From Enchytraeus crypticus (taxonomy: Eukaryota; Annelida; Clitellata; Enchytraeida; Enchytraeidae), in NCBI GenBank assembly GCA_905160935.1, contig CAJHZI010000514.1, forward strand, positions 1,819,501-1,883,500: a DNA stretch of 64,000 nt. The letters are read 5' to 3'. The notes under the pieces were generated by a model. It made no database searches, was not told the origin of the DNA, and saw only the letters and a program-made list of their open reading frames with translations. Positions 1 through 64,000 of the stretch are shown piece by piece; the first letter of the stretch is position 1; every line of letters begins with the position of its first letter. The translations under genes were made by a program, and so were the position numbers.

Positions 1-125
1 GCTGGAGCCAGTGGCGACGTCGATAAGATATTCGGACGGCGGATCAGTATGTGCGGGGTTCAGATCTTGGGCTCGCCAGTCACGGATATCGTTTTCGAGT
101 GAGGAAACTAACTTAACAGTTAACT
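1..125 (+). repeat. tRNA-like SINE, family D
   Basis: Matches the copy at 63830-63960: both begin near CCAGTGGCGA, carry a GGGGTTCA box resembling a Pol III B box, and end with a 'GTCAC..GA..TCG..GAGT.AGGAAACT' tail. More diverged relatives lie near 739, 22300 and 24805. The tail resembles the 3' end of the LINE at 50908-53107, so that LINE may mobilise it. Confidence 0.6.
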
Positions 126-1601
126 TTACCAACTTGTTAGCTTTAGATAATTGGATTAAAAGGCCCACTTTAATGTCACTTTCGCCTCGAGTATGCTTTT
201 CAGTGGCGGGTTAGGTCTTTAATTTAAATCCTGCACTTTTTGATCCATTGTTGGGCTTCTTAACCAATGTTGCTGGCTCAACCCTTGACACATAATGTTG
301 TTTTATGAAGTCATCAAGCTTATGAAATTGGTTGCCACGTGAAGAAGTTTTCTGCATTCCGGTATTCATAGAAACAATTTGTAACAATTTTCTCAAAAGC
401 TTAACTGTCTTTCCTAATATAATGAATTTATTTAGGTTTTAACCTAAACAATTTAATATTCGACGGAAGTATTATAAAAGAAAAATACTGAAAAATAGCG
501 CAAATCATAGAGGTGAAATGTAACTAATTATATAATGGAAAATTTTTAAAGTATTTAAATTCTTTCTAAAATATTTAAAATCTTTCAAAATATTTCGTTT
601 TGTACTTTACCAAGGTCATTGAATGAATAACAAAAGCGTTTTGACCAAGGAAATGTATAGACAACTATATAGGTTTGACGGGATAGGAATTACATGAGAC
701 ATTGTATAAGAAATTAGGATATTTTTGCAATAATTGTATTACAAGAGATATCCTGTGCTCTCCTGTCACTGATATCGCCTTCGAGAGATAAAACTGACGT
801 TAACATTGGCTTTCCAGCATTCTTGGATTCGATGAGTTAAAAAAGTCTTATAATAGCATAACATTGTGTTGATCTGTTGTGGTCTCTTGAATTTTCGATT
901 TGTAGGTCTAATTAATGTACAGGTTCAGCTTTAGAAGTATTCAAAGTTCAAACTTTCAATGATCTAAAAGAAAGTATATAATATCTGATACCCTGTATTA
1001 CTAAGTATTTTATTATTATTATTTGTCAGGGGCCTGATTTTACAATTTAATCTGAGGCAAAATGAGATTCCGAGATTAAACGTTTCAGGACTTAAATTCC
1101 TAATAATATGCCTATAATAATTATTTTGGAATCATTTTCTGTCCTCAATTTTTGACTGAATCTGGATGTCCTACTAATCAATTAATGATTTCAACGACTG
1201 TATTAAATTAAATATTAATACGAAACGAAACAAAGCAATACACGAAAGAAAAAACTTTTTTTATCAATTACGATGAAGTAAATTTGGTTAGGTCCGAGAC
1301 TGAAGCTAGTTGAGATCTTCTTATTTTACGTTACACATATAGGGGCCTACCACTTCATTAATGTAGAACTCGTCACGAATTCCTATCGCTGATATCCTCA
1401 TATCAGTTTTAGTTTGATCTGCTTAATTCTTCGTTAGGCTCAAGGTTAGGATCTGCTCAATCTTCAAGTTTTCATAGTTATTTTCCGCTATTTAGACTTT
1501 TTGCCTTCCCGTTGATTCCGGAGCCTATTGATACGAATTCTATTCTCACAGCATGCAATATTGTTTTCTAGAGCTACAATTTTGCTTACTTTTAGTTTGT
1601 G

Positions 1602-1651
<50 letters not shown>

Positions 1652-1675
1652 CATATATATGTATAACATATAAAT

Positions 1676-1727
<52 letters not shown>

Positions 1728-2376
1728 CTACCCCTTTTATTTCCAGCATCAATCTTATAAACCGCAGATTGTAACAATGCAACAGATAGCATAAACAAGG
1801 TAGCAGATACTGGTAGAAAATGCAACTTAAAATCCGAACATGAGATGGGAAATTCATATGAGAACATAAAAGTTGATTAACCAAGGCAAACTTATCCTAC
1901 TTTAAGAGCCCTAAAGTCATTATTACACAATAGCAAAAACAATATAGTCTAAGCAATTAACTTAAAAGGATAAATTAGGAGAGCATTGGAAATGTTAGTT
2001 TAAAGTTTATAATTTCTAGCATCATAAAGTATAATACGGGTAAAGTTTTTGTAACTTAGACTATTGCTTTCAGCAGAAAATGTGAAATTTCTCCTGGAAA
2101 CGCTGACTTCTTATCCGGAAGTTAGTGATTTGCTTACTGGTTTGAGATGAAAATAATTTAACTGAATCCGTACGCTCCCGTTGCTCAGTCGTAGCAACCG
2201 ATCTGTCTTAGCCAGTATTTACTGTAATAGGGAGTTAGTTGAATTGACGATTGTGTTGGATTTCTCTCATTGGATAAAGTAATACGTAGTCTTCCACTAT
2301 ACCTAGTATTGTTGCTGTGAAAACAGTTTGTATGCATAATACAAATAATACGATATTATAATTGTTTTTCTTGCAG
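126..2376. other. Non-coding spacer, AT-rich
   Basis: I see no supportable gene here. It holds a partial family D SINE tail at about 739-815 and the TA microsatellite at about 1603-1725. The small open frames are short and lack recognisable motifs. Confidence 0.5.
1603..1725. repeat. (TA)n microsatellite
   Basis: Two long runs of alternating TA are separated by an interrupted TATA/CATA segment. The repeat creates false Tyr-Ile open frames on both strands. Confidence 0.95.
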
Positions 2377-2481
2377 TTAAATGATTACAAAATATCATTT
2401 TTACCAGTAGAGAAAATATTTGGGAAGAATATCTGAGAATAATTTTAGGAAATTTATTATTTATAAAATAGAAAAGCGAAT

Positions 2482-3534
2482 ATGATGAGCAAACTGAGAT
2501 GTAGAACTTTTTCCAGATTATCAATTTGCATCCTTATGACAATCTTGTGCATGTTTCATCTGGTATTTAAAAGCTATGAAATTTCTGCTATCAGATGCGA
2601 AGTTCAGTTGTCTGATTCTAACTCAAAGTATCAGATATCAGGCCAGTCGGATGATATCGCAGAAGAAAATAGTTATGGGATGATTCCTTGGAAGAATAAA
2701 AACTACTCTCTGGTTTTATTCACTACATTTAATCTACTAAATGCTAACGAATACCATATCTACGCTCACAATATTGTTATAAGAAACTGGGCACAATTCT
2801 TACCCTATGTCCAACCAGTATTATTCGCCGACGTCTACAGTCATCCACTAGTCAAACTTGCAGAACAACACAAATGGATAGTGTTCTCGACGCCATCAGT
2901 CAATCAGTACGGAACGCCGCATCTGAAGCCGATGTACGACGTGGTATTTCGTAACTTTAACAGCACGTTCTACGGCTTTGCAAATGGAGATAATTTATTC
3001 GACAACACATTCCTGCAGACGTTGAACAAGATCAAGTCTAAACTTGTGGTTTTAAAAAATAACGTCATGATCGTCGGGAGGCGATATAGCATTGACGCCA
3101 ATCTGGAAATTGAGCCTATGGAATACATTGCGAAAGATCTGAAAACTCTTATTGTAAACGTCACACAGGATCCTTGGTGGGCTGAAGATTATTTCATATT
3201 TACTCGAGATAACTGCTCGCTAAACTGGACAAGTCTGGCTGAAGTAGTCATAGGTCGACGTGGATATGACAATTACCTCGTCGCTAAAGCTATAGAGGCT
3301 AAAGTTAACGTCATCGATGCTTCGAATACAATCATCGATGTTCATATGAAACAGCCGAACGTTTCGTTCGGCAGCCAAGATAGACTGGACCATGAGTACA
3401 ACTTAGATCTAATTGGAGCGTTTGACTTTACTACTGGTAGAACTCATAAAATTAAGTTATTCACTGTAAATAGAAATTCTACTGATGTAATCGATATATT
3501 TTCTCGTAAAATTAGAAAAGGCCCCGTTCCTTAA
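2482..3534 (+). CDS. Type II membrane, glycosyltransferase-like protein
   Basis: A 350-residue frame uninterrupted by introns. Residues about 11-30 form a hydrophobic signal anchor after a short basic N-terminus, so it is probably a Golgi or ER type II membrane protein. The lumenal part contains FANGDNLF near residue 168, IVGRRYSID near 198, AEDYFIF near 234 and VIGRRGYDNYLV near 257. This motif order is the one I associate with a family of uncharacterised invertebrate proteins that look like GT-A nucleotide-sugar transferases; the ANGD motif could serve as the metal site. Several N-x-S/T glycosylation sites are present. A pyrimidine-rich acceptor (TTTTTCTTGCAG) ends at 2376, so a spliced 5' UTR exon may lie upstream. 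The fold assignment is inference and no substrate can be named. Confidence 0.6.
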   Translation: MMSKLRCRTFSRLSICILMTILCMFHLVFKSYEISAIRCEVQLSDSNSKYQISGQSDDIAEENSYGMIPWKNKNYSLVLFTTFNLLNANEYHIYAHNIVIRNWAQFLPYVQPVLFADVYSHPLVKLAEQHKWIVFSTPSVNQYGTPHLKPMYDVVFRNFNSTFYGFANGDNLFDNTFLQTLNKIKSKLVVLKNNVMIVGRRYSIDANLEIEPMEYIAKDLKTLIVNVTQDPWWAEDYFIFTRDNCSLNWTSLAEVVIGRRGYDNYLVAKAIEAKVNVIDASNTIIDVHMKQPNVSFGSQDRLDHEYNLDLIGAFDFTTGRTHKIKLFTVNRNSTDVIDIFSRKIRKGPVP

Positions 3535-4014
3535 CAACCCTGTATGGCTTTTAATCTGTATTATATGATATATGTTAATATGTACATGTAAGTAGACATA
3601 CATCTACATATATATGTTTAAGTCTTTTCGAAGTGTCTTCATCTGTAATGTTGTCTTCGCTCGTTATCTCTCTTTAATTATTTCGAGTCTAATTTTTATT
3701 TTCGTTAAATGCACAATTTTTGGGAGACTTTGATTAAACGGTCAGAATATATTTCTTGATAGCATCTTAAATATGCCTCATCCATACATTCCTCGGTTGT
3801 AAATTTAAAGCTTCTCAATGGAAAAAGGGAATTTGTTGGAATCGACAAATATAAAATGATATTGGTAAATCGAGAAATTCAATAGCAAGTGTTGAAGTAT
3901 TTATATGTAATTCTTTGTGACTAAGATCTTCTTCATATCGCAAGATGAAACTCCTCTGAGCATTAGTTGTATTTTGATATTTTATGAAAAGTACAGTAGT
4001 AGATATTTATTTAT

Positions 4015-4295
4015 CTCCCCGTGTTGTGTCCGTGTTGTTTGAAGAATAGACCAACCGGTGACTACACGTGTCGTGGAAGGCGACTAAAGCACTAAGATCC
4101 AAACCAACGCCAGAAAGGGCATTAGGTTGGTGAGCGCCTAGACTCCTGAAATTGCTACTAAATTTTATAAAACGAATAGAAGAGCTAATAGTGGATTGAA
4201 TAATGATGTGGTATTGGACAGAGAGGAGTGGAGAGGGTCTGTTGGTATCACGACTCTAGTTAAACTGGGATTAGAGGGAAGATGATGATGATGAC
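4015..4295 (+). repeat. Dispersed SINE-like repeat, family B
   Basis: About 280 bp ending in GATGATGATG. It shares blocks such as GACTACACGTGTCGT, AGAAAGGGCATTAGGTTG and TTAAACTGGGATT with copies at 8497, 11146, 12728 (inverted), 49243 and 56258. Confidence 0.8.
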
Positions 4296-4916
4296 AGTAG
4301 TAGATATTTACGTATAATAAGCAACATCTTGATTTAGTTTCGATTAGTAGTATGTATGCGATATGACCAATCTTACACACATGTATCTGCTTCTTTCTGT
4401 GAAACTATTACTTTATTGGTTTATTATTTCATGTTTTTGTTGCATATCATACATGGCTATGACAAGTTTTAAATGAATTATTATTCAATGCAATATTAGA
4501 TCTATTATACAGTTTTCTTGTAGCGTAATATATATTAACTTATTAAGCAATTGTAAACTAATATAAATTAAGCATTTCTATTCCTAATTATTATGGGCTG
4601 AGCTAAACTATTCAGCTCTACGATGTGTAGACGTTGAAGTGAACTACTTCAGGCGAGCCTATTGATCCACCTGATGCCATCAATTCAATGTAAAGTTAAT
4701 CTAAATAATATTGAGTAGTACATACTTATCCCAACAAAAGCACTATTTGCAACCTTGCAAATAGTGTTACAATAAGTGTAAGTATGACAATATACAATTC
4801 ATGTATTATACCGGGATTTAAAAATTTAAATACTCAACAAATGCAATATATATATCTAATAACGTGTCTGCTAAAGACTAAAACACCACAAAGCAACAAA
4901 TTTCTTAAAAATTGAA

Positions 4917-5009
4917 ATAGTAGTAGTAATACTAATAATAATAAAGGTTTAAAGTTTGTTTCCTCATACAATGATGATGTCAGAGACGTCAGCAGACTTA
5001 AAATACTAA

Positions 5010-5040
<31 letters not shown>

Positions 5041-5380
5041 AATTACTGGTGATAAGCGCGAAAAATCTTTTCTGTGGCAGCGACTGTCTATTGCTCTCCA
5101 GCGATTCAATGCAGTCTGCTTCAGTGGCACTTTGGCTAAAGCGGCTTCCCAGAGTGCAGAGGAATTATTTTAATCGCTTTTTAAAAACTTTTAATTAAAT
5201 AAAGTCTCTTTTATCTTATTTTTTAGCCCAGGGACCTTTACAGCCCAGGGCATTAAAATAAAAAAAAATAAAAAAATAAAAAAATAATAATAATAATCAT
5301 CATCATCATCATAACAGTAAAGGTTTAAAGTTTGTTTCCTCATGCAATGATGATGTCAAAGACGTCTGCAGACTTCAAAT
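4917..5380 (-). repeat. Nested LINE 3' ends
   Basis: Two inverted copies of the LINE tail (reverse complement of GAGGAAAC.GA.GTTAAACCTT followed by (TTA)n) lie at about 4917-5010 and 5285-5380. Between them is a segment with another LINE-like end (5050-5230) and an AT-rich tail. This looks like one insertion nested in, or next to, another. Confidence 0.6.
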
Positions 5381-5886
5381 AATATCTGCAGTCACTGAAA
5401 ATTAATTTAAACTGAAGAAATTGCCTTGTCATTCAACAGCTAGTTTTGGCTAGGTGGCCGCATGCCTGCCATGAAAACCATAGAGAGGAATAGAGGAAAT
5501 AAAGAAAACTACAAAAACAGCAACCAAGAAAGGAAACTATGTAGCACATGCGGTATGTCAGGTATGTAACTAACTATACGTATAAAAAAAATTAAAAAAA
5601 TACGATTGTCGGGTATTACGCTTCTAAATTGAAGATTTTATCAAAGGTGGAAGTTAGGTCCACGGTGAACTCTGCTTTAAATATTGCACTGTTACATATA
5701 AATACAAGCACTCATTAAGTAGTACTCTTCGCTAAGTATTGCTGCTGAAAGGAAACGATGTTACGAACACTGTCGATGTAATACTAATTATTTATCAACG
5801 AAATTTCTCACAAAACAAAAAGATGATACGCATATATTATGTATCTTTCCTGATGCATTAAATTTATTAGGCACAGCCTAAGAAGA

Positions 5887-8800
5887 CTATAGATTAGCCA
5901 GACGAGAGATGAGCGGGACGTAGATGTCGATTCCTCTAAGGAACGTTTCTCTATTTAGCCGCTCGTTGTGATCATGCAGAAGAACAGGAGTGTTGTTCAT
6001 CGGTGAGAACCCAATGGCAGGAAGACCAATCTGCACACAGTACATTATACATGTCCACTACTATAATTATTATTAATTTTTCTCTTATCGGATTGTTTCT
6101 TGACGCCAAATGGTTGAAAGTATTATCCGTACAACGGAGATTATCCGTGTACACTTGGATGCATTCCAAAGAAAGTCCGATAAAGAATATCTAAACAAAT
6201 TAGTCAATAGTAAACAATACAAATTATGGATATCAAATGTCTTTTACGATATCGACGAAACTCCAATCAGTCCTACAGCTGATAGGTAAGAGAAAATTAC
6301 ACGTAATCAGTATTAAAAAGTTACCATTATTATTACGAAAATGCAAGCTCAAGAAGTAAAACTATCGAATAAATTAAAAATATTATTATAATTATTAGGC
6401 CTATCTCTAAAAAGGAGAGAAGCAGGATTTATGGAGCAGTTAGATTAGAAAATGTACAGGTATTACTCTAAAGAGAAAAGTTAGTAATTAAATATCTAAT
6501 CTCGTTTGAGAGAAGTTTGGTAAAACCTCGCGTAAGAATCGACTATCAGTGGCCGCCGGGAAAACCTGCAGCTTAATCGACATCTTCCTACATAACAATA
6601 GTTAAACTTCTCAGAGCCAGACATAAAAGTATACATAGTACATCATATATTCTTCCTATAGTGCACTGCATAACGGCAGGTCCATAGAATGGAGCTCTTC
6701 CAACCAATTCTATAATAATCCACTACTTTCATCTCTCTATTAGTCATCAAATCATCCAACATCTCATGTCTAGGTCTGCCTCCAACCCCCCTCCCCTGCA
6801 ATCCTCTATCTATAGCATCCCTCAGTAAACCATTCTCCCCATATTATGTTTTATCCCGCTTACATACATTAACTGACCCTCTGTACCGACTCTTTCAAGA
6901 ACTGCTTCATTTGTTTAGTTCTGTATGCCATTTAATCATGGAGAAATTTAATGGTGGGGTGGATCCCCTATGCCTTTCCCAACTCCTTCCTTAGTCGCCT
7001 CATACACACACGCGGCAGCTTGTTTGAGGTTGCCCTATTCTGCAGTGGCCCCAACCACACCCGAGCACAACACGGGGAGACGTACTTCATTTCTCATCTC
7101 AACAAACTTCTAATAAAATAGACTCAGACAGAAAGGTTTGTAAAATAGCTAGCCTAGGCTACGCAAAGAAAAACTGTACACACTTAATAACAATAACCTC
7201 CGACAATTTCTATAGCAGTGTCTTGACCGATGACCGGTCTTCGACACTGCTTTACAGGTTCATAGCAGGTTATTATGCATTCTTCTAAAAATTACTGTAC
7301 TCTCAATTAAAATATTATTGTGCGCTGAATTCGATTTTGAAATGAATATGTATATACACATATTCAACATTCGACTCCAAGAACTTTCCTTATGAAGTGA
7401 AACCATTTTTTAAATTTAATAAAAACAATTATCATTCAATATCGACGAGCAATATCAGCGAAATCAGCTTCAATGCTAACATTTTAATAGAATGTACAAT
7501 TAACGATAATGAAAGAAAGTAAGTCAGACAAGATTTCAGAACTTTTCGTATGTTGCCTATCTGCGGTTGTCAGACAGTTTTGAAATAAAGGAAGATATTT
7601 TAACTTACAATTCATCAAACGTATCTTTAACAGTTTTCCACCAAACATTATCTTCCGTTGTTTCAGTCAAATTCTGTATCATATTTTTCTGAAAACCAAA
7701 CATAAAAATTTAATGTATGACGGGTTCATATCTATAAAATCTTAGTGCATTGCCTACTGGCAGGTCCATGGTACATAACGCCTCCACTCTTCTCTGTCTG
7801 AAGACAGAGAAGAGGGTTCATATATATCTGATAATAATCTGATCAATCAATCAATCCATCAAGCAATCAATCAATCGAACAATCAATCCATCAGGATATC
7901 AATCAATCAATCAATATGTTTTCATATGCTGCCCACGCGTGCCACCAACATTTAAGCATCCTTTACTTTGATTTCTTATCTTTGCACCAGATCTTTGGAT
8001 ATAGGATTTGCATCGTTTTTGGATTTTTCTTATTGCTCTAGGTTTGTCTTTGGTTCCATAATGCTCGATGCTGTCCTTGATGACAGTTGCATGAATTTGT
8101 TGTTGTTGTTGCTGTCAATCAATTAAAAGATTTCACACTGGAAGACCGGCGGAGGTAGGCACAGTATGGGCATCCACTGTATAAAATACGTGTATATATC
8201 GAGCACAAGCATTCACAAGAGTAAAAGTAAAGTAAAACACGTACTATAGTAAAATGAGCAACTAAGTTGATATCAATCACTTTTAATATCAATCGTTTAA
8301 ACCGTTACGTAATTTAGACCATTTTCCTTATAACCAGTCCAGTGAATGTCCGAGATTTTACTCTATGATCAACGCGGCCAGGATTCGAACCCACGAGGGT
8401 TCAATTCACTTCAGGATCTGTCATTTAAAACTTCTTGACGTTACCCCTATGCTATCAAGACATTCAATGCTATATGAACAATGAAGATTGAGTACGTGAA
8501 CTACACATGCCGTAATAGGCGAAAAAGCACAAAGATCAATACCAACGTTAGAAAGGGCATTCGGTTGTTGAGTGTCTAGGCTCGAAAAAAATTGCTACAA
8601 CATTTTCTAAAACGAATTTTCCATTCGTATCCCGACCTTAGTGATTCAAGGAATGATGATAATGACGACGATGATGTGATATTAAAGGTAATTAATATCA
8701 TCACGAATAAGCATTTTACTATACTAGATTCTTAGCCAATGCCGGTATTTCCGTAATTAGGTAATTTCAATAGTCAGTGGTACTTTACAAAAGTTCTTAG

Positions 8801-11800
8801 ACTATAGCCACTCAGTGCAAATGATGTAAGAGTCAATGATTAAATTCCATGTTTTGCGTGCACAGTACAACCTGCAACCCGGGTAGGGTTCGTTACAAAA
8901 GACAGACAGATTAAACGTGCTTCTGACGTTGTCGCAAGTCTCTTAAAAAGAACAAGTTACTAAGACAAGTGTAATAGTAATTATTATATGCGAAAAATGT
9001 TAAATAAAATATTCAATTGATAGATCTTGATTTTCACACCTCATCGAATTCGTAGGTTACCCCAGGACCCGCTTCAGCACACCACTGCCTGATACGATCC
9101 TCAAACTTCACCAGGTCTAGGTATGGACTGATGCGAATGTCGAAAGCTAACAAATAATCAATCAGTATACAATGATGACTATGTCATCAAAAGCAACATG
9201 TTCAAAAAGCAACATTTAACTGAAAATAGCGCAGATTTAGAATTTAAAATAAAACACGAGTTGTACTGATGAAGAGGTATCAAGTTATCAACCATCTAGG
9301 CGGTAACGTAGGTTTAGGTGTAACAAGTAATAGTATTGTCCCTCTCTTTCTCTATCTCTCTCTCTCTCTCTAGTGTGTTTTGCAAACTGGCAGATCAAAA
9401 GTACATAATGTCACGTTCTGTTCCATACAGGCACTCTATCAATAAGCAGCTTGAAGCAAGTTAATCCTCCGCACTCGGTTGGCCTTATACATATCTTAAT
9501 GTTTCCAATAGCTTGGGAAAATTATGGCTTTTAAGGCGCTTTCAATTAGCCTTCATTAGCCCTTCCTTGGTCACTTCTTATGATACGCGCCGTCTACACG
9601 ATATATCTGTTATTTAGTGACACTGACAAAACAAGGGAAATTAATTTAGTAAATTAGTAATAACTGCTACGTTAAGCATTGCAGCACATTAAGCCGGAGC
9701 AAATTTTACATTTCAATAGTACTATTTACGATAAAGAACTCATATACACAAATAATGCAGAGAATAATATACAATTAAAATATAAAGAGAATTTATTAAA
9801 ATGAATTTAAATTATCAAATATTCAAAAGCATCGCACTGCGCAAGTTCAAAGCTATCATGTTCAACGCTTACATACAAAATGTTTAGCATTAGAGATGAT
9901 CTGGCAGAGTTTTTCAACACGTGACCTCTAATTTATGAGGCAAGCATGCTATCACCTCAGCCACCAACCAACAACAGCAACAAATAACAACAGTTAGAGT
10001 CCTACAGTTGCCCAAGACAACACTGAGCACTAAACCAATATCCAACCGATGAGCAGAGTGTGCAGTGGCGGATCCAGGGGGCCGGGCCCCCCCCCCAGGC
10101 CCGGCGATAAAAAATTTTAAACTATATTTTAATTGTTTCTATGGCAATTTCTATGTGTCAATATGTTTGTAAGGGCGGTGGTTAGGGGCAGTGGCGGTTC
10201 TAAGGGGGGGCCCAGGGGGCCCGGCCCCCCTTTAGATCCGCTGATAAAAAATTGTATACTATATTTTCATTGTTTCTATGGCAATTTCGATGTGCAAATA
10301 TGTTAGTAATGACAGTGGTTAGGGGGGCCCGGGGGGGCATGACAGGGAACTCAATTCAAATAGCTCGATTTTTTCTTGGATATACTAGGAGCCGTGTATA
10401 ATAGAAGGGGCCCGCAAAATGTTGACCGTTTCACTAGCTCTCAATTTTCACTTGAACCAATGCATAACCAATGCATTGGAGGAAAAAACGGTGTAATTAA
10501 AAAATGTGAACTCTGTCCCGTAGCAATGGTGCAAACAGCCTTGGATGGGAGGGGCTTAACCCCCCCACCGCCAAAATTAGGTCACTTTTGTAATTCTTCG
10601 AGATCCGCAGAGTTTCTTCAGAGGTGAAAAAATATACCTACTTTTTCCAAAACAAATGTAGGATTTTAGGTTCTCAGAATTAAACGGCAGCACTGCGCAT
10701 TATTCACTGTGCATTGTGCACTAGTCATTATGCACTATGTATTGCGCACTGTGTGTTTTTATATATTCAACCAATAAACACACTACCCTACATTCTAAAT
10801 AACCATGCAGAGAAAACTAGATAAGCGAAAAAATCAATAGAGTAACTATATTTATATAAAATTCAAAAGATATTTTATATTTACTTGCTCTGAATTCTGA
10901 CGGAACCACATTTGTTTGAACACCTCCCTAAAAATAAAAATTTGGATATTATTGGAAAAATCATACAAAACTACATATTAAAAGGGCTTAAAGAAATAAT
11001 TACCTCAAAGCCAAGCTCAAGTTTTAATAGCACTGCGTCAGCTGATACTAAATACTTACAACACGAATTAACAAAACCATGCAATTAAATCTCCAAAACA
11101 TTTTTCATTTCAAAAATGAATATTAATATATGTACAAAAAAACTTTTCCCCGTCTTGTATCCGGGTTGTTTGAAGAATTGACCAACTGATGACTACACGT
11201 GTCGTAGAAGGTGACTAAAGCACTAAGATCCATACCAACGTCAGAAAGGGCATTAGGTTGGTGAGAGCCTAGGTTCCAGAAATTGCTACAAAAATTTAAA
11301 CAAATGGAAGTCTCAAATAGGGGATTGGCTGGTGGTGTGGTGTAAGACAGAGAGGATTTGAGACAGTCTATTTGTATCCCGATCCTGGTTAAACTGGGAT
11401 TCAATGAACGATGATGATGAACATATGTACAAAAAGTTTTTAGAAATAGGTATTATTTCAGAAAAAATATGAAAAAAGTTTAATGTTCATTAATTTAATT
11501 AGAAATTAAAAATTCATTCAACACTTTTTAATGAGAAATATAAACTACTAAAAAAAACATACTCTGATTTTGGTCAGATTTATGGTAGTAACATCACCAA
11601 GAGTAAGATTTTCTGATTTAAATCTGCATAAAAATCAAATATATGCTCTCAATACTTATAGTATTGATACAATATACATATTACACTTTCAAAATTTTGG
11701 CACACCAATATACAGAGGTCCAAATGGTAGTAACAAATATTTTGACACTAGTTAACAATTACAGGAATAGCATTGATAAAGCAAATTAGCAACAAATTAG

Positions 11801-14800
11801 AATAAAACCTAGTTTCAATATAAACACAAACACACTATTATGTCATCTCCAATCAAAATATTTTTAAATATTAAAAAAAGAAATACAATGAAAAATAATA
11901 TTTAATATATAACGCAATTGTACAATAGTTTAACGGCAGTGTTTATCATAAAATCTAAGAGACTATCGTCTACTCATGTAGGCAAATCGAAATTGCCTTA
12001 AATCTGAAAAAAGACTTCGACACAGCTAATAAATTGACAGAATTTTTTTAGATCAGTCTTCAAAAACCATTTCAATCTTCTATATTCACCCAAAAGAACT
12101 AAGCTCAATCAATTTTTCTACTTATTTATGTGACATCAAAGTTGTCATAAAATAAAACTATAAATATTAAGAAAAACATTGAAAATAGCAAAACTAGCTG
12201 TAGACTAGAGTATAAAAATAAAAATAAACATAAATGTATACATATGGTTAATAATAACATGGGAAGGGCAAATATGTCTATAGTTGAAAAAATTGTTACC
12301 TTTTCTCTTCAGTATCGCGGAAGCTCAGAAAGCTGTTTATAATTCTCCTCTACATAAATATTATTCACAATTTATAAATTACTTATCTTATTTAAAATGA
12401 AAATATTCAAAAATGTTCAATAACAGTTCAACATTAATAGATTGAAATATACAATATTAAAACAGTCCATACATTACATGCAACAACCTATAATATATGC
12501 CTTAAATATATAATTTGCAGCATATCATCCACATTTACAATGTAAATCCTTATACAGTAAACTGCCGAACTTGGTCAAAAATCATAAAAATTAAGGTCGC
12601 TTTCTCCTTTCATACTGTATAGAAGAAATTACAAAACAAATCACAATTTTTTTTATAGATTCATCACATTAAATATTAAGTGTTAACTACTAAGTATTAT
12701 ATATTAAGTGTTACATATTAAGAGTGAAATCATCATCATCATCTTCATCTTACCTTAAATCCCAGTTTAATCAGGGTCGGGATACGAATAGACTTTCTTT
12801 TATCCATTCGTTTAAGTTTTGTGGCAATATCTGGAGCCTAGGCGCTCACTAACCGAATGCCCTTTCTAACGTTGATATGGATCTTGGTGCTTTAGTCGCC
12901 TTCTACGACACGTGCAGCCACCGGTTGGTCAAATTTCTTCAAACGACCCGGACACAACACGGGAACTAAGTGTTAGATACTAAATGTTAAATATTAAGTA
13001 TTAAATATTAATGCTTCAATTTGTGATAAACACAAGCACGGAAGGAGACTGATACTTAAGTTAGTTGTCCGCATAATTATATTATTAGTCATAAAATACT
13101 AATAACTCAATATACTATCATACTATCAATACTATCAATACTTTCATTCTCAAACGGTCAATAGGAGTTACAAGTGTTAAACAATGAATCTCATTAGTCA
13201 ATTCATCAACTATTAATCTAATTATTTGATTTAAATTGTTCATAATTTCCTCTAAAATCAAAAGTCATCAGTACAAATGAACAATACCAGTTTCTCTCCA
13301 GCATTATTCTCAAGAAACAAGGAGCCGTGGCCCGGCTGCCCGGTGCATACAATGGTAAGCCCTACACAAAGCATGTATGCATTAAAACATGACTGAACGT
13401 GACTGAAAACATGGCTGAACATGACAGAACATGACTGAAAACATGACTGAACATAACTGAACATGACAGAAAACACGACTAAAAACACGACTGAACATGA
13501 CTGAAAACATGACTGAACAGAGAAAAATATTAATTAACATTTTGTATGCAGTTCATGGCACCTCTGACACGATTATATTGTCACACTATGACTCAATTGT
13601 CATCAAAACGTTAAACATTACAGCAGTAGTCCATACACTTGAGACAGTAATAATGATGATATAGATGTAGCCTATCGTCAATTTAACATACATGTAAAAG
13701 CTTAGTTCAATATCTGTTTAAGTGATACATTGATACTTTCAAGGATAATCTTGCAGGATTAAAACACTTACTAATAGCGCCTTGCTATCAGCAGCTTCAG
13801 CACCTTGCTATCAGTAGCACCCTGCTATCAGTAGCACCCTGCTATTAGTAGCACCCTGCTATCAGTAGCACCCTGCTATCAGTAGCAACCTGCTATCAGT
13901 AGCACCCTGCTATCAGTAGCACCCTGCTATCAGTAGCACCCTGCTATCAGTAGCACCCTGCTATCAGTAGCACCCTGCTATCAGTAGCATCCTGCTATCA
14001 GTAGCATCCTGCTATCAGTAGCACCCTGCTACAAGTAGCACCTTGCTATCAGTAGCACCATGCTATCAGTAGCACCCTGCTATCAGTAGCATCCTGCTAT
14101 CAGTATTAACCTGCTAGCAGTAGCACTCTGCTATCAGTAGCAACCTGCTATCAGTAGCACCCTACTGTCAGTAGCACCATGCTATCAGTAGCACCCTGCT
14201 AGCAGTAGGACTCTGCTATCAGTTGCAATCTGCTATCAGTAGCACCCTGTTATAAGTAGCAACTTGCTATCAGGCAACTCTACCACTGTGCTACACGCTC
14301 AGACTGTTAATCTGTTCAGATAACAGGCTAGTATAGAAAGTACAACACAGTTTTATGTAGTTCATTTCAAAGCAATTAAATTGGCAATTGCTACATATAT
14401 TGATCACCTTACTCGCTGGATTCTAAAGTTCAATGCATTTAAACTTTTAATGTCAGATAATTAGTTAGCTAATAACTGATTAATTACCAGCATCTCTGCT
14501 TTCAAAGAAAATGATGTAACAATTATTTGCAAAAGAGAAAATCAACAATTGTAGCACAACGTCATTAAATACACAACAAATAAACATATATATTTGTTTC
14601 AGAGTCCATAAAGGTATACTACAGATGACGAGTCACAGGCACAAGTTCCTGTCTCATCCTATAATATTAGCGTACATATTCTACGATAAGATCAGCTCCA
14701 TACGATAGCTTCATCACTAGGCTCTGTCTAGCACACCTGCAGTTATATCTTTGTTTAAATGAAAACGGTTCTCGCGGCATTTTCTATAATCTTCAAGCCT

Positions 14801-15721
14801 CAATAGGGTCATCTAGCTTTAGCCAAACAGGCAAGTTGAACTACTTAAAAATTGCTCGAATCAGCTGGAAAATATTGAAACAGTGAAGACATTAAACTAA
14901 ACGTGGGTTGAAAACTTCAAACTGCAGTACTTGAATATCTGTTAAGTTCTAAGTTTATGTGTATGTACATAGGATATGCATAATTAATAAAACTTGTATG
15001 AGTAAAGTATTTGTGAAATTTGAAAAAGAATATTAGTGAAATTTTTAAATTAATTTTACACTTACACCAATTGCAGCGCTCTCCAAAGTAGACCATGAAT
15101 TCTTCAGTAGCGCTAGCCAACCCTATCAAACAAGAAATTACAATTCTTTTATAAGAACTTATTTGTTTATCTCTGTCCGTTTTTATCGTTATGTAATTTA
15201 TATAGATTAATAGCCCATCCAATATTAAAAGTACAATAAAATTCAAGTAACCTTACACTAATGAAGACAAATTTCGCTTGAATAACATATAATATTTAAA
15301 AATTAATGTTACACAGAATATTTCTTAATTGCTAAAGTAGAAGTGTAAATATGTTAAATGTGATTAAATGTGACAGTTACTAGATGAGGTGAAATCAAAT
15401 GTAGAGTAAAAGCAATTGAAAGAAATAAAACTTTATAAAATTCTTGCTGTGCACCTCACAGTCCGATTTAGGCTGACAGGCACAAAAATAAAAATAATAT
15501 GAGGCCAATAGAAGCAATAAAAATATAAAAATAGAACAGACCTACCTTCATCAAGTGCAAAGCCAACATTGAGATCTTTAAAGATCTGCGTGGTTACCAT
15601 TTTCATCATACCATCGGTTCCTCCAATCTCCTCGTCTGGAATTTAAACAGTACTAATTGCTTATAAATGATCACCAATTAAGCCAATTATTTACTGACAA
15701 TAATATACAGTAAATATATAA

Positions 15722-15758
<37 letters not shown>

Positions 15759-18700
15759 TATATATCAATTTATATTGATACGGTTTATTTATCTATAATT
15801 TATTTATACAGTATGGTAAGCGAATAAATATTTCATGGATCAAACTATAAATACTTAATGTCGTCAGTTCAGTTCATCACTTAAAGTCATCAGTTAATTA
15901 ATAATTAATTGACTGATGTGATGACTTTAAATTCTACTGGTACAATTGGAAATCAATCAATCATTTGTTTTGAAAGTATCAGCTGAAGTGTTAAATAAAA
16001 TGAGTTTTTAATGTCTTTTTGACGTCACTGACATCATCCTTGTATGAGGAAACGGATGTTAAACCTTTATTTATTATTATTATTATTAATATTATTATTA
16101 TTATTATTACATGGCTCATTTCTTGAATAAATCAGTAGAGAGTTCTATACAGCAAGATCTCCAAGACTTAAATATAAATCTCATAAGTTTAAATAATATA
16201 AAATAAATAAAGAACTCAGAAGATCAACATTCAACAATAAAGGCAAAATAAAGTGATTACATTTCAATTTAATAACTTGTTTAATTGCAATAATATCAAC
16301 CATGACCCTAAATTACAATATAGCATAATAATTTCATAACTGTTGCAAAGAAAACCTTTAGAAACCATTTTTAATGCAAAATATAGAAGATATCAAGACC
16401 TGGAACAAAAGTCAGATGAATTGTTCTCAGAAGTTTTTTACCATCAGCTTTTAGTTTGCGAATAGCTTCCAGATATCTAAAACATAATGAGCATACTACA
16501 GTCGAATTCACAATAAAACTGAAGACTATTATACATCTAAAACAATTTAAATAACAGCATAGGTCCACATTACTATATCAAAGGTTATCCAACAGGAGGT
16601 GAATAGCCTCTTCTGTCTCTTAGAATATAAAATATTATTTACCCTCAAGGAATAAAAAATATAGGAATAACAATTGAATTCTAAACTATATCTTTTCAAA
16701 TTAAAACAACGTGATTTGTTATAGCTGAATCCCTTGCAATGGGATCAACTTGAAAGTCGATGGGATCATACGGTGTGTGCATGTAAACTGAATAAAGATA
16801 ATCGACCTCATCTGAAGTATTGTATGTCAGTGTGGAGGCCACACACACTAGAGGAAGGATACTGAGCTTATTGAACCAGTGTCAAGAAGAGCAATAAGAA
16901 CTATTAGGGGATTCAAAGCATTAAGGTATGAGGAGAGGCTAAGAGCAGTTCAACTGACTACACTAAAAACCAGGAGAAATTAGAGGTGATCTTATAGAGG
17001 TTTATAAAATAATGCATGGGCTTACAAATTATGAGCAACAAAATTTTTTCAATTTCTCCACTAATGGTGTAAGAGGTTATAGCTATAAATTGATTAAGCC
17101 TAGTGTAAGGACAAACATAGCAAGTTTTTCTTTTTTCAAAGGATGATTGATAGTTGAACTCTTCGAGTGAGGAGGTTGTGAATGAGGTGTCGGTGAATAG
17201 TTTTAAAAACAAGCTGGATGTTGTAATCATGTATGATTGGGGATTGAATTAAGCCCTTGGCTTTCTTCCCTTTTCCTACTACCTAAATTTGAATGGTATG
17301 GCGAAAGATGGTAGCAGTTCTGGTAAATTCTGGTATTCGTTTCACTTATGCATCAAAACAGAGAGAGACAGAGAGTGTGTGAGAGAACGAGAGAGAAGTA
17401 ACTGTAAGACAGCGATACAGATAGAACGATAGAGGAAAATATTGCAATCAATAAATTTGAATAAACTGGTCATTACAATTTTTCATGCACATTGTGACCA
17501 TTAAAAGCTTTCCAGAGATATTAACTTTTAATTTACTTGGAAATGAGAGGAGATATTTATACAAAAGTAACATTCCAATGTAAATTCATTATTTAAACAC
17601 TGTAAGTACATAAAAGCGACTGTGGAATCCTAAACTTTGTTACTACTTTTTGCTGGCCAAGGCTAATTAAAACAAAAATTAAAATTTGCTAAAATATTCC
17701 CTTCAGTAACATACATTATGTTCAGATATTAGGTGTAATTAATGTAACCAATTTAAAAAAATTAATTGATAAATATGACAACTAGTAGAACATCAACAAA
17801 ATTCACAATTATAAATGGACAAAGAATCAAACAATTACATGTACTTACTGAATTCCGACGCACTTCATATCCTGAGTGCCTCGACCATAAATATCCCCAT
17901 TCTCCTCCATCACAGCCTCAAATGGGTCATACTTCCAAAATTCCTATTTAATATTGACAATATATAAAAATAGAACATTAAATTTAAAAGAGAAAACAGA
18001 GCAAAGCAGCCAACACAGTATGCAAAAGTTTAACTATAATTAGGAAAACCTTCACCACTAAACGTAAAGATATAATTTTTCTATTTCATACATCACTCAT
18101 TCGTCTTCATTATCGAATGTGTATATTTCGAGAATACCTTACACGAAAAAAACACCAGATAATTTTAAATTACTATATTTTAAGGAATTTTGCTAAAAAT
18201 TTTATTACTCAGAATTGTAGTTTAAATATTGTTATTTTATTTATATCTTGAGTTTTAATAGTTAACAAAACATGCAACAAAATGATAAGAAATTAAAAGA
18301 AATGACAATATACCGGGAACACAGGAACAACGTCAATGTGAGAATTAAGCAGAAGAGCCGGCAATGTGGGATCTGTTCCTGTCCAAGTCATTATCACTAT
18401 CGGCTTCTTAGGCACAAACTGTAGAACAGAAATAAGAAATGTTGCTCTTAACTTTGAAATTAGTTACATAGTGTTATAGTTACCCATAACATAATTAATA
18501 GACTTTGAAAAACTATGCTTCACAATAAATTTCTGAATAAATTACTAATTAGTTTCTACATATAAATTACTAAATATTACATAAGCCAAAGGCCCTGAAC
18601 AGTACAAAAAGAATGCCTTAAGAATAAGTCAATAAAGTTTATTTTATAATATTTTTAAATTCACTACTATTATTCCAGCCAGACTTCATTACTCAAAATT

Positions 18701-19883
18701 GAACAATCAATGAAGAAATTTTATACGGACGTGGCAGTTAAAACTATTCACAGAAATTTATTATAATAAAACTCTTATTTGACTAAAACTCTGGAAGTCT
18801 AAAATTAATAGTTTCAATGGTACATGATAGATATTCATGACAAAGTTTGATCGTAGTCAATACATAGATATATTCGTTTCAATTATATAATATATTCTGC
18901 AAAAAGATATTGACCAGAACTCAAAAGAATTAAAAGTTTCATTTACCTCGTGAACTACACATTCGAGTTCAAGCTGATCCGCCATCTTCTTGAGAAACAC
19001 AACTGCTCCATCTGTCAGAAAAAATTAAAATTTGAGCTCATTAAAATACACAATTCCCAAGGTGCACTTTGTATGACTTTTGATTTACCGACCCACCAAA
19101 TATCTAAATGGATTGACTAATTAATTATAGTCATTATCCAGATATTGAACTGCCAGTAAAGCCCAAAGGATTCCATTGCTGAGAAAGCCTGGAGGAACTG
19201 TTCAAGTATCAGGTATCCCAGGTTATACCAACTGGGTAGAGAATGACTTTAGAAATCGTGTAATCTGACAGTATTGATTAGCAATATAAACAGAATGCCT
19301 ATCTATATCTCATTAGTCATATGTAAAAATACAACTGATCAATATTTCTTAGAATTATGATATATTTTTCAAAGCATGGACATGACTAATTATAGACAGC
19401 ATTGCTAATATTACTTAGACTACTTTGGCTAGAGTGAAGGATCGACAACACTGTAGCCCATAAGCAGTTAAAATGGCATATAAAACATCTGGAACAGAGG
19501 AAACAAGCTATGGACACTATGAAATCAACAAAATCCTATTCTTTTAATTTTTGGATCTTCGTTTTGCTCGTCTGCTTGATTTTGTCTCAGTAGTGCTCGA
19601 TGTTGTCATTGATGACTGTAGCATTCTAATTGTTATTATTATTATTTATTATTATTATTATTGGTTTCGGAAAGATAAAAGAACTACTAACAAAAGACAT
19701 AGAGAAAAACACAAAGATAAAGATACTTAAAATATTCTAAACAATTTTTGTTCAATAGAAGCACATAAAATAATCTCAAAATTTCTATTTAAAAAAACAA
19801 TTACCATAATCTGGAGTAGGCTGCACAGTACGAATTCGCAGATATTCACGGAAGTTTTCAACTGCAATATTCGTTGATGCCAT
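5887..19883 (-). CDS. ACY1: Aminoacylase-1 copy A (15 exons)
   Basis: N-acyl-L-amino-acid amidohydrolase, a cytosolic M20 zinc enzyme that deacylates N-acetylated amino acids. Exons, 5' to 3' on the minus strand: 19805-19883, 18947-19011, 18314-18418, 17849-17943, 16400-16476, 15546-15635, 15066-15122, 13288-13361, 12300-12349, 11563-11623, 10885-10927, 9040-9146, 7609-7688, 6527-6587, 5887-6030. All junctions use GT/AG and the phases join to 1188 nt (395 residues), close to the usual family length. Conserved M20 residues are visible: [39 protein letters not shown] and LLHDH, giving the zinc ligands, the catalytic Glu and the dimer-interface His. The start ATG is at 19881-19883. A CTATAG change stops this copy three codons before the stop used by copy B. 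It appears intact and functional. Confidence 0.93.
6657..7080 (+). repeat. Dispersed repeat, family A (in ACY1-A intron 13)
   Basis: Begins GTGCACTGC..CGGCAGGTCCATAG, a diverged form of the family with GTGCACTGCCTACTGGCAGG. It includes a downstream part (GGGTGGATCCCCTATGCC) also seen in the copy at 49873. Confidence 0.6.
7741..7815 (+). repeat. Family A fragment with fold-back end
   Basis: Family A start (TTAGTGCATTGCCTACTGGC) that breaks off at 7799. The arm 7787-7799 is followed after 2 bases by its exact reverse complement at 7802-7814. Confidence 0.75.
7935..8115 (+). repeat. LINE-type 3' end with (TTG)n tail
   Basis: Shares GATTT(T)GTCT..AT.GTGCTCGATG.TGTC.TTGATGAC with copies at 19545 and 62570. 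It ends in GTTGTTGTTGTTGCTG. Confidence 0.6.
8221..8475 (-). repeat. tRNA-derived SINE, family C
   Basis: On the minus strand it has an A-box-like ATAGCATAGGGGTAACG and a B box GGGTTCGAATCC about 50 bases later, followed by a shared body. Other copies lie at 23640-23830 and 62745-62992. Confidence 0.75.
8497..8680 (+). repeat. Family B repeat, truncated
   Basis: Carries the family B blocks (AACTACACATGCCGTAATAGG, AGAAAGGGCATTCGGTTG, CCCGACCTTAGTGATT) and a short GATGATGAT-like end. Confidence 0.65.
9341..9600 (+). repeat. Diverged family A repeat
   Basis: Starts with (TC)n then TAGTGTGTTTTGCAAACTGG, an old copy of the family A head. It retains the CCTTCCTTGGTCACTTC block. Confidence 0.45.
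10063..10673 (+). mobile_element. Non-autonomous DNA transposon, family E, 3'-truncated
   Basis: Begins CAGTGGCGGATCCAGG followed by G and C runs. The end module is repeated in tandem (second CAGTGGCGG at about 10191). The body (TTTCACTAGCTCTCAATTTT, ACTCTGTCCCGTAGCAATGG) matches the copy at 58667-61228. The right end present in that copy is missing here. Confidence 0.7.
11146..11425 (+). repeat. Family B repeat
   Basis: Near full length, from the GTCTTGTATCCGGGTTG start to the GATGATGATGAA end. It sits in ACY1-A intron 10. Confidence 0.8.
12728..12965 (-). repeat. Family B repeat, inverted
   Basis: Reverse complement of family B: starts in ATCATCATCATC and ends CCGGACACAACACGGG. It lies in ACY1-A intron 8. 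Confidence 0.8.
13380..13512. repeat. Minisatellite of ACATGACTGAA-type units
   Basis: Irregular tandem copies of AACATGACTGAA / AAACATGACTGA just upstream (minus strand) of ACY1-A exon 8. Confidence 0.85.
13768..14276. repeat. 17-bp minisatellite
   Basis: About 30 tandem copies of AGCACCCTGCTATCAGT. The central copies are nearly perfect and the edges degenerate. It sits in intron 7 of ACY1-A and has no counterpart in copy B. Confidence 0.95.
15724..15770. repeat. (TA)n microsatellite
   Basis: Run of TA dinucleotides with minor interruptions in ACY1-A intron 5. Confidence 0.9.
16018..16111 (+). repeat. LINE 3' tail with (TTA)n
   Basis: GACGTCACTGACATCATCC..GAGGAAACGGATGTTAAACC followed by TTATTA repeats. 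It closely matches the 3' end of the LINE at 52998-53107. Confidence 0.8.
16780..17260 (+). pseudogene. LINE reverse-transcriptase C-terminal fragment
   Basis: Frame fragments on the plus strand read like the end of a non-LTR retrotransposon ORF2: [11 protein letters not shown], then [40 protein letters not shown] and NSFKNKLDV. Several frameshifts and stops show that it is dead. It lies in intron 4 of ACY1-A. Confidence 0.75.
19545..19665 (+). repeat. LINE-type 3' end with (TTA)n tail
   Basis: Shares TTTTGCTCGTCTGCTTGATT and AGTGCTCGATGTTGTCATTG with the segment at 62570-62740, then ends in TTATTATTATT. Confidence 0.75.
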
Positions 19884-20446
19884 CTCTATACCGTTACTTT
19901 AACAAGCGACAGAGAACTAAATAAGTTAGGAAAATCAACAACTAATTGACTAATGAACCTAATTATATATTCAATCATGCAACAGAACAAGGTTCATATG
20001 TTTGAAGTTTTGATTACATTTGTAAACAAAGTGCAAGGTGAAGGTCTTTAGCACTTTAAACCATAGATAGATGACTTTCGCAGCTGTTAGCCGCGCCCAC
20101 TTTTAGACACCTGCCGGCATTGGCATCCATATTGGCATATAAAAAATAAAATTTCTATGTACGTATATTGTAATTTGTAAAAATGCACGCGATTTATTAG
20201 TAATATACACAGACAGTGTACCTATGTGCCTCATGAAGTTATATGAACTTACGTATGAAATATATGAGCTCCGATCTTACCGGTACGCCGTACTTTGTAG
20301 ATTCGTTATGTAGCTGGATTCTATAGTTGAAGACTTAACTTAAATTAATTATACTCGTTCAGTAAGTCTTGAGGACCTGCAACACTAGTCTAGTCGTAAT
20401 TTAATGATTCAACACAGAAAAACTGTAAAGGATTCAAATACAAACC
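19884..20446. other. ACY1-A upstream region
   Basis: Presumed 5' flank and promoter of ACY1 copy A, between the start codon and the piggyBac element. I see no clear TATA box or other defined motif. Promoter function is inferred from position only. Confidence 0.4.
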
Positions 20447-20450
20447 TTAA

Positions 20451-22797
20451 CCGTTTACAGGCGGGACATAGACAGAGTTAACATATATGGCTAATTTTTG
20501 GATATGTTGTACAATTTGGGCTCCCATAACAGCATCTGTAAACATCTTGACAAATTTTTTACATTTTATGTGAAAATTTCTATGTTCCCAAAATGGGAAC
20601 GTTGGACTGTGCATAGGCAACGACGCGTTCAGTGATACAACGCTAATATAGCTTGAAATATTTGTACAAATTTCTCTAATTTAAGAGTTGAGTAATAGAA
20701 AACATGAAACCTAAACATTCCTTACAAAATCCCGATCAAATGAGTCGTATTCCCTACCTATATCAATACATTTAGTACAATATATACAAGTCTAATATTA
20801 ATATGTCTTATTCTCTAGCTACAATATATCTAAACATACATGTACTTACAAAATATCCAAATAATGAAATAATAATATCAACACTATCATTTTTTCTCTA
20901 ATTACAGTCTGTAGTCATGATACCTTACAGTTGTGTAACGTACTGATGTCCAATAACAGTGCTACTGCTACGCAACTGGTTGGTTATTACGACCTGGTGT
21001 CGTACAGCCCAGAACAGAGTTTATGCAGGTGCTTTCTTGCATTTCACACACTGCAGGTGAGTATTGGTCATACAAAAAGTGCATCTTCCCTGACTGGTGC
21101 TTTCCAAATGGTGGTTCACTCCATAAAATCGGGTGTCGTTGGGTGTAGGAGCTGTTGGGCCACTAAGTCGTATGCGTGCCTGCTGTGACCTCAACAGTGC
21201 CATCGTCACTGTTCTTCTAAACCGGATGTGAGTAAGTGTGCTGTCAGGATGCAGATATTGGTAGAACCTGAAAGCACAACTACTGCCATGTTAAGGCCGT
21301 TGCTAAACAAATTCCACCACCACTTCTTAGAACGGAGCCGTGGCCGATACGAAGCCAGCATCGTATCTAACACATCAACCCCACCCGTTCCTTTGTTGTA
21401 CTTCCTGATGAGATCAGGCTGTGTTACTAGTTAGTTTTCTTCACACCCTTTACCCTCCTTTTCGCTGAATATACCGGTGTAACGCCTAGATGGTTGCTGG
21501 AAGCAGTAACTACAGAAATGCCGTTGCACCGTACGAAGAGTACCTGTCCATCAGATCTGTAATCAAAGTGACCTCGGTTGATCTTCTTCATTTGAGGTAT
21601 GATCATCAAAGGCCACTTGTTGCACCTGTTATCATTCACAATGCCACATGCCCTAAAACCTTTGTCACTGAGATCAGACATAAGTTGATGACTTGTGAAG
21701 ATATTGTCGAAATGGACTACGTGGCAAGCTGGCTGGCCAACAACTTCCAACAATCCAACCCTTATATACCCTGCAGACACACCCCTGTTATCAAGCAACC
21801 TCCCCCTCGTATTAAGGGTGGCTTTTCATGATTAAAGCATTATATCTAAATTCCTTTAAGTTATACAAAATTCTGTTATACAAGAATCTCAGCTAGACAG
21901 CTTGCTCACGGCTTCACTGGATAAACCCAGTAAGGTTAATTGGTCTTTTTAATTCGTCACTAGAGAATCCCACGGGACGGATTCTTTCATCTTTCCTTTA
22001 TTCACGGCTTAGTAACCACGGCAGTTAGACATTGTTGTTAATTAAGTTAACAAGCTGTCAAACAATTCAAGCCCCTCAAGAAGTCAACCAATTAACATCG
22101 TCAACCAATTAAAATCGTCAACCCATCAAACAGTCTGCTCAGTTTACAACCCTGAAGAATCCGTCCTTGTGTACAGCTATAATAAGTAATCACTCTATAA
22201 TAATTAATAATAATGTTTTTGATAAACCATTGCAATAAACCAACAATCAATAAATAATTATAATTGCATAACTGGAGAAAGTGGTAAATAGGTATGTTAT
22301 CCGTTTACGGATCAGGAATTTCGGGGTTCAAATCATAGACTCTCCCGTCACAGACATGCTTTAGCAATCAGCTTAGCTGCAAAAAGTAGTAAAAGATATA
22401 CCAGTATATTGCTTATACACAGTCCAACGTTCCCATTTTGGGAACATAACATGTTTTGAAGAATATCTTTTAAAGTAGACTATATACACTACCTGTTACT
22501 ACAGTTTCTCAAAAAGCACATATTTAGCTATAAAATAATGCAAAACTTATAATTTTACAAAAATTATTTAATATTAAATTAATTTGTAGAAAATAAAAAT
22601 AAAGAAATTGAAAAATGCGTCAGATTTTGTTTCTGTAAACTTAAAATTTGGAACAAGCCCTTAAGTTTTATATTTTTCGAAAGTTTTATCAAATTTTAAT
22701 TGCCTTCCATTATGATAAAATAGTTATTCGTTAGAATAGTTGAGTGATAAGCAATAGCTTTCATGTTCCCAAAATGGAAACGTTGGACTGTAAACGG
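20451..22797 (-). mobile_element. piggyBac-type DNA transposon (2347 bp)
   Basis: Ends are CCGTTTACAG and CTGTAAACGG, a 10-bp inverted repeat, each flanked by TTAA (20447-20450 and 22798-22801), the diagnostic piggyBac target duplication. A roughly 29-bp motif (ATGTTCCCAAAATGGGAACG onward) occurs three times: 20582-20610 plus, 22418-22447 minus, and about 22763-22791 plus. The transposase remnant is on the minus strand at 21021-21834. It lies between the two ACY1 copies. Confidence 0.85.
21021..21834 (-). pseudogene. piggyBac transposase remnant
   Basis: The upstream part (from about 21798 down to 21427) contains VVHFDNIFTSHQLM, the segment with the second catalytic Asp of the DDE_Tnp_1_7 domain. 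The next fragment has YNKGTGGVDVLDTML with the third Asp, and the last has a Cys-rich tail (GRCTFCMTNTHLQCVKC) typical of the piggyBac C-terminal zinc finger. At least one frameshift and one stop separate them, and the N-terminal half with the first Asp is not recognisable. The copy is inactive. Confidence 0.8.
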
Positions 22798-23105
22798 TTA
22801 AGTCTTAAACTATAGGCTAGTGCAAAAGGCCAAAACTTTCAATATTTTTTGTGTACAGATCTACGTATATTCCAATAATTTGACTCTGTTTTGAGAAATT
22901 TGACCTTAATCTGCATTACGGAAATGGCAGAAATGGCAGAAGTTTTGCAATTACTAATTTCATCAAACCATTAAAGGTTGCCAACAATAAGCCTATCTTA
23001 TATTTCGATTGCTAATAAATACATAAGTACAAAATAAAACAGAAACACGTACATCGTGCGGACAGATTTTTGTTCCCTTTTCCTTAATTCCACTCATGGA
23101 GTCCA

Positions 23106-23168
23106 CATTTCTGCCATTTCTGCCAATTAGCCTGTCCCATGCACTAATTGGCAGAAATGACAGAAATG
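23106..23168. repeat. Long hairpin (25-bp arms)
   Basis: Arm 23106-23130 pairs with 23144-23168 with one mismatch around a 13-base loop. The motif GGCAGAAATGGCAGAA also occurs directly at about 22925. Confidence 0.9.
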
Positions 23169-23639
23169 CTGAAATTACGTGTAACAAAGCTTTCAAGAAC
23201 CATCATATCCATTACCAGTTCATTAACCTGTAAGAAAGAGCCCATGTCCATATGCCAGACACAATTTTATACCAAATTAAGATGAAAAACTGCTTAAAGA
23301 TACATATATAGCCGTGTGTCATATAGAGTTTTCTGCATCAAAATGGCGGCTTTGTAATGTAAACAAAAAATGACGTGTTCATGAAACCTCTCTATTATGC
23401 TATTAATCAGTAAATTTTGTCACTGCTGAAAATGAATTTACATTTCAATTTCGCTTAAAATTGCAAGAACGAATTACTAACTAAGTAGTCGAGACAAATA
23501 AAATACTCGAAGAGGAATTAAATAGAGGCCTACTCTGTGCCGGTGAAAGAGGAAGTTCAGATACTAGGTCTGTCTGTCTCCGTTTATAATCAGTTACCAG
23601 TAACTAGTAAACTAGTACAGTAATTTAAGTAAGCGTTGA

Positions 23640-23830
23640 TATATATGTCACTTTTAATACCACGTTTAAACCGTTAGGCAATTTAGTCATTTTCTGTACA
23701 ACCAGTGCAATGAATGTCCGAGATTTTGCTCATTAGATCAGTGCGACTAGGATTCGAACCCACGCGAGTTTAATTCACCGCAGTAAGCCATCTTTCATTT
23801 AAAACTTCATGACGTTAGTGAGACATTCAA
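23640..23830 (-). repeat. tRNA-derived SINE, family C
   Basis: Minus-strand B box GGGTTCGAATCC and body matching the copies at 8221 and 62745. The A-box region is shortened. Confidence 0.7.
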
Positions 23831-24319
23831 TTTAGCTAATTACTTTCCGATAAACTTATGATAAATGATGTGTATGTTTAAATGGTTCGAAGATTTCTGT
23901 TATTTCAACTTTTATGCAACAAACGTATACTTTTTTATTAATGATTAATGTAACATAGCAATGCGTTTCCTGAAAATTGCGCCAACATATTATTTGAAGC
24001 GACATGTCCATAGCAGTCATAGCCGATGACCGGGTTTCGCGTCTGCATTACATGATCCTTTCCATGATTTATCATTGAATCATATCTTTGCTATTGGCAA
24101 TAAGTTACGATACATACATGATTAACCTTCCAGGAACCCTATAGTTGTTACATTGTAGTTGTTGCCTGATCTTGGCTTTGAACCCTGCCCACTTGCTTAG
24201 GAGGCAAACGCTCTATAACCGTTACACAATATTCCCTGCAAGGTTTGATATACTGAGTGTACGTGCATTATTTGACCTATAGAATCCTCGACAATATCTA
24301 GGAGGCTCTGGATCGTATA

Positions 24320-24500
24320 CTGTAGATATAGTATATCTACAGCATTGTCATATTGCAATAAAAACAACAAAACAACTAGAGTGCTACAGTCAGCAGTAAC
24401 AATATGGAACACTATTGAGATAAAACCATTCCGACGAGCTAAGGAAGGTTCAAAAACGGTGCAAATTCCAAAATCCAGAAAATCAGTCCCAAACATAATA
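24320..24500 (-). repeat. LINE-type 3' end, inverted
   Basis: Reverse complement of the TTTGGAATTTGCACCGTTTT..AGTGTTC..TGACTGTAGCACTCTA tail also seen at 62640-62740 and 19545. Confidence 0.65.
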
Positions 24501-24804
24501 TTGGAAATATTGCAATGTTGTCATATTTCAATAGTGCGAAAGACTTTAATTGGCACTTGCGCGGGAAGCGGGCTGGCTAACGCATAATTTGCTAATTTGA
24601 TTCACTTGGGTATTCAATGGCACTCAGCTGCTAGTGTCACTTACATTTAATGACCTCGACTTTGCTATCAACTTATTATTAGGCCTACAGAGAGAATGTA
24701 ACAGCAGTCGCATGCCCTATTTAATATTCACGCGATTAGCACTATAGCGGCCAAATGAAACTACACAATTATGGAAACGATTGTCCATATAGTTCAGTCA
24801 TGCT

Positions 24805-24945
24805 AAGGGCTGAGCCGGTGGATTGTTGCTCGATAGCGGATCAGTACGTGCAGACCCTGCAGGGTTCAAATTTTTTCAGTGTGCTCTCGCAGTCACTGAC
24901 ATGTCATCGAGTAGGAAACTGACGTTAAACTTGGGTTTGGTTACG
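24805..24945 (+). repeat. tRNA-like SINE, family D
   Basis: GCTGAGCCGGTGG..GGATCAGTACGTGC..CAGGGTTCAAAT..GTCACTGACAT..AGGAAACTGACGTTAAACTT. The tail is very close to the LINE 3' end. Confidence 0.65.
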
Positions 24946-26233
24946 TTATAATTGGCCGAACCTGAGATGAATTCAACTCTCGTAGTGCCTTTTCAAATGA
25001 AGATAACGCAAAAGTTACGGTTGTTTCGTTTTAATTCTAAACTGTTGAATGAGTTTCATATGATAAAAACAATTTTCTAATTATTTGAGTTAGAAATACG
25101 TTTTAAAAAGTTAAGTTAATATTTAGTATGAGTTAATTCAAGTTTAAAATGAGTTAATTAATTTAAGTTAAACAATTTTTTGAGTTGTTAACTTAAAACA
25201 GTGAAAGTAAATATAAGTTAGTTCCTCTTCACTGGCCATCCCAAGTAATCTGAACAGAGTGTTAGGCTAAATTAGGACTATATCTGGCCTGTTAAATATC
25301 AAAATGGACTAACCGCCGATTTTATAAAGCGAAGATCAGAAAGATATCGTCGCCGTAAGTCGCTTTTGCATCTTATGAACGAGATGTCGCTCGGCATCTG
25401 AGCTGATTTCAGCTACATGTGACTGAACTATATCTTGTCGAGATCGGGCGGATAATGTCACCGTTAGATTAAAACAAAGTCGTCGCCAGGAGGCTGACCT
25501 TCAACCGTCGCAGGTGGTTCCAGCCAATAGGAGAGCGCGAAATCCGCGCAAACGTTTTGAATTCTTGGAAATGTGACATAACAAGCTCAAGATAAAGTTG
25601 AGAATAGAAAAGTTTCATAAGATGCAAGAAGCAGATTTGTAGTTATCTCGAGGATAAAGTCAAATGGTAGAGATTGATATCGGCGAGAATATCTTTCCGT
25701 TTATAAGAGCGGGTATAAAAGGCAGATCGCATTAGATATTTGTTAAAACAACCCATAGCTATCGTTTGATAACATTTCGTGATGGTGTTATGATTAATCA
25801 TTTCACTATAGTGTAAGTTTCATAACAACATCATAAAGCATGATTACAATAAATCCAATGATGAAAATAGAGAACTATGACAACCATTAGCACACGTAAG
25901 ATTAATTACTATAAACGGTTCCGTTAAGCAAGCATCATTTATTAAATAACATCTACAATATGTTTAAATTTAGTATAAAAACCATTTACCATAATATAAA
26001 ATATTACAAATAATGATTATACCACAACAAAAGGTGACTTCGAGAGAATATAAAATTTCCATATGCATACGGAACACCGCAAACAAGTTCAGTGTGATAA
26101 ATTTTTAACGTCCTCGACGCAAACAAAATTATTAACCAAATTAAAACATTCAAATATAAAAATATGTAATATTATATTATTATTAGGCACTATGAGCAAA
26201 GTGTTACGAGCACATGAACAATTTTCGAATAAA

Positions 26234-26400
26234 ATAACTACTAAACAGTTCTCTCTCTCTCTCTCTTAGTGCACTCACTACTGGCAGGTCCATAGTATAT
26301 AACGCCTCCACTTATCTCTACCTTCCGTTTTCCTCTTCATGTCCACATACGAGCGGCTCTTTAAATCTTAATTTAAAACTTTCCTTTTGATATACCGTTA
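26234..26400 (+). repeat. Dispersed repeat, family A
   Basis: (TC)n followed by TTAGTGCACTCACTACTGGC, CATAACGCCTCCACTT-like sequence and CTTCATGTCCACATACGAG. Confidence 0.75.
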
Positions 26401-26824
26401 TTCTTGGCACGTTATTCTTAAACAGTTTTATTTTAAATTTAACGATTGATTTAATTGAGATATTAATTTTAGTTCAGAAAATGCTATTTAGCTTCTTCAT
26501 TACAGGCTCATTATCGATAAATTATCTTTCAATCCATCCACTGTTCTATAAAACGTTAAATCCGAGACAGGTTCATATTCATAGTATGCAATTACGCTAC
26601 TAATAGGTCAGAATTCTACTAGTGTTTCATTATTGCTAAAAACTCACCAAGATCATCAAATCTGATAGTATTTTAGATTTTACATTTTCAGGATCGGGTG
26701 GTTTTAGTAGTCTATATATTACTTATATACATTATTAAGAAGGCTTGAAAATTGAAAAATTACCAAATATGCATTAAAATTCTGAATTAATTAAAAGATA
26801 ACTGCTGCCTATCTAACCAGCAAA

Positions 26825-27105
26825 CACTGGACTTCAAGACCAATGTCATTTACTTGATTTCAGACACTGTATAGAGTCTTCCAACACTGAAGAGACCAGT
26901 ACCATTTACTTGACTTCACTGTATAGAGTCTTCAAACACTGTATAGAGAGAGATCAGTAACATTGACTTAACTTCAGACACCGTATAGTACCATTTAGTA
27001 TGATAATAGCCTATAAATCAGTACCATTTACTTGACTTCAGACACTGCAGAGATAGTGTTATTTAGGCCTACTTGACTGAACAAACTGTAGAGAGATCAG
27101 TACTT
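26825..27105. repeat. Degenerate tandem repeat
   Basis: Irregular repeats of a unit containing CAGTACCATTTACTTGACTT and CAGACACTGTATAGAG, directly downstream of the ACY1-B stop codon. Confidence 0.75.
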
Positions 27106-27123
27106 TGGGACTAACGGAGAGAG

Positions 27124-30100
27124 CTAAGAAGACTGCAGATTAGCCAGACGAGAGATGAGCGTGGCGTAGATGTCGATTCCTCTAAGGAACGTTTCTCTAT
27201 TTAGCCGCTCGTTGTGATCATGCAGAAGAACAGGAGTGTTGTTCATCGGTGAGAACCCAATGGCAGGAAGACCAATCTGCACACAGTACATTATACATGT
27301 CCACTACTATAATTATTATTATATTTAATTAAATCCATGAAATTAAATTCCTTTAAATCCAAGTTATGTTCATGGGCGATAATCCAGAAGTCTGAAGTAC
27401 TATTTTTGTATATAAATAGACTAGAGCAAGTATAATTAATAAACTCCAGTTCATAGTTGTGTGTACGATGATAGACCCATTTCTACTGAAATGTGCATTA
27501 CAACTGATGACTATACTCAAAACTACATAATTTGAAACATTAGTGAGTTCTAATATTTATAATCTTAAATATAAGTATTGTAAATCATAGTATTAGTATT
27601 TATAATTGCAAAACAAATAAATAAATAACCCTGTAACGTTCCTTGATAATCTATCTTAGCTCATTTTTGATAGAAGGTTAAACATTATATTTATCTTACT
27701 ATAATAAACAATATATTTTACAGTCTAAAATTTCAAACGCTTAAGCCTGAAAACTGAAGATTAGCTAGAGATATGTAACACCTTTTGTAAATTTGTTTCA
27801 ATCAGTTTTCCATTCAATAGGCAACTAGGTTCAACCAGTGTCTTCTTCACGCATTTCCTCCGCGTTGTGATTATCCAAGAGAGATTAAACACTCATTTTC
27901 ATATTAAAATGCACAATTACAGCTCATCGGAAGATGTGCAGAGCCTCTTAATAGCCTTCAAGTTGTTGTAAGCATTTTGCAGGAAGCACCGAAGCTGTCA
28001 CTAGTAAGTCTTTGATAACTATTTAAATCATTGATCAGTTCCATAAAATCTCTTAAATTCGTTAACTGTGAAGGAGTATAATTGGTAAATACATTTATTC
28101 TAATTGTTGCACATTATACAGAAGAAAATAGAATTTCGCAAAAGCTTGGTAGATGAAAAATATTTAGATACGTAAAATGTTATGTAGAATTCGCATATGC
28201 ATTATTGATCTAAAAATTGACATTTTAATTGTTAAAGTTTTTTTTCTCTTATTTAGCGTTAAGTAAAAGCAATTAAGTATAGCAAAAGTTATTGGCTAAA
28301 TTACAAAATCTAAAAATAAATTAACAGATAATTCTGAAGGATCTCACAATTCTAGCATTCTACGCAAAAATTTGTAAATAGAGCTCTAAAACTTCTATAT
28401 AAATAACACACTCAAGTACCTCGCGCAAGAAGCAGCTATCCGTTCTTGCAGGAAATATTTGCAAACTCATGGACAGTTTTCTGCATCAAATATCAACAAT
28501 TTATATTCAAGCTATATACTAATCATCTTTTTTATTCTCGACAAATACAATAACAACAGTTAGCAAGTACATCAACCATTGCCTAGTGATAAGATGTCCA
28601 ATAGCAGACAACTTTAAGAGATAGTTTTAAGTTTCAAGATAGTTTATAGTTCTAAGAAGAAGTATTGAATTGAGAACAAGAATAAATCAAGAATACTGTG
28701 ATAATACAAAAGAGATAACTTTGCGTGTATGAATGACCAAAGTTCATGCATTCTAAATTAGCTACAGCGCAATTAAATCATCACATGCATACAGTTAAAA
28801 TAGCACAAAGTGAAGATAGCGCGAAAAGAATAAAGTCTGATGGCTGGAGAGAACAAATTGCACGAATACGAAAATTAGGACGAATAAAATAAACGTCAAA
28901 CATACAAGTATCTATCAAGAAGACAGGTTTGAAGATTAGATTTTAATAAAGGGAGTGAACTAGTTAACTAAGTGTTTTTAATACCACCGGTATAGATCGT
29001 CAGTAGTAGTAGGTTTCTCTGTGTGTAGGAACCTTGATCTGCAAAGATCATGGTTCCAACACACAGAGGGCATATCATTAAACATTTTTCACATTGTTAT
29101 CTTCGCATTGTTATTTAGCAATGGAAGCATATGAGTCTATATAAAAGATAACAAGACATGCTCCTTGCAATTCAATCGTTTATTTCTAAAAAAAATTTCA
29201 AACTGTACTTAATAAATTTTGACTAAAAGTTATGGATAGTACACTAGAAGTAATGTAAGTAAAGAACTCACAATTCGTTAAAAACTCCTTTAAAAGTTCG
29301 CCACCAAATATTATCATCGGTTGTTTGAGTAACGTTCGTCACGGAAATGCTCTTCATTCAGAAAACGAAATAAATAAAATATACAAAGATATAAGGGAGG
29401 TTTTTCAATGATTTAATGCTGTCAATCATCTGTAACAGCTATTTTTTATTCCTAACTATATTTAAATGTATACGTGATAAAGTTATTGGTTAACATATGA
29501 AATTCATCATACACTATATTGAATTATATTGACTAAATTTTGGCTAAAAACCAAAATATAGTCCAAAATGTAACAGAAAATGAATTTAGAGATCATACGG
29601 CTAACTATATATCACTCAACCGTTAACTAAAGTAATGCAATATTAAAGAAGGATACTAAATAAAGTAATTCGAATCTCGTTGGACACTGTAATAATCAAT
29701 TAATGAAAGTAAAGTTTATAAAATCAAGTGGTACAAAATTAACATACTTTAAAAATCCAACTGGCAGACTCAGAGAAGAGTTAGAAGTTTTGAAATATTT
29801 CCCTACAGAAGAACATCACAAAAACACCTAGTACAAATGCTAATAATAAGGAGTCTACCCGTTTACAGAAAGGTTAGCTGGGATCTCGCTCACTTGGAAG
29901 TTAAGCAACACTATATAAATACTAGCTAATTTAAGTACTGCATATAAAACACAATAGCAACCGAGCGCCAACAATTATGACTTAGAATTATTATCGATAT
30001 AATTAAGAAATCTTATTACGTCTTCAACTTCATAAGTGACATCCGGTCCAGCATTCTCACACCATTCCTTGATCTGCTGCTCAAACTTCTCAAGGTCCAC

Positions 30101-33100
30101 ATAGGGGCAAATACGTATATCAAAGGCTGCACAAAATTTACAGCAAGCCTGTTTAAAATACGGCTATGTCAATTATCAATATTCAATAATTATGCATTAA
30201 TTCTTCAATAATTAACTTACAATTTTCATTATTATTTAATTACTATTCATTATCGAATTACCGTAACGCCTTTAATAGTTCATCTAAATTTACACTTTGT
30301 AAAGTAGGGGTTTGTTTACAGTGGTTGGATTTCTGAATTGTTGTAACACTTGCCTGATAAACAGCAAGCCACGGGTTCGAATACCAGTACGAACCGTTTC
30401 TGAGAGCATCCAATATTGCTAACCAAAACTTAAAATAAACATTTTTATAGTTAGTAAGTAGTAGGATTATTGGGGGGCTGGCACATTATGATTTTTAAGC
30501 ACAACCTAAGATTAAAACCTAGCTAAATTTCCTTTTTAGCCTTGCCCTGCCTTGATTAAGCATACTGAGATGAACGTTAATCATTTCAAGGCTAAAATAG
30601 AATAGCCTTAAAACATAGCTAAATTCTATTTTAGCCTTGATGCATAAATGTTCCATGAATATTAAGCACAGACATGCCTTGAGTCTTGCTCATTTCTATT
30701 TTCTGCCTTAAAATTTACACCATTGCAATTGAAGCATAGCCTTGCCTATCAATAATCTAACACACAAGCGTAAAATCAAGCACGCCCACAGCTCACGAGG
30801 ACAAAAACGATTTCAATTCACATCATTTCATCCACAAGGCAGAGACAAAATGATTTTAACAGGCATCTTTAGCCTTGATACCTAAGCTTATATCTATATT
30901 AGCCTTGTCATCAACGTATGTACTGAAAGTATGATAACCATTGTTTCATCAGCACAATTATGGTCACAGCCTGTCTTAATAGTAAATATAATATTGAAAC
31001 ATTCATTTAATGATTGTATATTTATGACATCCATTAACAATCTCTCCATTGTTTCTTTTAAAGAAATTTAGATCATGTTTAGTTTCTTTAGCGGCTTCAT
31101 ACATCGACCGGAATTCAATAACTTCACCAGTGATGGTATTCTCCAATCTTACAGGTTTAGGGTTATTTCTTATACCTCTCAAGTACTCATGCCTCTGGTC
31201 TATAATCTTTTTTGGTTGAACCTCTTTTAGTGGATATTTTCTTGGTCTTCCTCTTGCTCTTCTAGGTTTGTCTTCTTCATTTTGTGGATCAACCTCTTTT
31301 AGTGGATATTTTCTAGGTCTTCCTCTCTTTCTTGTTGTCGTATCTTCATCCTTTGGAGGAAACACTTCTTCTCTCTTCAAAAGTCCATTTTCAAAAGTCA
31401 TAAACAACAACTCTGTTTTTCCAGCACGTAGAGCTGGTGTGATTTCAGCATCGATCAACATTTGTCTCAATTCGGCGGCCGAGTATTTCATTTTATATAT
31501 GTAAGAAAAAATATTTAAATAAAATTCAAAATTTACAAACAATAAACAAATAATTTTCTCGTTTGTAAATGTTTTATGTTAAAATAATAATTGCAAATAA
31601 TAAAATGTTAGACACCGTTGATGGTACTACGCTTTCAAGTAAACTGAAAGCATTTTTAATTAGAAAGCTTGAAGAAAGGCAAACAGTTGTTAAAAAACTA
31701 AAGAAAAAGCGAAAGATTGTAAAAACACTTTCCTACACTACCGCGGTGGCTTCGATCGTAATTTCCGCAGTGCTAGCTGCAACTGCTACAGCTGTTGTAA
31801 TTCCACCCGTTGCTATAATAGTGTTATCCACTTCAAGCGGTATATTGACAGCCTTCGCCAATAAATTTAATTTTCAAGCTAAAAGTAATAAACTAAATAC
31901 AGAAATTGAAAAACTAAATAAACTTAATGAAAGATTTGACTTTGTTGTCTCCTGTAACGGAAATCTTGCTGAGGCAGCCTATAATCAGATTATTTCTGAA
32001 TTTACATAAAAATTTGTTAATACATTTATTAACGAATTTAAATATCGCAATTTACGGCTACACTTCCATCACAAACCTCATTAGTAGAGAATCTGAAACG
32101 TAATGAAATCCTAAATCAACAAACGTTAAATTTTTTCGTAATATCAATTTCAAGTCTGATTTCTTTCGATCTGGATCTAGATCTCTTACAAGTTTTGAAA
32201 TAAATTGCCTAAATTTCAATAAAGGTGTACCCTCTTCAGGTGTTGCTGTTAAATTAGCGCGAACTAGAGTTGTTTCCAAGTCACTAAACATATTTCTCGG
32301 TAGTTTTTCAATTATTGTTAAAAGTAAACATTTCAAATCAGTTGTTAAAACTGAAAGAATTCCTTCAACGTCAGAATTAATTTCTTCATTATTAAATAAT
32401 TTACTATATTCTAAGGTAATATTTTGCAAATGATTATATTTCATAAGAAATATTTCTCTGTAATTAATTCGTAGGCCTTGTTCTCTGGAATATTTTGATA
32501 TAATGGTCAATACATGAGAACAAATAGCCATTAATTTCTTCAAATCAACATTATCTTTCATGCGAGCAATCTGTAGATACTTTTTGTTTAGCGCATCATA
32601 TCTTTCACTAGGGAAACCGACATTAAAAATTACATTATCCTTCATATCTAAATCTCCGTTCATTGAACCACCATTCACACTGAGTTTCGTATCAATATTT
32701 TTTTGTAGAGCAATGTCATTAGCAACAACATCTCGTTCTACATCCTTTAAGATATCTAATCTTAAATTTTGTCCAAATTTGTTAACAAAACTATCGCAGT
32801 ACCTCTTTGTAACGACATCCAAATCACTTTCTGGAGGTTGCTTAACATTGAAAATTCTATTGTTGCTCATATCAACATCTCCATTCATTGAACCACCATT
32901 CACACTGAGTTTCGTATGAATATTTTTTTGTAGAGCAATGTCATTAGCAACTACGTTTTGTTCTACTTCTTTTAGGATGCCTACTCTCAAATTATCACCA
33001 AATTCGTTAACATAACGATCGCAGTACTCCTTTGTGATGACATCCGCATCGGTTTCTGGAGGATGTTTAACATTTAAAATTCTATTGTTGCTCATATTAA

Positions 33101-36100
33101 TGTCTCCAGTGATATCTCCTCCAGATTTGTCAACTTTTGTACTGTCGAGTCTATCAACAAGCTTGACAATTGGTCTGAAAACTGAGTCTACATGCTCCAT
33201 CAAATCACCAGTTGTTGAATGCGATTTGCCACCAGTTTTCGATATAGTACTCATATTTTAAATACATAAGATAAAAGTTTATAATAAAAATTTAAATGTT
33301 ATATAAAAATGTCAAAGTATACAAACTACGGTGTAACGTTGACTAAAGGTCAGGTCCAAAAACTAAAGAGCGCGTGCGATCATGATAGAGAGGTTAAAAT
33401 ACGAATATTAAAAAAGAATTTGTCGGGTAATACGAATCTTCCTCTCACCCAAACTCAAATTAATAAAATTAAAAAGGCTACATCTGGAATAGAATTGTGT
33501 CTGAGTAGAGCACAATTAAAGTACATGGAAAAGAATGGAGGATTTCTGCCGTTGTTGGCAGCAGCCATTCCCGCCATCGTGGGAGCTATAGGTGGATTGG
33601 CAGGTGGAATTAGCTCGGCAGTGAATTCGACTAGACAGACAAATGAATTGAAGAGACATAATCAAGAATTGGAAAACATAACCAAGCAACAACTCGGCGC
33701 AGGCTTAATCAGCGACGCAATAGCTCCAATCCCCGTTATAGGTAAAACGCTATCAAATGCGTTGAAGAAATTTGGACTCGGTGGATGCGTCAAGAATTTG
33801 AAAGGAGCTCAGTGGGGTAATGGATTGTATTTGGAAAGAGGTGGATCAGGAGTTTTTTTAGAAAGACAGGGGGAGGCATAAACTTCCCCCAATTTTTAAA
33901 CTCATTCAAATCTCTTAAACCGCTAAGCAACTTTGATATAATAAAAAAATGTAAAGAGCTAAATGTAAAAAATTTCAAAGGTGTATTCATGCGAGATGAG
34001 CTAAAGGGATCAGTTAGTAATAACGAAAGTTTAATTCTTAATATTGATGACAGCGAAGGGAACGGGACCCATTGGGTATTTCTTTATAGTAAGAATGGCA
34101 AATGTCTATATTTTGATAGTTACGGCTTCATACCTCCATCAGAAGTTCAACATTATTGTAAAGGAAAGGAAAATTATTTTAACACTTTTAAAATTCAAGC
34201 ACCAAACGAAGTCATCTGCGGTCATTACTGTATTTACGTGCTATATAAACTGAACAATGGGAGTCTATTCAAGGATGTATTAGATGAATTATACGAAAGA
34301 AACAATTTAAAATAATAACTACTACATAAAAATGGTAGACTTGAATACTAACTATTCGAAAATTTATCAAAAAATTTACGGTAGCAACTATGAGAGCAAG
34401 CATCACGATATATTTCCTAAAAATATATTTATGATACTAGCTGGCAGCACCGGTTGTGGCAAGACAAATCTAATGATGAACTTCATTATGAAAAAATTAG
34501 TGTACTATGATGATATGATGGTGTACACAATGACACCCGAACAAGACGCGTATAAATTCCTTCGGGATTGTAATGATGAATCAAGGAAGAAGTCTAAAAC
34601 AAGTCAAGATATTGTTACTTTTCACAACCCAGATGATGGAATAGTTCACCCTTCTGAACTCGATAGAAATAAAACACATATTGTAATATTTGATGACGTC
34701 ATGAATGAAAATCAGAAAGATATGACAGATTACTTCTGTCAAGGTCGACATAATAATGCGAATGTATTCTATTTATGTCAGAGCATTCATAAGCTGAAAA
34801 AACATGGAATTCGACAAAATGCTAATATTTTTATTCTATTTCGACATGATAAAAAATCGCTTAAATATTTCTATGACACTCACGTAAGTGGTGATATGTC
34901 ATTTGAAGAGTTTGAAAAAATATGTAATGAAGCTTGGATGAATAAGCACGGTTACGTTGTTGTAAATCTGTGGGAGGAACCTGAATGTGGTAGATATTTG
35001 TTAAATTACAATGCAATGTACATACCTGAAAAATATCTAATAATACCTAATAGTACCTAATAATACCTAATAATATCTAAAAATACCTAATAATACATAA
35101 AAATACCTAATAATACATAAAAATACCTAATAATACCTAATACCTAAAAATACCTAATAAATAAATATATGTATGTAATAAAATGATGGTGGAGTTTGAT
35201 ATTAACCGGTATAACAAGGCCAAGAACGAAGTCAAACAAATGTTTCTGAATGAGAAACTAGGCAATCAACAGTCATATGAGAGTCAAGCAAAGTTATTCA
35301 AACCGTTAATCGACACTACAAAGGAAACGGCTCAAATTCTAGAACAAAAGATTGTCGACAACAAACAAAACTTGAGTGATATTTTAGTTCCCTTTACTAA
35401 TCAATTGATGCGTTCAAATGATCAGAGAGAGGCTATACAGGCAATGCCATTTTATGATTCACCTATTCCTGAACGTGAATCCACACCAAGGAGGGATCCT
35501 GTAATTATTAATTTAGACAAGAATCTCAATGAAAGTGATCGAGAGAATCTAGATCTGCTCGACCTGAAACTTCCAAGTGAAGTCTATGAAAATAATGAAA
35601 TTGAAGCAACATTAAAGGAGATTCAAACGCATAATAGACGAATAGGGCAGTTTTTAGGAAACAACAGTAAAAAGACTCCAGCTGAGAAAACGATATGCGA
35701 GTCTCAACAGAAAACACTGGAAAAATACAAGAGCATATTGACTAAGGTAAAAGCAGGGAGTGAACTCGTCGGAGAAGGACTTAAGAAGAAGAAGAGAAAA
35801 CTTGTAATGCCTGCAGGTAAACAAAAACGTGGACGAGGTAGACCAAAAGGAGATCAAGTTGTACATTATGAAAATCCAGATCAATTGGTCCATCTGCTGG
35901 TGGAAAATCTTGCAGCTCTAGAAGCTGGAAACAATGGAGCATACAATACCGCAGTTGGTATATTGGATGAACTGCTAAGAATTGGTGCAATCACCAAGGG
36001 GAAATATGATGATATATATAAAAACCATTTCGAAATTCTCTAAAATATCCAGTTTAAAATTTAATCCTGCTATAAAAAAATGGCGAAATTAACTCTGTCG

Positions 36101-39100
36101 AGCACGTCAACAGATTTTACTACATATCTGCACCCTCCAATAAGTTTGGATCCTAAGAAAAAGTATGAAGTAGCATTTATATCTCTGATGACGTACAATT
36201 CAATTCCTAACATCACGGAAGTCAACAATAAATTTAAATATTCCACCGACGGCGGAAGTACTTGGAAAATAATCACGCTTTCAAAAGGTGCTTACGAATT
36301 AAAAGATATTAACGCTACGATTCAATGGGAAATGCGAGGAAACGGTGACTACGATACAATTAATGAAAAATATTACATAAATATAAGTCATTTAATTTTC
36401 AAAACAATTTTGACTATATCACACGAAAAGTACATGGTTGACTTTGGAATTGACAATTCATTAGGGTCTACTCTAGGATTCACCGATGAAAAACTGTCAA
36501 ATGGAACTCATCTGTCTCCCAACATAATTGATATAGAAAAAGTCAATTCGATACAAGTCCATTGCGATATTGCTATTGGTAACTATCTTAATGGTAAAAG
36601 ATCTAATGTGATACATACATTCACACAGAGAGTAAATCCAGGCTATAAAATCATAGAGAATCCTACTCCTGAATTGATATTTTTACCAATAGTTAATAGG
36701 CTTGAAATTGATAGTATAAAACTGCGGCTGACCGATCAAGACAACAAACTTATCGATCTGATGGGTGAAAGACTTACTATTGTATTACTAATTAGAGAAA
36801 AATCTAATTAAAAATATATTGTATTTAGTAAAATGATTGTCAAAGAGAAATGCAAAGCATACAGTTCAAAACAAACTCTGGTACATGGACGGGGATTTGT
36901 CGATACACTGAAAGATATAGGTTCGTACGTCTATCAGAATAAAGATTTAATTGCAAAGCCAATGTTAGGAGCAGTAGGCGATATTGCTGCATTCGGTTTG
37001 ACAGAGGGCGGCAAAGCATTAATTAGAAAGATAGCAAGCAAAAACAGTCGTCTAACTCCAGAATCGGAACAGATACTAGAACAACTACAAAAATCGGGCA
37101 GTGGATTAAAACGATTTTAATTAAAAAAATTACGTACATATATAAAATGGAAACTGAATTGCCAAACGAAATTTTCACACAACCATCGTCAATAATTGTT
37201 GACAATAGTGTAGAAAGTTGTCAATACTCGTCTTTTATTCCACAGACTAAAGCCGACTTTGATGCTAATGGTCATGTTATTGAAATTGATATTCCTGCAA
37301 GTGATTCGTATTACAACCCAGCTAAAAGCTTCCTTAAAATAAAGGGAAATTAGTTCGAAATGACAATGGCAATGCTTTTGATAGAACAGCTCAAATAGCT
37401 TTGATAAATAATGCTATTCCATACCTTTTTTCTGATATTGAGTATATTCTAGGAGGTAAATCAATTGAAATATTACGTTATCCAGGACAGACTACGTCAA
37501 TGTTGGGTTATCTGTCTTATCCTGACGATTTCAATAGCAGTGCGGGATTGAATCAATGTTGGAGAAAGGACACTAATGTCGGCGCAGTATCCTCCAAATA
37601 TAGACAATCTCCAGCAGTTGCACCAGGCGGCGACATTGCTGCCAATCTTTTTACACCGCAAGAAAATCCAGATTACAATGAAGGATTTGCGATTCGCCGA
37701 CAACTTCTAATGAACAACGATGCGATAGGTCATTTTTCATTCAACATTCCATTTTCGCATCTATTTGGATTTTCCGATTATAACAAAGTACTTTACAATT
37801 TGCGACATACGTTGCGACTCACTAGAACGCCTAGCACATCAGCAATTCATAAAGCGAATAACGTTTTTGAAGGTAAAGTTTCACTAACGGATATTAGGTG
37901 GATGGTACCAAGAATAAAACCGTCAGTTGAAATGATAACTTCACTGCGAGAGTCTGTTGTAAGTAAAAGGAAAATTCCAGTAAGTTTTAGCAGAAGAACT
38001 GACCAAAAAACTATAGTTACGCACGATGTACAGGAATTTGAATGGATGATCAATAGAGACGCTGGAAGTAAAAAGCCTAGATGGATAATTGTTGGATTTC
38101 AAACTGACAAATCAAGAACACATGAACAAAATCCAGCTGTGTTTGATCACCTTAACTTGACTAGTGCTTTTGTTGAATTGAATGATCAGAGATATCCTGC
38201 AGATGAACCGAGAATAAACTTTGCTACAAATGACTATGTAGATTTCTGCGCTATGGCGGATGAATTTAAGAAGGAACACTTTGGTTTTAATCATTTAATT
38301 GGAGGTACACAGATCGATATGATGAATTACAAAAAGCTATTTCCACTTGTAGTCTTTGATGTAAGACATCAGAGTGAAAGAATCAAAACTGATGTTATGA
38401 ATATGAAACTTAATTTTAAATTTAGTCAAAATGTTCCAGAACATACTCATATGTATGTTACGATACTTTCCGATAGAGTGATGTACCTAACATCCGATGG
38501 TCAGACTCCGATTATTATAGATTAATAAGTTTTCTAATATGAAAATTATGTTATAAAATTTTATAATGTAATTTAAAAATGTACTGCTTGAAATGTAAAA
38601 GGAAAACTGATTCTACACAGACGCAGGAAAGGTTAACTGCTAATAATAGAAAACAGCAATTTGCTATTTGTGGAGTGTGTGGAAGTAAAAAGTCAAAATT
38701 TGTCTCGGGTCAGGGTGTGTTTAATAATGTGTTATCGGCAGTTGGAAATACAGTTGGAGAACTACATTTACCTGCCAGACGTGGAGAGTACGTACCTAAC
38801 GGTTCATTTAATAATCTCAACAAGTATTCGTACTGCGGTCCAGGCACAAAGTACGAACTGAGAAATCGCGAAGGTTATCAGGGTATAAATGAGTTGGATG
38901 GAATGTGTAAATTGCACGACCAGTTTTATACTGCAAATACCGATACAGCGAGCAGAAATATAAGCGACGAAGCTTTGGCTCATCGAGCATACGAAATTGC
39001 TAATGATTCAAGATTTGATAGTGCACAAAGAAATATGGCTCGATTTGTATACCACATCATGAAAAATAAGGCAAAGTTTGGTCTTGGTGTTGAGTCAAAA

Positions 39101-42100
39101 AACGAATAGAGGGGTCCAGCGAAGAAAGAGGTTTGAAGCGAAACGTTGGACCCTTTGAAGAATTGGCTAGAGAATTACACAAACCGATTCGCAGAAAATT
39201 TACAAGACGACAAGTTCACGTGTTTGAAGTTGATGAGATATGGGGAGCAGATTTAATCGAAATGCAGGAGGTGGAGTAGAGTAAATAAGGGCTACAGATA
39301 CATGCTTAACGTCATTGATGTGTTTTCCAAGTATGCGTGGAGCATTCCGTTGAAAGACAAGAGAGGTGAAACAACTGCAGAGGCATTTAAACAAATAGTG
39401 GCATCGTCGGGAAGACAGCCTAAACATTTATGGGTTGATCAGGGTAAGGAATTTTACAACAAAAACTTGGATGATTGGTTAAAGAAACTTGATATTAATA
39501 GATACTCTACATTTGGTGAACATAAATCAGCAGTCGTCGAACGATTCAATAGAAGTATCAAGGAAAAGATGTGGAAAAGATTTACTGCGGAAAATACGAG
39601 AAATTGGATTGATATGATTGACGATTTAATTGCAGAGTATAACAACACGAAACATTCGACTGTAAAAATGACTCCAATTGAGGCGAGTAAAAAGGAAAAC
39701 GAAGCATTTATAATTAACAGTAGGAAGTATAGAAATTTGGAAACGAATCGAAAATTTGAGGTTGGCGATAGAGTTAGAATTAGTCGGATTAAGGGTGTGT
39801 TTGAAAAGGGATTCCTACCCAATTGGTCTGAAGCGGTGTACAAGATATCCAAAGTGCAATACACATCCCCGATCACTTATAAATTGACAGATTCGTTAGG
39901 CGAAGAGATAGAAGGAGGTTTTTACGCAGAAGAATTGCAGAAGACAAATCAAGAAAATTATAGAATTGAAAAGGTTCTACAACGGAAAAAGATTAAAGGT
40001 GTGGAACATGCCTTGGTTAAATGGGTGGGTTACAACAAGAAATTTAATGAATGGATTCCCATATCTAATTTACAAAATTTAGATTCATAAAAAATTTATA
40101 TTTAAATATTTTCTTGGACTATATAAAATGACAACTACAAACTCAAACTCAGAAATAATCAAGTTTCAAAATCTCAAAGTTGAAGATAAATATATTGTAA
40201 TGGGATTGAAACCTATACACACAAAATTCGGCAAATCATATATTCTGTACGTTATACAAAATGAGGGTGAAATCCCTAAAAAAATGTGGTCCACAAAAAA
40301 GATTAATGAATATATTAAAGAGGAAGAGTTGGAAATGGACCATGAAAGATTTGAGTTTACGGTAAGAGAAATCAATAACGGAAAATATAAGGGAATGCTG
40401 TATGCAGAGATTGATGGTTTCAATACAGACAAAGATGATCCTGAAGTTGTTTGGTTTTAGAGAATTATTTTGAAACCAAATGTGGTTTGAAAATATTAAT
40501 AAAAATTACATTTTATATATTTAAGCTATAATGTTTGCCCCCCTCACGAGGGGGGCAAACTTTATCCATAAAAATATGTTTTATATATTTAAGCTATAAT
40601 GTCCGTAAGCTAGAGTGTGCACGCCATCGTCCATGATTACTCGCTTATCGTCATCTGCGCTGAGAGCAACTTTATTGACTTCCTCAGTATAGACATCGTG
40701 CAAGCGTGATCTAATAACGTTCATGCTTCTAGAATGGTAATTTTTCTCAAACAGACAATCTCTGTAATCATCATGTGTTATTGTCCTCTCAACAACATTC
40801 TTCTTGACACCTTTACATTTCTTGTGCTCCTCATCTGCTAATTTGTAAGAGTACAACTTTGCTCTCAATCCAACAAATTCTTCAATTTCCTTTCCACAAG
40901 CTTCGTCTTTAAACATTCCAATGACTTTCTTGTTAACTCCAGTCTTAATGCCTGATGGATGAACTCTCGGATAATCGCTAGTGTCAAATCTGCGTTCGAC
41001 GTCATTAGATATGTCTGCGTAAAAATCTTCCGTCTGTATTTCGTACATCAACGAATCCGTGTCTGTAAACAACAGCTTGGCTTTATCATTGTATTTTTCC
41101 TTTATGTAATTATAGTGAAATTCGTACATTAAAGTTTTACTTAAATCTAATATTGCCATACCTAGGTAGATTGGCTTATTATACAGCAATTTAGTTTTTC
41201 TCATGTGGACGCCGACAAGATTTTCGTCAAATATCACTGTTCGGTCATAGTACGGCTTTGCAGCCAATTTAACAGCCTTTTCTCTATTATCAACCAATCT
41301 GAAATCTATCCTATTTTCAATATTCTCCATAGTTTTTCCAAAAACGCTATTGTTCATTAGTTTAAAGAAATCTTTCTCAAAGTCGTTGGCAGCCTTAGTG
41401 CGTAGCTGTGTATTTAAATCGATGTAAGTTTTAAGCCATGGACTTTCTTCAAATTTTATGCCTCTGTGTATTTTGGTAATTTTCAGTCCCATACTTTCGT
41501 ACAGTTTCAAATTCTCGTAATGTAATGTGTACTTTGTTTTATCATTCAAATTCGGTATCAATTTCTCTACTTTATTCACTTTCACAATTTCGGGGGCTAA
41601 AGGATAGTCATTATGCAGGTCGTGCAGCGCTGCAGGATATTCCAAGTCAACTTCGAGGATACACTTCATTTCTTTCCAGTTCTCCAGTTCTTTTTCTGTC
41701 ATCCATTCGAACCCGTGTGTGGGTAGGGGCTTACTCATCGAGTAGCCATAAAGGTTATTCGAATCCAGGTATTTGATAAATTTGGAAGGATCATTAACGT
41801 TAAAATTCCCATCCATGTATTTATTATTAGCTTTTGAATATCGGTTTGAAATAGTGCTTACACCACCTCTTATTCCGTGCTTAATCATCAGCAGCATATC
41901 GTAATCGCTCAACAATTGGAGTTCAACTTTAGTTAATCTTAACGCAGCATCCCAAGCTAGTCCTGGCGAGGTGTAGTACCACGCAGGATCCAATTTATAG
42001 TGGGTCATACATACATCTCTAAAATTTTCAAAGACATCTGCTAGTAAAAGCACATCAGATATATTGTACAAGTCGTGATAGTCTCGAAATGTTTTACAAC

Positions 42101-45100
42101 CAAACTCTTTCCAAACAGTCTCTGCGTGTTTATAGTCTTCATCACTGATATTGGTATCGTTAAGTTTTGAGTAGAAAGCATCCTTTGGCGGTAGTTTAGT
42201 TTCATCAAGTCTTTCTGACGAACTAACATAATCGTACGGGTAAACTCCTTTTCTCAACAGCAAATCCAATTGCTTTCCAGAATACTTACTTGCAATATTC
42301 TTACACTGATCTTTACTTAGATTCTTTGAAAGTTTCTCAAGACTCGAAGCCATAAATCTAAAGCTATCGATAAACCGCAATTCTCGTTTCACTAGTACTT
42401 CTTTACCTGTTTTATTTATAAACTTGTCAACCAGCAATTCCCTAGAGAAACTGATGTACTTTTCTTCGTTACACGGAATACAATTAATTTGTCCACCTGC
42501 CAACTTCTTTATAAATAAGTGACTGTCGTATCCTGATAAATTGTGAAAAACTACTGGAAAGAATTTTGGAATTTTGTATTGTAAATTACATTTATCGTGT
42601 GCTGCTCCTCGGAATTTGCCAGATAGATGACAGTGGTCTCTGACACGATCGTTACCCAACACTTTTTCACAGATATGACATGATTTTGCGGCCTTGAATT
42701 TCTTCGCGGCAGATTCATCGAATATCATTGGTTTAGAAAACTTGAACTGATTGTATATTTCTTTTATATTTTTCTCTAGAGTATCAAAGAATATTTGAGC
42801 AACATCATCATTCTCATTCTTTGCAGTAAAAGTGACTGGAGCTTGCGAGTAAATGCTATCATCAAAACACTTGATGTAATAACAGAATGAACTAGGTGTA
42901 TGTTTCTGGTATCGGATAGTGGTTGACCTGCTTGGATCCGGCTGTCGTGTATCAATCTGTTTAATAAATGACTCGAAATCTGCGTAAACTATGAATGGTA
43001 CTCGCATCGATTTTTTGTAGTGATTGAATTTCATAAACGTTCCAGGTTCTGGCAACACTATTTTTTGAGCGTCGTGTTGTGAATAATATTCAGTGTGATT
43101 ATTAAGAGCATTTTCACTTGTGAAACCGTTTAAGCATCGTCTGCAGTAATGCATTGCATGGTGATTTCCTTCTATTGACATCAATCTATTGAAGTTCTTA
43201 ATCCAGCAGTAATGATTATTATCACCTTCTGATATGAGTAACAAATCTACTACGTTTTGACTACTTAACGTTGAAATCCTTAATGGTATTAATTCTTCTT
43301 CTTTGGCCCACGCCTCTAGCTTTTCATATCCAAACACATGAATTGATACATTGTTATTCTTTTCAAATTTATCAATATCTTTCAAATTAACCGGAAAATC
43401 AATACCATTCCAGTTAAATTCTTCAGCCTGCTTCTTTAATTGTTTATCAATGCGTTGTGGATTTTTTTCAACAGGATTTAAGGCTCTAGCTATACACCAT
43501 TTGAAACACTGATCGTCTTCATTTTTCATATTTATAATAGCCTTTTTATCAGCTAATTCTTCAGGAAGAGGAATGTAGGAGCTACCTCGTAGTGGCTTGT
43601 ATTCTACAGTATTTATTTCTAATTTCATCACTCTGCGAAATCTCCAATTACTACCCCGCATCTGAAAATTAGCCATTGACTCTAGCATTTTACGTTTAGT
43701 CTTTTCATACACCTCTGCGGTATCTGTGGATGGTAAAATTATTTCAGTTTTTGAAAGAAAAGGGGCGTCAGACGATGTAATTTCCTCAGTCTTCAAATCC
43801 ACCCTTTCCATTGTACATGTGAGTGTTAGATTAACTTTTGACTGAGGGTTGTTGTTTAATACATTTAACACTTTTGTCTGAACGCTATTGAGAAATGACA
43901 CTGCATCCACTCCATTTCGACCATCAATGGTATATTGCTTAGTGAATCCCTTTAAAGCTGATTTTGTTTCTTTGATTTCATACGTATCCGCCTTAGACTT
44001 GTTGAATATGGTCTCAACTTTAGACTTTAGTGTCTTATACGATTCTCTTACTTTGCTTTTAATGTTGCTTGGTAAATCGCTTACCAGCCAATCCCAATAT
44101 GATTTGATAGTTGCCATTACTCCAGTCTTAATTGGTGCAAGAATCTCAGTTTTTATATCAGGCACCGGTGTGTCGAGCAAATTGCCATAATGTCTCTTGG
44201 GTGATGGTTTATATTTAGTTGGAACTAAAATCGGTTGTTGAATATCTGGTACAGGAGAATTGAGCAAATCTACAACACCACCGATTGTTTGTGATGTCGA
44301 TGACAACGCATCAATAAGCTCTGCCTTGCGAAGAGAATAGTATCTTTTAATACCTCGTTGCTTCGCGACAAGTCGCAATTGTTTCACCGTTTGAGTTTCC
44401 ATTTTATATATAAGAAAAAATATTTAAATAAAATTCATATATTTTTAATTTTTATTATATTTTCATTTTCTTTTCTATATTTATGTTTTTGCTATTCACG
44501 GAATGAGTACCACTCCACTACTGAAGCTCAACTTTCCAGCTGTTTAACGTGTAGGCTGCAGCAGAGTCTACTCGTGTATACTCTGCTGTCTAATAAAAAG
44601 ATTATAGCTGCTGATGTGTAACTCAGTGTACCACGTACATTAGCTTAAGACACAGCGAAGATGGCTATGAATTTGATATTTGGGTAACAGTAAATATATT
44701 GATTGCTTCATAAAGTAACTACATTTATGAATTTTGGAAAGTATACTGTAGAAATATACACGTATAGGCTTTTCACTTTCGCTTTCCACAGAGTTACAAC
44801 ATCTGAGCATCGGCATCGAGTAGCTGTGTCTTTTTACTAGAGCTTTTTACAGCGCTCAGTATATATAAACATCCAGCTGTTATTTTAAGCTAAGTATCTG
44901 AGAGTATACTCTGCTGTCTCGGGTATAGGCTTTTACATACATGTATAGTTTCTTTAAGGTAGCTGAACAGCTGCGTTATTTTAACCCGACCGTTTACAGC
45001 TAGGCTAGGAGAATGGTTATCATACTTTCAGTACATACGTTGATGACAAGGCTAATATAGATATAAGCTTAGGTATCAAGGCTAAAGATGCCTGTTAAAA

Positions 45101-48100
45101 TCATTTTGTCTCTGCCTTGTGGATGAAATGATGTGAATTGAAATCGTTTTTGTCCTCGTGAGCTGTGGGCGTGCTTGATTTTACGCTTGTGTGTTAGATT
45201 ATTGATAGGCAAGGCTATGCTTCAATTGCAATGGTGTAAATTTTAAGGCAGAAAATAGAAATGAGCAAGACTCAAGGCATGTCTGTGCTTAATATTCATG
45301 GAACATTTATGCATCAAGGCTAAAATAGAATTTAGCTATGTTTTAAGGCTATTCTATTTTAGCCTTGAAATGATTAACGTTCATCTCAGTATGCTTAATC
45401 AAGGCTGGGCAAGGCTAAAAAGGAAATTTAGCTAGGTTTTAATCTTAGGTTGTGCTTAAAAATCATAATGTGCCAGCCCCCCAATAATCCTACTACTTTA
45501 GTATATAAATGTATAATGTACAGTAAGATTATTAGATCATATGCTGCAAACTGCTACCAATGGTTCAATGTTTAATATCATATAGTATTCAATTGTTATT
45601 TATATTGCAAATGCAATTGGTACTTTTCTTTTTATATATACAAATGAATATTAAAATATTAACAATAACCTGATTTTAAAATCTACATAAAATGTAGACT
45701 AAAGTTATATCTGGTTATTAATATAAAAATAAAATTAGAGAGTACGAGAAATCATTTTCTTACATAGTCAAATTAAAACAAAATTCAGAAAGAAAAAATT
45801 CTTTTAAATAATAAATGCTAAATAAGAATCCTTACAAAAATCAAAAGTTACAAAATTCAATAAAAGCAGAGAAACATCAACATACGAGAACTAACACTAC
45901 TCACAAGCACGGAACTCTGATGGCACGACATTTGTTTGTACACCTCCCTAAAGTGAACAATTTACATAATTTATTACACAATAAAATAGACCTAATTAAG
46001 TTCCGATGTTCGAATAGGAAACATTAAATGATAACAGCACATACGAATGCTCAACAATGCTCAATGACAAATATATGAATAAAAATGCACACTGCAGTAA
46101 ATTAGCTCGCGATCACCTATCACATGGAACTACTTTCCACAAAAGTTCTTTTTTCAGAAAAAATTATATATAAAGTGATATTCATGGCTTAACCATGCAA
46201 GAATATTTGCACACGAACCTTTAAAACACAGCGTTTGATTAACTACTTTCAAATTTCTAAGATAATTGAGCAAATTTAATAAACACAAAAGATAGATTAT
46301 TTATTTATTTTCAAATATTTTCTCGCATATTGATGACTTTAATTTAATTCCAGTAAATTTACCTGAATTTTAGTCAGATTAACAGTTGTTACTTCGCCGA
46401 GTGTTAGATTATGTGACTTCATTCTACAAAAAATGCTAACGGTTTTACATAACAAATAATACAAGAATCAGAATCGTAAAATAACAAAAAGTACAAATTT
46501 ATTCAACATCTTGAGTAGACCAATAAAATTGGTATAGTCTTTGAGCTTTTTAGTTTGCTTAAAAATACTTTTTATAACAATTTTGATACTGAGGCAAGTG
46601 TGCAAAACTAGGCCAAACTCTTTACCAGCCATATCTGAAAAGAACGAAGTAGACTTAACTGGCAGTGCGTACTAATTAAAAAATAATCTGTACGATTGAA
46701 TGATTGAATTACATAAAAGCAGGGACTTTTATCTGTGAACCAAAGGAACCCAGGAAAACTTTCATCAACAATATAATTTTAATGCAATTTTAATATTACA
46801 GATACTAAATCTTTCAAAAGAAAACGTTAACATTTAAAGTTTTAAACATCTAAAGACAAACAGCAAGCAGTGTACCAGCTGAGACCTACCTATTCTCTTC
46901 ATAATCCCTAAAGCTGAGAAATCTGTTGATAACGTGTCTCTGAAAACAAAATTCATCATATCCTAATCACAATGATTTTATAATCTATGTATCACAGATT
47001 AAAACAATGATTATAAATAATACTACACTGTAATCCATAATATCATCAAGCATATGAAGTCAATGGCACATAATGCTAAAGTATAAGTTAAAACTCTCCA
47101 TCAATTACAATCAATTCAATTGTAATCAATTCAGTATGTGCCAGGTTCAAATCCCAATTAATCAGTACACTAAGACATCAAATCATCAAAAAAACAAAAT
47201 AAAAAAATATTATGAAACAATAAAATAAAAAAGTAACAATACAATGGTGGATAAGAAAACTAACCAGCTTTTCTCCTGCAGTATTTTCTAAAAATAGCGA
47301 CCCATGCCCGGGCTGGCCACGACAAATTATATTGATCCCTACAGAGAAATTAAAAGAATAAACATTAACATATATTATCTGGTACATTGCTACCATTAAG
47401 TTAGGATTTTTTCAGGTTAAATCACTCACCTGAAATCAAACAATTTTATGGCTTGTTTGCTAGTATGACCACTACAAACCAAAAAGCAAACTATTAGGTC
47501 ATACAGTCGAAGGTATGGCATGAAAATATGACATGATGATTATATTTAATGTAACGAAGACAAAGGTTATAAGAGTGACTAGGAATTACAGGGATGTAAA
47601 CATTACATTGAACAGTACGCGATTGGAACAGGTAAGGTAAGAAGGTTGTGGTATTTTGATCACACCATCACGGATGATGGGAAGTGTAAAACGGAAACCA
47701 AATGTAGAATTGCACAGGCAAAAGAGGCATTCGGAAAGAGAAAAGAACTACTAAAAAAGGCATTTGGAAAATCACGAAGATAAAGATTGTGAAAACATTG
47801 GTTTGGTCCACATTTCTGTATAAATATGAAAGGTCGACATTAAAGAAAGAAGATATCACAAAACTTAAGGCATTGGAATTGTGGTTATAGAGAAGGATAC
47901 AAAAGATCAATTGGACTGACAAAATTACCAAATGAAGAAATTCTTATATGCCATGGAACTGCCGTTAGGCAGTGCACTAGAAGACAGTCCAAGGGCTCCC
48001 AAGTTATGATACAAAATGCTGAAAATGAAAAATTTTCATTTAGAGGCCAATTGGTGACTACTTCTTTTAATGTTTTGATTGCCGTGTAATACAACATAGG

Positions 48101-51100
48101 AAAGCTATTAGAAAAATAAATCAAAGCTTAGTTTATGCAGAGAAGAATAGAGAGGCATTAATAATGTTATGTGGTCGAACTTGAGCCTGACAATCAGCAT
48201 ATCAAGAGAACTCAAATATTTCGCTGTGATATGCAGAAAAAAATACATAGCCGGGTAACTCCTGGGTTCAGCACATAATAACCAAGATGTGTTAAATGTG
48301 ACAGCGTACATAAAACATTGAGTAGAAAACTGTAACAAAGGTGAGTAAAATTTATGTATTTAAAAATATGCATATCTGAATAGAGTTATTTCATTAGAAA
48401 GCAGAGAGTTTTGATAACCTTTTACTTTATTATAATAAATAGAAAAATTTAGGTATTTCATAAATCAAAGTTGCAATTAGTTGTAAATCTTTAATCTTAT
48501 AAAAGGTCTCTGGTTCTCTGGTTTGTTCGATTTTTATGTTCGATTTAAGTTTTATGTCCCATATCCTGTAATTTGCTATTGTAAGACCTTATATTTACTG
48601 ATGAAAACATATATTCGACAGACGCATGTATGTGGACATTTAAGCTTTCTTAATTGAACTTAGTTGGAAGTAGATATAATTTTATGTAGATTTGTTAGTA
48701 CAGTATTGTAATTCTTTAACTTTACTTTTGCTAATATTTTACTACAGTTAAGTAAAGAGATCAAACAAAACAACTTCCTATTTTTTCAACTCTAGCCTAC
48801 AATTAGTAAATATTCATTGTCAATTTTTCATCTTTGTAAACCCAGTGACTGCAGTTGAAAGAATGTCAGCTTCATACATAATGATAGAATTTAAATAACA
48901 ATAATAAAAGTCTGTATCTATGAGAAAAATGAGAAAAGCAGAAATGAAGCACAATATCTCTGCAATTGAGTACACTTCTCATATATGATACTAAACGAAA
49001 ATAGGTAATCATGTGCATTTGTAATCTACCATTTTAAATGGGAATCTTACATATGTATCTGAAGAATATAAACAAACACACTTACACCATTTGCATCTTT
49101 CACCAAAATATACCAAGAAATCATCACTTGAACTGGCCATGCCTACACTTGCAATTAAAAATAAATAAGGTATACTAAAGTGTATTTAAAATTCTACTCA
49201 ATTATATATTACAACTCTAAATTGAAAAACTTCAAAAGTCTTTAGGATTGGAGAAGGTCTATTCGTATCCCGACCCTAGTTAAACAGGGATTTAAGGGAA
49301 GAAGATGATGATGATGATGATACATTACAACCCTAATAAACTATATTATACTTAATCAATCAATAAGAATCAATCAATAAAAAATTAACGCCCGGTTTCT
49401 CGCCATAAGGCAATGTCAGGGACGTCTCAAGCAGACTCTGCATCAACAGACCTTAATACCTTAGCATCAACGGAAAAGAAAATAATGTCCACCTGTGCAT
49501 CGATATTAAATCACTGCTCCAAATATCTCTTATATTAAAAGTTGGTTCTATTCATATAATGTCATAATTTTGTAAAGAATATATGTATGAAAAGAATATT
49601 TTGTTGCAATTTTAAAAATAGTGCCTCATGAATAAAAGTCATTCAGCAAAATATCACAGCCTAATTGAAGCAAATCACAGTCAAAGTGAGGCACACCACA
49701 GCCTAATTAGCAAATCACGCTCCCACTGAAGCAAATCAGTCTTATTGAGGAATATCATTATCTGAATATAAATTCACAAGTTTGATCGACTTTCAGGGTG
49801 ATTTTCAATTAGTAGCAATAGATAATACACGATAGCAGCAATAATACTACAAAGTTGTATATTAGCTCTCTAACAATCTCTCTCTTAGTGCACAGCCCAG
49901 TGGCAGGTCCATGGTATGTAACGCCTCCACTCGTCCCTATCTTCCGTTTTCTTCATCATGTCCACATACGAGTGGATTTCTAAATCATCTATAACATTTC
50001 TTTTGATATGCCATTATTCATGGGGGATTCTGCTTATCACAAGGTGGGTCCCCTCAGCTTCGATTATCATTTAAGGGGCAAGGGCGTCAATCCCTGAGAA
50101 AAAACAATCCTGTTTACCCAACAATATAGTGAGAATAATATCATAATATTATACTAAATAGATAAATAACAAATAACCTTCATCAAGAGCAAAACCAATA
50201 TTGAGCTCTTTGAAAGACTCTGTCTTAACAAATGACTTCATACCATCTCTTGCACCAATTTCTTCATCTACATAATATACCAGAGCTAATTAATAAAGTC
50301 CTAAATTGTAAAATATTTTTAAAATGATTATGACAGAGGAGTTATATCAAGAGAAGTTTGTGGATTACACAAATTAACAAAAAGCTATTTAATAATAATA
50401 TACAAAAAGTTTAATTTAGACAAATATTTAACTTATTTAAGTTGAAATAAAATCAATATAACTAGGTCTTAAGCGCCATGCAATTTTAAACAAATTTTAA
50501 TAATCGCTACCCCCATATTTTCATAAGCTTATTGTAATATTAACAGCTAATAAAGCTAACATGTTAATCAAATTTTAGTCAGGTACATACATCTATGAAA
50601 TGAAAAATTGCCACAGGCAAAACCTAAAATAAAAAATCAAACTTATAATGATGCAGGTTACCTCAAGACTGTCTTGTATATTTTAACTACTTCCTCTTCT
50701 TTTTCTTAACATATGTCACCATATCGTCGGGACACGAAATCAATTAGCGCAGTTCAACGCAGTTCAACAAAAGGCTGGGATAATGAGCTGCTGGCTCAGC
50801 ACAATAAGATAAATGAGTTCATAGGCCCTATGCTATCATTTGTTGAGTTGGAATCTGAATTAGGCGGCAATGATTTATTTATTCTGAGACAAGGGCGTCG
50901 CCATTAGATCTGAATCTCAACTACTTAGGAAACCACTCATTTCTCAAGAAATCCTTAAACAAAAATCTGAACGTTCAAAACTCGAAACTAAGTTCAGGAA
51001 GGATCTGAAAAATCCACCTGAACTACAAAATCCAGACATTAAGTCCAAATACCTCAAACAAAGAAATTTATTAAATAAAATGATTAGTTCTGCTAAAAGC

Positions 51101-54100
51101 TTGTACTATCAAAATCTAATCTCGCAGAATCAAAATTGCCCCAAGAAATTATGGGGAGCACTCGATTCTCTGCTTGATCGCACCATTCCCAAGTCACTCC
51201 CCTCTAGCTCCTCACCATCATCTCTTGCTACCTCTTTCCTCAACTTTTTCGATGACAAAATTGCCAAACTCTGTAGCTCTATACCCTCCAACTCCATTGA
51301 CATGGACAACACCATTTCTGTAAATATGCCTGAGCCACCACTACTTTCTAGTTTTGAACCAGCTAAACCGGAAGAAATACGCAATTTTATTCTTCGCTCA
51401 ACCGACTCATCTTGCTGCCTTGATGTTATTCCTACACGATTACTGAAATCCTGTATTGATGTTTTAGTGGCTCCTCTTACATACTTGATCAACCTCTGAC
51501 TCTCAGAAGGTATCTCTCCAACCTCCTTCAAACAAGCAGTTGTATCTCCTTTGCTAAGAAAAGCCTTCTCTACCAAAAGATAATCTTTCCAGTTACCGTC
51601 CTATTTCCAATCTAACTTAATCTCTAAACTTCTTGAAAAGGAAATTTATACCCGTTTATGCACTCATCTTGATTCTTTCCCTTCTCTCTCTCATTATCAA
51701 CCTGCCTATAGAAAACTCCATTCGACTGGAACCGCTCTTCTTCGTATAAATAATGATCTTAGCTTGACCATGAGTAGTAAAAAGGTTTCTGCCTTGGTTC
51801 TTCTAGATCTCTCTGCTGCCTTCGATACAATTGATCATGGCATTCTAATAAATAGGCTTAAATCTTGTTTTGGCATTTCTGATTCTGCTTTTCCCTTCTT
51901 ACATCATATCTCTCATGTCGCACACAATCAGTTGTTATTGGTCAAAATCGCTCTTCTGAACTACCCCTCCTATGCGGTGTTCCTCAAGGTTCAGTGTTAG
52001 GTCCATTGCTCTTCTCTTTATATATCACTCCTCTTAGCTACTTGCTTGCTCAGTCTTCCATAAATTTTCATTTCTATGCAGATGACACTCAACTGTATAT
52101 TTCCTTTTCTAATCATGATTCCGATCAGAAACTGGCCCATCTCTCATCCATTCTAGACAAGGTTTATTCCTGGTTTTGTGCTAACCGTCTTGCTGTTAAT
52201 CCCTCCAAAACTGAATACCTTTTAATTGGCACTCCTTTGAAAGGAAATAAAATTACTAAGAATTCTGTTAATTTTCAGAATCGTGCTCTTTCACCTTCTC
52301 GATCTGCCAAAAACCTTGGAGTCATATTTGATGAAAACCTTGACTTTAAATCCCATATCTCTTCTGTTTGTCGCGCTTCTTTCTTTCAGATTCATCAGAT
52401 TAGGCAAATACGTCCATCCCTTACTAGAAATTCAGCCACTATCCTTGCTAATTCTATAGTTCATTCAAAGCTCGACTACTGTAATTCATTATTACATGGA
52501 TTGCTTACGTCTTCTCGCAATCGTTTGCAGCACATCCAAAATTCTCTTGCATGTGTTGTTTGCAAGTCCTCTCGACTTCAATTTTGCTCTCTTTCTTTAC
52601 TTCGCAGACTTCACTGGCTCCCTGTTAATCAACGCATAAAATATAAAATAGCTCTATTAACTTTCAAAACTTTGCGATTTGGCAAGCCTTCTTACTTATC
52701 TGAAATTCTTCTTCCCTATCGTCCCTCACGTTCACTTCGTTCCACCGATGCCAATCTTCTCTCTGTTCCAAATATTCTCACATTATTGGGCAGACGTTCT
52801 TTTTCTTACGCAACACCCACAATCTGGAACTGTTTACCTGCTAATCTTCGCTCTTGTTCTTCTCTTTCAACATTCTCTAGCAAGCTTAAGACTTACCTTT
52901 TCCCACCATAGACATAATCAATCTACCCTGACCATTTTTGATCACCTTTGATCACGTGGCTTTCGTTTAGGACCTCAGTACATTTCTTTTGCAGATTGGT
53001 CTGGGTGAATTGATCTGTAGTGATGTGTGCTGTTGGGGACGTCCCTGACATCATCCCTGGATGAGGAAACGGACGTTAAACCTTTATTATTATTTATTAT
53101 TATTATTAGAATGCGCATCAGTGCGTTTACAAATATTTACATTGGACTCTAATTTTCTCATCATCTTACACTTTTTGTAGAATTATGCCGTAACTGTAAT
53201 TGAGAAATATCCATATTATGTTGAACCTTGCACCTTGTACATTTGGACATCCATATTATGTTGAAGCACCTTGTACATTTGGACATCCATATTATGTTGA
53301 AGCACCTTGTACATTTGGACATCCATATTATGTTGAAGCACCTTGTACATTTGGACATCCATATTATGTTGAAGCACCTTGTACATTTGCTTGTTAAAAG
53401 TAGGAGAATAATACAATATGATAATGTACTACTTATATAACTGTATGCACTACAAACGGGCAAATTGACATGACTGACTAATTGACTCCGACAATACTTG
53501 TACTTACAGATACCATTCATTAAAAGCTCTATGTGCTACAACGATCTTATACTAAAAATGTACAGGACTAAAAAACCTGGCACAAAAGTTAGATGTACAG
53601 TTCGCAATGGAAGAGACCCATCAGCTTTCAAACGTCGAATGGCTTCAAGATACCTTCAATTACAATTAGTAACAATTAAGAGTTAACCTTTACTAATGAT
53701 AACTCAACAAATGACTTCAGTTGATCAAAATATAATTAATTTTACAAAAACCTTTCAAATGATACCTATGCATATGCATGTGTCTTCAGGCGATACAACA
53801 GTCTTTAGTTATAGAGTCTGCTTGAAATGTCTCTAATTATAAGCTTTTTGGGAGATGAACCGTTCAGTAAATCACTATGACTGATTAATTGGTTAACTGA
53901 TTAATTTATTTTATTTATATTGATTTATTGATTGAAAATATTGATGTGAAGCAGTGACTGAAACTTTCATTTTTTAATAATATAACTTTGCAACTTAAAA
54001 TCAAGCAGTTGCATTATATTTTTAACATAATGATCTTTTGTACGTGTTTTCAAGACTCTATCTGAAGCAGTTTTTCCACGACTGTATTAGAGAAAATCAT

Positions 54101-57100
54101 GAAAATACAAACACAAGCAGACTGTGTTTTAGTTAAAACTAAATTTCACATTTATTATTTATTTACAAGAAAATACTTTTCATACTTACTGTATTCCGAC
54201 ACACTTCATATCCTGAGTGCCTCGACCATAAATATCCCCATTCTCCTCCATCACAGCCTCGAATGGGTCGTACTTCCAAAATTCCTATTTAACAGAGCAC
54301 TTTAGCACATAAAAGCAAAGATTTGAGAAAACGATGCTATATCATTAATAAGATGCTGACAATTAAGTTAATATCATCAAGTTCAATTGACAGCTCACGA
54401 GTTGTTCAAAAATTCATAGATCTAAGGATGAGTCAACAGAGAGAAAATCAGAAATATGCAATTGGCTGTAAAATTATTAAATGAGAAAACTGCACTTACG
54501 ATTTAAATGCAATATAGGTTTTAGTTTTTAGGAAAACATCCTACATGTATAATAACTCTAATATATTAAACATTTCATATTTTGCTGATTTTTCATTTTG
54601 AAAGTCCAATACCAAATGGGACGCCTGTTGACTTTACAGAAAGACATGGATCAAAATAAGGGCAAAGATGAGAAAAATCCTTGAAGGATGAAGTCTAAAA
54701 CAAATTCTCACAAATCCTTTATAACACAAAGGCATTTTTGTCTTTTGAAACTAAAAACCACTTCTACTAAAGCTATTCATCTATACATCTGCAATAATGT
54801 ATATTTTTGTCATTTTGTATCTAAGCCACGGAACCAGTGATAATACTTATGTCAGGGAATTATGCCCTGATATTTTGAATAGTACTGTTATATTATTTTT
54901 AAATATTAAAGTTTATATAATATTATTTTGACTGATATTAGTATTTTTATTCTAAAAGAGTTTAGAGGTTATATAAGCTAATACTTAGCTTGACTTCACT
55001 AGAGTGGGCGGAGCTATGAAGAGCTTTTTTGTTTTGAAATGAAAAAGGTGAAGGTCATGGACAGAAGAAGTAGATTGAATTCCATGTGATATTTTGGATT
55101 GGTAGAGGATTAGAAGGAATGAAAGAGTTAGTGTAGACTGTTACAGAACAGAGGTGGATAATCATGAGATGATATCCAATTTGAGCTTAATCAATAGTCA
55201 ATCAGAGGAAAGAGTTTCCAAAGTATAAATTAAAGCATTCTAATGCAGTGACTGAGGAAGTAATATCAATCAATTAGTATCCCAATAGTGGAATTTGTGT
55301 CTTGATACTTTAAATGATTAGGGCAACGTATTGCATTTCCGTTGGTTTGAAATTGCATACACTTATTTTAGTTCTACGCGTTACACGATCAAATATGTTA
55401 CAAGGACAGCTAATTTAAATGTAATTAATTTTCGTTGATATCAACCATTCAGATATTTCATTACTTTTTGAACTATATGCATACATATTTAAATTGCATT
55501 TTATTTTAAATTAAAATAATTAAATATTAGCTTTAAGATTAGTTCAGTTTGATGTACGAGGTCAGATACAAATCCATTGAATATTTTAGTATATTTAAGG
55601 ATTTTAGGTCTGTTTTATGCGTCATGAGTGTGTTGTAACAAGACGCCCTTTGACAACTTATTATTTCACACTTTTCAAACTGTATTTACAATGAATATTT
55701 ACTTGAGCCAAATATAGACCAAATTAACAATACAATGCAAATAAAATACAACCTTCAGCTTACGTAAAAAGGACAGTAATTTTAAATTCAATATACACCA
55801 AAGCTCAATAAATATATCTACTGGAATAGTAATATACCAGGAACACAGGAACAACGTCAATGTGAGAATTAAGCAGAAGAGCCGGCAATGTGGGATCTGT
55901 TCCTGTCCAAGTCATTATCACTATCGGCTTCTTAGGCATGCACTATATAACAAAAAAAATTTGTTATATAAATAATATATAAACATTACAATGCAAACAT
56001 ATATTGTTGTATTATATTGTTCCTTTATTTGTTACTTATTTTTAAATAATTTTATTTATTGTTTTATTAGAATCATGATCAAAAGTATACACATGCATGT
56101 ACAAAAATAAGAATATTTTACAGGGTTACTACAATTAACACCAAAAGAAATCCTAAGAGGTCCACCAAACTCTGTTTAGATGAAATTGGTCACATAATTA
56201 ATTTTAAATGTTGCAAATAGTACTAACAACGAACTACTCAGAGAATTTTTAAAATCAACGCGAGTCAAAAATAGGGGATTGACTGATGGATGACATGATG
56301 TAGGACAGAGAGGACTAGAGAAAGTCTATTTGTATCCCGACTCTAATTAGACTGGGATTCAAGAGAAGCTGATGACGATGATGAATTCGAGTTAAAAATA
56401 CAGTAAATATAAATTCCACAATACCGACTTCATGAACTCTAAATGTCAAATGAAGTTCATCAGCCATCTTCTGCAGAAATACCACGGCACTACCTAAGAC
56501 AAACATTTTAGAAATTAAAATCACTCGTAACATCTATTGCAAAAAATTATATACTCAAACTGCAATTTTTCCAAAAGGAGTCGATTAAGAAAAATGCTTG
56601 AGATGGTAATCCAGTAGAGAGAGTGACAAGATACAGCTTCATTAATTACAAAGTTCTAATTACAAATAGAAAATTACAAATGAAATAAAATATCAATAAT
56701 TATGTATTTACATGTTAAACTATTTACGCAAATTGCAGTCATAACATTATATAACATAACAACATTTAGAGTGCTACTGTCGTTCATGACAACATTAAGC
56801 ACTACTGACACAAATCCAAGTTGGTGAGCAAAAGGAAGGTCCAAAATGGAGCAAGTTCTAAAAAGTTAGTCCAAAGATAAAGAAAATTATTGAAAAATAT
56901 ATACACTGTGAGTCATAAAAAAACATGCGCGCAGTATTTCGTCCACAACTTTGACACTTGTGAACCGATTTTGAAAATATTTTCAGATTTATAAAGAAGA
57001 AGTCAAGTAGTAAACTTAAATCTAGTTTGTGATACTTTCGGTTTATTTTAAACAATAACAGACGATTTTACAAACATAGTCTGTTTTTGCAGAAATTGTG

Positions 57101-58063
57101 AAGTGGTGTTTATTAATGAAGATAAAGCGCTCATAAAAAACTTATACCTCATAAAGGGTTATGGCGCACATCGATTGATTGCCGAATTTCCAACAAAAAC
57201 CTGGAAGCTGGGAGGGCTAGATTGCTAATTAAAGAAATTACGCCGAAAAGAAGAAAATAAATAACATGGATGAGTTGAAGCAACGCCCAGTGGACGTTTG
57301 GCAAGACATGCAACAATCTGTCATTGACAACATAATAGATGAGTGGCGCAAGCGTCTCCGAGCTTGAATTCGCGCCAAAGGAGGGCATTTTGAGCATATG
57401 CTTGGACAGTTGACAGTAGCTGTATAACACTGTTTATTTCGTGTGTTTCGTTGTAAGTTAAGCCACGGATTTGTAACCATTCTGTAGCGATTTATTTACT
57501 TAAAATGAATATTTTCAGTCGCGCATATTTTCATGCACTGCTTCAACGCAAAAATAATAATTAACAGAGTTACTTAACGTTATTTCATAACAAATGTTAT
57601 CCTGATTGTACTTATGCAAGAAGTTAAAAAATCGTTTCACCAATACCAAAGTTATGGGCGAGAGACTGCGAACATGTTTTTTTACTCACAGTGTAGTATA
57701 TAATATAAATAGGCATATGGTATGAATGAAATATGAAATATGCACAGGATTATTTTTTGTTAAACTTTTCAAGAAGGTTCAGGGATGCCACAGGCTTGCC
57801 AGTGAGGTTTTCAGGGCTATGTCATAAGGGGAAGTTAAAACTGGGGTGATTAAAACTCTACCAGGAGGGGTCACATATCTGCCAAGGGGATCAGACCCCA
57901 ACCCCCAGCAAATACAACCTTGCCTTATAGTGCCTATGCACTAGATAGTTTATTCAAATTATTTCAACCAACCATAGTCTGGATTCGGATGTACAGTGCG
58001 TATACGCAAATAGTCTCGAAAATTTTCAACGGCAGTATGATTAAACGTCGTTGATGATTCCAT
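27124..58063 (-). CDS. ACY1: Aminoacylase-1 copy B (15 exons)
   Basis: Paralogue of copy A with the same exon structure. Exons, 5' to 3' on the minus strand: 57973-58063, 56429-56493, 55838-55942, 54190-54284, 53577-53653, 50178-50267, 49086-49142, 47265-47338, 46890-46939, 46363-46423, 45905-45947, 30020-30126, 29272-29351, 28420-28480, 27124-27276. Phases join to 1209 nt (402 residues) with no stop. The zinc and catalytic motifs are kept ([34 protein letters not shown]). The substrate-side motif PAATDSR of copy A reads PARTDSC here (Cys codon 28432-28434), which may lower or change activity. Intron 11 is 15.8 kb because it holds the Maverick; introns 1, 5 and 7 hold a mariner and LINE pieces. 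Whether it is expressed cannot be told. Confidence 0.9.
29017..29068. repeat. Hairpin, 24-bp arms
   Basis: Arm 29017-29040 pairs with 29045-29068 with two mismatches and a 4-base loop (GCAA). It sits in ACY1-B intron 13. Confidence 0.9.
30451..30456. repeat. Target-site duplication TTAGTA (left)
   Basis: Six bases TTAGTA directly before the Maverick end. The same six bases follow its other end at 45498-45503. A 6-bp duplication is the rule for Mavericks. Confidence 0.95.
30457..30942. repeat. Left terminal inverted repeat (486 bp)
   Basis: Base-by-base reading against the reverse complement of 45012-45497 shows a single difference (T at 30548). The repeat holds 11 copies of GCCTTR (9 GCCTTG in both orientations, 2 GCCTTA), often as TTTAGCCTTG. 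These may bind integrase or terminal protein. Confidence 0.95.
31003..31491 (-). CDS. Polinton AT-hook protein with SAP-like and NUMOD1-like ends
   Basis: 162 residues from the ATG at 31489-31491, which follows the TATATAAA motif; a longer frame upstream has no such context. Residues 4-35 ([20 protein letters not shown]) resemble a SAP-type DNA-binding helix pair. Two AT-hooks, each [12 protein letters not shown], lie near residues 57 and 79 and should bind AT-rich minor groove. The C-terminus ([17 protein letters not shown]..) resembles NUMOD1, a DNA-binding helix found in homing endonucleases. It points outward, next to the left inverted repeat, and shares an upstream block with the polymerase gene. 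A regulator or end-binding factor is inferred; it has no nuclease domain. Confidence 0.75.
   Translation of the reverse strand: MKYSAAELRQMLIDAEITPALRAGKTELLFMTFENGLLKREEVFPPKDEDTTTRKRGRPRKYPLKEVDPQNEEDKPRRARGRPRKYPLKEVQPKKIIDQRHEYLRGIRNNPKPVRLENTITGEVIEFRSMYEAAKETKHDLNFFKRNNGEIVNGCHKYTIIK
31492..31530 (-). promoter_or_regulatory. Shared promoter-like block, AT-hook gene copy
   Basis: Reading toward the ATG: TTTTATTTAAATATTTTTTC then TTACATATATAAA. It is nearly identical to 44403-44440 ahead of the polymerase, differing by a 2-base insertion. The block is likely a common early promoter (inference). Confidence 0.6.
31605..32009 (+). CDS. Small hydrophobic Polinton protein, unknown
   Basis: 134 residues from the ATG at 31605, chosen because it directly follows AATAATAAA; an in-frame ATG at 31569 lacks that context. 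A basic stretch ([11 protein letters not shown], about residues 29-39) is followed by two hydrophobic segments (about 42-62 and 64-84). The C-terminal part is a charged, probably helical region ([13 protein letters not shown]). It looks like a small two-pass membrane or virion-membrane protein. I do not recognise a family. It is convergent with the fibre-like gene, 48 bases downstream. Confidence 0.65.
   Translation: MLDTVDGTTLSSKLKAFLIRKLEERQTVVKKLKKKRKIVKTLSYTTAVASIVISAVLAATATAVVIPPVAIIVLSTSSGILTAFANKFNFQAKSNKLNTEIEKLNKLNERFDFVVSCNGNLAEAAYNQIISEFT
32058..33254 (-). CDS. Phage tail-fibre-like repeat protein
   Basis: 398 residues. Three modules near residues 43-80, 117-154 and 191-222 follow the pattern GG-x-M-x-GD-(hydrophobic)-M-x-N-x-I-x-NV-x-x-P-(7-9)-V-(T)K-(R/E)-YCD. 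This is the trimeric tail-fibre/collar repeat of tailed phages, where GDLDM..I..L..P....AVTK.YVD recurs. The full unit is 74 residues and the first two are very alike at DNA level too (222-bp spacing around 32690 and 32910). The C-terminal 170 residues are predicted helical and unfamiliar. In context it could be a capsid spike or receptor-binding fibre. It is the only apparent structural gene on the minus strand. The virion role is inferred. Confidence 0.7.
   Translation of the reverse strand: MSTISKTGGKSHSTTGDLMEHVDSVFRPIVKLVDRLDSTKVDKSGGDITGDINMSNNRILNVKHPPETDADVITKEYCDRYVNEFGDNLRVGILKEVEQNVVANDIALQKNIHTKLSVNGGSMNGDVDMSNNRIFNVKQPPESDLDVVTKRYCDSFVNKFGQNLRLDILKDVERDVVANDIALQKNIDTKLSVNGGSMNGDLDMKDNVIFNVGFPSERYDALNKKYLQIARMKDNVDLKKLMAICSHVLTIISKYSREQGLRINYREIFLMKYNHLQNITLEYSKLFNNEEINSDVEGILSVLTTDLKCLLLTIIEKLPRNMFSDLETTLVRANLTATPEEGTPLLKFRQFISKLVRDLDPDRKKSDLKLILRKNLTFVDLGFHYVSDSLLMRFVMEV
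33309..33881 (+). CDS. Hydrophobic virion-type protein (PX-like), upstream frame of protease
   Basis: 190 residues starting just after ATATAAAA. The N-terminal half is basic ([29 protein letters not shown]). A glycine- and alanine-rich hydrophobic segment follows ([19 protein letters not shown], about residues 81-99). A second amphipathic part ([19 protein letters not shown]) and [10 protein letters not shown] / [10 protein letters not shown] repeats close the protein. This layout recurs in Polintons and recalls adenovirus core or membrane-lytic proteins (pX/pVI-like). That analogy is inference. Its stop codon lies inside a stem-loop 3' of a slippery heptamer, so a share of ribosomes may shift into the protease frame. 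Confidence 0.75.
   Translation: MSKYTNYGVTLTKGQVQKLKSACDHDREVKIRILKKNLSGNTNLPLTQTQINKIKKATSGIELCLSRAQLKYMEKNGGFLPLLAAAIPAIVGAIGGLAGGISSAVNSTRQTNELKRHNQELENITKQQLGAGLISDAIAPIPVIGKTLSNALKKFGLGGCVKNLKGAQWGNGLYLERGGSGVFLERQGEA
33854..33890 (+). promoter_or_regulatory. Putative -1 ribosomal frameshift signal
   Basis: The heptamer T TTT TTA (33854-33860) sits in the correct phase of the upstream frame, followed by an 8-nt spacer (33861-33868) and a stem of 8 pairs (33869-33876 with 33883-33890; five G-C, A-U, one G-U, G-C) around the 6-nt loop CATAAA. The upstream stop TAA is at 33879-33881. After a -1 shift the frame is open to 34315 and reads into the protease. Confidence 0.75.
33860..34315 (+). 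CDS. PRO: Adenain-type maturation protease (frame -1 to upstream gene)
   Basis: Cysteine protease of the adenovirus maturation protease (C5) type, which cleaves capsid precursors in Polintons. The catalytic triad can be seen: His in GTHWV, Asp in YFDSYG and Cys in CGHYCIY. The first ATG is at 33989, but the open frame upstream of it encodes PLSNFDI and [14 protein letters not shown], the normal N-terminus of this family, with no ATG back to the stop near 33818. Expression by -1 frameshifting from the 33309-33881 gene is therefore the best explanation; a non-AUG start or splicing are alternatives. The frame ends 16 bases before the ATPase start. Confidence 0.88.
   Translation, partial: RKTGGGINFPQFLNSFKSLKPLSNFDIIKKCKELNVKNFKGVFMRDELKGSVSNNESLILNIDDSEGNGTHWVFLYSKNGKCLYFDSYGFIPPSEVQHYCKGKENYFNTFKIQAPNEVICGHYCIYVLYKLNNGSLFKDVLDELYERNNLK
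34332..35060 (+). CDS. ATP: Genome-packaging ATPase (FtsK/HerA type)
   Basis: 242 residues. Walker A is [10 protein letters not shown] (about residues 36-45) and Walker B is THIVIFDDV (about 116-124). A downstream FYLCQS motif, with Gln as sensor, is typical of the A32-like packaging ATPases of Polintons and large DNA viruses. It would pump DNA into the capsid. The start follows ACATAAAA. Its last codons run into the tandem AATACCT array, so the C-terminus (LIIPNST) appears to have been made by the repeat. Confidence 0.92.
   Translation: MVDLNTNYSKIYQKIYGSNYESKHHDIFPKNIFMILAGSTGCGKTNLMMNFIMKKLVYYDDMMVYTMTPEQDAYKFLRDCNDESRKKSKTSQDIVTFHNPDDGIVHPSELDRNKTHIVIFDDVMNENQKDMTDYFCQGRHNNANVFYLCQSIHKLKKHGIRQNANIFILFRHDKKSLKYFYDTHVSGDMSFEEFEKICNEAWMNKHGYVVVNLWEEPECGRYLLNYNAMYIPEKYLIIPNST
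35038..35162. repeat. Tandem AATACCTAATA array
   Basis: About a dozen 10- to 11-bp units such as AATACCTAAT and AATACATAAA between the ATPase and the next gene. It overlaps the last codons of the ATPase. Confidence 0.95.
35183..36043 (+). CDS. Polinton AT-hook/coiled-coil protein, unknown role
   Basis: 286 residues after AATAAA. Residues about 1-100 and 125-190 are rich in Gln, Glu and Lys and probably helical. A very basic stretch with an AT-hook ([22 protein letters not shown]) lies near residues 201-225. The C-terminal 60 residues ([20 protein letters not shown]..) are a helical domain often seen in Polinton proteins at this position. The basic segment suggests DNA or core binding inside the capsid (inference). 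It lies between the ATPase and the minor capsid gene. Confidence 0.7.
   Translation: MMVEFDINRYNKAKNEVKQMFLNEKLGNQQSYESQAKLFKPLIDTTKETAQILEQKIVDNKQNLSDILVPFTNQLMRSNDQREAIQAMPFYDSPIPERESTPRRDPVIINLDKNLNESDRENLDLLDLKLPSEVYENNEIEATLKEIQTHNRRIGQFLGNNSKKTPAEKTICESQQKTLEKYKSILTKVKAGSELVGEGLKKKKRKLVMPAGKQKRGRGRPKGDQVVHYENPDQLVHLLVENLAALEAGNNGAYNTAVGILDELLRIGAITKGKYDDIYKNHFEIL
36080..36811 (+). CDS. Minor capsid (penton) protein, single jelly-roll
   Basis: 243 residues after CTATAAAAAA. The start ([20 protein letters not shown]) and the following [19 protein letters not shown] match the N-terminal strand pattern of Polinton minor capsid proteins, which form capsid vertices. The middle has [12 protein letters not shown] and the C-terminus ends in strand-rich [20 protein letters not shown]. 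The size fits the family. It lies just upstream of the major capsid gene, as in other elements. Confidence 0.82.
   Translation: MAKLTLSSTSTDFTTYLHPPISLDPKKKYEVAFISLMTYNSIPNITEVNNKFKYSTDGGSTWKIITLSKGAYELKDINATIQWEMRGNGDYDTINEKYYINISHLIFKTILTISHEKYMVDFGIDNSLGSTLGFTDEKLSNGTHLSPNIIDIEKVNSIQVHCDIAIGNYLNGKRSNVIHTFTQRVNPGYKIIENPTPELIFLPIVNRLEIDSIKLRLTDQDNKLIDLMGERLTIVLLIREKSN
36833..37120 (+). CDS. Small Polinton virion-type protein
   Basis: 95 residues after TTTAGTAAA. A Lys/Ser/Gly-rich start ([16 protein letters not shown]) leads to an amphipathic region ([35 protein letters not shown]) and a C-terminal GSGLKRF tail. Small proteins with this tail occur beside capsid genes in other Polintons; a minor core or membrane-active role is only inferred. 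It sits between the two capsid genes. Confidence 0.65.
   Translation: MIVKEKCKAYSSKQTLVHGRGFVDTLKDIGSYVYQNKDLIAKPMLGAVGDIAAFGLTEGGKALIRKIASKNSRLTPESEQILEQLQKSGSGLKRF
37147..38525 (+). CDS. MCP: Major capsid protein (double jelly-roll), reading frame interrupted
   Basis: The start at 37147 follows ATATATAAA. The first frame runs to TAG at 37351-37353 and encodes the conserved opening ([21 protein letters not shown]). The rest continues in the -1 frame from about 37347 to 38525, including [36 protein letters not shown] and [16 protein letters not shown], all typical of Polinton capsid proteins. The switch point is GGGAAAT (37344-37350), which is either a one-base loss in a G/A run or a G GGA AAT slippery site directly before the stop. 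Simple mutation or assembly error is more likely for a capsid gene. No other break is seen downstream. Confidence 0.88.
38579..39109 (+). CDS. Zinc-ribbon plus phospholipase A2 (parvovirus-VP1-like) protein
   Basis: 176 residues after TAATTTAAAA. Two CxxC knuckles (CLKC at residue 3, CGVCG near 32) suggest an N-terminal zinc ribbon. Residues about 84-122 hold the phospholipase A2 core: YCGPGT as calcium loop and CKLHDQFY with the catalytic His-Asp pair. This is the form found in parvovirus VP1 and reported in adintoviruses, where it helps virions leave endosomes. A short basic C-terminus ends at the start of the integrase region. A membrane-breaching function is inferred from the motif. Confidence 0.82.
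   Translation: MYCLKCKRKTDSTQTQERLTANNRKQQFAICGVCGSKKSKFVSGQGVFNNVLSAVGNTVGELHLPARRGEYVPNGSFNNLNKYSYCGPGTKYELRNREGYQGINELDGMCKLHDQFYTANTDTASRNISDEALAHRAYEIANDSRFDSAQRNMARFVYHIMKNKAKFGLGVESKNE
39094..40090 (+). CDS. INT: Integrase with chromodomain, frame-broken
   Basis: Retroviral-type (rve) integrase of Polintons. One frame (39094-39279) carries [18 protein letters not shown] and [11 protein letters not shown] with the first catalytic Asp, then stops at 39277-39279. The main frame (open from about 39272, first ATG 39302, to 40090) has the second Asp in WVDQGKEFY and the Glu in [10 protein letters not shown], then a C-terminal chromodomain ([23 protein letters not shown]). One extra G near 39271 separates the two. 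Another shift near 39150-39170 probably separates an N-terminal basic piece ([10 protein letters not shown]). The start is unclear. The chromodomain may steer insertion to chromatin. Confidence 0.88.
40128..40460 (+). CDS. Small Polinton protein, possible OB-fold
   Basis: 110 residues after [29 protein letters not shown] and the alternating hydrophobic pattern through residue 45, with a later [20 protein letters not shown] stretch, suggest a compact beta-barrel such as an OB-fold ssDNA-binding protein. That is a guess from pattern only. It is the last plus-strand gene and is convergent with the polymerase. Confidence 0.65.
   Translation: MTTTNSNSEIIKFQNLKVEDKYIVMGLKPIHTKFGKSYILYVIQNEGEIPKKMWSTKKINEYIKEEELEMDHERFEFTVREINNGKYKGMLYAEIDGFNTDKDDPEVVWF
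40511..40602. repeat. 24-bp direct repeat flanking a hairpin
   Basis: TTTTATATATTTAAGCTATA plus ATGT occurs at 40511-40534 and 40579-40602. The second copy encodes the last residues of the polymerase on the minus strand; the first lies beyond its stop. Confidence 0.95.
40533..40560. terminator. Perfect 12-bp GC-rich hairpin between convergent genes
   Basis: GTTTGCCCCCCT (40533-40544) pairs exactly with 40549-40560 around the loop CACG. Its place between the 3' ends of the 40128 gene and the polymerase suggests an RNA 3'-end or transcription-blocking role (inference). Confidence 0.7.
40581..44402 (-). CDS. POLB: Protein-primed family B DNA polymerase
   Basis: 1273 residues, intact. The N-terminus (residues 5-35) is SAP-like. 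About 276-400 is a domain with [15 protein letters not shown], frequent in Polinton polymerases. A C2H2-like finger starts at 420 (CRRC..H), and CHIC..DHCH..DKCN (575-605) looks like an endonuclease VII/HNH zinc site. Exonuclease motifs: YADFES (473), NLSGYDSHL (621), [12 protein letters not shown] (779). Polymerase motifs: [10 protein letters not shown] (880), [10 protein letters not shown] (1014), FTDTDS (1112). All catalytic acids are present. It would replicate the element from terminal-protein-primed ends. The ATG follows TATATAAA. Confidence 0.96.
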   Translation of the reverse strand: METQTVKQLRLVAKQRGIKRYYSLRKAELIDALSSTSQTIGGVVDLLNSPVPDIQQPILVPTKYKPSPKRHYGNLLDTPVPDIKTEILAPIKTGVMATIKSYWDWLVSDLPSNIKSKVRESYKTLKSKVETIFNKSKADTYEIKETKSALKGFTKQYTIDGRNGVDAVSFLNSVQTKVLNVLNNNPQSKVNLTLTCTMERVDLKTEEITSSDAPFLSKTEIILPSTDTAEVYEKTKRKMLESMANFQMRGSNWRFRRVMKLEINTVEYKPLRGSSYIPLPEELADKKAIINMKNEDDQCFKWCIARALNPVEKNPQRIDKQLKKQAEEFNWNGIDFPVNLKDIDKFEKNNNVSIHVFGYEKLEAWAKEEELIPLRISTLSSQNVVDLLLISEGDNNHYCWIKNFNRLMSIEGNHHAMHYCRRCLNGFTSENALNNHTEYYSQHDAQKIVLPEPGTFMKFNHYKKSMRVPFIVYADFESFIKQIDTRQPDPSRSTTIRYQKHTPSSFCYYIKCFDDSIYSQAPVTFTAKNENDDVAQIFFDTLEKNIKEIYNQFKFSKPMIFDESAAKKFKAAKSCHICEKVLGNDRVRDHCHLSGKFRGAAHDKCNLQYKIPKFFPVVFHNLSGYDSHLFIKKLAGGQINCIPCNEEKYISFSRELLVDKFINKTGKEVLVKRELRFIDSFRFMASSLEKLSKNLSKDQCKNIASKYSGKQLDLLLRKGVYPYDYVSSSERLDETKLPPKDAFYSKLNDTNISDEDYKHAETVWKEFGCKTFRDYHDLYNISDVLLLADVFENFRDVCMTHYKLDPAWYYTSPGLAWDAALRLTKVELQLLSDYDMLLMIKHGIRGGVSTISNRYSKANNKYMDGNFNVNDPSKFIKYLDSNNLYGYSMSKPLPTHGFEWMTEKELENWKEMKCILEVDLEYPAALHDLHNDYPLAPEIVKVNKVEKLIPNLNDKTKYTLHYENLKLYESMGLKITKIHRGIKFEESPWLKTYIDLNTQLRTKAANDFEKDFFKLMNNSVFGKTMENIENRIDFRLVDNREKAVKLAAKPYYDRTVIFDENLVGVHMRKTKLLYNKPIYLGMAILDLSKTLMYEFHYNYIKEKYNDKAKLLFTDTDSLMYEIQTEDFYADISNDVERRFDTSDYPRVHPSGIKTGVNKKVIGMFKDEACGKEIEEFVGLRAKLYSYKLADEEHKKCKGVKKNVVERTITHDDYRDCLFEKNYHSRSMNVIRSRLHDVYTEEVNKVALSADDDKRVIMDDGVHTLAYGHYSLNI
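44403..44440 (-). promoter_or_regulatory. Shared promoter-like block, polymerase copy
   Basis: Reading toward the ATG: TTTTATTTAAATATTTTTTC then TTATATATAAA. It matches the block in front of the AT-hook gene (31492-31530). Confidence 0.6.
44441..45011. other. Spacer between polymerase promoter and right inverted repeat
   Basis: No convincing gene. It holds short repeated motifs: TATACTCTGCTGTCT near 44577 and 44906, TATAGGCTTTT near 44765 and 44923, and an AGCAGAGT..ACTCTGCT inverted repeat near 44560-44586. It may be the upstream regulatory region of the polymerase. Confidence 0.5.
45012..45497. repeat. Right terminal inverted repeat (486 bp)
   Basis: Reverse complement of 30457-30942 except one base. 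It is followed by the duplicated target TTAGTA at 45498-45503. Confidence 0.95.
47530..47945 (+). pseudogene. LINE reverse-transcriptase C-terminal fragment
   Basis: Decayed plus-strand reading with [42 protein letters not shown], then frameshifted [16 protein letters not shown] and a SWTDKI-like end. This is the hallmark C-terminal part of a non-LTR retrotransposon ORF2. It lies in ACY1-B intron 7. Confidence 0.8.
49243..49320 (+). repeat. Family B repeat, 3' end only
   Basis: GGTCTATTCGTATCCCGACC, TAGTTAAACAGGGATTTAAG and (GATGAT)n. Confidence 0.75.
49873..50100 (+). repeat. Dispersed repeat, family A
   Basis: (TC)n, TTAGTGCACAGCCCAGTGGC, GTAACGCCTCCACTCGTCC and the later GGTGGGTCCCCTC block. 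It lies in ACY1-B intron 6. Confidence 0.75.
50908..53107 (+). mobile_element. 5'-truncated CR1/L2-like LINE with (TTA)n tail
   Basis: Starts in the linker before the reverse transcriptase (about 50908). RT blocks follow in several frames: [38 protein letters not shown] (51790), [12 protein letters not shown] and [14 protein letters not shown] (52060-52100; YADD is the RT active site), then [11 protein letters not shown] and [19 protein letters not shown]. At least four frame breaks make it dead. The 3' end is GACGTCCCTGACATCATCCC..GAGGAAACGGACGTTAAACC plus TTATTA. It lies in ACY1-B intron 5. A short unrelated open frame precedes it at 50713-50907. Confidence 0.88.
53208..53393. repeat. 36-bp minisatellite, about 5 copies
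   Basis: Near-perfect copies of a 36-bp unit containing ATCCATATTATGTTGAAGCA and CCTTGTACATTTGG. Because 36 is divisible by 3 it yields false repetitive open frames on both strands. It sits directly after the LINE in ACY1-B intron 5. Confidence 0.97.
56258..56385 (+). repeat. Family B repeat, 3' half
   Basis: AAAATAGGGGATTGACTGAT, AAAGTCTATTTGTATCCCGA and GATGACGATGATGA. Confidence 0.7.
56765..56880 (-). repeat. LINE-type 3' end, inverted
   Basis: Reverse-complement relative of the 62640-62740 tail (AGAGTGCTACTGTCGTTCAT, AGGTCCAAAATGGAGCAAG). Confidence 0.5.
56904..57692 (+). mobile_element. Internally deleted Tc1/mariner element
   Basis: CACTGTGAGT at the left and ACTCACAGTG at the right, each next to TA (56902-56903 and 57693-57694), the Tc1/mariner target. 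Inside are an N-terminal transposase piece ([20 protein letters not shown], 57127-57190) and, about 70 bases later, a C-terminal piece ([20 protein letters not shown], 57260-57330). The DDE catalytic core is missing. It lies in ACY1-B intron 1. Confidence 0.82.
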
Positions 58064-58194
58064 TGCTTAAGCTTACAACCAACGTACTAGCAATAACAAA
58101 ATAAACAACAAGAGTCAGGTACATTTAGAAATATGTAACTTCAAGGCCTATTGAATGTGCAGAATTTCATATTCTGCATATTCATTGAAGATTT

Positions 58195-58400
58195 AGAGAC
58201 GGGATTTAGCACACTGAGTTAAACTGCACGTCAATTTGAACTAAGTAAAGCCATGTTGCGCGCGGCTAGTACTTTGTGGATGACCACTTCGGAAAACCGA
58301 GTGTCGATAGCTTCGAATGAAACTAATTCCCAAGATGTTGGAGGCTATTCTTAAATCCGTGCCGACTGCTATTGAAGCGTCATCGAAAAGGCAAGGATTA
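58195..58400 (+). repeat. 5S-rRNA-derived SINE
   Basis: GGCTAGTACTTTGTGGATGA and CCACTTCGGAAAACCGAGTG match the internal promoter region and 3' part of 5S rRNA (GGTTAGTACTTGGATGGGTG, GGGAATACCGGGTG). A second copy is at 62318. It is too altered to be a working 5S gene. Confidence 0.75.
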
Positions 58401-58919
58401 CTAATAACTATAGAGGGAAAAGGTGGAAATAACTAAAACTACAAAAAACAGCAACCTTAAGAGAGAAAACTCTACTGCAGATCCGTAAGACGTGTGCAAT
58501 TATACAGAATAAAAAAGGTACTAAGCAGTACCATTGCCTAACATATAAATTATCAAATAGTAATTAAGGCATTAAATTTTGAGCATTCTCCTGCAATCAA
58601 CCATTTATCAATGTTTCTCATATTTGTTTCTTTTCCCATAATAAGAGATCATGCCTCACTAAGATGCAGTGGCAGATCCAGGGGGGGGGCCGGGCCCCCC
58701 TCCCCCTTAGGTCCACCAACAAAAATTTCTAAACTATATTTTCATTGTTTCTATAGAAATTTCGATGTGAAAATATGTTAATAATGGAGGTGGTTAGGGG
58801 GGGCCCGGAGGGGGGAAGACCAGGTATATTTTCATTGTTTCTATGGCAATTTCGATGTGAAAATATGTTAGTAATGGCAGTGGTTAAGGTGGGCCGGGGG
58901 GTAAGACAGGGTATATTTT

Positions 58920-60594
58920 TGTCGCGAACAGCCTTGCTGCCTGTTCGTCCTCGAGCGGTTGTCTTATTCTGGACCCGCTCGACGGTCGGCAGTACTTCGA
59001 GACGGCAGCTTTTTCGTCGAATGCTTTATTAAGGGTACCGCTTGTCAGGAGGAACCGAGGTGCTGCGTCTTCAAATGATACTTCTTTCCTCGTATGATCC
59101 GTCTCGATAGGCCTTTCTTGTTCGTTACCGACTGAGTAGGTCAAGGTCCAAACCCCCTTGTCTACTTCGTAATTGAGTTCTCGGGAACCCGGCGCACAGC
59201 GTCCACGCTGGACCGAGTCGGGAGTAGAAGCATACTCCACGTCTTCTATGTATTTAGACGATGATGGTTGATTTTCTTCCATGCTTCCTTGTGATATTCG
59301 TGGTTCTCGGGGCGAAGTGATGTGGTGACCCGAACCGGTAGTGGAAGCGTCTGCGTTATCTTGGGCGATCACGGTTGGATTTTCTACCCTGCTTCCTAGT
59401 TTTACAAACTTGTAGTATATAATTAATTGATTGGTTGTTTTTAACTGCGACGAACTTTATTTTCTTTCCCCTACTAAAACGTCCCTTTACCTTTTTAGAC
59501 TTATTCTTCCCTATCTTTTTACTATTGGTCTTCCCGTATTTTCTACTCCTAATTGGTAATCCTACTCCCGCCTGCAGAGACGAACTCGACCCAGGCGCTT
59601 AGCAAATACCTGCAGAGACGAACTCGACCCAGGCAATGCCGTTGTTAGCCTCCCGCCTGCAGAGACGCACTCGACCCAGGCGCTCAGCAAATACCCGCAG
59701 AGACGAACTCGACCCGGGTATTGCCGTGGACTACCAGCCTCCCGCCTGCAGAGACACACTCGACCCAGGCGCTTAGCAAATACCCGCAGAGACGAACTCG
59801 ACCCAGGTATTGCCGTGGACTACCAGCCTCCTCGCCTGTAGAGACACACTCGACCCAGGCGCTTAGCGAATACCCGCAGAGACGAACTCGACCCGGGTAT
59901 TTGCCGTGGACTACCAGCCTCCCGCCTGCAGAGACACACTCGACCCAGGCGCTTAGCGAATACCCGCAGAGACGGACTCGACCCGGGTATCGCCGTGGAC
60001 TACTAGCCTCTTACCTGGGCCTACCCAGGGGGACACTGAACTCTCTCGCCTCTAAATTAGCCTTCGCGGCTTGGGACACTAGCCAACCTGAGGGGCCCCT
60101 TACCTATCCCGTAGGGAGTCAGTAAGGGAAAGGATCATTTAGACTCGATCCTTTATGAGAACTACACGTTGTACACCGTATAGACCCATCGGAGCCGCCC
60201 TCCTGGGAACCTACTCAGACGAACCAAGTAGGCCCCCGGCCCCAACTCGTTTCTATTGTATCTCCGGCCGCTTAATATACTACTCGAGCGATCGACTTCA
60301 GCCAACCATGGCACCTCTCGTTTAATCGATTTACGCGTTAGCTGCGTCACTTCGGAAATACCCAGCGTAATAATCTAGCTAGGCCTACTTATAACTTCGA
60401 CTTATATAATCTATCATAAATCTTTGGAAATACCCCACGTCACTTAATATTTATAAATAACAGCTGTATAATATTTGCTTGCGATCTATAATATATATTT
60501 CCTAATATATTAATAACTGCTATATAATATCTGTTTTCTATCTACAATATATATTTCTTAGCATAATAATTGTGAACAAGGCGTGTTCATTACA
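58920..60594. mobile_element. Solo LTR (1675 bp) with 5-bp target duplication
   Basis: Starts TGTCGCGAAC and ends TTCATTACA, i.e. TGT...ACA. ATTTT precedes it (58915-58919) and follows it (60595-60599). The uninterrupted family E sequence nearby at about 58824 (GTATATTTTCATTG) gives the empty site. It is GC-rich, unlike its surroundings. No gag/pol is present, so it is the product of LTR-LTR recombination. The open frames inside (e.g. 58884-59372 minus) have no recognisable domain. Confidence 0.85.
59570..60010. repeat. Tandem repeat inside the LTR
   Basis: Four to five copies of a roughly 105-bp unit built from two halves with GCAGAGACGAACTCGACCC. Only the tandem structure is evident. Confidence 0.9.
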
Positions 60595-61228
60595 ATTTTC
60601 ATTGTTTCTATGGCAATTTCGATGTAAAAAAAATGTTAGTAATGGCAGTGGTTAGGGGGGGCCCAGGAGGGGGGGTACGACAGGGAACTCAGTTCCAATA
60701 GCTCGATAGCTTAATTTTTTTTCAAGGATATACTAGGAGCACTGTATAATGGAAGGGGGTCCAAAACAATGTTGACCATTTCACTAGCTCTCAATTTTCA
60801 CTTGAACCAATGCATAACCACCGCATTACAGGAAAAAAGGGTGCAAGTAAAAAATATGAACTCTGTCCCGCAACAGTGGTGCAAACAGCCTTGGCTCGAA
60901 AGGGCTTAAGCCCCCCACCGCCAAAATTAGGTCACTTTGCAATTCGTCGAGATCCACAGAGTTTCTTCAGAGGTGTAAAAATTAACCTACTTTTCCAAAC
61001 AAATGTAGGATTTTAGGTTTTTCCCTGATGGGTATGAGCGGGGGGGGTAAGATACGGGGATACACTCACTCTATGAGCCGAACGCGCAGTAGTAAACAAT
61101 TAAACTTTGAGCTTCCCCCCCACAGAAACTTGTCTGGTTTCGTCACATGTCCTGAAGAAAGCAAAAAAATGTACACCCTCAAAGAAAAATTCGGGCCCTC
61201 CCTTAAACAATTCCTGGATCCGCCCCTG

Positions 61229-62317
61229 CTAACACAGTAACACACGCAAAACTCTAACACATTTCTGCAAATATTCACATAATATTTCTAAGTATAAATA
61301 ACTAAATTCAGAAAGACTTTGGAGTGGCTATCTTAAAAAAGATGAATTACAGAGATTAAATGATTAAAATTCAACAACATCGTAGAATATATCAACAATG
61401 ATAAAATTTATTTACTCTCAATTTACCAGTTACATGAATGCCTGAGATTTTACTCTTTCATCAGATTACTCGGGAAGCGAACCTATGAGAGTTTATTTTA
61501 ATATACCTCAGAATGGGTTTGTTCAAATTTCACGAATTAGCAATACGCCTACTATAGCTATACATTACTATGCTATAGCACTATACTATACTATAGCACT
61601 CTACTGACGGAAATAAACGTAAAATAACACAATAAATTTTACATTGCAAATAATTAAAATTAGGAGCTTTAAATTATATTAATTTATATTAAAAATGCTT
61701 ATATTATGTTCAATTAACATTCAAATCAACGACTTTATTTATTAGTACTTTATGAAACTATTACCTACGAAGTTTTTTTCACGTTCTATTCAGGCTTGTT
61801 TAGAGGTCAGAGTTCACAAAAAGTAAACAATAACATACTTTACGTACGTGGTTTTTTGTTTTATATTAAGATGTAATACATTCCAGTTTCACATTCACGT
61901 TTACATTCACATTCGAAATTAAGGTGTTTTTGAAATTTAAAATTAAACAATGAATTAAAAAATACGCATCCTAGATGCACCAATTTAATTGCACATAAAT
62001 GTACATGTAGAATCATAAAGCTACAGTGTGGTGCAATTAACTTAACTTAACAATAATTATACTGGTTAAGGAAGTCACAAGGACTTGTAACACCAGTTTT
62101 AGACGTAAATTCATACCCTAATACATAGAGACGTCAAGGATAATTAATTAATTGCACCAATTAACATATCTGCACAACTGGCCGAATAATCGTCTCTCAA
62201 AGTGGGCCTGGTCATGATTTTTCATGCATTTCTCAACATAAGTCCGAGTTTTTGAAGTGAATAAAAATAAGTGCAGATGGAAACTGTGCACCAATTTAAT
62301 TGCACATAAATGTATCA
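61229..62317. other. Non-coding AT-rich spacer
   Basis: No gene seen. It has a decayed family C SINE piece at about 61430-61500 and a 28-bp direct repeat (TGCACCAATTTAATTGCACA plus TAAATGTA) at 61976-62003 and 62287-62314. Confidence 0.55.
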
Positions 62318-63025
62318 TTTACAGCGGGATTTAGCGCACTTGGTTTAGCTGCGCGTCAATTATTGAAGTTAAGCTACATCGACCTCGGTTAGTACTTTGT
62401 GGGTGACCACCTTGGAAGACCGAGTGTTAACAGCTTAGGAAGGAAAAAATCCCAGGGTGATGGAAGGTTTTTCTTAAATCCGCGCCGACTGCAATTGGTG
62501 CGCCATCAAAAGGCAACGGTCTTTGCTTTTCTATGAGCAGTTCCGTAGGCAGTTGAAGATCTATCTTTTCCATCTCTCTTTTCCGTCCAGTGTCCATGAC
62601 CAGCGACCTGTGCCTAAACCTCCTTTTCTTTAATTCCCTTTACTTATTATCTGGATTTTGGAATTTGCACCGTTTTTGTACCTTCTTTTTGCTCGTCTGC
62701 TTGATTTTGTCTCAATAGTGCTCGATGTTGTCATTGCAAAAAAAGTTAACGCGCATTATAGTGAAATGATCAACTGTGTTGATATCTATCACTTTTAACA
62801 CCACATGTTTAAACCGTTAGGCAATATAGATCATTTTCCGTATAGCCAGTCCTATGAATGTCCGAGATTTACACTCAGATCAGCCCGGCTGGGATTCGAA
62901 CCCACGAGGGTTCAATTCACCACAGGATCTGTCATTTAAAAGTTCATGACGTTACCCCTACGCTATTGAGATATTCAATAGCGTAGGGGTAAAATATTGA
63001 TGACTATAGCACTCTAATTGTTGTT
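62318..63025 (+). repeat. 5S-derived SINE with LINE tail, interrupted by a tRNA-SINE
   Basis: Head: GAAGTTAAGCTACATCGACC, GGTTAGTACTTTGTGGGTGA, CCACCTTGGAAGACCGAGTG, clearly like 5S rRNA. Body and tail (62560-62744) match the LINE-type 3' end at 19545, and the final part resumes at 62993 (TTGATGACTATAGCACTCTA) after a family C insertion. Confidence 0.8.
62745..62992 (-). repeat. tRNA-derived SINE, family C (nested)
   Basis: Minus-strand B box GGGTTCGAATCC and A-box-like ATAGCGTAGGGGTAACG. It is inserted in the 5S SINE tail. Its end folds back: 62952-62969 pairs perfectly with 62975-62992. Confidence 0.8.
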
Positions 63026-63575
63026 ATGTTATTTTATAACGATTAATCATAACCATGCATGGAGAGGAGGAGGAAATGAGCCTTAAACAAGCATCTGTGC
63101 TTCCTGAGCCAGTGTTCCGTTATATAGGCCTATTGTTACATTACCTAGCTACACTCCGGTGCAATTGCATAAAATTATTTGCAGAATGTTACCATATTAT
63201 CTTCAAGACCAAGACTAAGATAGTTACTCGCAAGACCAAGACCAAACAGCAAAATGGTGTCTATCAGTTGTCTCGATCTTTAGTGTTCTGTTCTGACAAG
63301 TACGTGCCAGGTCTAAGGTACGTATGGATAATTCACACGTTCCTGTGAGGCTCCATAAGGCATCTCCATCGTTCAAATAGCTAATGCGCTTACAAAGGAT
63401 TTTGTCTTAGCCACACCTTAAAGCAGCCTATTGCTAGAAAAATATGAAGTAGGCCTATAGAGCTTCTTCATGGGGTTTTGGGTTTCACTGAGCCTCTCTC
63501 GGTTTTTAATTTGTCTCCTTTTAAGGCACGTGCAGTATAAGGCATGGGCTAGATGGCTAGAGCCAGTGGCGATCT
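63026..63575. other. Spacer without recognised features
   Basis: A 97-residue open frame (63055-63348) has no recognisable motif and I do not call it a gene. Confidence 0.45.
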
Positions 63576-63813
63576 CTCTCTCTCTTAGTGTACTGCCTAC
63601 TGGCAGGTCCATGGTACATAACGCCTCCACTCTTCTCTGTCTTCCGTCTTCCTCTTAATTTCCACATATGAGTAGGTCTTTAAATCATCTAACATACCTA
63701 ATCTCGGCCTGCCCCTGCCTCTTTTTCCTTCCATTCTACCTTCTATGACCTCTTTTAATAGAGGTAGAATGGAAGGAAAAAGAGTCAGGGGCAGGCCGAG
63801 ATTAGGTATGTTA
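63576..63813 (+). repeat. Family A repeat ending in a 52-bp fold-back
   Basis: (TC)n, TTAGTGTACTGCCTACTGGC, ATAACGCCTCCACTCTTCTC. The segment 63690-63741 is repeated in inverted form at 63762-63813 with one mismatch and a 20-base loop. Confidence 0.85.
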
Positions 63814-63829
63814 CGATATGATATGCTAT

Positions 63830-63960
63830 GCCAGTGGCGATATCGGTAAGATACTCAACCGCTTATCAATATGTGCCGGGGTTCAAATCCAGGGCTCGCC
63901 CGTCACTGACATCGCTTTCGAGTAAGGAAACTGACTGACGCTGACATTAGCTTTTAGCTT
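63830..63960 (+). repeat. tRNA-like SINE, family D
   Basis: GCCAGTGGCGATATCGGTAA, GGGGTTCAAATCC B-box-like motif, GTCACTGACATCGCTTTCGA, AGGAAACTGAC tail. Confidence 0.7.
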
Positions 63961-64000
63961 TTTTACACTGGTCTATCTGTTCTTATGGCTTTGACAAAAT

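Follow-up and report, generated by a model that had tools for sequence, protein, structure and literature searches.

Two candidate -1 ribosomal frameshift sites precede the protease and the integrase of a Polinton from Enchytraeus crypticus

Programmed -1 ribosomal frameshifting at two sites, one for the protease and one for the integrase, is by far the best reading of a Polinton element that we analysed in the genome of the annelid Enchytraeus crypticus and, judged from its sequence, very probably the correct one. At both sites a slippery heptamer in phase with the upstream gene was followed by a structure and by a -1 frame that stays open into conserved coding sequence. The first site (cassette 1) ends a gene for a hydrophobic protein resembling adenovirus protein X (PX) and leads into an adenain-like protease; the second (cassette 2) ends a gene with a PLA2 domain and leads into the integrase. 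The signals, their phase and the open -1 frames could be read directly, together with their conservation and a compensated stem, and the family of the analysed copy carries no usable start codon at these junctions.

The window, that is, the whole 64-kb stretch of DNA analysed, contains one complete Polinton/Maverick, bounded by inverted repeats (TIRs) of 487 nt each that are 100% complementary (Table 1). Pfam identified a DJR major capsid protein, an A32-like packaging ATPase and an rve integrase core with a chromodomain, which, with the TIRs and the 6-bp target duplication, mark a Polinton/Maverick (adintovirus-like) element. It also assigned DUF5679 and Phospholip_A2_4 to the PLA2-domain gene, and at cassette 1 it gave sub-threshold matches to adenovirus protein X for the upstream gene and to adenovirus protease for the downstream one. 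The hallmarks of a retrovirus (Gag, reverse transcriptase genes and LTRs) were not found in the element, the gene content of which is that of a Polinton. For an ORF of 1,280 aa on the reverse strand the Pfam search returned Rho_N and Endonuclease_7 and no polymerase family; by its DTDS motif it is presumably a polymerase. Another reverse-strand gene (32058-33257) with repeated MSNNRI..N units, perhaps fibre-like, had no confident Pfam family, and an AT-rich array of CCTAATAATA-like units (35030-35170) separates the ATPase gene from the one that follows. Of 14 element gene starts, taken over both strands, six have TATAAA directly 5′ of the ATG and several more have AT-rich variants of it. We considered a separate promoter for each gene, and found the pattern too uneven to be given much weight, though it is absent at the protease and the integrase.

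Table 1. Positions of the element, its boundaries and the two candidate frameshift cassettes within the window.
Feature	Position	Strand	Details
Whole Polinton, TIR to TIR	30457..45497		15,041 bp; from inverted repeats and reading of flanks
TSD TTAGTA	30451-30456 and 45498-45503		6-bp duplication read in flanks
Left TIR	30456..30942	+	tool coordinates
Right TIR	45012..45498	-	tool coordinates
PX-like hydrophobic protein gene	33309..33881	+	stop TAA 33879-33881; Adeno_PX E 0.0012, below cut-off
Cassette 1 slippery heptamer T TTT TTA	33854..33860	+	codons GTT TTT TTA, in phase with PX gene
Cassette 1 spacer GAAAGACA	33861..33868	+	8 nt
Cassette 1 stem-loop	33869..33890	+	arms GGGGGAGG 33869-33876 / CTTCCCCC 33883-33890
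Adenain-like protease ORF, -1 frame	33821..34315	+	first ATG 33989
PLA2-domain gene	38579..39109	+	stop TAG 39107-39109; ends TCA AAA AAC GAA TAG
Cassette 2 slippery heptamer A AAA AAC	39097..39103	+	in phase with PLA2 gene
Cassette 2 spacer	39104..39108	+	5 nt
Cassette 2 stem-loop, 13 bp	39109..39156	+	arms 39109-39121 / 39144-39156
Integrase N-terminal part, -1 frame	39094..39279	+	W-x-x-D Asp codon 39250-39252; first ATG 39262
Integrase remainder, rve core and chromodomain	39257..40090	+	other frame in window copy

A first-pass annotation made from the letters alone had proposed cassette 1, with a phased T TTT TTA, an 8-nt spacer and a stem of eight pairs with a 6-nt loop around the upstream stop, and we read each of these parts as claimed. 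The stem comprises 8 bp, one of them G-U (-15.5 kcal/mol), and its loop, CATAAA (33877-33882), contains the PX stop codon. The same annotation called the upstream product a hydrophobic Polinton protein; its likeness to adenovirus protein X was seen only below the Pfam cut-off. Chance is a poor explanation for this arrangement. An in-phase heptamer with an equally strong stem within the last ten codons arose in 46 of 20,000 dinucleotide shuffles. When the encoded peptides were held fixed and codons were drawn from the usage of the element, the probability of the heptamer was 0.067 and the stem appeared in one of 6,000 draws; the rare codons GGG (5% of glycine codons in the element) and CCC (8% of proline codons) sit where the stem arms require them. 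Over the 15 reading frames of the element we listed 21 in-phase heptamers, and the only gene ends that combine one with a stem of at least -15 kcal/mol in strength are those of the PX and PLA2 genes, the third strong-stem entry being the same T-run read in the protease frame. The capsid gene was tried as a third site, since in the window it changes frame at 37330-37355 and has an in-phase GGGAAAT near 37345. It was rejected: no stem was found there and the gene is uninterrupted at that point in 10 of 10 other copies (three of which differ by another single base near 37426), so that the frame change is a private lesion.

The protease frame is exactly -1 relative to the PX gene and open from the slip point, as the first-pass annotation had stated, and conserved parts of the enzyme are encoded ahead of its first ATG. 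Residues I40, C44, F52 and K53, invariant among 35 aligned protease sequences, all precede this codon. So do two helices (22-27 and 37-46) and most of the strand 52-57 in the predicted structure (mean pLDDT 86.6), the methionine being residue 57. In that model the first 15 residues of the -1 frame are disordered, and the chain becomes ordered from about residue 20, directly after the slip peptide. Its best fold matches were adenovirus proteinases, with 1nln first (E 5e-8). In profile comparison an S273R cysteine protease entry (E 8e-6) came ahead of adenovirus proteinase (E 7e-4), and the Pfam Peptidase_C5 match stayed below cut-off. Similarity to adenovirus proteinase was found in both sequence and fold, by which we class the enzyme as an adenain (Peptidase C5). 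Among 156 database proteases examined, 11 carry at least 46 residues before the core, and six of these 11 contain FFR or FFS, which is what translation of such a site in the -1 frame would yield.

When the host genome (524 Mb in 802 contigs) was searched at the DNA level, 346 candidate places were obtained, and the 40 of them that were scored were all 99-100% identical. Counting the window's own place, 38 of these 40 carry the 37-nt cassette 1 without change; of the other two, L056 is altered in the stop and L060 in the heptamer. This pattern indicates a recent burst of copies, and the form that multiplied is thus the one without the ATG. Mosaic copies, such as L039 and L041, also occur in the host genome. 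More divergent lineages were collected with P0129, a protein 63% identical to the window PX protein, a search which yielded 595 candidates, of which 150 were scored. We read 100 junctions, 90 of them from these 150 places and 10 from matches of another search. In 10 of the 14 lineages compared the PX gene is 72-79% identical to that of the window. A search of viral contigs found no close relative, only one distant virus (L001), and none was found in a search of other genome contigs.

Conservation of cassette 1 was assessed on 23 representatives chosen by eye after the 100 junctions had been seen, a choice that leaves out near-duplicates, decayed-looking copies and the distant family L161-L168 and favours intact cassettes. 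Of these 23, 21 carry the heptamer string; it is in phase in 20, L120 having an extra T, and 20 have an 8-nt spacer. The exceptions have spacers of 12 nt (L071), 9 nt (L087) and 7 nt (L170), the first lying outside the 5-9 nt that we took as the proper distance of the downstream structure. Stem changes on both sides, each seen in one lineage, were GGTGGAA/TTCCACC (L079), GGGAGAA/TTCTCCC (L080) and GAGGGAA/TTCCCTC (L116). L071 has a shifted stem, GGGTAA/TTACCC, and in the L120 type the loop is longer and the stem has an additional pair. Covariation was quantified in 20 lineages, including L113 and L120 with one T more each. Pairing held in 119 of 120 cells, and three pairs had changed on both sides, a number reached by none of 500 shuffles and with no two-sided pair in slid registers; further stem pair types were reached by 19 of 500. 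Inclusion of the longer-spacer L071 and L087 lowered pairing to 93.9% and left the same three pairs, which one of 500 shuffles equalled, while slid registers then showed up to two two-sided pairs.

The codons of the slip site were analysed in the 18 of 22 lineages that could be parsed. Phenylalanine is encoded by TTT in 18 of 18, and leucine by TTA in all 17 that have leucine there, the eighteenth having lysine. The codon before the phenylalanine ends in T in 17 of 18, though it encodes Val, Leu, Ile or Pro. In the neighbouring GLYL motif, a few codons upstream, the leucine codons vary (TTG/TTA and TTG/CTA), with isoleucine at the second position in L170. By this comparison the slip site conserves codons, not amino acids. 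The first-pass annotation had asked for such a comparison of sister copies and other Polinton families, and in the representatives the heptamer, the 8-nt spacing and the compensated pairing of the stem all proved to be conserved.

The junctions also include departures from this pattern, which count against the frameshift reading. Across all 100, 46 keep the heptamer in phase with the PX frame as far as the slip, five of them (L096, L118, L121, L133 and L158) with a single base lost from the stem; 16 (L101-L115 and L120) have a one-base change that joins both frames, 34 have no in-phase U-type heptamer and four did not parse. The 34 comprise the eight copies L161-L168, L085 and L087 (both with an ATG), L169 and 23 others, among which eight have a run of six T and several have stops or further indels. 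L129, L137 and L156 lack the ATG, have both frames open and carry a substitution in the T-run; they are among the lower-scoring matches of the P0129 search and are probably old copies. In L161-L168, a canonical in-phase heptamer and stem were not found at the protease junction in any of the eight copies, and an ATG-less -1 protease follows a run of seven A. The single element of this family that was followed has cassette 2 (L176).

One alternative is termination-reinitiation, in which the protease would start at an ATG that overlaps the PX stop (as ATGA) and the lack of this ATG in the window family would be a simple loss. The window has ATA at 33878-33880 where close relatives have ATG, and six of the eight closest protease homologues (P0001-P0003 and P0006-P0008) begin with Met exactly at this position, so the ATG-started state does exist in relatives. 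Moreover, an in-frame protease ATG lies near the PX stop in 11 of the 23 representatives, and there the fusion is not the sole route to the protease. The combination that the first-pass annotation had named as speaking against its own reading, an ATG with no canonical heptamer, does occur in two of the 23 (L085 and L087). However, nine of these 11 ATG-bearing representatives retain the heptamer. A further 11 representatives have no ATG near the protease start, and all of them carry the heptamer string, 10 in phase; in L170 the first ATG comes 16 residues in and the heptamer is present. Across the ATG-less lineages the start position reads ATA, ATC, GTA or TTA, with no consistent near-cognate start, and it is the ATG-less window family that has recently multiplied. 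Reinitiation at the PX stop would also leave the integrase unexplained, and we regard it as very unlikely to account for the protease.

The integrase provides the second case. Its first ATG comes after the aspartate of the W-x-x-D motif, which we take to be the first catalytic Asp of the rve integrase, and within the -1 ORF the rve match begins at residue 47, ten residues ahead of Met57. In the window copy the integrase frame is broken near 39270 (39262-39285); all 18 other copies that cover this point are unbroken, so the break is private to the window copy. Copies unbroken there can be read from the PLA2 gene into the integrase and lack an integrase ATG ahead of the first catalytic Asp. The stem-loop of cassette 2 has a 22-nt loop and a predicted energy of -19.9 kcal/mol, and the cassette was matched by none of 20,000 dinucleotide shuffles. 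Codon draws that kept the -1 peptide matched the stem in 28 of 4,000 cases; taken alone, this stem is therefore less striking than that of cassette 1. Eight stretches were fetched at the expected distance from the PX genes of other lineages, and seven of them cover the PLA2-integrase junction (L174 missed it). An in-phase A AAA AAC heptamer and a stem were found in all seven; L175 is identical to the window in cassette 2 and L172 differs by one loop base, while the other five clearly differ. Spacers across the junctions measure either 5 or 7 nt. The distant L176 has the stem GAAGGGGTC/GGCCCCTTT, in which, by eye, one pair differs from that of the window on both sides. L039 keeps the heptamer and the upper stem but departs from the window at six of the eight bases that follow the heptamer, and in L045 the last base of the heptamer is changed. 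The Polinton sequence of L045 stops abruptly just past the cassette 2 stem and is followed by repeat-like DNA.

An alternative at the level of transcription is that the polymerase slips on the T7 or A6 run and yields a share of mRNAs with a fused frame. One stop-free frame of 321-342 aa spans PX and protease in 15 of the 150 scored PX places (L101-L115), the two frames being joined by a single-base change located at the slip run or close to it, which recurs in several subfamilies; the database protein P0188 is such a fused frame, and the L161-L168 junction has its run of A7. Other copies have a run of six. We did consider an evolved PX-protease fusion, and read L101-L115, and likewise P0188, as homopolymer mutation or assembly error instead. 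Transcriptional slippage would not require a compensated downstream stem, each heptamer is canonical and correctly phased, and the A-run of cassette 2 is only six long, which makes polymerase slippage very unlikely in our view. Splicing that joins the frames is extremely improbable: TTTTTTTAG at the PX-protease junction resembles a 3′ splice site, with a pyrimidine run followed by AG, and adenoviruses splice heavily, but the exact phase, the mostly fixed 8-nt spacing and the compensated stem are not features of splicing, and cassette 2 has an A-run rather than a pyrimidine tract. The -1 frameshift reading of the PX-protease cassette, by comparison, draws support from the conserved heptamer, the spacing, the compensated stem, the conserved slip codons and the presence of a second cassette.

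Under programmed frameshifting, most ribosomes on the PX mRNA would stop at 33879-33881 and produce the PX-like protein, and a minority, held up by the stem-loop that lies 8 nt downstream, would move back by one base on U UUU UUA and give a PX-protease fusion. Likewise, a minority of those on the PLA2 mRNA would slip on A AAA AAC before the 13-bp stem and produce a PLA2-integrase fusion. We infer that ribosomes do shift, and in a ratio of this kind. The fusions may then carry the enzymes into the particle, where the protease would later free itself.

Both cassettes have close counterparts in retroviruses. The HIV-1 gag-pol signal consists of U UUU UUA, an 8-nt spacer and a simple GC-rich stem-loop, with the protease downstream in the -1 frame. 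Cassette 1 shares the heptamer, the 8-nt spacer, the simple GC-rich stem-loop and the -1 protease; it differs in belonging to a dsDNA element, in having the stop codon in the loop, and in pairing an adenain-type protease with a PX-like upstream protein. Retroviral A AAA AAC shifts combine a short spacer with a strong downstream structure, and the integrase is made downstream of the shift. Cassette 2 resembles them in heptamer, short spacer, strong structure and downstream integrase, and departs from them in its PLA2-domain upstream partner and in that the integrase has a cassette of its own. As to adenoviruses, the best match of the protease model is an adenovirus proteinase solved with an 11-residue cofactor, and the PX domain is weakly similar. 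Adenovirus core proteins and adenain are separate proteins made from spliced late mRNAs and are not known to form a frameshift fusion, unlike what is proposed for the PX-protease pair described here. The element resembles Polintons/Mavericks in its TIRs, 6-bp TSD, DJR capsid, packaging ATPase, protease and chromodomain integrase. It departs from them in that, in the window family, the protease and the integrase have no usable start and are placed behind frameshift cassettes.

The first-pass annotation knew of no description of such frameshifting in Polintons, a claim that has to be softened. The nearest description that we found is in the accessible text of a preprint (PMC11071296), where slippery sites are suggested by KnotInFrame for some Penton genes of adintoviruses, and 'a similar relationship' for Hexon-Adenain. 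This is also predicted -1 frameshifting in the same virus group, in one case with adenain; the gene pairs are different, and the accessible text holds no conservation or pairing test and no integrase cassette. Mentions of frameshifts in the accessible parts of PMC8097293, PMC10120064, PMC12567637, PMC6431247 and PMC5803895 concern mutations, assembly, or other viruses or elements, and those of PMC11071308 make no mention of frameshifting. According to the accessible portion of PMC8310308, the use of frameshifting is known from relatively few DNA viruses of eukaryotes.

Two conserved sites in one Polinton clade would show a dsDNA virus-like element dosing its protease and integrase as retroviruses do. 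We give about even chances to the broader proposal that this clade uses the logic of Gag-Pol twice, with protease and integrase made as minor -1 fusions, to a core-type protein and a PLA2 protein respectively, that fix their dose and carry the integrase into the particle. Delivery of the integrase into particles by its fusion is plausible to a similar degree; if true, integrase packaging of the retroviral kind would take place in a dsDNA virus-like element. Frameshifting at these sites could explain the late starts of many such proteases in automatic gene calls, and it would make the route of the integrase into the particle testable.
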